Below, in pieces: positions 1 to 34,607 of a stretch of 34,607 bases of DNA. Numbering within the stretch: position 1 is the stretch's first letter; the number at the start of each line of letters is the position of its first letter. Below the pieces are notes generated by a model that was not told where the DNA came from, ran no database searches, and worked only from the letters and a program-made list of their open reading frames with translations. The translations under genes were made by a program, and so were the position numbers. Source of the DNA: Acidimicrobiia bacterium (GTDB taxonomy: Bacteria > Actinomycetota > Acidimicrobiia > IMCC26256 > PALSA-610); NCBI GenBank assembly GCA_017882905.1, contig JADGOO010000099.1, positions 1 through 34,607 of the forward strand. Direction: 5' to 3'.

Positions 1-1
1 A

Positions 2-217
2 CCGGCGCCTGAGCGCAGCGAGATTCATCGGGCACCTGAGCGCAGCGAGATTCATCGGGCACCTGAGCGCAGCGAGATTCATCGGGCACCTGAGCGCAGC
101 GAGATTCATCGGGCACCTGAGCGCAGCGAGATTCACCGGGCACCTGAGCGCAGCGAGATTCACCGGGCACCTGAGCGCAGCGAGCGCACCGGAGGAACGC
201 GGCGGGCGCGGCGGTAG
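2..217 (+). CDS. Possible C-terminal repeat tail of an upstream gene (partial)
   Basis: The frame beginning at position 2 is open from the left edge to a TAG at 215-217. Across the tandem repeat it reads as the nonapeptide APERSEIHR repeated about six times, then a short basic tail ending GGTRRARRR. No start codon is visible, so this would be the 3' end of a gene outside the window. In many actinobacteria the gene before hemQ is a heme-pathway gene such as hemG/cgoX or hemE, but nothing here identifies the upstream gene. A second forward frame across the array is also free of stops within the repeat, so openness alone is weak evidence. The repeat may simply be intergenic. Confidence 0.3.
   Translation, partial: PAPERSEIHRAPERSEIHRAPERSEIHRAPERSEIHRAPERSEIHRAPERSEIHRAPERSERTGGTRRARR
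5..184 (+). repeat. 27-bp tandem repeat, six full copies plus a partial seventh
   Basis: The core CCTGAGCGCAGCGAG recurs with a strict 27-bp period, starting at 8, 35, 62, 89, 116, 143 and 170. Copies 1-4 continue with ATTCATCGG. Copies 5 and 6 share a T-to-C change (ATTCACCGG). Copy 7 diverges after the core and runs into the hemQ promoter. Copy 1 has GCG where the others have GCA. The array begins at or beyond the left edge of the window, so its true length is unknown. The absence of unique spacers rules out a CRISPR array. Because 27 is a multiple of three, each reading frame repeats as nine codons. Confidence 0.97.
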
Positions 218-220
218 CCT
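215..220 (+). promoter_or_regulatory. -10 box for leaderless hemQ transcript
   Basis: TAGCCT lies six bases before the GTG at 227, and no Shine-Dalgarno sequence sits in the usual place. This is the spacing expected if transcription starts at the first base of the start codon. The TAG is also the stop codon of the frame running through the tandem repeat. Confidence 0.55.
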
Positions 221-226
221 CGACCC

Positions 227-1012
227 GTGCCCGTGACACCGTCAGTCGGCTGGGGTGTGCTGCATCTCTACTATCGCCTCGATCGGGCGCGCGCCGACGC
301 GAATCCCGCTTCCGCGAAGCGTCTCGTGGCGGCGGTGGAGGCGTTGCGGGCCGACGGGCATCAAGCGCTCACGTTCAGCGTGCTGGGTCACAAGGCCGAT
401 CTCGGCGTGATGGTGCTCGGGCCTGATCTCGGCCGGCTGCAACGCTTCCAAGCCGAGGTGCTCGACGGTCCGTTCGAGCCGGTGTGGTCGTACGTGTCGC
501 TCACCGAAGCGTCGCCCTACACCTCGACCGACGACGACGAACGCGCCCGCCTCGCCACCGAAGAGGGCATCGACGATGCCGCCGAGATCGAGCGGCGACT
601 CGCGGTCTGGCGTGACCGGATGGTGCACTATCGCGAGCAACGACTGCACCCGCAGCTGCCCGCCAAGCAGCTGCTCTGCTTCTATCCGATGACGAAGCGC
701 CGCAACGCCGACGCGAACTGGTACGCGCTCGATTTCGAGCAGCGCAAGCGGCTCATGGCGGGCCATGCGCGCGTCGGGCGCACGTACGCCGGGCGTGTGG
801 TGCAGCTCATCACGGGATCGACCGGCATCGACGATTGGGAGTGGGGCGTGACGTTGCTCGCCGACGATCCGTTGGTGCTCAAGGAGATCGTCCACGAGAT
901 GCGCTTCGACGAGGTCTCGGCCCGCTACAGCGAGTTCGGTCCGTTCTATGTGGGTCTCGTCGGCGAGGCCGATGAGGTGCTCGCGTCGCTCACGTCGGGA
1001 GGTGACCAATGA
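227..1012 (+). CDS. hemQ: Coproheme decarboxylase HemQ/ChdC (chlorite dismutase family)
   Basis: This 261-residue protein matches the chlorite dismutase-like fold of HemQ/ChdC, which removes two propionates from coproheme III with peroxide to give heme b in the coproporphyrin-dependent pathway of monoderm bacteria. The C-terminal half carries the family blocks: FYPMTKRR (152-159, with Tyr153 aligning with the reactive tyrosine of the family), RLMAGHARVGRTYAG with His180 as the likely proximal heme ligand, DDWEWGVTL (202-210) and HEMRFDEVSARYSEFG (223-238). The GTG at 227 is favoured because TAGCCT lies six bases upstream; GTG 233 is the alternative. Its stop overlaps the next start (ATGA at 1009-1012), so the NIL-domain gene is translationally coupled. 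A heme-independent dismutase is unlikely given the ChdC-type motifs. Confidence 0.93.
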   Translation: MPVTPSVGWGVLHLYYRLDRARADANPASAKRLVAAVEALRADGHQALTFSVLGHKADLGVMVLGPDLGRLQRFQAEVLDGPFEPVWSYVSLTEASPYTSTDDDERARLATEEGIDDAAEIERRLAVWRDRMVHYREQRLHPQLPAKQLLCFYPMTKRRNADANWYALDFEQRKRLMAGHARVGRTYAGRVVQLITGSTGIDDWEWGVTLLADDPLVLKEIVHEMRFDEVSARYSEFGPFYVGLVGEADEVLASLTSGGDQ

Positions 1013-1254
1013 GCTCGCCCCAGCGGTTGTTCGTGTCGTTCCCCGAGCAGCTCGTGCCGCGCCCGATGGTCTACGAGCTCGTGAAGCGCTTCGATGTGAT
1101 CCCGAACATTCGGCGCGCCGATGTGGAAGACCACTCCGGCTGGATGATCCTCGAGCTCGGCGGTCAGCCCGCGTCGTGCGAAGCGGCGATCAACTGGTTG
1201 CGCGAGCAGGGTTGCGTCGTCGACGACATGCAGGGTGACATCATCGCCGGCTGA
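1009..1254 (+). CDS. NIL-domain protein
   Basis: An 81-residue protein made almost entirely of a NIL domain, the small ferredoxin-like fold found at the C-terminus of MetN methionine transporter ATPases and in some ferredoxins. Visible features are an N-terminal strand RLFVSFPEQLV, a helix around residues 18-27, the central GWMILELGG strand pair (44-52) and a C-terminal helix AAINWLREQGC followed by VVDDM. Free-standing NIL genes occur in several actinobacteria, but the ligand and role are not settled. Its start overlaps the hemQ stop by four bases, so it is co-translated with hemQ, and a role linked to heme, iron or sulfur metabolism is inferred from that alone. Confidence 0.8.
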   Translation: MSSPQRLFVSFPEQLVPRPMVYELVKRFDVIPNIRRADVEDHSGWMILELGGQPASCEAAINWLREQGCVVDDMQGDIIAG

Positions 1255-1262
1255 TTCGCCGC

Positions 1263-1766
1263 TCAGCCATGGTCGACGATGGTGCCGGTGATCGGGCCGC
1301 CGTCGACGAGGTTCGAGTGCCACGTGCCGACCAGATGCAGCAGCTCGCCCGGGTGCGCGACCACGCCCGACGCGGTGGCGATCACGTGCAGGTTGAACGC
1401 GAGCTGTGCCGTCGTCCCGTTCGGGATGATCTGGCCGTCGGCCGAACCGGTGGCCGCACCACTCGGTGTCGTGAGTGCGAAGGTGCCCACACCGGCGAAG
1501 CCGTTCGATGATGCAAAGACGCACATGTCGACGTTGAGCGTGGCGTTGGCGCCGCGTGCGCTCGTGACCCGCGCGACGTACCGCTGGTGCACGAAGCTGC
1601 ACGGACCGCCGACCTTGAAGGGTGCCGTACCGGCCACGGTGCCGGTGACGAGCGCCCGCCCAGCCGCGTCGGCCGACGCCGCCGGGAACGCGATCGACAA
1701 CACGACGAGCAGTGCGAACACCGATCCGACGCTCCGCCCGACGCGCCCGAATGATCGTCGCGACAT
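1263..1766 (-). CDS. Secreted protein of unknown function
   Basis: A 167-residue protein with a clear N-terminal signal peptide: an arginine-rich start (MSRRSFGRVGRSVG), a hydrophobic core around residues 15-28, and a likely cleavage after ASADAA near residue 35. The mature part is about 130 residues, rich in Gly, Thr, Ala and Val, with regularly alternating polar and hydrophobic residues that suggest a beta-sheet domain, and two cysteines (in GGPCSF and VDMCVF) that could form a disulfide outside the cell. The start was chosen because AAGGGGGGAAG lies just upstream and the signal peptide begins there; longer in-frame extensions look non-coding. I do not recognise the family. It is divergent from the PhyH gene and ends eight bases from the NIL gene, convergently. 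Confidence 0.78.
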   Translation of the reverse strand: MSRRSFGRVGRSVGSVFALLVVLSIAFPAASADAAGRALVTGTVAGTAPFKVGGPCSFVHQRYVARVTSARGANATLNVDMCVFASSNGFAGVGTFALTTPSGAATGSADGQIIPNGTTAQLAFNLHVIATASGVVAHPGELLHLVGTWHSNLVDGGPITGTIVDHG

Positions 1767-1874
1767 CACACTTCCCCCCTTGGTGGCCCGCCACCCATGA
1801 TGACCATCCCGGTCCGCACGCCGCAAGGGTGGCGATCGTGGCGGTGTCGAGCGGGCGACAGGGGAGGTGGGACA

Positions 1875-2696
1875 ATGGCGTCTGTGACGGGTGTGCTCGA
1901 TGATGACGCCCTCGTCCAGTTCGTGCGCGATGGCTACGTGCTGTTGCCGCATGCGTTCGACGCCGAGGTCGCCGCACGCGGCCGGGCCGCTGTCTGGCGC
2001 GAGATCGGCCTCTCGCCGGATCGTCCGGAACAGTGGACGGAGCGGTTCGTCCATCTCAAGCGCACGCTGCGCGGTGGACCGTTCGACGCGGTGATGACAC
2101 CGCGCGTCGCGAGCGCGTTCGATCAGCTGCTCGGCGCCGGCGCCGGCGCCTGGCGGTTCGGCGAGGCGTACGGCTGGTGGCCGGTACTGTTCCCGGGCCA
2201 CCTCGCCGACCGTGGCCCGACGGATCTGGGGTGGCATGTGGATGGCGGCAGCACGGAGCGCCACCTCGACTCACCCGAGCAGGGGCTCGTCACGCTCTTC
2301 TTGTTCTCCGACATCGAACCCGGCGGTGGCGGCACGGCGCTGCGCGTGGGATCGCACCGCGCCGTGGCCCGCCTGCTCGCCGCCCACGAGCCGCGTGGCC
2401 TGTCGGTCGAAGATCTGCGTGCGCAGCTGCCGCGCGCGGGATCGGAGCCCATCGTCGAGGTCGTGGGCCAGGCGGGCGACCTCGCTCTGGTCCATCCGTT
2501 CCTGATCCACGCCGTCAACGCCAACCGTAGTGATCGCGTCCGCTTTGCGTGCAATCCCGTGGTGTCGCTGCGCGCGCCGATGCAGCTGCGCGCGCCGGGC
2601 TCACCGGTCGAGACCGCCATTCACGACGCTCTCGACCCGTCGCGGCCGCCGCTACCTGTCAAGCGGTCGAAGTGGTCTGCCAGATGGGGAAGATGA
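1875..2696 (+). CDS. Phytanoyl-CoA dioxygenase (PhyH) family protein
   Basis: A 273-residue member of the PhyH branch of non-heme Fe(II)/2-oxoglutarate oxygenases, which hydroxylate or halogenate small molecules. The iron-binding facial triad is visible as WHVDGG (His121, Asp123) and a distal histidine in LIHAVNANRSDRVR (His212), followed by Arg221, the residue expected to bind the 2-oxoglutarate carboxylate. The N-terminus has the typical FVRDGYVLLPHAF opening of the family. ATG 1875 is chosen because GGGGAGGTGG lies 5-13 bases upstream; an in-frame ATG at 1797 would add 26 unconvincing residues overlapping the divergent gene's leader. The substrate cannot be told from sequence. The last 38 bases overlap the convergent small gene. 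Confidence 0.87.
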   Translation: MASVTGVLDDDALVQFVRDGYVLLPHAFDAEVAARGRAAVWREIGLSPDRPEQWTERFVHLKRTLRGGPFDAVMTPRVASAFDQLLGAGAGAWRFGEAYGWWPVLFPGHLADRGPTDLGWHVDGGSTERHLDSPEQGLVTLFLFSDIEPGGGGTALRVGSHRAVARLLAAHEPRGLSVEDLRAQLPRAGSEPIVEVVGQAGDLALVHPFLIHAVNANRSDRVRFACNPVVSLRAPMQLRAPGSPVETAIHDALDPSRPPLPVKRSKWSARWGR

Positions 2697-2940
2697 GGTA
2701 CTCGACGCCGTCGCGCATCTCCGTACGACCGTCGGCTCGCCAGCGCGCCGCGAGCGTCGTGGCCGGACCCAGGCCGATCATCCGCTTGATGTCGGCGATT
2801 GTCACGAGCAGCGGGCCGTCGGCATCGCCGTCGCGCAGGATGGCGTCGACTTCGAGCACCGGCCGGTTGGGTTCGTGGGCATCGAGCAGGTGGCAGTGGT
2901 AGACGACCCGTTCGAAGACCGAGGTCGCGAGGATTCGCAT
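2659..2940 (-). CDS. Small hypothetical protein (93 aa)
   Basis: A 93-residue protein I do not recognise. It starts MRILATSVFERVVYHCHLL and has a mixed alpha/beta pattern with a C-terminal strand EYLIFPIW; no membrane segment or signal peptide is visible. The start at 2940 is preferred because the in-frame extension to 3030 is rich in Ser, Ala and Thr and looks like non-coding sequence. There is no strong Shine-Dalgarno sequence. Its 3' end overlaps the PhyH gene on the opposite strand by 38 bases, and its start lies 110 bases from the divergent cyclic-di-GMP gene. Being real rather than a chance frame is likely but not certain. Confidence 0.6.
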   Translation of the reverse strand: MRILATSVFERVVYHCHLLDAHEPNRPVLEVDAILRDGDADGPLLVTIADIKRMIGLGPATTLAARWRADGRTEMRDGVEYLIFPIWQTTSTA

Positions 2941-3050
2941 CGCTACGAGTCTCGCGGACCCGCCCGCCGCCGTGGGCGCGTGCGCGCTGAGCGTGGCGGT
3001 CGAATGCCGCGATTTGGCTGGGCTTCCCATGGCGGCCTGCCGATGGCACC

Positions 3051-6000
3051 ATGAAGGTGATGCACCCCGCCGCCCAGGGTTCGAATCAGCCGCCGGAAGG
3101 CGGCGATCGGCGCGCGGTCAACGCGGTCGGCGAGCTCGAGCGGCTGGTCGCAACCGTCGATCAGTCGGCCGATCTGGTCACGTTCTTCCGTGCCGACGGC
3201 ACGGCGTATTCGATGAACCAGGTCGCCCGCGAGTTCTTCGGGCTCTCGGCCGACGAGCCGCTTCCGCCGCTCACGCCCGAGGATCTCGTCGGCGGTGACG
3301 AGGCGACGATCGAAGCGATCGCCGAGACGCTCGACGGCCCGACCGGCCGATGGGAAGGTGAGCTCGACCTGATCGCACCCGGCCGCAGCGGCCGGTTCCG
3401 ACTCGTCGTGCACGCTCATCGCGATCCGACCGGCGAGGTCGAGTACTACTCGGCGCTCGGACGTGACGTCGGTGCGCTGCGCGAAGCCGAGGACCGCTTG
3501 GTGGAGAGCCAGGCCTGGTGGCGCTCACTCGTGCAGCACGCGAGCGACGTCATCATGGTGCTCGCAGAAGATCAGACCGTGCTGTACGTGACGCCGTCGG
3601 TCGAGCGACTGCTCGGATACCGCCCCGAAGATCTCGTCGGGTCGCGCATGCCCGGTCGGCGGCCCGATGCCGACGAGCGCTTCCGGCACCTCTATCGCGA
3701 GGTGAGTGCCAAGCCCGGCGTGCCCGTCACCTACGAGACCGAGCTCACGGCACTCGACGGAAGTGTGCGCGCGTTCGAGTGCACGCTCACGAACCTGCTC
3801 GACGATCCGGCTGTGGCGGGCTTCGTCGTGAACTCGCGTGACATCACCGATCGGCGCCGTGCCGAAGAGGCGCGGCGGCGCAGCGAAGCGCTCCTCCGCT
3901 CGATCGTGCAGCACTCGCCGCTCGCGATCTATGCGATCGATGGCGACGGTCGGATCCGGCTCTGGAACAAGGCCTGCGAGGTGGCCTTCGGTTGGTCGGC
4001 CGACGAAGTCGTCGGCGAGCGCCCGCCCTTCCTTGGCGACGAGAGCACCAACGCGCTCTACGACGAGACGCGTGCGCTGGTGTTCGCCGGAGAGACGATC
4101 ACCGGCGTGGAAGTGCGGCGCGTGCGACGAGACGGGAGCCCCGTCGACATCAGCCTCGCGATGGCGCCGTTGCACAACGCCGACGGCCGAGTCACGACCG
4201 CGGTCGCGGTCCTGGCCGACATCACCGAGCAGCGCCAAGCAAACGAAGAGCTCGAGCGCAGCCGGCGTGCGCTCGCCGAGAGCGAAGCGCGCTACCGAGG
4301 AATCGTCGAAGACCAGACCGAGCTCGTGTGCCGATACCTTCCCGACACGACGCTCACGTACGTGAACCGGGCGTTCGCCGCGTTCTACGGTGGCGCGCCC
4401 GCCGACTACGTCGGCCGCCAGCTCGTGGAGCTGTTCCCACACAACGAGCGCGCCGCCGAGGTCGCACGACTCGCGGCGTTCGGCGACGGCCACGAAGTCG
4501 AACAGACCGAAGACTGGGAGCCTCGTCACGACGGCGCGGCCCGCTGGTACCAGTGGACCGATCGCGCCTACCTCGACGCCGACGGCAACATCGTGGAGTT
4601 CCAGTCGGTGGGGCGCGACGTGCACGAACGGCGCCAAGCCGAGCGCTCGCTCGCGTGGCAGGCCGAGATCCTCGAGATGATCGCCCTCGGTACGCCGCTC
4701 GACGAGACGTTGCTCGCCGTCGGACGCATCGCAGAAGGCGAGCAGAACTGGCGGTGCGCGGTGATGCTGCGTGACGGCGACGAGCTCTCGGCGGTAGCCG
4801 CGCCCACGCTGCCGCTCGGCTTCCTCGACGCGCTCGGCCGCCTCCCGATCGCCGATGGCGGCGGCACGTGCGGCACGGCTGCGTACCGGGGCGTCGCGGT
4901 GCTCAGCCGCGACCTGCAGACCGATCCGATCTGGACCGGTCGCCACGAACGCTTGGCCCGCTTCGGCATCCAGGCCGCCTGGTCGGTGCCGCTCACCGTG
5001 CGCGGCGACATTGCGGGCACGATCTGCTTGTACGGATCAGCGCCGGGCGAACCCGACGCCGAGCAGCGACGCATCGTGGAGCTGCTCGCCCGCCTGGCCA
5101 CGGTCGCGCTCGAGCGCAAGCGCTTCGAAGACGAGCTGGCGCACCAGAGCCTCCACGACGAGCTCACCGATCTCCCGAACCGCACGCTGTTCAGCGATCG
5201 CCTCTCGCTTGCCATGGCGCGCGCGTCGCGCCTCCAGGCCGGTCTCGGTGTGCTGTTCGTCGACATCGACGGCTTCAAGGGCGTGAACGACTCCCTCGGA
5301 CACACCACCGGCGACCGTGTCCTGTGCGCGTTCGCGCAACGCGTCGAGTCGGTGTTGCGGCCCGGCGACACGCTCGCCCGGTTCAGCGGCGACGAGTTCG
5401 TGGTGCTGTGTGAAGACCTGCCCCACGACATGGCGCGCGAAGCGGCGACGCACATCGCGTCGCGCATTCTCGAGGCGCTCGCTTCGCCCTTCATCGTCGA
5501 CGACGTCGAGATATTCCTGCGTGCGTCGATCGGCATCGCGTTGCAACGCGAACCTCGTGAGCGGCCCGACAACTTGGTGCGCGACGCCGACGCGGCCACC
5601 TACCGGGCCAAGGAGCTCGGTCGTGCCCGCTGGGTCGTGTTCGACGACACGCTGCGCGAGCGCGTGGTGGCCGAGCACACCACGCTCAACGAGCTGCACC
5701 GCGCGCTCGAACGCGGCGAGCTCCGCGTGTTCTTCCAGCCGGTCGTGTCGCTCACTCGTGGCCGTTGCGTGGGAGCCGAAGCGCTCGTGCGCTGGCAGCA
5801 CCCTGAGCGCGGCCTCGTCGCGCCCGGCGAGTTCATCGCTCTCGCCGAGCAGTCCGATCTCATCGTCGAGCTCGGTGAATGGGTGCTGGCCGAGTCGGCG
5901 CGCTACACCGCGCGGTGGAACGCGCACGCCCGCGAGACGTTCACTGTCTCGGTCAACCTGTCCGGGCGCCAGCTCGCCCAAGCCGACCTTGCCGAGCGCG

Positions 6001-6476
6001 TCTCCGACATCATCGCCGACGCGGGTTGCCGCGCCGATCTGCTCTGCCTCGAGATCACCGAGAGCGTCCTGATGCGCGACGCCGACCGCGCCGTCGCCGG
6101 TGTCGACGGGTTGCGCAACCTCGGCGTGAAGGTCGCCATCGACGACTTCGGCACCGGCTACTCGTCGCTCGCGTACCTCAAGCGGTTCTCCGTCGACAGC
6201 GTGAAGGTCGACCGCTCGTTCGTCGACGGCCTCGGCAGCGACCCCGGCGACCAGGCGATCGTCTCTGCTGTCGTCAGCATGGCTCACGCCCTCGGGCTTC
6301 GGGTCGTGGCCGAGGGCGTCGAGACCGAGACCCAGCTGACCGAGCTCGTGGCCCTCGGCTGCGATCTCGCGCAGGGCTACTACTTCGCGCCACCGCAACC
6401 GGTCGCCGATCTGGGCGAGCTGTTGCAGCGCACCCGCCCGTGGAGACCTCCGGGCGCGCGCTTCCTCACCGCGTAA
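3051..6476 (+). CDS. Multi-PAS/GAF diguanylate cyclase-phosphodiesterase (GGDEF-EAL)
   Basis: An 1141-residue cytoplasmic signalling protein without membrane segments. Domains in order: four PAS-type sensors (about 30-145, 152-272, 277-398, 412-530), a GAF domain (about 535-690, with GGTCGTAAYRG), GGDEF (about 695-862) and EAL (about 870-1125). The cyclase motif is SGDEF (779-783) instead of GGDEF, a variant reported as active in some proteins, and an inhibitory-site RPGD (770-773) sits at the canonical distance. The EAL half keeps the catalytic set: Glu910 (EAL), Asn969, Glu1001, Asp1031/Asp1032 (IDDFGTGYSSL), Lys1052 and Glu1088, so c-di-GMP hydrolysis is likely. No Shine-Dalgarno sequence is obvious; ATG 3060 is an alternative start. 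It precedes the nitrogen operon by 91 bases on the same strand. Confidence 0.95.
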   Translation: MKVMHPAAQGSNQPPEGGDRRAVNAVGELERLVATVDQSADLVTFFRADGTAYSMNQVAREFFGLSADEPLPPLTPEDLVGGDEATIEAIAETLDGPTGRWEGELDLIAPGRSGRFRLVVHAHRDPTGEVEYYSALGRDVGALREAEDRLVESQAWWRSLVQHASDVIMVLAEDQTVLYVTPSVERLLGYRPEDLVGSRMPGRRPDADERFRHLYREVSAKPGVPVTYETELTALDGSVRAFECTLTNLLDDPAVAGFVVNSRDITDRRRAEEARRRSEALLRSIVQHSPLAIYAIDGDGRIRLWNKACEVAFGWSADEVVGERPPFLGDESTNALYDETRALVFAGETITGVEVRRVRRDGSPVDISLAMAPLHNADGRVTTAVAVLADITEQRQANEELERSRRALAESEARYRGIVEDQTELVCRYLPDTTLTYVNRAFAAFYGGAPADYVGRQLVELFPHNERAAEVARLAAFGDGHEVEQTEDWEPRHDGAARWYQWTDRAYLDADGNIVEFQSVGRDVHERRQAERSLAWQAEILEMIALGTPLDETLLAVGRIAEGEQNWRCAVMLRDGDELSAVAAPTLPLGFLDALGRLPIADGGGTCGTAAYRGVAVLSRDLQTDPIWTGRHERLARFGIQAAWSVPLTVRGDIAGTICLYGSAPGEPDAEQRRIVELLARLATVALERKRFEDELAHQSLHDELTDLPNRTLFSDRLSLAMARASRLQAGLGVLFVDIDGFKGVNDSLGHTTGDRVLCAFAQRVESVLRPGDTLARFSGDEFVVLCEDLPHDMAREAATHIASRILEALASPFIVDDVEIFLRASIGIALQREPRERPDNLVRDADAATYRAKELGRARWVVFDDTLRERVVAEHTTLNELHRALERGELRVFFQPVVSLTRGRCVGAEALVRWQHPERGLVAPGEFIALAEQSDLIVELGEWVLAESARYTARWNAHARETFTVSVNLSGRQLAQADLAERVSDIIADAGCRADLLCLEITESVLMRDADRAVAGVDGLRNLGVKVAIDDFGTGYSSLAYLKRFSVDSVKVDRSFVDGLGSDPGDQAIVSAVVSMAHALGLRVVAEGVETETQLTELVALGCDLAQGYYFAPPQPVADLGELLQRTRPWRPPGARFLTA

Positions 6477-6514
6477 CCCCGGCGGCCTCGACTCGCCTCG
6501 ACGTTCATATGTCC

Positions 6515-6527
6515 GTCAGAATCTGAC
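6515..6527. promoter_or_regulatory. Palindrome upstream of amt
   Basis: GTCAG-AAT-CTGAC is a perfect 5-bp inverted repeat 40 bases before the amt start, in the 91-base gap after the cyclic-di-GMP gene. It is flanked by TGTC and GACA, which makes a wider imperfect palindrome. A nitrogen regulator site is possible, but it does not match a GlnR, AmtR or NtrC consensus that I know. A TTGAC follows at 6536-6540 without a convincing -10 partner. Confidence 0.3.
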
Positions 6528-6567
6528 ACGGCAGGTTGACGCGCGGTGCTCGAGGCAAGGGGACGGG

Positions 6568-7809
6568 ATGCACATCGATTCGGGCGACACCACGTGGGTG
6601 CTGGTCGCCGCCGCACTCGTGATGTTCATGACGCCCGGGTTGGCGCTGTTCTACGGCGGGATGGTGCGGGCCAAGCACGTGCTCGGCATGCTCATGCAGA
6701 ACTTCTTCTGCCTCGGCTTGGTGAGCGTGCTCTGGGCCGCGGCGGGGTACTCGCTCGCCTTTGGTGGCGACAACGCATTCGTCGGCAACTTCGCGTTCGC
6801 CGGTCTCCACCACGCCGTGCGCGTGGCGCCGGCCGGGTTCGCGCTCACGATCCCGCCGCTGCTCTTCATGGCGTACCAGATGATGTTCGCCGTGATCACG
6901 CCGGCGCTGATCACGGGTGCGATCGCCGACCGCATGCGGTTCAACGCGTGGGTGTGGTTGCTCACCTTGTGGTCGCTGCTCGTGTACTCGCCGGTCGCGC
7001 ATTGGGTGTTCTCGCCGAGCGGGTGGGCGAACCGGCTCGGTGCCCTCGACTTCGCGGGCGGCACGGTCGTGCACATCAATGCCGGCATCGCCGCGCTTGC
7101 GTGCGTGCTCGTGCTCGGGCGCCGCCAGGGCTGGCCGAATCGCCCCATGCCGCCCCACAACCTCCCGCTCACGATGATCGGCACCGGGATCCTGTGGTTC
7201 GGCTGGTTCGGGTTCAACGCCGGGTCGGCACTGGCCGCGAACGGCCTCGCCGTGCAGGCACTCGTCAACACGCACCTGGCGGCCGCGGCAGCGATGCTCA
7301 GCTGGCTCGTTGCGGAGCGGGCCAAGCAGGGCCATGCCACCACGCTCGGCGCGGCGTCCGGCGCAGTTGCCGGCCTCGTGGCCATCACACCGTGCGCCGG
7401 CTACGTGGGCGGAATGGCACCGATCCTCATCGGTGCCATCGCGGGCATCGTGTGCTTCTTCGCCATCGATCTGAAGCACCGCTTCTCGTTCGACGATTCG
7501 CTCGACGTCGTCGGTGTGCACCTGATCGGGGGCATCACCGGATCGCTCCTGCTCGGCCTGTTTGCTGACAAGTCGGTGAACCCCGCGATCGTGCACGAGG
7601 GCCTGTTCGCCGGCGGTGGCGTGCGGCTCGTGTGGTTCCAGCTCGTGGTCGTGGTCGCGACGCTCGCGTACTCGTTCCTCATGACGATGCTGATCATCAA
7701 GGTGCTCGACAAGGTCCTGCCGGGTGGCGTGCGCGTCACCGAGGAAGACGAAGAAGCCGGTCTCGACCTCACCCAGCACTCCGAGGTCGGTTACTCGTTG
7801 CTGACGTGA
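6568..7809 (+). CDS. amt: Ammonium transporter Amt
   Basis: A 413-residue Amt/MEP/Rh protein of normal length with about eleven hydrophobic segments, conducting ammonium across the cytoplasmic membrane as a trimer. The N-terminal segment has the family block MTPGLALFYGGMVRAKHVL (21-39). The pore twin histidines are His169 (VVHINAGIAAL) and His318 (VGVHLIGGITGS), and Asp161 matches the conserved recruitment-site aspartate. The C-terminal cytoplasmic tail (about 378-413) keeps the TEEDEEAGLDLTQHSE signature that contacts PII. ATG 6568 follows AAGGGGACGGG. The PII gene starts 34 bases after the stop, the usual amtB-glnK arrangement in which PII blocks the channel when nitrogen is plentiful. Confidence 0.96.
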   Translation: MHIDSGDTTWVLVAAALVMFMTPGLALFYGGMVRAKHVLGMLMQNFFCLGLVSVLWAAAGYSLAFGGDNAFVGNFAFAGLHHAVRVAPAGFALTIPPLLFMAYQMMFAVITPALITGAIADRMRFNAWVWLLTLWSLLVYSPVAHWVFSPSGWANRLGALDFAGGTVVHINAGIAALACVLVLGRRQGWPNRPMPPHNLPLTMIGTGILWFGWFGFNAGSALAANGLAVQALVNTHLAAAAAMLSWLVAERAKQGHATTLGAASGAVAGLVAITPCAGYVGGMAPILIGAIAGIVCFFAIDLKHRFSFDDSLDVVGVHLIGGITGSLLLGLFADKSVNPAIVHEGLFAGGGVRLVWFQLVVVVATLAYSFLMTMLIIKVLDKVLPGGVRVTEEDEEAGLDLTQHSEVGYSLLT

Positions 7810-7843
7810 CGTCCCAGTTCGATTCGAGCTCGAAGGAGAGCAC

Positions 7844-8182
7844 ATGAAGCTCGTCGTGGCGGTCATCAAACCGTTCAAGGTCGACGACGTGAAGGCCGCC
7901 GTGCAGGAGCTCGGCATGCAAGGCCTTACGATGACGGAGGTTCAGGGTTACGGTCGCCAGCGCGGTCACACCGAGGTGTACCGAGGTGCCGAGTACACCG
8001 TCGATTTCGTTCCCAAGATCAAGCTCGAGGTCATATGCGAGGACGGCGAGGCGACCTCCGTGGCGGAGCGCATCATCGCGGTAGCACGAACGGGCAAGAT
8101 CGGCGACGGCAAGGTGTGGATCACGCCCATCGACGACGTGTGGCGGATTCGCACTGGTGAAGCCGGAAGCGACGCACTCTGA
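7844..8182 (+). CDS. glnK: Nitrogen regulatory protein PII (GlnB/GlnK)
   Basis: A 112-residue PII trimer subunit that senses 2-oxoglutarate, ATP/ADP and glutamine status. It starts MKLVVAVIKPFK, has the T-loop GYGRQRGHTEVYRGAEYTVDF with Tyr51 in the position modified by GlnD, the B-loop TGKIGDGK (83-90) for phosphate binding, and the C-terminal VWRIRTGE. The ATG has a good Shine-Dalgarno sequence (GAAGGAGAG). The gene sits between amt and glnD; in actinobacteria with this operon the usual modification of Tyr51 is adenylylation instead of uridylylation, so that is the likely chemistry. GlnB and GlnK cannot be separated by sequence alone; the symbol follows the link to amt. Its last 26 bases overlap the glnD start. 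Confidence 0.96.
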   Translation: MKLVVAVIKPFKVDDVKAAVQELGMQGLTMTEVQGYGRQRGHTEVYRGAEYTVDFVPKIKLEVICEDGEATSVAERIIAVARTGKIGDGKVWITPIDDVWRIRTGEAGSDAL

Positions 8183-10679
8183 CGGACGTGATGGCGATGT
8201 CACCGCGCGGCTGCGAGCGCGCCGCGAGGAGCTCAACGCCGACAACGGCTTGCGCGGCGCCCGCTACGGCGCCGCGCTGGCCGATGCGATCGACGAAGCA
8301 CTGACGACGCTGCTCGCGCGCACCGACGCCGCCGCCGATGTGGCGCTCGTCGCGCTCGGCTCGTACGCACGCAGGGAGCTGTGCCCGGGTTCTGATGTCG
8401 ATGTGCTGCTCGTGCTTCCCGAGGCTCGCGGTCGTCGCGCCCGGGCGAAGGCCGATGCGGCGCGCGGTGTCGCGGAGCGGCTCTGGTACCCGCTCTGGGA
8501 CGCGAGCTTCGTCACCGGGCACGGTGCTCGCACCGTGCGCGAGTCGCTGTCGCTCATGGGCGAAGACCTCGACGCACTCACCGCCTTGCTCGACATCCGT
8601 TGCATCGCGGGCAACTCGGCGCTCGCCGAGGAGCTCGCGTCGCGCACGTTGGCCCGCGCCCGGCAACGCAGTGGGCGCGCGCTCGAGCAGCTCGCGGGTG
8701 GCGCCGAGGTGCGCCGCACCAAGCCCGGCATGGTCGCCGAGATGCTCGAGCCCAACCTCAAAGACGGCGCGGGTGGCCTTCGCGACGTGCATGCGCTCAC
8801 GTGGGCCGCGGCGCTCGTCGCCGGGCGCGCCGACCGTGCCGCGCTCGTGGACATCGGCGTGCTCGACGCGCCCGACGCGGAGCGCCTCGATGCGGCCAAT
8901 GCGCTCTTGCTCGATCTGCGCGTTGCGTTGCACCGGATCACGGGAGGGCACAGCGACCTGCTCGCGCTCCAAGACCAAGACGCGGTCGCCGCCGCGCTCG
9001 GTGTGGGAGATGCCGACATGCTCGCGCGCGAGCTCGCGGCTGCGGGTCGGGCCGTGGCGTGGATCGCCCGCGACGTGTGGCAGCGCATCGCGCCCGATCG
9101 CTCGCGGCCCGTGGAGCGCGACGGGCCGGTGGGTGAACGGCTGGCCGTGCGCGACGGCCGGCTCGGTTTCGCCTTTGCCGAGGCTCCGACGTCGCTCGAC
9201 GTGCTCACGCTCGCCGCGAACGCGGCGTCGAAGCGCATCGCGATCGCGCCTGACACGCTCGTGCGCCTTCCCGACGCACCGCCGCCCGACTGGAGTCGGC
9301 CCGAGCTCGACGCGTTCGTGGCGTTGCTCCGCGCCGGGCGCGACGCAGTGCCGGTGTTCGAGGCGCTCGACCACGTGGGCGCGCTCACGCGCATCCTGCC
9401 GGAGTGGGAACACGTCCGGTTCCTGCCGCAGCGCAACGCGTACCACCGCTTCACCGTCGACCGGCACCTGCTCGAAGCGGTGGCCGAATGCGCCACGCTT
9501 CTCGACAGCGCGTCGTTGCCGCGCGCCGAACAACCGGTCGAGGGCACGGTTGCCCGCGCATTGCGTCGTCGGGAGCTGCTGCTGCTCGGAGCGTTGCTCC
9601 ACGATGTGGGCAAGGGACTTCCCGGCGATCACTCCGAGACGGGCAGCGACATCGCGGCGCGGATCGCGCGACGCATGCGTCTCGATTCCGAAGCCGTCGA
9701 GATCCTTCGCTGGTTGGTGCACGACCATCTGCTCATGGCCGACACGGCTACGCGCCGTGATCTCTCCGACGAAGCGATGGTGCGGCGCTTCTGCGACATG
9801 TTGGCCTGCGATCCGGAACGGCTTCGTCTGCTCTACCTGCTCACCATCGGCGACTCGATCGCCACCGGTCCTGCAGCCTGGAACCGCGCCAAGGGCGCGT
9901 TGCTGCGCGACCTCTTCATCAAGGCCGCTGCGATCGTCGAGTCGGATTCGGCGCAGTCGGTCGTGAGCGAGCGGCTCGAGCTGCTCGCCGCGCTCATCGG
10001 TGAGCAGGCGGCGGCCGACTTCCTCGCCGTGCTACCACCGTCGTACCCGCTCGCGTTCGACGTCGACGTGATGATCAGCCACCGAACCCTGCTCGCCGGC
10101 CGCGGCCTGCAGGTCGGCTGCTCCGCCGGACCCGACGGGCGCATCGTGGTCACGATCGTGGCCCCCGACCGCACGGGTCTGCTGGCCACGGTGGCCGGTG
10201 CGCTCACCTGCTGCGGGCTCGCGGTGCACGAAGCCAGCCTGTTCACGACCGCCGACGGCATGGCACTCGACGTGTTCCGCGCCGACGACACGTTCGGCCG
10301 GTTCGCCGAAGGCGACGACCGGATCCGCACCACGTTGAACCGGGCGTTCGCGGGCGAGCTCGACGTGGAAGCAGGCGTCGAGGAACGCCGCCGCCGGTAC
10401 CAGCGAGCGAGCGCGGTCGGCCCGACCGACATCGCCGTCGACCTCGACGCGTCCGACACGGCCACGGTCGTCGAGGTGCACGCCGACGATCAGGTCGGAC
10501 TGCTGTACCGGCTCGCGCAGGCGTTCGCGGCACTGGATCTCGACGTGACGGTCGCCAAGGTCGCAACACTGGGCGAACGAGTGGTCGACACGTTCTACGT
10601 GCGCGACGCGCACGGCGCCAAGCTGCTCGACTCGGCCCGGCTCGCCGACCTCGAGGAGCGCATCCGCGCGGCCACCTAG
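8157..10679 (+). CDS. glnD: PII nucleotidyltransferase/nucleotidyl-removing enzyme GlnD
   Basis: An 840-residue bifunctional sensor of glutamine that adds and removes a nucleotide on PII. The nucleotidyltransferase site is GSYARRELCPGSDVDVLLV (68-86) with Asp80 and Asp82 as metal ligands. The HD domain for the reverse reaction has LLHDVGKGLPGDHSETG around His482-Asp483, with a later VHDH. Two ACT domains lie at the C-terminus (about 661-735 and 769-838), both opening with the expected strand (VVTIVAPDRTGLL and VVEVHADDQVGLL) and used to sense glutamine. The start is GTG 8157, inside the PII gene and without a good Shine-Dalgarno sequence; no better in-frame start precedes the conserved region, so coupling to PII translation is likely. 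Confidence 0.95.
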   Translation: MKPEATHSDGRDGDVTARLRARREELNADNGLRGARYGAALADAIDEALTTLLARTDAAADVALVALGSYARRELCPGSDVDVLLVLPEARGRRARAKADAARGVAERLWYPLWDASFVTGHGARTVRESLSLMGEDLDALTALLDIRCIAGNSALAEELASRTLARARQRSGRALEQLAGGAEVRRTKPGMVAEMLEPNLKDGAGGLRDVHALTWAAALVAGRADRAALVDIGVLDAPDAERLDAANALLLDLRVALHRITGGHSDLLALQDQDAVAAALGVGDADMLARELAAAGRAVAWIARDVWQRIAPDRSRPVERDGPVGERLAVRDGRLGFAFAEAPTSLDVLTLAANAASKRIAIAPDTLVRLPDAPPPDWSRPELDAFVALLRAGRDAVPVFEALDHVGALTRILPEWEHVRFLPQRNAYHRFTVDRHLLEAVAECATLLDSASLPRAEQPVEGTVARALRRRELLLLGALLHDVGKGLPGDHSETGSDIAARIARRMRLDSEAVEILRWLVHDHLLMADTATRRDLSDEAMVRRFCDMLACDPERLRLLYLLTIGDSIATGPAAWNRAKGALLRDLFIKAAAIVESDSAQSVVSERLELLAALIGEQAAADFLAVLPPSYPLAFDVDVMISHRTLLAGRGLQVGCSAGPDGRIVVTIVAPDRTGLLATVAGALTCCGLAVHEASLFTTADGMALDVFRADDTFGRFAEGDDRIRTTLNRAFAGELDVEAGVEERRRRYQRASAVGPTDIAVDLDASDTATVVEVHADDQVGLLYRLAQAFAALDLDVTVAKVATLGERVVDTFYVRDAHGAKLLDSARLADLEERIRAAT

Positions 10680-10682
10680 CAT
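10677..10682 (+). promoter_or_regulatory. -10-like box before the Nudix gene
   Basis: TAGCAT lies eight bases before ATG 10691. Its TAG is the glnD stop codon. With no clear Shine-Dalgarno sequence in the 11-base gap, it could start a leaderless Nudix transcript in addition to read-through from glnD. Confidence 0.4.
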
Positions 10683-10690
10683 CGGCGCCG

Positions 10691-11386
10691 ATGAGTGAGA
10701 GCAACGACGCCCACCTCGACCACCCTCAGGCTTCCGATCTGCTGCGATGGTCAGAGACCCTCGCCGGCATCGCGCGCACGGGCCTCGGGTTCACCCAGAG
10801 CCTCTATGAGCGCGAGCGCTTCGAAGAGGTGCTGAAGGTCGCCGCTGATATCCGCGCCGCGGCGATGAGCGAAGCCGAAGCCGACGCGCTCTACGACGAG
10901 TGGCTTTCGACGGTGGGCATGGGAGTGTCGGGCTACCAGACGCCGAAGACCGCCGTGGCTGCGGTCGTCGGCAACGACCGAAACGAGATCCTGCTCACGC
11001 AACGAGCTGATTCCGGTTGGTGGCTGTATCCCGTGGGGTGGGCCGACATCGGCTACTCGCCGTCGGAAGTGGCCGTGAAGGAGGCGTACGAGGAGACGGG
11101 CATCGAAGTGGAGCCCGTCGCGCTGATCGCCGTGCTCGACGGCTTGCGCCTCGGCTTCTCGCGCCATCCGCTCTACACGTTGCTGTTCCACTGCCGGATG
11201 ATCGGTGGCGAGCTGGCCGGCCATCCGCTCGAGACCCGTTCGGTCGGCTTCTTCGCGCGCGATGCACTGCCGCAGCCGCTGGCCGGTGGCCATCGTTGGG
11301 TCGATGTGGCCTTCGACGCGATCGAGGGCAAGAACCCACCTGCCAGCTTCGACCCGCCGCGCACGCCACCCTGGCGCGAGCACTGA
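10691..11386 (+). CDS. Nudix hydrolase with Nudix_N domain (YjhB-like)
   Basis: A 231-residue Nudix hydrolase that would cleave a nucleoside diphosphate linked to another group, such as ADP-ribose. Residues 16-75 form the N-terminal helical domain typical of the YjhB-like subfamily (LRWSETLAGIARTGLGFT). The Nudix box lies at about 115-137, with GWADIGYSPSEVAVKEAYEE leading into TGI; Glu131, Glu134 and Glu135 are the metal ligands. The usual first glutamate of the box is Tyr122 here, which I recall as normal for this subfamily. Nearby nitrogen-sensing genes do not explain its role. It ends one base before the stop of a convergent gene. Confidence 0.88.
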   Translation: MSESNDAHLDHPQASDLLRWSETLAGIARTGLGFTQSLYERERFEEVLKVAADIRAAAMSEAEADALYDEWLSTVGMGVSGYQTPKTAVAAVVGNDRNEILLTQRADSGWWLYPVGWADIGYSPSEVAVKEAYEETGIEVEPVALIAVLDGLRLGFSRHPLYTLLFHCRMIGGELAGHPLETRSVGFFARDALPQPLAGGHRWVDVAFDAIEGKNPPASFDPPRTPPWREH

Positions 11387-11387
11387 C

Positions 11388-11885
11388 TCAGCCGCGAAGG
11401 GCCTCGATGAGGAGCGCGACGATCGACACCTTGCCGTTCGTGCGCTCCCACTCGTCGCCGATGCGCTGGTGGTCGACCACACCCGCCGCATCGGGTGCGA
11501 TGCCGAGCGCAGCGGTCGCCGCGGTCGACAGCGGCTGGGGCTCGATCTCGTCGCCGTAGGCGGGGAAGCACTCGAGACCGTCCCACAGCGACGTGAGCGG
11601 CCGCGTGTCGGCTCCGAGCGGCAGCGCCGCCGGATCGACGCCTGACGCGAGCGCAGCGACCACCGTCTCCAGCACGTCGTAGTGCGACAAGCCCGTAGGC
11701 GTGCGATAACCGGCGACCGGGTGCAATCTCCATTCGAGCACGATGTCGCCCGGACCGTTGGCGAGGAGCCAGGTCTGGCTGCCGTTCACGTAGCTGTCGA
11801 CGGGTGTGCCGAGCCGCTCGTCGAGTGCCACGAGGAGCTCCGGCGTGATGCGCCACACTGCGGTCGACGTGCGCTCCTCAGCCAT
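11388..11885 (-). CDS. Hypothetical protein (165 aa)
   Basis: A 165-residue soluble protein I do not recognise, without signal peptide or membrane segment. It begins MAEERTSTAVWRITPELLVALDERLG, has a central strand pattern (QTWLLANGPGDIVLEWRLHP) and a C-terminal helix VSIVALLIEALRG. The start at 11885 is supported by TAGCGT eight bases upstream (leaderless) and by the poor quality of the longer frame, which would run through the divergent amidase gene. The amidase starts 18 bases away on the other strand, so promoters for the pair must overlap each other or the opposite gene. Confidence 0.72.
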   Translation of the reverse strand: MAEERTSTAVWRITPELLVALDERLGTPVDSYVNGSQTWLLANGPGDIVLEWRLHPVAGYRTPTGLSHYDVLETVVAALASGVDPAALPLGADTRPLTSLWDGLECFPAYGDEIEPQPLSTAATAALGIAPDAAGVVDHQRIGDEWERTNGKVSIVALLIEALRG

Positions 11886-11893
11886 GCCGCGCG

Positions 11894-11899
11894 ACGCTA
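11894..11899 (-). promoter_or_regulatory. -10-like box for the 165-aa gene
   Basis: Read on the minus strand this is TAGCGT, eight bases before the ATG at 11885. It lies inside the 18-base gap shared with the divergent amidase gene. Confidence 0.45.
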
Positions 11900-11903
11900 A
11901 ACC

Positions 11904-13346
11904 ATGATCTTCGAACGGGACGCCTACGAGATCGCCGACTCGATCCGAGCCGAGGAGCTGTCGAGCGTCGAGGTGCTCGAGCACTACCTGCTGCGCATCG
12001 AGCACCTCGATCCGCAGCTCAACGCCATCTGCGACATCGACGTCGAGCGCGCGCGAGACCAGGCGCGCGCAGTCGACAGTCGGATCGCGGCGGGCGACGA
12101 TCCGGGGCCGTGGGCCGGCGTGCCGATGGGTGTGAAGGAGCTGGCCTCGGCACGAGGGCTCTCGGCCACGCACGGCTCGTTGCTCTACGCAGGCGAGCGC
12201 GCCGATCACGACGACAGCGAGGTCGCGCGCCTGCGCGCCGCGGGCGCGGTGATCGTCGCCAAGACCACCTCGCCGGAGTTCGGTTCGGTCAACTGGACGC
12301 GCACGCACATTCACGGCACCACGTGCAACCCGTGGGATGTCGAGCGCACGCCGGGCGGATCATCCGGTGGGAGCGCGGCGGCGGTGGCGAGTGGGATGCT
12401 GCCGATCTGCACGGGGAGCGACGGCGGCGGGTCGATCCGTATCCCGTCGGCGTACAGCGGACTCTTCGGCTACAAGTCCACGTTCGGGCTCACCGGAAGC
12501 GCACCCGGCCCGTTCGACAGCTCGCTCACCGCGGTTCCCGGTCCGGTGGCGCGCTCGGTGCGTGACGCGGCGCGCTACATCGACGTGATCGCTGGACCGA
12601 CCAATGTCGATCCCACGTCGTTGGCGAAGCCGGCGCCGTTCGAACCGCAGCTGCTCGACGGAACGGCAGTGGCCGCGCTGCGCGGCCGTCGCGCCGCGTG
12701 GTCGGCCACGCTCGGCCACGCGATCGCCGAACCCGACATCGTCGCCGCGGCACGTGCGGCGGCCGTTGCGCTTTGTGACGATGCCGGCATCGAGCTCGTC
12801 GACATCGACGTGTCGATGCCGAACCCCGCTCGCGCGTGGGGGATCCTCTCGGGTCTCGCGATGGCAGCCGACCATGGTGAGCGCGCCGCGGGTCGCCTCG
12901 ACGAGCTCACACCGGTCGTACGCGCGGGCATCGAGTACAGCGCGCGCATCAAAGCCGACGACGTCGTGCGCGCGCTGCGCCGGCGCGCCGACACGTTGGC
13001 CGCGATCGGGGCCGTGTTCGATCAGGTCCACTACCTGTTGACACCCACCGTTGCCACGCTCGCGTTCGCGGCCGGCGGACCACCGCCGCGGATCATCGCC
13101 GGCGTCGACGGCGGCGGCATGGGCACGGTGCCGTTCACTGCGCCCTTCAACGTCTCCGGCCAGCCCGCGGTGAGCATTCCGTGCGGGTTCTCGGTCGACA
13201 CGACAGGTGATCACGAGTCGCAACCGTTGCCGATCGGGCTGCAGGTCGTGGGCCGGCGCCACGACGACATCGGTGTGCTTGCGTGCGGCCTGGTGGCCGA
13301 ACGGGCGCGGCCCTGGCCGAAGCTCGCTCCGATGGCTACCCGGTAG
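11904..13346 (+). CDS. Amidase (amidase signature family)
   Basis: A 480-residue hydrolase of amide bonds with the Ser-cisSer-Lys catalytic triad: Lys78 (GVPMGVKEL), Ser153 ([13 protein letters not shown]) and the nucleophile Ser177 ([13 protein letters not shown]). The 24-residue spacing of the two serines matches the family. The glycine-serine-rich signature spans 150-190, and the N-terminal helix ([25 protein letters not shown]) is typical. Substrates of this family range from simple amides to Glu-tRNA(Gln); the lack of gatB/gatC neighbours argues for a catabolic amidase over GatA. ATG 11904 lacks a Shine-Dalgarno sequence and the upstream gap is only 18 bases. The next gene starts nine bases after its stop. 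Confidence 0.92.
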
Positions 13347-13349
13347 CCT
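13344..13349 (+). promoter_or_regulatory. -10 box for the MBL-fold gene
   Basis: TAGCCT lies six bases before ATG 13356, identical in sequence and spacing to the box before hemQ. Its TAG is the amidase stop codon. It suggests that a leaderless transcript for the downstream pair starts here, in addition to read-through. Confidence 0.55.
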
Positions 13350-13355
13350 GCATCC

Positions 13356-14561
13356 ATGACGGAGGTGACCCCCGGGCACCCACCGGCGGCGGTGACAAAG
13401 CCACCCAAGTCGGAGCAGCTGCCCGCATCCGAGGAGATCACGGAAGTCGCGCCCGGCGTGATCCGGATGCAATTGCCGATCTGGATGCCGGGCCTCGGCC
13501 ACGTGAACATGTACGGCCTGCTCGACGATCGCGGGCTCACCGTGATGGATCCCGGGCTGCCCGGGCCGCAGTCGTGGCGCGCCCTCAAGGCGCGCCTCGC
13601 CGACGCCGGCTATGGCACCAAAGACGTGCACACGATCGTGGTCACGCACTCGCACCCGGATCACTTCGGCGGTGCGGGTCGTCTCGCCAAGGAGAGCGGC
13701 GCGCGACTCATCACGCATCATGCATTCAGCACGATGTCGGTGAAGGGACCGAACGCGCAGCGCGTGTTGGGCGAGGAAGAGGCACGCCGCATCGAACACG
13801 AAGCGGCGATGGCGGCACAGTCGCTCGACGTGCATCCCGACGAGATCCCCACGATCGCCGACATCGACAAGGGCGACGACGTCGTCCACGACGACACCGA
13901 CGAGACCGAGACCACCGCCAAAGGGTGGGGGAGTCCCACGCCGTGGGGCACGAAGAACGAGGGCCCGCCGCTCAAGCGCAAGCTGCAGATCCGCGCGTGG
14001 CGCCTGCTGTTCGACCCGCCGCGCCCGACGCACCGAGTGCATCATGCCGACCGGTTGCAGCTCGCCGGTCGCGAATGGTGGTGCATCCACACGCCAGGGC
14101 ACACCGTCGATCATCTCTGCCTCTACGACCCGGAGACGGGCACGTTGCTCGCCGGCGATCACGTGCTGCCGAACATCACGCCTCACGTCAGCGGTGTGCG
14201 CAAGGCCGATTCGTTGCGGTCGTATCTCGCCACGCTCGACTTGGTCGCAAGGCTCCCCGGTGTGCAGTTGGGTCTCCCGGCACACGGATCTCCGTTCATC
14301 GACGTTCCGGGTCGCGTCGAAGCGATCAAGGAGCATCACGCCGAACGCATGGAGCTCTTGCGTGACGCCGGCATCGCCCTCGGTCCGGCGACGGTGCCCG
14401 AGCTGTCGCACGAGGTCTTTCCGGAGCGGCACTGGGGAACGATGGCCGAGTCGGAGACCTTCGCCCACCTCGAGCACATGGTGCACGCGGGTCAGGGTGA
14501 GCGCTTCGAGCGCGACGGGCAGCTCGTCTACCGGCTGGCGCCTCGCCCAAGCGGAACATGA
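13356..14561 (+). CDS. Metallo-beta-lactamase-fold hydrolase
   Basis: A 401-residue MBL-fold protein with the two-zinc site HSHPDH (98-103), His248 in HTPGHTVDH, bridging Asp267 (LLAGDH) and His309 (GLPAHG). The family covers glyoxalase II, lactonases and thioesterases; the substrate is unknown. The stretch between the first motif and His248 is about 150 residues, far longer than in minimal glyoxalase II proteins. It includes an acidic segment (about 158-187, with DDVVHDDTDETETT) and a Pro/Gly/Lys-rich part before LQIRAWRLLF. No signal peptide is seen. Ten bases separate its stop from the M20 peptidase start, so the two are probably co-transcribed. Confidence 0.88.
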   Translation: MTEVTPGHPPAAVTKPPKSEQLPASEEITEVAPGVIRMQLPIWMPGLGHVNMYGLLDDRGLTVMDPGLPGPQSWRALKARLADAGYGTKDVHTIVVTHSHPDHFGGAGRLAKESGARLITHHAFSTMSVKGPNAQRVLGEEEARRIEHEAAMAAQSLDVHPDEIPTIADIDKGDDVVHDDTDETETTAKGWGSPTPWGTKNEGPPLKRKLQIRAWRLLFDPPRPTHRVHHADRLQLAGREWWCIHTPGHTVDHLCLYDPETGTLLAGDHVLPNITPHVSGVRKADSLRSYLATLDLVARLPGVQLGLPAHGSPFIDVPGRVEAIKEHHAERMELLRDAGIALGPATVPELSHEVFPERHWGTMAESETFAHLEHMVHAGQGERFERDGQLVYRLAPRPSGT

Positions 14562-14571
14562 CGCGGTCGGC

Positions 14572-15906
14572 ATGACCTCGGTCGCCGACGATCCCACGGC
14601 GGAGGTCACCGATCTCCTGGTGCACTTGATCCGCAACGCGTGCGTGAACGACGGCACGATGGCATCGGGTCATGAGTCGCGCAGTGTCGATGTGCTCGCG
14701 CAGTACCTCGGCGCGACGGGCCTTGACATGGAGCGCTACGCACCTGCGCCGGGCCGCGAGAGTCTCGTCGCGCGTATCGAGGGCTCGGATCCCACCGCGC
14801 CGACGTTGCTGCTGATGGGTCACACCGACGTGGTGCCGGTGAACCCCGACGGCTGGACGCACGATCCGTTCGGCGGAGAGCTCGTCGACGGCGAGGTGTG
14901 GGGTCGCGGCGCGGTCGACATGTTGAACCTCACCGCGTCGATGGCGGTGGCGTTCCGGCGCCTCGCTACGTCGGGCTTCCGGCCCCGCGGCACGCTCGTG
15001 TACCTCGCGGTGGCCGACGAGGAAGCGCTCGGCACCTGGGGCGCCGAGCACCTGGTCGCCCACGAGCGCGACGCTGTCGGTGCTGATTACGTGATCACGG
15101 AATCGGGCGGCTTCCAGATCCCCACCGCGGCCGGTCCGCGGTTGCCGTTGGTCGTGGGCGAGAAGGGCTCGTACTGGTGCACGATCACCGTGCCGGGCAC
15201 GCCCGGGCACGCGAGCCAGCCGTATCGCACCGACAACGCGCTCGTGACAGCGGCCGAAGTTGTGCGCCGACTCGCCGAGTACCGGCCCGAGACCGTCATC
15301 CACGAAACGTGGCGGCGCTTCGTGGAAGGCGTGTTCCCTGGTGTGCCCGAGCTCGTCGACGCCGACGCGCTCGGGCCGTTGTGCGAGACGTTGCCGATCG
15401 GGATCGCGCGCCAGGCGCACGCCTGCACGCACGCGACGTTCGCTCCCACGATCATCCATGGCGGTACGAAGACCAACGTCATCCCCGACGAGGTGACGAT
15501 CGAGGTCGACATCCGCACGCTGCCCGGCCAACGCGGCGCCGACATCGAGCGCATGCTCGGCGACGCACTCGGCGAGCTGCGAGCCGTCGTCGAGATCACG
15601 TCGGGCGACGACAACGAATCGACGGCGTCACCGACCGACACCCCGCTGTGGGATTCGTTGGCGCGTGCGTCGTCGACGCTGGTCGAAGGCAGCGCGCTCG
15701 TGCCGTTCCTCATGGTCGGCGCGACCGACGCTCGCTTCTTTCGCCGGGCCGGCTCCGTCGCCTACGGATTCGGACTGTTCTCGCGCCGGCTCACCTTCGA
15801 GGACTACGGCAGCATGTTCCACGGCAACGACGAACGTGTCGATGTGGAATCGCTCGCGTTGTCGACGCGGCTCTGGGAGCTCGTCGCGCACGACGTGCTG
15901 GCCTAG
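14572..15906 (+). CDS. M20-family metallopeptidase (ArgE/DapE/CPG2-like)
   Basis: A 444-residue zinc amidohydrolase or peptidase that removes acyl or amino-acid groups. Visible residues are MGHTDVVP (His84, Asp86), the bridging Asp116 in GRGAVDM, the catalytic Glu150 and Glu151 in ADEEALG, Glu177 in ITESGG, HGGTKTNVIPDEV in the dimerisation domain and the C-terminal MFHGNDERV histidine. The full metal set is present, so it should be active. ATG 14572 is preferred to in-frame starts inside the upstream gene. The Shine-Dalgarno sequence is weak, consistent with co-translation after the MBL gene. Together with the upstream amidase and MBL hydrolase it could process small amides or acyl-amino acids, which is inference. 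Confidence 0.9.
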   Translation: MTSVADDPTAEVTDLLVHLIRNACVNDGTMASGHESRSVDVLAQYLGATGLDMERYAPAPGRESLVARIEGSDPTAPTLLLMGHTDVVPVNPDGWTHDPFGGELVDGEVWGRGAVDMLNLTASMAVAFRRLATSGFRPRGTLVYLAVADEEALGTWGAEHLVAHERDAVGADYVITESGGFQIPTAAGPRLPLVVGEKGSYWCTITVPGTPGHASQPYRTDNALVTAAEVVRRLAEYRPETVIHETWRRFVEGVFPGVPELVDADALGPLCETLPIGIARQAHACTHATFAPTIIHGGTKTNVIPDEVTIEVDIRTLPGQRGADIERMLGDALGELRAVVEITSGDDNESTASPTDTPLWDSLARASSTLVEGSALVPFLMVGATDARFFRRAGSVAYGFGLFSRRLTFEDYGSMFHGNDERVDVESLALSTRLWELVAHDVLA

Positions 15907-15912
15907 CTCCCG

Positions 15913-16974
15913 CTACGCGTCGGGGCCCTCGCCCTGGCGGCGCAAGAACTCCTCGATGTCGGCCGCGAGCGTCTCGGCCGACGGTAGATCCGACTCGTCG
16001 ATCGGTGGTGCGTCGCTGGCTGGGGGTGTGTCGTCGACGGGTGCCGCCGGGCGATCGCCGGATTTGTCGTCAAGTGGGGCGCGGCGACGACCGGGCAGCT
16101 CCTCGTCGTCTTCTTCGTCGTCGTCGTCCCAGTCGTCTTCGTTGTCCCAGCTGGGGTCGTCGTCCCAGTCGTCGTCGAAAGCGATCACGTCGTCGTCGGG
16201 CTCGTCGTCGAGCAGCTCGAGGTCGTCGCTCGTTCCCGAGTCGTAGCGCGCTTCGAGCGAGTGCACGTAGTGCACGAGATCCTCGTCGTCTTCTGCGACC
16301 GAGTCGACCTGCTGCTCCCAGGCGCGCGCGGCCACGGCGAGCCCACCAGTGTCGAGCTCGAGCTCGAGAAGCTCGCCGAGACGTTCGAGCAGCGCGAGCG
16401 TCGCTTTCGGGTTCGGCGCGCTGGCGACATAGTGCGGTACCGGTGCCCACAGCGACAGCGACGTGAAACCGGCCATTCGGGCTTGATCGGCGAGCACGCC
16501 CACGATGCCGGTAGGACCTTCGTAGCGCGAACGTTGCAGCCCGAGGCGCGCGGCGGTGCGCGGATCACTTGCCGTTCCCGTGACCACGACGGGCCGCGTG
16601 TGGGGCACGTCGCCGAGCAGTGCACCGAGCGTTACGGCGCGGTGCACGCCGTGATCGCGCGCCGTGCGCAGGATCTCGGCGCAGTACGCGGGCCAGTGCA
16701 AGTTCGGCTCGATGCCCAGCGCGAGGATCACCGTGCGGCCGTTCGGCTCGGCGCGATGGATGCGTGTGGTGGGCCAACGCAGGTGCCGTACCACGCCCTC
16801 GACGATCTCGACCTGTGGCCGAGCGGCCTGGAAGTCGAAGTAGGCCTCGCTGTCGAGCGCGTGCACCTCGGTCGCATCGAGCGTGCGGATGAGATAGCGC
16901 ACCGCGTCGCTCGCCGCGTTGGCCGCATCGTTCCAGCCCTCGAAGGCGGCGATGAGCACAGCCCCGTCGGTCAC
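15913..16974 (-). CDS. PAC2-family protein with long acidic tail
   Basis: A roughly 353-residue protein. The N-terminal 240 residues are a PAC2 domain (opening DGAVLIAAFEGWNDAANAAS, then VVVTGTASDP and APVPHYVASAPNPKA), related to archaeal and eukaryotic proteasome-assembly chaperones and common in actinobacteria. A roughly 60-residue segment follows that is extremely rich in Asp and Glu (DDDVIAFDDDWDDDP, DDWDDDDEEDDEELPG), then a Pro/Asp linker and a C-terminal amphipathic helix (SAETLAADIEEFLRRQ). The GTG at 16974 is chosen because TAGTGT lies seven bases upstream and the PAC2 domain starts at once; GTG 16983 (with AGGA) and GTG 17013 are alternatives. A link to the actinobacterial proteasome is family inference; no proteasome gene is present here. 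Confidence 0.87.
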   Translation of the reverse strand: MTDGAVLIAAFEGWNDAANAASDAVRYLIRTLDATEVHALDSEAYFDFQAARPQVEIVEGVVRHLRWPTTRIHRAEPNGRTVILALGIEPNLHWPAYCAEILRTARDHGVHRAVTLGALLGDVPHTRPVVVTGTASDPRTAARLGLQRSRYEGPTGIVGVLADQARMAGFTSLSLWAPVPHYVASAPNPKATLALLERLGELLELELDTGGLAVAARAWEQQVDSVAEDDEDLVHYVHSLEARYDSGTSDDLELLDDEPDDDVIAFDDDWDDDPSWDNEDDWDDDDEEDDEELPGRRRAPLDDKSGDRPAAPVDDTPPASDAPPIDESDLPSAETLAADIEEFLRRQGEGPDA

Positions 16975-16981
16975 CCGCGGC

Positions 16982-16987
16982 ACACTA
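16982..16987 (-). promoter_or_regulatory. -10-like box for the PAC2 gene
   Basis: On the minus strand TAGTGT lies seven bases before the GTG at 16974, which would make the PAC2 mRNA leaderless. The box overlaps an alternative upstream GTG start at 16983, so the two readings exclude each other. Confidence 0.45.
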
Positions 16988-17039
16988 TTCCTGGCGCCGG
17001 CGCGCTCGGACACGGGCTCCCGGCGCGCGGCGGCGACAG

Positions 17040-18239
17040 TCAGCCCAGGGCGCCACTCGCGTGGAGGTTGGTGAGCTCCGCGTCGGTGAGCCCGATCTCG
17101 CGCAGCACTTCGTCGGTGTGCTCTCCGATGGCTGGCGCGGCGCGCCGGATCACCGTCTGCTCGCCGTCGATCTGGACGGGCCCCGCGGCGAGCCGTGCGT
17201 GCTCGTGCGCAGGGTGGCGCGGGTAGTAGCCGTTCGCTTCCACCTGCGGATCGGCCAACACCTCCATGGGTGTGGCCAGTGGAGCGAAGATCGTGTCGTG
17301 CTGCGCCAGCTGCGCGATCACGTCGGCGAACTGCAACGTCGCGATCCGAGCGCGGAAGATCTCGTAGATCGCCTCGTTGTGCGCGGCGCGATCCGCCGCG
17401 GTCCGGTAATCGGGATGATCGATCATGTCGTCGAGGCCGAGCGCGCGACAGGCCGGCTCCCAGTGCCGATCAGGGTCGAGCATGTTCAGGACGACCCAGC
17501 GAGCGTCGGCGGTCTGGTACGGACCGACGAGCGGCGTCGACAGTGCCTTGAACGTCGACTTCACCGGGTCTTGGCGCAGGATCGATGTCGGGACGAGGTC
17601 GACGGCGAGCGTCCAGCACGCCGCACCGAGCAGCGCGACGTCGATGAGGGGGCCCTTTCCGGTGCGCTCGCGTTGGAGCAGACCGGCCGCGATGCCGCCC
17701 GCGAGGAACGCACCCGACGGCGCATCGCCCATCGCGCCGCGCTGCATGATGAACGGACCGTCGGGGGGCGTGAGCATGTGGCCGATGCCGCCGCGCGACC
17801 AGTACGAGACGGAGTCGAAGCCACCGAGATCGGCATCCGGACCGAGCTGACCCTGACCGTGGCCCCGCGCGTACACGGCACGGGGGTTGATCGCCCACAC
17901 GTCGTCGGGCTCGAGGCGAAGCTTCGTGCGCGCCGAAGGCAGGAAGTTGGTGATGAACACGTCGCACCAACCGATGAGGCGATCCACCACGGCGCGTCCC
18001 TCGTCGTGGCGCAGGTCGAGCGCGATGCCGCGCTTGTTGCGGTTGAACTGCTCCCACAAGAAGTTGAACTCGCCGGTGTCGGCGACGAAGCCGGCTCGTT
18101 GGAACCCACGGAGCGGATCACCGGTGAGTCGCTCGATCTTGACGACGTCGGCGCCCCAGTCGGCCAGGATCGCAGCGGCCGAGGGAACGAAGCCCTGCTC
18201 GGCGACTTCGAGGATCTTGAAACCGTCGAGCACACCCAT
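17040..18239 (-). CDS. CaiB/BaiF family CoA-transferase
   Basis: A 399-residue class III CoA-transferase, which moves CoA between carboxylic acids or, in the AMACR branch, epimerises acyl-CoAs. It opens with GFKILEVAEQGFVPSAAAILADWGADVVKIE, and continues with NRNKRGIALDLR (67-77) and an Asp142 in GGFDSVSYWSRGG that aligns with the catalytic aspartate forming the acyl anhydride. Length fits the family. The start at 18239 has a strong Shine-Dalgarno sequence (AGGAG, seven bases upstream). The acyl substrate is unknown; many homologues act in carnitine, oxalate, bile-acid or steroid metabolism. The PAC2 gene follows on the same strand with a gap of 65 bases. Confidence 0.92.
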   Translation of the reverse strand: MGVLDGFKILEVAEQGFVPSAAAILADWGADVVKIERLTGDPLRGFQRAGFVADTGEFNFLWEQFNRNKRGIALDLRHDEGRAVVDRLIGWCDVFITNFLPSARTKLRLEPDDVWAINPRAVYARGHGQGQLGPDADLGGFDSVSYWSRGGIGHMLTPPDGPFIMQRGAMGDAPSGAFLAGGIAAGLLQRERTGKGPLIDVALLGAACWTLAVDLVPTSILRQDPVKSTFKALSTPLVGPYQTADARWVVLNMLDPDRHWEPACRALGLDDMIDHPDYRTAADRAAHNEAIYEIFRARIATLQFADVIAQLAQHDTIFAPLATPMEVLADPQVEANGYYPRHPAHEHARLAAGPVQIDGEQTVIRRAAPAIGEHTDEVLREIGLTDAELTNLHASGALG

Positions 18240-18328
18240 GGTCGCATCTCCTGAGTCGCCCTCACCCGGCCGTGGGAAAGGGTTGGGATCACACTCTGAC
18301 GCGTCGGGTTGGGGTATGCACACCAGTG

Positions 18329-19534
18329 ATGCGGCGCACGACTCTCTTGCTCGCGGCCGTCGTCGGCACCCTGACCGGCTTCGCGGTGCTCGGTTTCGAT
18401 CGCCTCGTCGTGGATGTGGGCGTGAATCACGTGCTCAACGCGCCGCTGATCGTGCTCGCGGTCCTGCCCGGTGCGGGCTTGCTCGTGGCCGAGGTGCTGC
18501 GACGGTGGGTGGGTGGGGGCGGCGTGTCGCCGGCCACGTCGGACGCGTACCTCGTCGCCTATCACGATGCGCAGCCGCTCACGTGGCGGGACGGCATCGC
18601 CCGCACGCTGGCTTCGATCGCCACACTCGGCGCGGGTGGAGCCATGGGACTCGAAGGCCCGTCACTGCTCATCGGCGCGACGCTCGGCGATCGCATGGCT
18701 GCGTGGCTGCGCCCGAGCGATCGCCGCGCGCTGCTCGTGGCCGGCGCGGCGGCCGGGGTCGCGGCGATCTTCAAGGCGCCGGCGACCGGTGCGTTGTTCG
18801 CGCTCGAAGTGCCGTACCAGGAAGACTTCGGTCGACGCACCTTGCTGGCCAGCCTCGTCGGCGCGGCATGCGGCTACCTCGCGTTCGCGAGCGTCGACGG
18901 CACCTCGCCGCTCTTTCCTGTGCGCGGCGCGCCACCACTGGACCTCGGTGATCTCGCGACCGCGCTCGCGCTCGGTCTGATGTGTGGCTTGTTGGCGCGT
19001 GCGTTCGCGAAGCTTCTACAGGCCGCGAAGCACTGGAGCGAGGCCACCGGCGTCGCACCGCGATTGGTGGTGGCGACGATCGCCTCGGCGGTCGTGTTCG
19101 CGTTGACGCGCGGCCTCACCGGTCGCAGTCTCACGATCGGGCCGGGCTATGCGGTGCTGTCGTGGGCGACCCTGCACCACGCGGCCGGTGTCCTGCTCGC
19201 AATGCTCGTGCTCCGCGCCCTGGCGACCGCGGCGACCGTTGCCGGTGGCGGAAGTGGCGGCCTGTTCGTGCCGCTCGTGCTCGCCGGCGCGCTCGCGGGT
19301 CGGGCCCTCGGTGTCGCCGTACACCGTGACCCGGATGCCTTCGCGGTGCTGGGCGTGTCGGCGTTCCTCGGCGCGGGCTATCGCGTGCCGCTCGCGGCGT
19401 TGATGTTCGTGGCCGAGACAACCGGAAAGCCTGGTTTCGTGGTGCCGGGCCTGCTCGCCACGACCGTCGCCGATCTCGTGATGGGCAACGCGTCGGTCAC
19501 GAGCCATCAGCGCCGAACGACCCCGCTCACGTGA
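18329..19534 (+). CDS. ClC-family chloride channel/transporter
   Basis: A 401-residue membrane protein with about ten or more hydrophobic helices. ClC signatures: GLEGPSLLIG (107-116) with the gating Glu109, GVAAIFKAPATGALFALEV (143-161), GGGSGGLFVPLVLAGALAG and SAFLGAGYRVPLAALMFVAE. The residue after Glu160, which is the internal proton glutamate in E. coli ClC, is Val161, as in vertebrate ClC channels; this points to passive chloride conduction or altered coupling. The first selectivity motif (GSGIP in E. coli) is not conserved and seems replaced by GGGGVSP (62-68). No CBS domains follow. Start ATG 18329 has no Shine-Dalgarno sequence; a TATGCA eight bases upstream is an imperfect -10. The gene is divergent from the CoA-transferase (90-base gap). 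Confidence 0.9.
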   Translation: MRRTTLLLAAVVGTLTGFAVLGFDRLVVDVGVNHVLNAPLIVLAVLPGAGLLVAEVLRRWVGGGGVSPATSDAYLVAYHDAQPLTWRDGIARTLASIATLGAGGAMGLEGPSLLIGATLGDRMAAWLRPSDRRALLVAGAAAGVAAIFKAPATGALFALEVPYQEDFGRRTLLASLVGAACGYLAFASVDGTSPLFPVRGAPPLDLGDLATALALGLMCGLLARAFAKLLQAAKHWSEATGVAPRLVVATIASAVVFALTRGLTGRSLTIGPGYAVLSWATLHHAAGVLLAMLVLRALATAATVAGGGSGGLFVPLVLAGALAGRALGVAVHRDPDAFAVLGVSAFLGAGYRVPLAALMFVAETTGKPGFVVPGLLATTVADLVMGNASVTSHQRRTTPLT

Positions 19535-19549
19535 ACCAGCAGAGATCGT

Positions 19550-20611
19550 TCAGGAACGCAACGATGCGATGCTCGAACGGCTCGCGAAGTCGAGGGCGCC
19601 TTGGGCGAGGGCGGCGACCATCTGGCCCATGTGATCGAATCCCTCGCCGCGAGTCATGCCCATGAGATACCGCGCGTGGATGCCGGCCACGATGATGGCG
19701 AGCTTGTAGGACGCGAACACCTCGTACCAGTCGAGCCAGGTGAGATCGGCACCGCTCGCGCGGGCGTAGCGGTCGACGACCTCGTCGCGAGTGAGGAACC
19801 CGAGATCCGGTGAGATGACCGCGCCGGTGGCGACCACCTGCGCCTCGCCGCGGCCCCAGTACAACAAGAACAGACCGAGGTCGGTGAGCGGGTCGCCGAG
19901 CGTCGACATCTCCCAGTCGAGCACCGCGACGATCTGCCCGACGTCGTCGGTCGCGAGCATCGTGTTGTCGAGGCGGTAGTCGCCGTGCACGATGGTTCCC
20001 GCCGGCGACGGCGGCAGCTCAGCTTGCAGCCGGCGGGCCAGCTCGTCGATGGCGGGGTTGTCGGGACAGCCCGCTTCGCGCGACCCGTCCCACTGCTTGC
20101 CCCATCGCCGCACGTTGCGGGCCACGAATCCATCGGGGCGTCCGAAGTCGCCGAGCCCGACCGCGTTGTAATCGACGGCGTGCAGCGCCGCCATCACGTC
20201 GACGAGCGCCTCGGAGCAGCGGCGGGCATCGTCGCGGCTCACTCCCGCAAGCTCGTCCTGCGTGCGCAGGATCTGACCTTCCACCTTTTCCATCACATAG
20301 AACGGGGCACCGTTCACCGCGACGTCGTCGCAGAACGCGAGCGCTCGCGGCACCGGCACGGCGCTGCCGGCGAGCGCCTCGATGACGCGGAACTCTCGTG
20401 CCATGTCGTGCGCGGTGGGCTGCACGTGGCCGAGCGGCGGCCGGCGCAGCACCCACTCGTGGTCGGCATCGCCGACGATGTAGGTGAGGTTCGAGCGGCC
20501 ACCCGAGATGAGCTCAGCGTGCAGCGGTCCGCCCGACGCGTGCTCGATGCGCTCGGCGAAGAACGGCGCGAGCCGCTCGAGGTCGACGCCGTCAGGTGCA
20601 GGCTCGGTCAT
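19550..20611 (-). CDS. APH-like phosphotransferase family protein
   Basis: A 353-residue kinase-fold protein of the aminoglycoside phosphotransferase/choline kinase superfamily, in the subgroup resembling the N-terminal domain of ACAD10/11 and often found near acyl-CoA genes in actinobacteria. Visible motifs are ISGGRSNLTYIV (35-46), a nucleotide-binding VLRRPPLGHVQPTAHDM, the catalytic loop IVHGDYRLDN (His209, Asp211, Asn216) and the metal-binding VLDWEMSTLGDP (Asp232). It should therefore bind ATP and phosphorylate a hydroxyl group, perhaps of a hydroxyacyl-CoA, as proposed for ACAD10/11. It is not expected to give drug resistance. A minus-strand TAGATT lies nine bases before its ATG. It follows whiB on the same strand by 83 bases. 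Confidence 0.9.
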   Translation of the reverse strand: MTEPAPDGVDLERLAPFFAERIEHASGGPLHAELISGGRSNLTYIVGDADHEWVLRRPPLGHVQPTAHDMAREFRVIEALAGSAVPVPRALAFCDDVAVNGAPFYVMEKVEGQILRTQDELAGVSRDDARRCSEALVDVMAALHAVDYNAVGLGDFGRPDGFVARNVRRWGKQWDGSREAGCPDNPAIDELARRLQAELPPSPAGTIVHGDYRLDNTMLATDDVGQIVAVLDWEMSTLGDPLTDLGLFLLYWGRGEAQVVATGAVISPDLGFLTRDEVVDRYARASGADLTWLDWYEVFASYKLAIIVAGIHARYLMGMTRGEGFDHMGQMVAALAQGALDFASRSSIASLRS

Positions 20612-20620
20612 CGCGGCCGG

Positions 20621-20626
20621 AATCTA
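20621..20626 (-). promoter_or_regulatory. Weak -10 candidate for the phosphotransferase gene
   Basis: Minus-strand TAGATT, nine bases before the ATG at 20611. The spacing is one base longer than in the better cases, so the call is tentative. Confidence 0.3.
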
Positions 20627-20694
20627 GGTGATTCTCAGTGTCGGCGACACCGTCACCCGCGAGGCAGCTGCTCGCGGGCGAGTCGATGCGCGGG

Positions 20695-21042
20695 CTAGGC
20701 GGTGCGGCGACCGTCGCGCGGGGCGACGGGTTCGCCGTTGCCGCGCGGGTAGCGCGCGACGCGACCGACGGGCATGTCGACCCGGTAGCCGGCGGCGGCG
20801 CGCTCTTCTTCGGACTCGCCGCCCCAGAAGCCGTACTCGCGGTTCTCGCGCGCCCAGTCGCGGCACTCGATGAGGGCCGGGCAGGCGCGACACACGGTGC
20901 GGGCCTGCGACTCGCGCACGGCGCGTGCCTCGGGCCGCTCGCCCGGAGGTGCGAAGAACAACGTTGTCTGCCCGGAGCAGGCCGCGTCTGCGGTCCACTC
21001 GAGCACACCCGTGAAGAACAGCGTCGCGGTGTCGACGGCCAT
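20695..21042 (-). CDS. WhiB-family iron-sulfur transcription regulator
   Basis: A 115-residue WhiB-like protein, a family restricted to actinobacteria and their phages. The four cluster-binding cysteines are Cys22 (DAACSGQ), Cys51, Cys54 and Cys60 (VCRACPALIEC), followed by the glycine-rich turn GFWGGES (71-77) that contacts the principal sigma factor, then a basic tail (RVARYPRGNG and RDGRR) that would bind DNA. It binds a 4Fe-4S cluster and works with sigma region 4 to sense redox state or nitric oxide. The start at 21042 follows CCGGAGGA by six bases. A divergent LysR gene lies on the other side of a 227-base gap that contains two palindromes. I cannot assign it to a specific whiB/wbl subclass. 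Confidence 0.93.
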   Translation of the reverse strand: MAVDTATLFFTGVLEWTADAACSGQTTLFFAPPGERPEARAVRESQARTVCRACPALIECRDWARENREYGFWGGESEEERAAAGYRVDMPVGRVARYPRGNGEPVAPRDGRRTA

Positions 21043-21133
21043 GGGGGGTCCTCCGGAGCTGGCCTGTGGCCGGGCGGGCGGCATCTCGCGGAGCCCGGCT
21101 CGTACTTCTTTCCCATTAGTGAAGCCGTTCACG

Positions 21134-21139
21134 ACACTA
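21134..21139 (-). promoter_or_regulatory. -10 candidate for whiB
   Basis: Minus-strand TAGTGT, immediately following ACAGA. It would place the whiB transcription start about 85 bases upstream of the start codon. It overlaps the left arm of the palindrome at 21137-21164. Confidence 0.35.
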
Positions 21140-21164
21140 TCTGTCCAACAGTTGAAACAGATAG
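21137..21164. promoter_or_regulatory. Palindrome in the whiB-lysR intergenic region
   Basis: CTATCTGT and ACAGATAG are perfect 8-bp inverted arms separated by 12 bases. The spacer contains a smaller palindrome (CAAC-A-GTTG). The region is AT-richer than its surroundings. Each arm carries the first bases of a -10-like box pointing outwards (TAGTGT to the left, TAGCAT to the right). It could be an operator, two back-to-back promoters, or both. Confidence 0.55.
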
Positions 21165-21167
21165 CAT
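21162..21167 (+). promoter_or_regulatory. -10 candidate for the lysR-type gene
   Basis: TAGCAT, preceded by the same ACAGA as the opposing box. It predicts a transcription start near 21174, just before the TTGACC palindrome, and a leader of about 96 bases. Confidence 0.35.
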
Positions 21168-21175
21168 CCATCACC

Positions 21176-21195
21176 TTGACCGATTGTGCGGTCAA
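21176..21195. promoter_or_regulatory. Candidate operator for the LysR-type regulator
   Basis: TTGACC and GGTCAA form a perfect 6-bp inverted repeat with an 8-base spacer, about 75-94 bases before the regulator's start codon. LysR-type proteins usually bind such interrupted dyads between themselves and a divergent target, so autoregulation and control of whiB are plausible. Confidence 0.45.
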
Positions 21196-21213
21196 ACGCC
21201 GCCAGATCGGCCC

Positions 21214-21237
21214 CCAGCCTGGTTCCCAGCCTGGTTC
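21214..21237 (+). repeat. Two tandem 12-bp copies in the lysR leader
   Basis: CCAGCCTGGTTC occurs twice in immediate succession. Each copy also contains a small self-complementary core (CCAGCCTGG), so the transcript could form alternative small hairpins. Its function is unknown. Confidence 0.7.
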
Positions 21238-21269
21238 ACGAGGCCGGCCCGATGCCCATGGAGGCTCGC

Positions 21270-22172
21270 ATGGATCTGCGCCATCTCGACGCACTGTTGG
21301 CGATCGACCGCCTGGGCAGCTTCACCGCGGCGGCCGACGAGCTCCACACCGTCCAGTCGAACGTGAGCGACATGGTCCGTCAGCTCGAGACGGAGCTGGG
21401 TGTGCCACTCCTCGTGCGCGGCCGCAGGGGCGCCGACGCCACCGAGTTCGGGCGGGTCGTGCTCGAACGGGCCCGCCGAATCCGCGCCGAGCTCGACGCG
21501 CTCCACCAGGACATCTCGATGATCCAAGGCCTCGAGGTAGGCCGCGCCACGCTCGGCGTCGTGGGCACGATCAGCAGGCGGCTGGTGCCGCTCGTGGTAG
21601 CCGACCTGCGCGCGCACGCGCGCGGCGTGCACCTGCGCGTCAACGAGGGCGCATCGGAGCGCCTCGTGGCCGAGGTCGCAGCCCACGATCTTGCCCAAGC
21701 CGTCGTGACGGAGCCGGTCACCGACGCCCGCCTCATCGTGGAGCACCTCCTCGAGGAGGAGATGGTGGCGGTCGTGCCGCGCGAGTCGGTGCTCGGGAGC
21801 GGGCCGATTCTGCTCGCGCAGCTCGCCGGCGAGCGCATGATCCTGCCGCCGCTCGGTAACCCCCTGCGCGCCGAGATCGACCTCGCCCTGCACGCCGCGG
21901 GGCTCCACTTCGACGTGCCCGTGGAGATCGAAGGCGTGCGGCTCATCGCCGACCTGATCGCGGCGGGCGAGGGCGTCACGATCTTCCCGGCGAGCGCTGC
22001 ACCGGCCGCGGAACCGCACCTGCGAGCCGTGCCCATCGCCGACATGCCGCCTCGCCGGCTCGCGCTCGTGACGGCGCGCGCCAACCAGCTGTCGCTCGCC
22101 GATCAGGCCGTGCGCGCGTCGGTGATGCGCTTGCTTCAGCCGGGCGCGAATCGCGTGCCCAGCACGTCGTAG
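21270..22172 (+). CDS. LysR-family transcriptional regulator
   Basis: A 300-residue LysR-type regulator. Residues 1-60 are the winged helix-turn-helix (MDLRHLDALLAIDRLGSF, then AAADELHTVQSNVSDMVRQLE), followed by a linker helix and a periplasmic-binding-protein-like effector domain (about 88-290) with the typical GRATLGVVGTI opening. The effector is unknown. ATG 21270 is chosen because GGAGG lies five bases upstream and the family N-terminus starts there; ATG 21258 and 21252 are less likely. It is divergent from whiB, and two palindromes lie between the two genes. Its last 37 bases overlap the convergent VOC gene. Confidence 0.92.
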   Translation: MDLRHLDALLAIDRLGSFTAAADELHTVQSNVSDMVRQLETELGVPLLVRGRRGADATEFGRVVLERARRIRAELDALHQDISMIQGLEVGRATLGVVGTISRRLVPLVVADLRAHARGVHLRVNEGASERLVAEVAAHDLAQAVVTEPVTDARLIVEHLLEEEMVAVVPRESVLGSGPILLAQLAGERMILPPLGNPLRAEIDLALHAAGLHFDVPVEIEGVRLIADLIAAGEGVTIFPASAAPAAEPHLRAVPIADMPPRRLALVTARANQLSLADQAVRASVMRLLQPGANRVPSTS

Positions 22173-22924
22173 ACCTCGGAGATCCCCGCGACTTCGAGAC
22201 GGTCGACGGCGGCCCGTCCGGGGCGCGCCACGAGGCGCACGCGGCCGCCGCCGGGCCACGCCAGCTCGCAAGCCGCGCTGTGCTCTCCGCCGTTCTCGCT
22301 GGTGGTGTCGTGCTCGTCGGGCACGATCGTGCCGTCGAGGAGATCTCGGTACATGGCGGTGGCGGCCGCGAGCGCGGGCACGCCGATCACGACACGTCGT
22401 AGGTGCGTGGGCGGCCCTGAAGGCGGGAGCGGGTCGGCCCACCATCGCGGTGCACCCTGCCCCGGGTTCGCGGCCACCGACTCGAGAAGCTCGGCCCGGC
22501 TCCCCCATTCGCCGTGCGACTCGGCGAGCTGCACGACCGTCCCGTGCGACTGGCGCGGGTGGATGAATGCTTCCTTCCACATCGGATGCGAGACGTTGAT
22601 GTTCACGGGCTCGTAGTCGAGCGCGCGGGCGCGGTCGAGGGCCACGTTGATGTCGGGGACCTTGAACGTGAGGTGATGCGGCCCGGCGCCCCGTGCGTCG
22701 AGGAACCGCGCGAGGAAGTCGTTGCGCTCGGCTTCCCACGGTTCGAGCAGCTCGACCTTCATCCCCGAGTCGACGTCGCCGACGAGCACCTGCATCGGCC
22801 GGAACCCGACGTTGTTGCCGCCGAAGAGGACCGTGGCGTTGAGCGTGCCGGTCAAGAAGTGCAGCAGCGGAGTGGTGTCGCGTGCCGCGAGCGCGACATG
22901 GTCGAGGTCGGTGATCGCAGCCAT
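22136..22924 (-). CDS. VOC-superfamily protein (glyoxalase/methylmalonyl-CoA epimerase-like)
   Basis: A 262-residue protein with two vicinal-oxygen-chelate modules. The first (about 3-138) resembles methylmalonyl-CoA epimerase, with possible metal ligands His9 (LDHVAL), Glu58 (KVELLE), His84 (PHHLTFKV) and Glu135 (VVQLAE). The second (about 168-262, opening HLRRVVIGVPALAAATAMYRD) looks degenerate in metal residues. The double-module layout also fits ring-cleaving dioxygenases and lactoylglutathione lyases, so the reaction is open. The start at 22924 is chosen because the domain begins at once; the longer frame adds a basic, non-conserved stretch. A minus-strand TACCGT lies nine bases upstream. 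Confidence 0.85.
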   Translation of the reverse strand: MAAITDLDHVALAARDTTPLLHFLTGTLNATVLFGGNNVGFRPMQVLVGDVDSGMKVELLEPWEAERNDFLARFLDARGAGPHHLTFKVPDINVALDRARALDYEPVNINVSHPMWKEAFIHPRQSHGTVVQLAESHGEWGSRAELLESVAANPGQGAPRWWADPLPPSGPPTHLRRVVIGVPALAAATAMYRDLLDGTIVPDEHDTTSENGGEHSAACELAWPGGGRVRLVARPGRAAVDRLEVAGISEVYDVLGTRFAPG

Positions 22925-22933
22925 CGGCCCGGC

Positions 22934-22939
22934 ACGGTA
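22934..22939 (-). promoter_or_regulatory. Weak -10 candidate for the VOC gene
   Basis: Minus-strand TACCGT, nine bases before the ATG at 22924. It is tentative because the spacing is longer than in the clear leaderless cases. Confidence 0.28.
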
Positions 22940-22964
22940 CGGCGCCGAGCCGATGGTGCTGGAA

Positions 22965-23759
22965 TCACGCCGCGGCCGGTTGCGCCTCGTGTTCCGGGTC
23001 GTGACCGGCACGCGTGACGAGGCCGGCGAGCACGTAGCCCAGGCCGAAGATCGTGAACCCGGCCACGGCGTCGAGGAAGTAGTGGTTCGCGGTGAACACG
23101 ATCACGCACACCGTGAGCATGGGGTACAGCGCGGCGGCCGCCTTCGCCCAGGGCCGGCGTAGTCGCGGAACGAGCACGCACGCGCACCAGAGCGCCCAGC
23201 AGCAATGCACGCTGGGCATCGCGGCAAACTGGTTCGAGAGCTTGCTGACCGCGCCGGAGCTGAACGACCAGAACGTCGGGTCTTTGGCGAGCGTGTCGAT
23301 GTAGCCAAACTGCGCGGGCAACAGACGCGGCGGCATGAGCGGGAACGAGTAGAAGCCGATGAGTGCCATGCCGGTGGCGATGGCGAGCGTGTTGCGCCAG
23401 CGCGGGTAGTCGTTCGTGAACTTGCGGAACAAGAAGATCGCCGCGCCGATCGTCACGATGAAGTGCAACGATCCGTAGAAGTAGTTGCACGCAATGATCA
23501 AGGGCCGTACGTCGCGCGCCCATTCGTGCACCGGCTGCTCGTGGTAGATGTGCAGCCACTTCTCGAAGTCGATGAGCTTGTACGCGTTGGCTTGAGCATT
23601 CGCGCTCGATGCATTCGAGTGGTTGCGCACCGCCGAGTACACGACGTAGTACACGAGCACCGCGATGAGCTCGGCCCACCAGTACAACACGCGCCCGCCG
23701 CGCAGCGCGCGCGCTCCGGGCAGCTTTCGAGCCGCAGTGGGGGTGTCCGTCGCAGTCAC
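22965..23759 (-). CDS. PAP2-superfamily membrane enzyme (inositolphosphotransferase-like)
   Basis: A 264-residue membrane protein with about five or six hydrophobic helices in the PAP2_3 branch that includes Aur1/Ipt1 inositolphosphorylceramide synthases. The active-site motifs are FPLMPPRLLP (139-148), the PSVH motif in MPSVHCCWA (181-189) and HYFLD (His226, Asp230). These catalyse transfer or hydrolysis of a lipid phosphate or phosphoalcohol head group at the membrane surface. The start is GTG 23759, which overlaps the stop of the upstream gene (GTGA), so both are translated together. The joint operon with a lipid-transport-like protein suggests lipid or glycolipid remodelling; the substrate is not known. 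Confidence 0.86.
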   Translation of the reverse strand: MTATDTPTAARKLPGARALRGGRVLYWWAELIAVLVYYVVYSAVRNHSNASSANAQANAYKLIDFEKWLHIYHEQPVHEWARDVRPLIIACNYFYGSLHFIVTIGAAIFLFRKFTNDYPRWRNTLAIATGMALIGFYSFPLMPPRLLPAQFGYIDTLAKDPTFWSFSSGAVSKLSNQFAAMPSVHCCWALWCACVLVPRLRRPWAKAAAALYPMLTVCVIVFTANHYFLDAVAGFTIFGLGYVLAGLVTRAGHDPEHEAQPAAA

Positions 23760-24739
23760 TCGGCGTGCGGTGAGACCTCGGCGTGCACGGGGCGACGCCC
23801 GGCCGCGAACGCAGGCGCGCCGAGCAGGCTCACGGCCAGCAGCGACCCATACCAGAGCAGACCGAGCGCGATCGCTTGTCCGTGCGACGCGCCCAACGGA
23901 TGGAGCAGCAGCACGAGAAGACCTTCGCGCAGCCCGAGGCCGTTGAGCGAGATCGGCAGCACCTGGACCATCGCAACCGCGGGCACGTAGGCGACGATCG
24001 CGGCGAAGGGCACGTGCAGGGCGAGCCCCGCGGCGATCAGCGCGATCGAAGCCGTGTAGGCGGCCTGGTAGGCAATGGCCGTACCGAGCACGGCGAGCGC
24101 GCGCCGCGGGGAGCGCCGGAGTGCGTCGACGCCGACGTGCACTCGTCCGATGAAGCGCAGCCAGTTGCCGCGGCCGACGAAACGACCCGCCGCGCGCGGG
24201 TGCCCGGCGAGATACAGGATGGCGCCGAGCAACGCCAGCGTGACGCTCGAGACGAGCAACGCGATCCACGCGTGATCGGCGCTGAACAGTGAGGGCCGGA
24301 GCAAGAAGCCCAGCACCACGAGCAGCGGCAGCGCGACGAAACCCGTGAGTCGTTCCAACGCGACCGACGCGAACGCCGTCTCGGTGCCGCCCAGCGAGTC
24401 GGCCGAGCGCGCGACCCGGAGCACGTCGCCGCCGATCGTGGAAGGCAGCACGTTGCCGACGAACAGACCCGCGAACGTGGTGGCCGTGAGCGACCACACC
24501 GAGGGTGGCTCGCGGAAGAGCGCGATCACGCGTTGCCAGCGCCACGCAGAGAGCACCACCGCCACGATTGCGACGGCAACGGCAGCAGCGAGGAACGCCA
24601 CGGTGCGCGCGGTGGCCCCCGACGGGAAGGCCTCGTCGAGGTCGGGCGCCTTGCGGACGAGCAGTGCGATGAGGCCGAGGCTGACGACGAGGCGCAGCCA
24701 CAACATGGCGCGCGCCCGTGCCGTGCCCTTGGCCGTCAT
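23756..24739 (-). CDS. LPG-synthase TM-region (UPF0104/flippase-like) membrane protein
   Basis: A 327-residue membrane protein with about eight hydrophobic segments, matching the transmembrane domain of lysylphosphatidylglycerol synthase/MprF as a free-standing protein. Recognisable blocks include WRWQRVIALF (67-76), LFVGNVLPSTIGGDVLR, ERLTGFVALP and PISLNGLGLREGLLV. There is no C-terminal aminoacyltransferase domain, so it would translocate or channel a lipid, not synthesise LPG. The start at 24739 is supported by TAGGCT eight bases upstream and by the basic start MTAKGTARARAMLWLRL. A divergent PAP2 gene starts 21 bases away. The downstream gene overlaps its stop by three bases. Confidence 0.85.
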   Translation of the reverse strand: MTAKGTARARAMLWLRLVVSLGLIALLVRKAPDLDEAFPSGATARTVAFLAAAVAVAIVAVVLSAWRWQRVIALFREPPSVWSLTATTFAGLFVGNVLPSTIGGDVLRVARSADSLGGTETAFASVALERLTGFVALPLLVVLGFLLRPSLFSADHAWIALLVSSVTLALLGAILYLAGHPRAAGRFVGRGNWLRFIGRVHVGVDALRRSPRRALAVLGTAIAYQAAYTASIALIAAGLALHVPFAAIVAYVPAVAMVQVLPISLNGLGLREGLLVLLLHPLGASHGQAIALGLLWYGSLLAVSLLGAPAFAAGRRPVHAEVSPHAE

Positions 24740-24747
24740 GGCGTGAC

Positions 24748-24753
24748 AGCCTA
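24748..24753 (-). promoter_or_regulatory. -10-like box for the LPG-synthase-like gene
   Basis: Minus-strand TAGGCT, eight bases before ATG 24739, inside the 21-base gap between two divergent start codons. The same bases overlap the GAGAG Shine-Dalgarno region of the plus-strand gene. Confidence 0.45.
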
Positions 24754-24760
24754 GAGAGCG

Positions 24761-25375
24761 ATGGCTACGCCGACGGCACCACCGCGCGCCGGTCGAGCGG
24801 CCCTTGCGGTCGCTACCGCCGCGGCCCTCGTGTTCGTAGCTGTGGGGATCGTCGCCGCGCAGCGTCCCCTGCCGCGCTGGGATCACGACGCGGTGCAGCA
24901 CGCGTTGACCTGGGACGAGCACGCCGATCTGGTGCTGCGCGTCGTCATGCAGTTCGGCACCACGAGCGTCGCCATCGTGCTCGCCGTGCTCATCGGGGTG
25001 TTGCGCCGGTCGCTTCGTTGGGCGGTCGCGGTCCTCGGCAGCGCGTTCGCCGCGTCGTGGGCGGCCTCGGGTGCGAAGCACATCTGGACCCGTCCCCGTC
25101 CCGGTGTCGCGTTCGGCGACATCGCGCCACGCATCTTCACGGCCGGCTACGGCTTCCCGTCGGGCCACGCGACCGTCGCCGCGGCGGTCGCGGTGACCCT
25201 CGCTGGGGCAACGCCTCGGCGGTGGTGGGCGCTCTTCGCCGCTCTGGCGCTCGGCACCGCCGTTGCCCGGGTCGCGTTCGGCGTGCACTTCGTGATCGAC
25301 GTCGTGGGCGGGCTCGCGCTCGGCGCCTCGGTCGGCGCGCTGGCGGTCTGGTTCGCACGGCGCTCGATAGGGTGA
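24761..25375 (+). CDS. PAP2-family phosphatase (classic type)
   Basis: A 204-residue membrane phosphatase with about five helices and the full three-part PAP2 signature: Lys106 with Arg113-Pro114 (KHIWTRPRPG), PSGH (133-136, in YGFPSGHATVA) and ARVAFGVHFVID (Arg170, His176, Asp180). It dephosphorylates lipid phosphates such as undecaprenyl diphosphate or phosphatidate on the outer face of the membrane. Its N-terminus (MATPTAPPRAGRAALAVATAAALVF) looks like a membrane anchor. AGAGAG lies just upstream of the ATG. The start codon is 21 bases from the divergent LPG-synthase-like gene, and a small membrane gene follows six bases after the stop. Confidence 0.9.
   Translation: MATPTAPPRAGRAALAVATAAALVFVAVGIVAAQRPLPRWDHDAVQHALTWDEHADLVLRVVMQFGTTSVAIVLAVLIGVLRRSLRWAVAVLGSAFAASWAASGAKHIWTRPRPGVAFGDIAPRIFTAGYGFPSGHATVAAAVAVTLAGATPRRWWALFAALALGTAVARVAFGVHFVIDVVGGLALGASVGALAVWFARRSIG
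25368..25373 (+). promoter_or_regulatory. -10-like box for the small membrane gene
   Basis: TAGGGT, seven bases before GTG 25381, within the last codons of the PAP2 phosphatase gene. It could give an internal leaderless transcript for the two downstream membrane genes. Confidence 0.4.
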
Positions 25376-25380
25376 TCCAG

Positions 25381-25620
25381 GTGAGCGTGACACCTCCGGT
25401 GCCGGCTGAGATCGACCAGCCGCGGGCCCGTCCCCGCGAGGCGCTGTTCTACGTGCTCGCGTTCGTCACCTACGTGGCGGCCTCGATCTGGCAGAAGTTC
25501 CTGCTCAACTGGGTCGTCGGGCCATTGTGGCTGATCGCCTGGGTCGAGATCGGAACCCGCATCCGGCGGCGACGAGCTGCGACCCGCGCCGCTCGGGTCA
25601 GCGCCCCGGAGGCCGTGTGA
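25381..25620 (+). CDS. Small membrane protein (79 aa)
   Basis: A 79-residue protein starting VSVTPPVPAEIDQPRARPRE, with one or two hydrophobic helices (about 22-40 and 44-58) and a very basic C-terminus (RIRRRRAATRAAR). I do not recognise it as a named family. GTG 25381 is preferred because TAGGGT lies seven bases upstream; GTG 25372 overlaps the upstream stop and is the alternative. Its stop overlaps the next start (GTGA at 25617-25620), so it is translated together with the YdjM-like gene, and the conserved-looking arrangement of three membrane genes suggests a shared role. Confidence 0.75.
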   Translation: MSVTPPVPAEIDQPRARPREALFYVLAFVTYVAASIWQKFLLNWVVGPLWLIAWVEIGTRIRRRRAATRAARVSAPEAV

Positions 25621-26507
25621 GCTGGGCCGCCCACCAGTTCGAGATCTACGCCGTCGAGAACCATGCACCGAAGAAGATCGCCGGCAAGCTGAGCTTTTTC
25701 GCCATCTTCCTCGGCGACTTCACGCCCGACTTCCTCGCCAAGTTCTGGGTCTACGGCATCACGATCAACGGCCATCACTACGGCGCGTCGAAGCCCGACC
25801 AGTGGCACCGCGGCTGGCCCGGCTTCGGCTTCAGCCACACCCTGTTCTTCGGGGCCATCGTCGCGGCGCTCATCTGGAAGTTCTCGAAGAACCCGGCGTG
25901 GACGGCCGGCTACATGCTCGGGATCGCTGCGCACGTGATCACCGACATCAACGATTCGATCGGCACGATGCTCGTGTTCCCGTTCCTCACGAAGAACTGG
26001 AGCATCGGGACGTGGGCCTACGCGGCCACCGTCAAAGGCGGTAAGTACTTCGACGCGGCGGCGTACTACAGCAGCCCCGGCCTGCTCATGGACCTGTTCT
26101 GGTTCTGCGTGGTCCTGCTCTCGTGGCGCTGCCTCACGCGCGAGTACTGGCGTACGCGGATCGTGCCCGCTGACCCACGCGCGTGGGCGTTCTTCGGGCG
26201 GTACCTCTCCGAGCCCGGGCTCGTCGCGCTGTACCGCGCGACGTTCTTCTACGGGGTCGGCCGCATGGTCTCGTGGACGACGTGGGCGCATCTCATCGCC
26301 CGGCCCGTGATCAACGGTGTCCACTATCACGGCTACCCGTGGGACCTGTCGTGGGGTGGTCCGTGGTGGGTCACTGCCGTGCACCTGCCGGCCGTGAACC
26401 GATGGCTCGTACTTCCCGTCGCGCTCACGCTGCTGTTCGTGACGTTCCGCGCGGTGCTCGCGCTGTGGGATCCGATGCAGCGCGTCGCAGCGGAGCGAAG
26501 ACCCTAG
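25617..26507 (+). CDS. Putative membrane-bound metal-dependent hydrolase (YdjM-like)
   Basis: A 296-residue membrane protein resembling the YdjM/DUF457 group of putative membrane metal-dependent hydrolases. Candidate metal residues are His6, LGDFTPDF (Asp34, Asp38), GFSHTLFFG (His74) and GIAAHVITDINDSIG (His106, Asp110). Several hydrophobic helices follow, including RTRIVPADPRAWAFF then FFYGVGRMVSWTTW near the C-terminus. The substrate is unknown. The GTG start at 25617 overlaps the stop of the small membrane gene, so the two are co-translated. It is probably the last gene of the plus-strand run, since a short inverted repeat follows before convergent genes begin. Confidence 0.78.
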   Translation: MSWAAHQFEIYAVENHAPKKIAGKLSFFAIFLGDFTPDFLAKFWVYGITINGHHYGASKPDQWHRGWPGFGFSHTLFFGAIVAALIWKFSKNPAWTAGYMLGIAAHVITDINDSIGTMLVFPFLTKNWSIGTWAYAATVKGGKYFDAAAYYSSPGLLMDLFWFCVVLLSWRCLTREYWRTRIVPADPRAWAFFGRYLSEPGLVALYRATFFYGVGRMVSWTTWAHLIARPVINGVHYHGYPWDLSWGGPWWVTAVHLPAVNRWLVLPVALTLLFVTFRAVLALWDPMQRVAAERRP

Positions 26508-26536
26508 GGGTGCTCGCCGCCCCGTACATCAGGAGC

Positions 26537-26552
26537 GCTCACGAGCGTGAGC
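26537..26552. terminator. Possible bidirectional terminator hairpin
   Basis: GCTCACG and CGTGAGC form a perfect 7-bp inverted repeat with two bases between the arms, so a real hairpin would use six pairs and a four-base loop. It lies between convergent genes ending at 26507 and 26575. There is no U-tract, so it would be a weak or factor-dependent terminator. Confidence 0.4.
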
Positions 26553-26574
26553 ACCAGTGCGTGGGGTGGGCGGT

Positions 26575-26877
26575 CTAAATCGTGGCGACGCGCACGAGGT
26601 TGCGCGCGAACACTCGCCGGTCGACGCGCGGCCGAGCCGCGCGGAGCGCGGCGGCGAAATCGGCGTCGGCCGTGGTCTGCGGACCGAGGATCGCGACAGG
26701 ATCGAGATCGAGGGCTCGCAGGAAGTCGACGACGCGCGCGTCGCGTTCGGCGCGCGTGCGGCCGACCGGTACGCCCAACGACTCCATCAGCTTGCGGCCG
26801 CCGCCTCTCGCCACGCTCGTGACGATGCTGGCGTTCGCGGCGATGAAGTCGACGTTCGTGACGCAGCCCATGCACAT
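26575..26877 (-). CDS. Small hypothetical protein with N-terminal CxxC
   Basis: A 100-residue protein starting MCMGCVTNVDFIAANASIV, so a CxxC sits at residues 2-5. The rest is soluble, helical and basic at the C-terminus (RPRVDRRVFARNLVRV). I do not recognise the family. The CxxC could bind metal or undergo disulfide exchange, or be a chance feature. The start at 26877 is supported by TAGCCT seven bases upstream; the longer frame runs into the ATPase gene and looks non-coding. It follows the ABC ATPase gene by 28 bases on the same strand, but its own -10-like box suggests it may be transcribed separately. Confidence 0.68.
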   Translation of the reverse strand: MCMGCVTNVDFIAANASIVTSVARGGGRKLMESLGVPVGRTRAERDARVVDFLRALDLDPVAILGPQTTADADFAAALRAARPRVDRRVFARNLVRVATI

Positions 26878-26884
26878 GCCGAGA

Positions 26885-26890
26885 AGGCTA
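26885..26890 (-). promoter_or_regulatory. -10 box for the CxxC small gene
   Basis: Minus-strand TAGCCT, seven bases before ATG 26877, and the same hexamer as before hemQ and the MBL-fold gene. No Shine-Dalgarno sequence is seen. Confidence 0.5.
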
Positions 26891-26905
26891 CCGGGCTTCG
26901 CTCGA

Positions 26906-27883
26906 TCAGGAATCGCGGCGGCGGAAGTCACGTAGCGCCCAGCTCGTGACGGTGGAATCGGTGCGCGCTCGAGCCGTGGCACTCCGCGGCAGCCGGAACA
27001 TCGGGCCCAGCTCACCGAAGTACTGCCCCGGCGCCGCCACCATGACCACTTCCTCCGGGCCGTCGGTGCGCTCGCGCACGAGCTCCACCTCACCGGCCTC
27101 GACCGTGAACACGCGCTCCGCCGGGTCGCCTTGGCGGAAGAGCACCTCACCGGCGGACAGCTCGACGCGCTCGGGTGGTCCTTCGCGCCCAGCGGCCTGC
27201 GGTGTGAGCTCGACCACGCGGTCGGCGAGCGGGAGCAAGCGCTCGTCGTGGGTGGAGACCACCACGATGCGGCCGGGCTGCGCGAGCGTGCGCAGCAGCT
27301 GGATCACGCCTTCGACCTGCACGTAATCGAGGTGGGCCGTGGGTTCGTCGGCGAGCACGAGGCTGGGCTCGTTCGCGAGTGAGCGCGCGATCGCGACGCG
27401 CTGTTGCTGGCCGCCCGACATGTCGTCCGGGCGGTGGTCGAGGCGGTGACCCAGGTCGACGTGCTCGAGCAGCTCGCGCGCTCGGCGACGCGCGGCTGAG
27501 CCGCGCACACCGGCCAGGCGCATCGGCACCATCACGTTCTCGACCGCGGTGAGACTCGCAAGAAGGTTGAACGACTGGAAGATCACACCGACCTTGCGCA
27601 GTCGGTAGTTGGCGAGCGCGGCGCCCGACAGCGCGGTGACGTCGGTCTGGCCGAGCATGATCCGGCCGGCCGAAGGCTTGAGGATCGCCGCCATCGACGA
27701 GAGCAACGTGGTCTTGCCGCAGCCGCTCGCGCCGAGCAGCAGCACGAGCTGACCGCTCGGTACGTGCAGGTCGAGGCCGTCGATCGGACGAACGGCGTAA
27801 CCACCGCTCGAGTACTCGATCGTGAGCTGATCGACGACGAGCTCGTCGTCGGTACCGACGGCTTCGGTGATCGTTTCGGTCAT
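26906..27883 (-). CDS. ABC transporter ATPase fused to a cyclic-nucleotide-binding domain
   Basis: A 325-residue protein. Residues 14-230 are an ABC ATPase of the MacB/LolD type: Walker A GASGCGKTTLL (51-61), Q-loop Gln103 (FQSFN), signature MSGGQQQR (155-162), Walker B LVLADEP (175-181) and switch His212. Residues about 240-322 form a Crp-like cyclic-nucleotide-binding domain with SAGEVLFRQGDPAERVFTVE and the phosphate-binding cassette FGELGPMFRLPRSATARA, keeping Gly290, Glu291, Arg300 and Ser301, the residues that contact cAMP in Crp. Nucleotide control of an export ATPase is therefore plausible. The ATG follows GGAGG in the end of the permease gene, three bases after its stop. A smaller ligand-free role of the domain cannot be excluded. 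Confidence 0.92.
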   Translation of the reverse strand: MTETITEAVGTDDELVVDQLTIEYSSGGYAVRPIDGLDLHVPSGQLVLLLGASGCGKTTLLSSMAAILKPSAGRIMLGQTDVTALSGAALANYRLRKVGVIFQSFNLLASLTAVENVMVPMRLAGVRGSAARRRARELLEHVDLGHRLDHRPDDMSGGQQQRVAIARSLANEPSLVLADEPTAHLDYVQVEGVIQLLRTLAQPGRIVVVSTHDERLLPLADRVVELTPQAAGREGPPERVELSAGEVLFRQGDPAERVFTVEAGEVELVRERTDGPEEVVMVAAPGQYFGELGPMFRLPRSATARARTDSTVTSWALRDFRRRDS

Positions 27884-27886
27884 CGA

Positions 27887-28921
27887 TCAGCCTCCGAACG
27901 CCAAGGCGGGATCGGTGGCGACCGCGCGCCGCACGCCGGCCAGGCTCCCGACGAGGCCGAGAGCGAGCGCCACGACGAAGATCAATGGGTACGAGCGCGT
28001 CGGAACCTCGACCGTGATCGGAAACGATGGTGCGAGCGCCTTCGAGACGACGATGGACACCAGGCCGGCGGCGAGTGAGAGCACCACGGCCTGCGCGGCG
28101 ATCGCGACGAACACGTGGTGGTTACGGGCACCCATGGCTTTGAGTGCGGCGAAGTCGCGTGTTCGCTCGAGTGCCGTCATGTAGAGGATGGTCCCGATGA
28201 TCCCGGCGGCAACGATCCAAAGCAGGATGTCGAGAAACGAGACGGTCGACGCGGCAACCTTGATCGCACGCGTGAGCGTGCCGCGAACTTCGGCGTTCGT
28301 CATCGCCTGGAACCCGCTCGGCGCGGTTGCGTGGCCCCGCACGACGAGCGCCGACGCAACGCGCTGGCCCCCGGCGAACAGCTGCTGGAGCGCACTGATC
28401 GGCAAGGCGATCACGTTGGTGCCCGCGAAGTAGCTGACGCCGTGCATCTCGCCGACGACGCGCACCTGGGCTCCCAGCATCGAGATGGTGCTTCCGATGG
28501 GCTTGTTGAGACCATCGTTGACGACGACCTCGCCGCTGCGGGCCGGCCAGCGCCCACCGGACAGCGGGAGGGCGTCGCCGGTGCCGAGCACGTTGACGTT
28601 GACGCGGTTGCCCGGCTTCGGTTGCACCGCCGTGGCCACCACGAGCAACGGGTCCACGTTGCGGACGCCGGGCTGCGCGCGCACCTGGGCCGCGGCGTCT
28701 TGCGAGATGAGGTGATCAGGCGTGAACGGTCCGGAGCCGCCGGCGCTCACGAGCCATTCATCGGCCTTGAACGTGGCGACGGTACGGGCCGCCTCGTTGC
28801 GCAGCGACGCACTGAAGCCGTCGAGCAGCAACGTGATGCCGAACACGAGCCCGACTGCGATCACGGCAGTGATGAACCGGCGCCGACGCATCTGCAGATC
28901 GCGCAACGCGATGGACCACAC
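27887..28921 (-). CDS. ABC transporter permease (MacB/FtsX type)
   Basis: A 344-residue permease with the MacB layout: one N-terminal helix (about 17-35), a large extracytoplasmic domain (about 36-225) and three C-terminal helices (about 226-250, 270-293, 311-333). The FtsX signature ERTRDFAALKAMGA (252-265) follows the second helix and would contact the ATPase. Such mechanotransmission exporters move lipids, peptides or toxins out of the membrane instead of importing solutes. The start is GTG 28921 with AGGGGG upstream. The ATPase gene starts three bases after its stop, so the two form one transporter. The cargo is unknown and no adjacent adaptor protein is present. Confidence 0.91.
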   Translation of the reverse strand: MWSIALRDLQMRRRRFITAVIAVGLVFGITLLLDGFSASLRNEAARTVATFKADEWLVSAGGSGPFTPDHLISQDAAAQVRAQPGVRNVDPLLVVATAVQPKPGNRVNVNVLGTGDALPLSGGRWPARSGEVVVNDGLNKPIGSTISMLGAQVRVVGEMHGVSYFAGTNVIALPISALQQLFAGGQRVASALVVRGHATAPSGFQAMTNAEVRGTLTRAIKVAASTVSFLDILLWIVAAGIIGTILYMTALERTRDFAALKAMGARNHHVFVAIAAQAVVLSLAAGLVSIVVSKALAPSFPITVEVPTRSYPLIFVVALALGLVGSLAGVRRAVATDPALAFGG

Positions 28922-29049
28922 TCTGCTTGCCCCCTGGTTGCCCGCGCTACCGGCCGCATCCTACGGACGAGCGTTGCGGAACCGCCACCGGGCGCTCGAC
29001 GGCAAGCACCATGATGAGCGACGATGTCGCCCTGGCAACAGGAGGAACG

Positions 29050-29871
29050 ATGCGCATCACGACGGACGACGGGGTCGAGCTGGCCGTCGAAATGACCGGA
29101 GCCGGCCCCGGGCTGATCCTGGTGCACGGCTTCGGCGGGGCCAAGGAAGACTTCGCCGGGCATGTGGCAGCGCTCTCGGTCACGCACGCGGTCGTGGTGT
29201 TCGACCATCGAGGTCACGGCGCGAGCGGCAAGCCTGACGACGTGGCGTCGTACTCGCTCGAGCGCCTGCGGGCCGACACGCTTGCGGTTGCCGACGCCAC
29301 CGGCCTCGAGCGCTTTCGTCTGCTCGGCCACTCGATGGGTGGGATGGTCGTGCGGCGTATCGCGATCGATCACTCGGAGCGGGTCGACGCGCTCGTGATG
29401 ATGGACACATCGCCGGGTCCCATTCCCGGTTTCGACGCGGCATTGCTCGACGCTGCCGCGAACGTCGCGATCGACGAGGGAAAAGAAGCGTTGAAGGCGC
29501 TCCTCGATCTCGCGGGCGCGCTCGAGACACCTGCATATCGCCGCATGCTCGTGGAGGCGCCGGGCTATCAGGAGTTCGTCGAGCGGAAGTGGAACGACGT
29601 CTCGCCCATCATGTGGGGCGCGCTCGCACGCGCCATCGGTCATCAGAGCGACGATCTCGACGCGATGCGCTCGCTTGCGATGCCCGTGCTCGTGATCGTC
29701 GGTGATGAAGACGAAGCGTTCCTTCGTCCTTCGCGAGCGATGGCGGAGGCCGTTCCCGGCGCGCAGCTCGCGGTGATCCCCGACGCCGGACATTCACCGC
29801 AGGCCGAGAACCCCCGCGCCTGGTACGTGGCGCTGTCGGACTTCCTCGCGGCCGTGCCGGCCGTGGCCTGA
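29050..29871 (+). CDS. Alpha/beta-fold hydrolase
   Basis: A 273-residue alpha/beta hydrolase with the nucleophile elbow GHSMGG (Ser95), an acid residue in VGDEDEAF and the catalytic His in DAGHSP, so the triad is complete. The oxyanion region is LVHGFGG (24-30), and FDHRGHGASG (51-60) is typical of esterases and haloperoxidase-like enzymes. No signal peptide is seen, so it acts in the cytoplasm. The substrate cannot be told from sequence. ATG 29050 has a near-perfect Shine-Dalgarno sequence (AGGAGG, four bases upstream); starts further upstream are not supported. It is followed after 14 bases by the ThDP enzyme and is divergent from the ABC permease across a 128-base gap. Confidence 0.9.
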   Translation: MRITTDDGVELAVEMTGAGPGLILVHGFGGAKEDFAGHVAALSVTHAVVVFDHRGHGASGKPDDVASYSLERLRADTLAVADATGLERFRLLGHSMGGMVVRRIAIDHSERVDALVMMDTSPGPIPGFDAALLDAAANVAIDEGKEALKALLDLAGALETPAYRRMLVEAPGYQEFVERKWNDVSPIMWGALARAIGHQSDDLDAMRSLAMPVLVIVGDEDEAFLRPSRAMAEAVPGAQLAVIPDAGHSPQAENPRAWYVALSDFLAAVPAVA

Positions 29872-29885
29872 GCGGCGCGTTCACG

Positions 29886-31508
29886 ATGGAAGCTCATGCC
29901 GGTCGTCTCGCCGCCGAGGTGCTGCGCGCCCACGACGTCGACACAGTGTTCACGCTCAATGGCGGACACATCTGGCCCTTCTACGACGGTTGCGTGCAGG
30001 CCGGCATCAAGCTCGTCGATGTTCGCCACGAGCAGACGGCGGGCTTCGCGGCGGAGGGCTGGGCGAAGGTGACGCGCCGCGTCGGCTGCGCCATGCTCAC
30101 AGCCGGACCGGGCATCACGAACGGTGTCAGTGCACTCACGTCGTCGTACCTGAACGGATCGCCCGTGCTCGTGCTCGGTGGTCGGGCCCCTGCGTTGCGT
30201 TGGGGCTCAGGTTCGCTCCAAGAGCTCGATCACGTGCCGATCGTCGCGCCCGTCACGAAGTACGCGGCCACCGCGTGGGGCGCCGACGAGGTGACCGCGC
30301 GGATCGATCTCGCGCTCCGCACGGCGCGCTCCCCGCATCGCGGACCGGCGTTCGTCGACGTACCGCTCGACGGTTTCGGCTCCGGAGAGATCGACGTCCC
30401 CTCCGTTGATCCTGACGCGCTGCGCGGCGCGGCCCCCGATCCGGATGCCGTCGCGCGCGTCGCCGCACTCGTGCGCGAGGCCGCGCATCCCGTCGTGATC
30501 GCCGGCGGCGACGTGTACTTCGCGGGCGGCGAGCAGGCACTGGTCGCATGGGCCGAAGCGGCTCGGCTCCCCGTGTTCGTGAACGGGATGGGGCGCGGCA
30601 CGATCCCTGCCGACCATCCGCTCGCGTTCAGCCGTACGCGCGCCAAGGCCATCGCGGATGCCGACCTCGTCGTCGTCGCCGGTACCCGCCTCGACTTCCG
30701 GTTGGGATTCGGTCGCTTCGGTGACGCGCGCGTCGTCCACCTCTGCGACGCCGACAGCGAAGTGGGCGCCCACGCCGACCTCGCGGCCGCAACGGTCGGC
30801 GACCTGCGTACGACGATCGAAGCGCTCGCAGCTGCGCCGCCCGACGCGGCACAACGCGCCGAGCACGACTCGTGGATCGCCGCGCTGCGCGACGAAGAGC
30901 AAGCCCGCCGCGCGTCGGAAGCCGGGCTGCTCGCGGCCGACGCCGATCCGATCAAGCCGACGCGCATCTACGGTGAGCTGCGCGCGCTGCTCGATCGCGA
31001 CGCCATCGTCGTCGGTGACGGCGGCGACTTCGTCTCGTACGCCGGCAAGTACATCGACTCGTTCGTGGCCGGCACGTTCCTCGATCCCGGTCCGTACGGC
31101 TGTCTCGGGATGGGTCCGGGCTACGCGCTCGCGGCCGCCGTCGCTCAGCCCACTCGCCAGATCGTGCTTCTGCTCGGCGACGGCGCCGCGGGCTTCGCGC
31201 TCGGCGACTGGGACACCTTGGTGCGCCACGGGTGCTCGGTGACGATCGTGATCGGGAACAACGGCATCTGGGGACTCGAGAAGCATCCGATGCAGGCGCT
31301 GTTCGGCTACGACGTGGCCTGCGACCTCACGCCCGGACTGCGCTACGACTCGGTGATGGAATCGCTCGGCGGCCATGGCGAGCTCGTCACGCGGCCCACC
31401 GAGCTACGAGGTGCGCTCGAGCGGGCCTTCGCCACCCCCGGTCCCTCCGTGGTGAACGTCCTCACCGACCCCGCCGACGCTTACCCGAGAACCAGCAACC
31501 TGGCATAG
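29886..31508 (+). CDS. Thiamine-diphosphate-dependent enzyme (acetolactate synthase/2-hydroxyacyl-CoA lyase superfamily)
   Basis: A 540-residue protein with the three-domain layout of ThDP enzymes. The N-terminal pyrimidine-binding domain carries the catalytic Glu49 (RHEQTAGFAAEGWA). The central domain (about 185-325) has a Rossmann-like fold starting HPVVIAGGDVYFAGGEQAL. The C-terminal domain has the cofactor motif LLGDGAAGF (near 431), ending NNGIW. The closest kin by eye are 2-hydroxyacyl-CoA lyases, oxalyl-CoA decarboxylase and benzoylformate-type enzymes; a small subunit of acetolactate synthase is absent, so valine biosynthesis is unlikely. It may share a transcript with the hydrolase 14 bases upstream. 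Its CoA substrate, if any, is unproven. Confidence 0.86.
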   Translation: MEAHAGRLAAEVLRAHDVDTVFTLNGGHIWPFYDGCVQAGIKLVDVRHEQTAGFAAEGWAKVTRRVGCAMLTAGPGITNGVSALTSSYLNGSPVLVLGGRAPALRWGSGSLQELDHVPIVAPVTKYAATAWGADEVTARIDLALRTARSPHRGPAFVDVPLDGFGSGEIDVPSVDPDALRGAAPDPDAVARVAALVREAAHPVVIAGGDVYFAGGEQALVAWAEAARLPVFVNGMGRGTIPADHPLAFSRTRAKAIADADLVVVAGTRLDFRLGFGRFGDARVVHLCDADSEVGAHADLAAATVGDLRTTIEALAAAPPDAAQRAEHDSWIAALRDEEQARRASEAGLLAADADPIKPTRIYGELRALLDRDAIVVGDGGDFVSYAGKYIDSFVAGTFLDPGPYGCLGMGPGYALAAAVAQPTRQIVLLLGDGAAGFALGDWDTLVRHGCSVTIVIGNNGIWGLEKHPMQALFGYDVACDLTPGLRYDSVMESLGGHGELVTRPTELRGALERAFATPGPSVVNVLTDPADAYPRTSNLA

Positions 31509-31559
31509 GGAACGATGCTCGCCGTGCTAGGCGGAGCCGTCGCAGTAGACGCGTCGCAA

Positions 31560-31937
31560 TCAAGTAGCGCGTTCGAGGAACCGTGCGCGTTCGACCAGCA
31601 CTCGGGTGACGTAGCCGGCGGCGACGAGCCCGCGACTGTCGTTGACCGTCACGCGGAAGATGAGCTTGCGCCCTTCGACGGCTTCGAGCACGGCTTCGGC
31701 CGTCACCTCGACGCCGACCGGCGTGGGCGCGAGGTGGGTGAGCTGCACCTCGGATCCGACCGTGGTGCGCCCTTCGGCGAGTGATCGCTCGACGGCTTTG
31801 ACCGTGGCCTGTTCGGCCAGCGCGACGACGCGGGGCGTGGCGAGGACCGGCACGTCACCACTGCCCATTGCCAACGCCGTGTCGGCATCGCTCACGACGA
31901 GCGTGGCCGTGGCGTTGAGTCCGGGGGTGATGGGCAC
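31560..31937 (-). CDS. FlK-like acyl-CoA thioesterase (hot-dog fold)
   Basis: A 125-residue hot-dog thioesterase resembling the fluoroacetyl-CoA thioesterase FlK family. Thr34 (LATPRV), Glu42 (ALAEQA) and His68 (LTHLAPTPVG) have exactly the Thr-Glu-His spacing (8 and 26 residues) of FlK. The domain continues with GRKLIFRVTVND and GLVAAGYVTRV. GTG 31937 is preferred because TATCGT lies six bases upstream and the family start PITPGL follows; ATG 31973 adds 12 residues and is the alternative. Homologues without fluoroacetate producers are common, so the natural substrate is probably another short acyl-CoA. It is convergent with the ThDP gene (51-base gap) and divergent from tldD. Confidence 0.85.
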   Translation of the reverse strand: MPITPGLNATATLVVSDADTALAMGSGDVPVLATPRVVALAEQATVKAVERSLAEGRTTVGSEVQLTHLAPTPVGVEVTAEAVLEAVEGRKLIFRVTVNDSRGLVAAGYVTRVLVERARFLERAT

Positions 31938-31943
31938 CGCCGT

Positions 31944-31949
31944 ACGATA
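31944..31949 (-). promoter_or_regulatory. -10-like box for the thioesterase gene
   Basis: Minus-strand TATCGT, six bases before GTG 31937. If used, the mRNA is leaderless and the upstream ATG at 31973 is not translated. Confidence 0.4.
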
Positions 31950-32011
31950 GGCAGCCCGTCGCGAATCGGTCATCTCCGGGCCGAATCGTCGGGAAGAGGA
32001 GCCGCTCCGTC

Positions 32012-33400
32012 ATGATCGAACCCGACGTGCTCGAACGCACCCTGGGCGCCGCGCTACGCCAGGGAGGCGATTTCGCCGAGGTCTTCGCCGAGGATCGCCG
32101 TTCGTCGTCGGTGCGGTACGACGATGGACGTGTCGAGGAGCTGTCGTCGGGGCGCGACCGGGGCGCAGGCATCCGGGTGGTCGTCGGCGACACCACCGGC
32201 TTCGCGCACACGAGCGATCTGAGCGAGTCGGGCCTGCGCGATGCGGCGGCGGCCGCGGCGGCGGCCGCGCGTGGCGGTGGCGGCGGTACGCGCCAGGTGT
32301 CGTTGCAACGTCGTTCCGAACCGAGCGCCAATCTCGTCGAGGTGCTCCCGGAGTCGGTGCCGAAAGCCCGCAAGATCGAGCTGTTGGCGCGCGCCGACGA
32401 GGTGGCGCGCAGCGAGAGTGGTTCGGTGCGGTCGGTGAGCGCGTCGTACGCCGATGGCCGGCGCCGCATCCTGGTGGCGAACAGCGACGGCTTGCTGGCC
32501 ACCGACGATCAGGTCCGCACGCGTGTGGGCGTACAGGTCGTGGCGTCGGGCGACACCGGCATGCAGACAGGGTTCGAGGCTCCGGGTCGCAGCATGGGCT
32601 TCGAGCTGTTCGACGAGATCGCCGTCGACGACGTGGCGCGCACTGCGGCGCGCCGGGCGCTCACGTTGCTCGAGGCGGTGCCGGCGCCGAGCGGCCAGAT
32701 GCCGGTCGTGCTTCACCGCGGCGCGGGCGGCGTGCTGTTCCACGAAGCGTGCGGGCACGGCCTCGAGGCCGACCTGGTGCGCAAGGACGCGTCGGTGTTC
32801 AAGGATCGCGTGGGAACGCAGGTCGCGTCGCCGCTCGTGACCGTGGTCGACGACGGCACCTACGGCCGCGAGTGGGGCACGTTCGCCATCGACGACGAGG
32901 GCCAGCCCGCGCAGCGCAATGTGCTGATCGAGAACGGCGTGCTCACCGACTACATGTGGGATCTGGTGCGAGCCCGACAGTCGGGTCGCGCCTCGAGCGG
33001 CAACGGCCGTCGTGAGACGTACCGCGTGTTGCCGATGGTACGGATGACGAACACGTACCTACCGCACGGCGACACGGATCCAGAGGCGATCATCCGCGAT
33101 ACCGAACGCGGCATCTACTGTGTGGCGCTCGGAGGCGGTCAGGTCGACACGGCCACCGGCGACTTCGTGTTCGGTGTGACCGAGGGCTACCTCATCGAGA
33201 ACGGTGAGATCACGCGGCCGATCCGTGCGGCGCAGCTGGTCGGCAACGGACCGCAGACGATGGCACTCGTCGATGCACTCGGCAACGACTTCTCCACATG
33301 GACCGGCATGTGCGGTAAGAGCGGGCAGAGCGTGCCTGTGTCATCGGGTCAACCCACGTTGCGGGTTGCCCGCATGACCGTCGGCGGGACGGCGGCATGA
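32012..33400 (+). CDS. tldD: Metalloprotease TldD
   Basis: A 462-residue TldD subunit with the zinc motif HEACGH (244-249, HExxxH) in VLFHEACGHGLEADL, a middle block YMWDLVRARQSGRASSGNGR and a C-terminal TGMCGKSGQSVPVSSGQPTLRV. TldD pairs with TldE (PmbA) to form a protease that digests unfolded peptides; it is known for maturing microcin B17 and degrading CcdA antitoxin. An Ala- and Gly-rich run at residues 78-92 is a low-complexity linker. GAGGAG lies about ten bases before the ATG. Its stop overlaps the next start (ATGA at 33397-33400), so TldD and TldE are made together. No RiPP precursor or toxin-antitoxin gene is visible nearby. Confidence 0.94.
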   Translation: MIEPDVLERTLGAALRQGGDFAEVFAEDRRSSSVRYDDGRVEELSSGRDRGAGIRVVVGDTTGFAHTSDLSESGLRDAAAAAAAAARGGGGGTRQVSLQRRSEPSANLVEVLPESVPKARKIELLARADEVARSESGSVRSVSASYADGRRRILVANSDGLLATDDQVRTRVGVQVVASGDTGMQTGFEAPGRSMGFELFDEIAVDDVARTAARRALTLLEAVPAPSGQMPVVLHRGAGGVLFHEACGHGLEADLVRKDASVFKDRVGTQVASPLVTVVDDGTYGREWGTFAIDDEGQPAQRNVLIENGVLTDYMWDLVRARQSGRASSGNGRRETYRVLPMVRMTNTYLPHGDTDPEAIIRDTERGIYCVALGGGQVDTATGDFVFGVTEGYLIENGEITRPIRAAQLVGNGPQTMALVDALGNDFSTWTGMCGKSGQSVPVSSGQPTLRVARMTVGGTAA

Positions 33401-34607
33401 CCGCGACGGCACGCGACACGAGCCTCGCCGAGCTCTGCCGTTCCGTTGCTGGGCACGCGACTGGCGGCGAGCAGGTCGAGGCGTATGCCGTGCGCTCGTC
33501 GGAGACCGACATCGAGGTCTTCGACGGCGCGATCGAGTCGCTCACGGTCGCCGAGCTCGCGGGCGTCGGGGTGCGTGTCGTGGTCGACGGGCGTCAGGGC
33601 TTCGCGTGGTGTGGCACCCTCGACGCCGACGTGGTCGCGGAGACGCTCGCGGAGGCACGCGACAACGCGCGCTACGCGCAGGCCGAACCATGGAACGGCT
33701 TGGCGACACCGGCCGACGCCGCCGGAAGCGCGCCTGTGCTCGACCTCTACGACGACACGCTGCGCCAGGTGAGCACCGACGACAAGGTCGAGTTCGCGCT
33801 CGCACTCGATCGCCGCGTTCGCGGCGCCGACGCACGAATCCGCGGTGTCGAGAGCACCGGGTACGGCGACGGCACGATCGAAGCGGCATTGGCGAGCTCG
33901 CTCGGCGTCGAGTCGTCGGTGCGGCGCACGCTGGCCAGTGCGAGCAGCGTCGCCCTCGCCGACGACGGTGAGTGCACGCAGACCGGCTACGGCTTCTCGG
34001 TCGGTCGCAGCTTCGGCGACCTCGATCCCGATGAGATCGTTCGCCTGGCGGTGGAGCGCTCCACGCGGCTGCTCGGAGCCAAGCAGCCGGCGAGCCGCCG
34101 GCTGCCGGTCGTGTTCGATCCGCTCGTCACCGCGTCACTGCTCGGCGTGCTGTCGGCCGCGTTCAACGGCGAAGCCGCGCTCAAGGGTCGTTCACTGTTC
34201 CTCGATCGCGTCGGTGATCAAGTTGCCGCGAGCCGCGTGCGCGTGATCGACGACCCCACCGATGCCCGCTCGCTCGGCGCCGCCACCCACGACGCCGAGG
34301 GCGTGCCGTGCCGCCGGAACGCACTGATCCTCGACGGTGTGATGCAGGGCTTCCTGCACAACACGATCACGGCGCGGCGAGCCGGTGGCGACACCCGCAC
34401 CACCGCGAGTGCGGTGCGCGGCGGCTACCGCTCCGCGCCGGGAGTGGGTGTGCGCGCGCTGCGCTTCGACGGTGGCGACACACGGCCGGAGGCGATCCTC
34501 GCCGAGGCGCCCGAGGCGCTCTACGTGCAGGCGGTGCACGGCATCCACTCGGGAACGAACCCGATCAGCGGAGACTTCTCGGTGGGCGCCGAAGGGTTGA
34601 TGGTGCG
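33397..34607 (+). CDS. tldE: TldE/PmbA metalloprotease subunit (partial, cut by window end)
   Basis: At least 403 residues of a TldE/PmbA protein, starting MTATARDTSLAELCRSVAGH and still open at the right edge, so the C-terminal part is missing. It shares the TldD fold: an early ESLTVAELAGVGVRVVVDGRQGFAW strand pair, GYGFSVGRSFGDLDPDEIVRLA in the middle, then VVFDPLVTASLLGVLSAAFNGEAALKGRS where TldD has its zinc motif but TldE does not, followed by DDPTDARSLGA, LILDGVMQGFLHNTITARR and HSGTNPISGDFSVGAEG. TldE does not bind catalytic zinc and shapes the substrate chamber. It overlaps tldD by four bases. Confidence 0.93.
   Translation, partial: MTATARDTSLAELCRSVAGHATGGEQVEAYAVRSSETDIEVFDGAIESLTVAELAGVGVRVVVDGRQGFAWCGTLDADVVAETLAEARDNARYAQAEPWNGLATPADAAGSAPVLDLYDDTLRQVSTDDKVEFALALDRRVRGADARIRGVESTGYGDGTIEAALASSLGVESSVRRTLASASSVALADDGECTQTGYGFSVGRSFGDLDPDEIVRLAVERSTRLLGAKQPASRRLPVVFDPLVTASLLGVLSAAFNGEAALKGRSLFLDRVGDQVAASRVRVIDDPTDARSLGAATHDAEGVPCRRNALILDGVMQGFLHNTITARRAGGDTRTTASAVRGGYRSAPGVGVRALRFDGGDTRPEAILAEAPEALYVQAVHGIHSGTNPISGDFSVGAEGLMV

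Follow-up and report, generated by a model that had tools for sequence, protein, structure and literature searches.

A 27-bp tandem repeat upstream of hemQ in an Acidimicrobiia bacterium is probably a non-coding expansion from the stop codon of the preceding gene

This locus raises the question of whether a short tandem repeat that keeps a reading frame open directly before a heme gene encodes the end of a protein or is an intergenic expansion. The window analyzed here, 34,607 nucleotides in length, is the entire contig C241 of genome G000 (259 contigs) and begins 9 bp before the first copy of the repeat core. When copy structure, codon statistics, and comparison with other loci are combined, the array is quite probably a non-coding intergenic repeat that starts from the stop codon of the upstream gene, probably the TGA at 10-12, and has been duplicated in tandem up to the hemQ promoter. 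The features of the region are as follows.

1-12, forward strand: probable 3' end of the upstream gene, ACC GGC GCC TGA (stop at 10-12)
10-184, forward strand: tandem array of seven TGAGCGCAGCGAG cores in 27-bp steps with the locus-specific spacer ATTCAYCGGGCACC, delimited by TRF and core registration
185-214, forward strand: unique stretch between array and promoter box, starting CGCACCGGAGGAACGCGG
215-220, forward strand: -10-like box TAGCCT of hemQ, conserved in relatives, its first three bases being the stop of the nonapeptide frame
227-1012, forward strand: hemQ (Chlor_dismutase family, PF06778, E 2e-51), GTG start 6 bp 3' of the box, stop at 1010-1012
1009-1254, forward strand: NIL-domain protein (PF09383, E 1.3e-14), overlapping the hemQ stop by ATGA

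TRF places a 27-bp array at 4-184 of the window, with 6.7 copies, 98% match, and a score of 341. The core occurs seven times, starting at 10, 37, 64, 91, 118, 145, and 172 with each step equal to 27 bp, a copy number that is the assembler's output only, because the contig breaks off at the array. Both results agree with the sequence-only reading, which had described seven copies at an exact 27-bp period. The motif GAGCGNAGCGA is found 8 times in the window, compared with 0.42 on average across 100 shuffles. Copies 2-4 are identical, copies 5 and 6 have one C in common (CAT to CAC), copy 1 has one mismatch inside the unit and further differences leftward, and in copy 7 the unit is lost 3' of the core, with 7/27 mismatches. 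Given the contig start so close to the first core, the number of repeats or their junction with hemQ could be an assembly artefact, with the contig ending inside the repeat. However, the differences among copies are ordered, both end copies have distinct flanks, the conserved hemQ box is present in the sequence to the right, and similar arrays are found internal to contig C100 of the same genome and in a different genus (G005); an artefact is accordingly regarded as very improbable. Contig C20 of G000 (L254 1-140) also carries a repeat at its start, a coding-looking 27-bp unit reading EVTTTTTVP x5; contig breaks in this assembly can fall at tandem repeats.

It had been noted from the letters alone that a frame is held open as APERSEIHR repeats to the TAG at 215-217, and this is correct: frame 2 of the forward strand has no stop between 2 and 214 and is closed by that TAG. 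On this basis the array could be the C-terminal (APERSEIHR)n tail of the upstream gene's product, as the frame is open across all copies and the period of 27 is divisible by three. Against this, frame 3 is also open in the array, leaving only frame 1 with a TGA in each unit, and among random 27-bp arrays of matching base composition, 99.7% have one or more open forward frames and 93% have two or more. Two open forward frames of three are thus expected for most such arrays, and the open frame is weak evidence for coding. Codon usage is also poor: for the one 9-codon APERSEIHR unit on which these statistics are based, GC3 is 5/9, with 4.5% of 9-codon windows from the 20 genes called in the window being as low or lower, and the codon log-odds fall within the lowest 1.9% of such windows. 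A low-complexity tail may depart from usual codons, and the repeat in C20 demonstrates that G000 does have a coding-looking 27-bp repeat elsewhere. A Pfam search of the array frame matched no family.

The match to PF06778 confirms the downstream heme gene as hemQ, which was matched in 51 of the 61 genomes searched, own genome counted, and the array, placed right before a heme gene in the non-coding alternative of the sequence-only reading, does end 5' of a conserved -10-like box, about 30 bp from it. A TANNNT box, mostly TAGCCT, lies 4-10 bp before an in-frame hemQ start in 15 of the 19 relatives, compared with 2.3% for shuffled upstream sequence; two of the four misses (L109 and L121) do have a TAGCCT or TACCCT, but their start falls outside the range set in the script, on the upstream side. 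The TAG at 215-217 forms the first half of this conserved hemQ box, so that the stop codon of the proposed tail is promoter sequence.

Additional insight is gained from the same core elsewhere in G000, where CTGAGCGNAGCGA has 13 matches against 2 for a control: seven in the array, two in C100 (plus variants), two in C166, and one each in C55 and C242. The C100 units, at spacings of 27, 26, and 27, come after the stop of a diacylglycerol kinase gene; those of C166, at a spacing of 26, come after that of a small gene whose GvpG match is sub-threshold; and in C55 the core follows a prephenate dehydratase stop, with a partial copy 25 bp on. At all three of these sites (3/3) the gene's stop codon is supplied by the TGA of the core, which was the case for 0/5 scattered single TGAGCGNAGCGAR matches in the same genome. 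With spacings of 25-27 bp, any reading frame is lost at these loci. The nonapeptide reading is therefore rejected, on indirect grounds: a variable nonapeptide tail on the upstream protein, as had been suggested, does not sit well with the poor codon statistics, a TAG within the promoter box, and a core that follows stop codons elsewhere. The array is very probably not protein-coding, and a coding tail is considered improbable.

These other loci have in common with the array only the 13-bp core, the spacer being different, and descent from a single source is consequently unproven. TRF analysis of 20 further G000 stretches (229,567 bases) revealed no other GAGCGCAGCGA array. Within that sample and the window, 2 of the 12 arrays that are not wholly within called genes begin at a stop codon, and these consist of other units. 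They are tandem arrays of 14 bp in C70 (L262 4179-4230) and 12 bp in C110 (L265 9511-9548), both beginning at the stop of a called gene.

The assignment of TGA 10-12 as the stop of the upstream gene draws on three observations. The sequence to the left of copy 1 does not match the unit; a lipoprotein gene at L009 ends in ..GCC TGA and the DNA before hemQ at L123 reads GCGCCTGAGCG; and at other places in G000, as described above, this core comes after stop codons. The upstream gene is absent from the G000 assembly, and the stop at 10-12 is for this reason a prediction. A lipoprotein gene and groEL lie 5' of hemQ in several relatives, while others have other genes there, and the one hemQ-adjacent lipoprotein tested belongs to LppX_LprAFG (PF07161, E 1.8e-6). 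Neither search gave a counterpart of this upstream gene in G000 by synteny: the sole GroEL match is a fragment truncated by the end of contig C73, and a profile of four hemQ-adjacent lipoproteins matched only a different-looking gene on C210, which has a TAG stop 23 bp from the contig end. The groEL fragment on C73 is preceded (L246, about 260-350) by an inverted repeat, TTAGCACTC..GAGTGCTAA, which resembles the CIRCE element.

It can be hypothesized that the array arose from a single TGAGCGCAGCGAG core located just 3' of the stop codon of the upstream gene. Slippage during replication, or unequal recombination, would then have duplicated the 27 bp around this core (GGCRCC, the core, and about 8 bp) in head-to-tail orientation, and further rounds of duplication would have kept the units alike. 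The distance from stop to box minus six units is 43 bp, and the stretch may thereby have grown from about 43 bp to 205 bp. In genome G001 (L274), a single GAGCGCAGCGAG core is followed by a stretch similar to window positions 185-214. The T-to-C change reported for copies 5 and 6 (CAT/CAC) is real on alignment of the copies, and the stepwise duplication from one end that was read from it remains plausible, with the direction probably reversed. Copies 5 and 6 share CACCGG, offset by 1 nt, with the unique sequence to the right of copy 7, and C is for this reason more likely the older state and T a change carried by copies 1-4.

As to function, the likeliest role of the array is none, meaning passive expansion that is tolerated outside the gene and the promoter core. 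Its position directly 5' of the promoter box, with a core identical in all seven copies, would also suit a regulatory role, in which the repeated cores act as binding sites, serve as a spacer controlling the transcription of hemQ, or shield the gene from read-through. Yet the GAGCGNAGCGA core occurs in 0/32 loci of relatives that reach 5' of hemQ (upstream DNA of about 0.6 to 6.4 kb), the same core follows unrelated genes and in C100 and C166 lies between convergent genes, and no RNA structure is apparent. The RNA of 1-226 folds worse than 200/200 shuffles, giving no indication that an RNA structure is under selection, and an RNA element was rejected as a candidate. A regulatory role is in our view improbable; an effect of the array on transcription into hemQ is possible. 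Mobility was likewise considered. The Y1 transposase family PF01797, which we take to be the RAYT type, has no match in G000 and is absent from 15 of the 16 genomes tested, including 7 of the 8 with arrays, and RAYT/REP mobility of the array was therefore discarded. Positions 1-226 had no match in 72,556 plasmid records, and a 22-bp piece of the array had no exact match in viral contigs.

Beyond G000, a DNA search of 61 genomes with positions 1-214 identified two arrays in G005 (its contigs C72 and C73), which is of the same family and another genus. Each has about 7 units of 27 bp, and the flanks are similar. With left and right flanks alike (L271 and L275), the two constitute a dispersed element of roughly 300 bp. 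Four further matches (E 2e-4 to 9e-4) are short; three are without an array, and the fourth is the single core of G001. Pairs of GAGCGNAGCGA cores 22-30 bp apart were matched 184 times in the class (31 of 395 genomes), compared with 4 times in 3 genomes for the reversed control, and 111 times in the phylum (20 of 396 genomes), compared with 4 times in 4, these being overlapping samples with totals summed over tables. Such pairs account for 20 matches in G005 and 9 in G000, of which 6 are in the hemQ array, which thus itself has two or more such cores 22-30 bp apart. Single cores prove little, since in some genomes of the phylum the reversed control is equally high (61 core matches versus 59 for the control in G199). 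Among 28 clusters in 25 loci, by crude gene calls, 23 lie between called genes, 3 inside, and 2 are undetermined. A preference for convergent pairs was considered and dropped, with 6 convergent, 11 co-directional, and 6 divergent placements next to the 3 in genes and 2 undetermined, and no bias is claimed. An array of 32-bp units in G052 (C9, L320 1441-1579) runs from a TAG stop between two convergent called genes.

The spacers are lineage specific, with AACAAGAGCGGG in genus g50, CGAGAGCGGGA in G005, and others elsewhere, and different lineages have only a core of 11-13 bp in common, which is too short for a tree of cores to be feasible. We infer that the core in G000 belongs, by common descent, with the scattered GAGCGNAGCGA-cored repeats of other Acidimicrobiia and Actinomycetota, each with its own spacers. 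More tentatively, and as a possibility we hold to be less likely than its negation, GAGCGNAGCGA could mark the core of a phylum-wide, hitherto undescribed class of short intergenic repeats, able to spread and to grow into arrays of 22-30 bp units without a RAYT, with lineage-specific spacers that are alike within arrays and, in some genomes, a start at stop codons; the hemQ array would then be one local member. No description of this core was found in the openly licensed full texts searched. The kind itself, a short intergenic repeat with tandem expansion, is already known.

Comparison with known repeats places the array near two such groups. In being short, intergenic, scattered, and patchy among genomes, with shared cores and differing flanks, it is similar to REP/REPIN sequences. 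It differs from them in having no palindromic hairpin signal, as its poor fold relative to all shuffles indicates, and in the near absence of the Y1 transposase from the genomes tested.

MIRU are short repeats between actinobacterial genes, with a small open frame. The G000 array has these properties in common with MIRU, for which PMC12548453 describes insertion at the start codon and a frame coupled at -4 nt. In contrast, the G000 array appears to start at a stop codon, and its frame ends at 217 with hemQ starting at 227, which leaves a 9-bp gap and no overlap. A dispersed repeat, GTCATTCTGAGCGNAGCGAAGAATCT, found in G140, G289, and partly G039, contains the same CTGAGCGNAGCGA core; it differs in its other, longer conserved flanks, and as the frame before its TGA is mostly short (3 to 66 codons), there is no sign of placement at stop codons. 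This repeat and another, GTCATTGCGAGCCTGAGCGAAGCGAAGGCGTGGCAATC, are dispersed across G140, G289, G311, and G039 (L226-L245).

These observations suggest caution in two respects: a tidy repeated open frame beside a gene can be an ordinary intergenic repeat expansion, and the stop codon of such a frame can be promoter sequence. The hemQ array is of modest interest, and it is the wider repeat class that merits a second look. If that class is real, it would consist of easily searched short repeats whose arrays could act as strain markers. Within the window, TRF also detects an imperfect 18-bp repeat, TCGTCGTCGTCGTCCCAG, present in 3.5 copies at 16115-16177.

Follow-up and report, generated by a model that had tools for sequence, protein, structure and literature searches.

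The closest described systems are the divergent operators of the LysR-type regulators (LTTRs) BenM, CbnR, OxyR, and CutR. These combine a divergent lysR gene and a T-N11-A recognition site near -65 with an activation site over the -35 of overlapping promoters. A sliding-dimer scheme has been published for LTTRs (PMC12609908, PMC8407307). We describe a similar layout in the gap between a whiB and a lysR gene of an Acidimicrobiia bacterium. The window, meaning the whole stretch of DNA that was analyzed, is 34,607 nucleotides long (contig JADGOO010000099.1). The position of its recognition site, the T-N11-A form, and the predicted divergent, autoregulated layout are in line with published descriptions of LTTRs, and two possible dimer registers, the distal one over the -35, fit the sliding scheme (PMC12609908, PMC8407307). 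The window's switch differs from the BenM, CbnR, OxyR, and CutR operators in its neighbor, which is neither a catabolic nor a stress gene but whiB or, in other parts of the class, a C-loop RNA, and in being a single site per genome. A literature search found no published account of a lysR-whiB gap.

The lysR-whiB locus

The gap is 227 bases long (21043-21269), with the whiB start at 21042. The most likely lysR start is 21270, and in-frame ATGs are found further upstream at 21252 and 21258. Both LysR domains exceed their Pfam cut-offs: the N-terminal HTH_1 domain scored 67.7 bits (cut-off 26.6) and the C-terminal LysR_substrate domain 117.3 bits (cut-off 28). NCBIfam holds no equivalog for this protein; its best match, CynR, scored 126.5 bits against a cut-off of 277. 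The WhiB protein is above the PF02467 cut-off of 23.6 bits and has the four cysteines of a Wbl protein (C...CX2CX5C, residues 22, 51, 54, and 60). The nearest solved structures are WhiB3 and WhiB1. Among 60 related genomes searched, nearly all of the same order have a whiB ortholog, and lysR orthologs are present in 57 of 58 order genomes. LysR orthologs in the other orders of the class are 35-39% identical to the window's LysR. The genomes compared were mostly metagenome bins. Features of the locus are listed in Table 1.

Table 1. Positions of genes, operator elements, promoter elements, and palindromes in the window
Feature	Positions	Strand	Basis
whiB, WhiB-family protein, 115 aa	20695-21042	-	Pfam PF02467, 52.4 bits
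Predicted whiB 5' leader; C-loop hairpin not recognizable	21043-21110	-	Leaders of relatives, many with a hairpin here
Likely whiB -10, TTCACT, spacer 18; hexamer uncertain	21118-21123	-	Best order spacing 17-18
whiB-side -35, TGGACA	21142-21147	-	Conserved hexamer, fixed 17-base spacing to -10 in 22/23 class sequences
Composite LysR-type operator, ATC-N9-GAT-N7-ATC-N11-TTGGACAGAT	21139-21184	-	Exact in 43/58 order genomes
Activation-site region, ATC (21160-21162) and GACAGAT (21139-21145); two possible dimer registers 9 bp apart	21139-21162	-	Half-site model, column counts
Recognition site, ATCGGTCAAGGTGAT = ATC-N9-GAT, a T-N11-A box; center about -67 of whiB	21170-21184	-	28/28 at fixed distance; conserved through the class
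lysR -10 candidates, TAGCAT (21162-21167) or CATCAC (21169-21174)	21162-21174	+	Sequence; class operator comparison
Dyad 1, CTATCTGT-N12-ACAGATAG	21137-21164		Exact in window; perfect in 2/54 order sequences
Dyad 2, TTGACC-N8-GGTCAA	21176-21195		Exact in window; not conserved as a dyad
lysR, LysR-type regulator, about 300 aa	21270-22172	+	Pfam HTH_1 and LysR_substrate

A probable composite operator that stays with lysR

The most conserved part of the gap is the ATC-N9-GAT recognition site, which the initial annotation overlooked. It is one element of a composite operator. In whole-genome scans the exact composite occurred in 43 of 58 order genomes, once in each, and the reversed control gave 0 matches. 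An unbiased check used 48 loci with an upstream region, chosen by the LysR protein alone. Upstream of lysR, ATC-N9-GAT-N7-ATC-N11-TTNGACAGAT was perfect in 37 of these and had at most 2 mismatches over 18 positions in 45. The other three loci come from a single genus with tandem whiB, which retains lysR and whiB without the operator. Anchoring on GTTGGACAGAT or a near match to it gave 28 upstream regions, in which the conservation of that string is partly by construction; ATC-N9-GAT stood at one fixed distance in every region and a further ATC at a second fixed distance. In many genomes of the class the right half is looser, and the recognition site and the next ATC alone are recognizable. None of 269 genomes of the phylum outside the class contained the composite.

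The window's genome has one convincing site, and on this basis we rejected a broad regulon. Second one-mismatch matches were seen in three other genomes (G232:C28:51488-51533, G255:C57:45236-45281, and G394:C166:15281-15326). These may be further LysR targets, and their number is close to the roughly two chance matches that we estimate over 395 genomes. Separately, three metagenome contigs titled Bifidobacterium breve (CAMDCC010000075.1, CAMDSG010000163.1, and CAMBEL010000021.1; loci L056, L070, and L072) have this locus. Their titles look wrong, since the lysR-whiB locus they bear is that of Acidimicrobiia.

In other orders of the class, the operator adjoins the lysR ortholog with no whiB there, and in most its edge overlaps the lysR start codon. 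One locus, L129, has a whiB homolog away from lysR and without the operator. Outside the window's order, the operator (at most one mismatch) was found in 17 of 90 genomes with a LysR ortholog versus 0 of about 148 without one, as counted by a hand comparison of the ortholog list and the operator scan. Because the operator remains with lysR where whiB is not adjacent, it most likely belongs to LysR and is tied to lysR, not whiB. The LysR protein thus probably controls its own gene and, through the gap, the divergent neighbor, here a WhiB-family gene. That the main user of the region is another regulator, either WhiB itself or a Crp/GlxR-like protein, seems very unlikely to us. A Crp-like GTGA-N6-TCAC dyad does lie over the -10 in the window's family, and 6C RNA has been reported within the GlxR network of C. 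glutamicum (PMC4046766), but this dyad is restricted to some lineages, and the composite persists without an adjacent whiB and was not found in genomes lacking a LysR ortholog.

Alternatively, the conserved block might be no more than a strong sigma-70 promoter that serves whiB or the C-loop RNA, in which case lysR would be adjacent through synteny and its protein would not bind. The right element does make a good -35, separated by 17 bases from a -10, and the left ATC overlaps lysR promoter sequence. However, the ATC-N9-GAT site and the ATC after it are located upstream of the promoter core, hardly vary, keep a rigid spacing, and accompany lysR even when the downstream gene changes. We therefore regard a promoter without LysR as improbable.

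The initial annotation had proposed that two palindromes are the operators of the gap. Both strings exist and are exact in the window. Dyad 1 was found in 0 of 100 shuffles and is the sole copy in the 4.36-Mb genome, even when spacers of 10-14 are allowed. Dyad 2 is weak taken alone, as 48 of 100 shuffles contain a site of its type at up to two mismatches. Its left arm is missing in the relatives inspected, and we rejected it as the operator. For dyad 1, we compared 54 distinct order sequences chosen at no more than two mismatches to the composite. The ATC and GAT trinucleotides are retained in essentially all of them. The next three inner pairs are retained in 5, 10, and 31 sequences, the two outermost pairs in 20 and 11, and all eight pairs in only 2, the window's own included. 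Selection thus maintains two elements and not the palindrome, which is perfect in the window because both elements happen to read ATCTGT/ACAGAT there. What survives of the proposal is the pair of conserved LysR-type half-site elements within dyad 1, ATC at 21160-21162 and GACAGAT at 21139-21145 on the minus strand; as a conserved 8-bp operator dyad 1 was rejected, and neither palindrome is the conserved feature of the gap. The half-site of dyad 1 also forms a perfect recognition site in another locus (L064, ATCTGTCAGACAGAT), suggesting that its arms are good LysR half-sites. The palindromes therefore appear to be mostly by-products of a LysR-type switch.

Overlapping promoters and a proposed LysR switch

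In the initial annotation, a TAGNNT -10 box at each end of dyad 1, the two facing opposite ways, placed the -35 of each promoter on the -10 of the other. Both boxes are present, TAGTGT at 21134-21139 on the minus strand and TAGCAT at 21162-21167 on the plus strand. TAGTGT is not conserved as the whiB -10; the needed A occurs in 10 of the 54 order sequences, and the conserved -35/-10 pair is found elsewhere. In promoters of the class, the right element of the operator is the -35 (TGGACA or TTGACA), and CAnAnT comes exactly 17 bases after it, with A2 and T6 each present in 22 of 23 sequences. In the window's order, the best -35/-10 spacing is 17-18 bases. The conserved hexamer is thus the whiB-side -35, with its -10 17-18 bases downstream, and the -35 of one promoter does not fall on the -10 of the other. 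Instead, the two -35 regions overlap each other. TAGCAT is a possible lysR -10, and the second candidate, CATCAC, overlaps the recognition site. The -35 regions overlap with either candidate, which makes mutually exclusive lysR and whiB promoters plausible.

Taken as a whole, the model of palindromic operators between TAGNNT boxes has very little probability left. Its strings are real, dyad 1 is unique in the genome, and near-perfect copies of dyad 1 exist in a few relatives and in L150, but they are set against the rarity of the perfect dyad, the lack of conservation of dyad 2 and TAGTGT, and the location of the conserved promoter pair. The broader idea of a compact divergent regulatory region held up: the lysR and whiB promoters overlap, and the region is most likely used by the LysR protein.

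We predict that whiB transcription starts near 21110. Relative to this predicted start point, the site has the geometry of an LTTR operator, with the center of ATC-N9-GAT about 32 bp upstream of the -35 and conserved with lysR. A Crp-like dyad, GTGA-N6-TCAC, overlaps the likely whiB -10 (21118-21133, minus strand) and is at the same place in ten relatives. It was found in 11 order sequences, all from the window's family, with 0.26 expected by shuffling.

We think it very probable that the gap is a LysR-type divergent operator-promoter that switches whiB and lysR through a recognition site and an activation site. Comparison gives us the elements, how rigidly they are spaced, that they occur as a single copy, and that they go with lysR and not with whiB; LysR binding, autorepression, a 9-bp shift, and activation are what we infer. 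The neighboring LysR protein would anchor at ATC-N9-GAT. There it would cover a candidate lysR -10 and so probably repress lysR. A second LysR dimer would occupy the adjoining activation site, where its two possible registers differ by 9 bp. In the one more remote from the recognition site, the dimer would cover the whiB -35 and hold whiB down. Upon effector binding, it would move 9 bp toward the recognition site, free the -35, and aid RNA polymerase in starting whiB. Other orders of the class have this switch ahead of a C-loop RNA; in the window's order, whiB is the downstream gene. Trained on the recognition site, a half-site model found two more strong half-sites, at offsets 22 and 39-45. 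For the second dimer, it gave a best register starting at 31 and a weaker one at 22, nine bases apart, with bases shared in part with the defining pattern.

C-loop RNAs and comparison with known systems

Downstream of the operator promoter, relatives have hairpins closed on a C run. When the best hairpin of each sequence was counted, stems of at least 9 pairs were present in 23 of the 40 sequences from the order that have a C run and in 19 of the 23 from the class, versus about 1% after shuffling. Paired positions change together. When nine class sequences were aligned, the fold was two hairpins in which 12 of 16 pairs had changed on both sides. An RNA model built from this alignment, with no operator in it, gave 16 matches on 119 class genomes. 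Nine were re-read (G073, G094, G106, G109, G118, G133, G135, G138, and G147); these are 67-112 bases from a divergent lysR ortholog, and eight have ATC-N9-GAT upstream of the RNA. One more match (G069) adjoins lysR by coordinates, another (G103) seems to be the same RNA with no recognized lysR, and the remaining five look like ordinary GC-rich hairpins. In loci L131, L133-L152, and L155-L164, an RNA with two or three C-run-loop hairpins is transcribed away from lysR, between lysR and the next gene.

Two C-run-loop hairpins are found in other orders of the class, usually one in the window's order, and none recognizable in the window. About half of the order's whiB leaders retain one such hairpin, and those of several relatives match the terminal hairpin of the RNA model only. 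The window's leader had no match to the model and folded no better than its own shuffles. The genus with two tandem whiB genes (L113, L114, and L115; G027, G037, and G042) has lost the operator and kept the leader hairpin. We give roughly even chances to the following account: Acidimicrobiia have an uncatalogued 6C/B11-like C-loop RNA under a dedicated divergent LysR and a nod-box-spaced operator; in one order this promoter precedes whiB and the RNA became the whiB leader, and some genera, that of the window among them, then lost the hairpin.

The RNA driven by the operator in the wider class resembles the 6C/B11 RNA of Actinomycetales (RF01066) in its two or three C-run-loop hairpins. Many class genomes also have a HAD-IB gene nearby, and a HAD-IB-like gene lies beside 6C in the two genomes inspected (L153 and L154). 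It differs from 6C in the divergent lysR beside it, and its model (R1) gave no match to true 6C. No Rfam family covers the C-loop RNA, and no 6C match was found at E values up to 5 in the loci searched; assignment of the leader hairpin to Rfam 6C or another family was rejected for lack of a match. No class genome scored above the Rfam gathering threshold for RF01066, and weak matches across the class sit elsewhere. In other orders of the class, what lies past the lysR promoter is often a HAD-IB/acyltransferase-like gene, as named from sequence (L125-L128, L132, L136, L137, L140, L142, L147, and L152). Since the HAD-IB arrangement differs, the gene neighborhood makes kinship with 6C a lead and not a result.

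What looks new is the lysR/C-loop-RNA module, together with its coupling to whiB. In a large class of mostly uncultivated actinobacteria, the locus provides a WhiB-family gene with a local controller that can be put to the test. It is also a clear example of an operator staying with its regulator while its downstream partner changes from lineage to lineage. Should the C-loop RNA prove real, it would also provide a handle on the control of 6C-type RNAs.

The operator shares the ATC-N9-GAT-N7-ATC spacing, a conserved AT at the same distal offset, and a divergent regulator gene with the rhizobial nod box of NodD (pattern in PMC4782375). It differs in phylum and targets, and the window lacks the nod core caaacaatc[ga]atttt, having TGTTTCAACTGTTGG at that place. 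The likeness in spacing implies no NodD identity for LysR. Since the spacing is shared and the core is absent, the operator would work like a nod box without being one. It appears ordinary in kind, an LTTR-type operator of a conserved lysR that here serves whiB.
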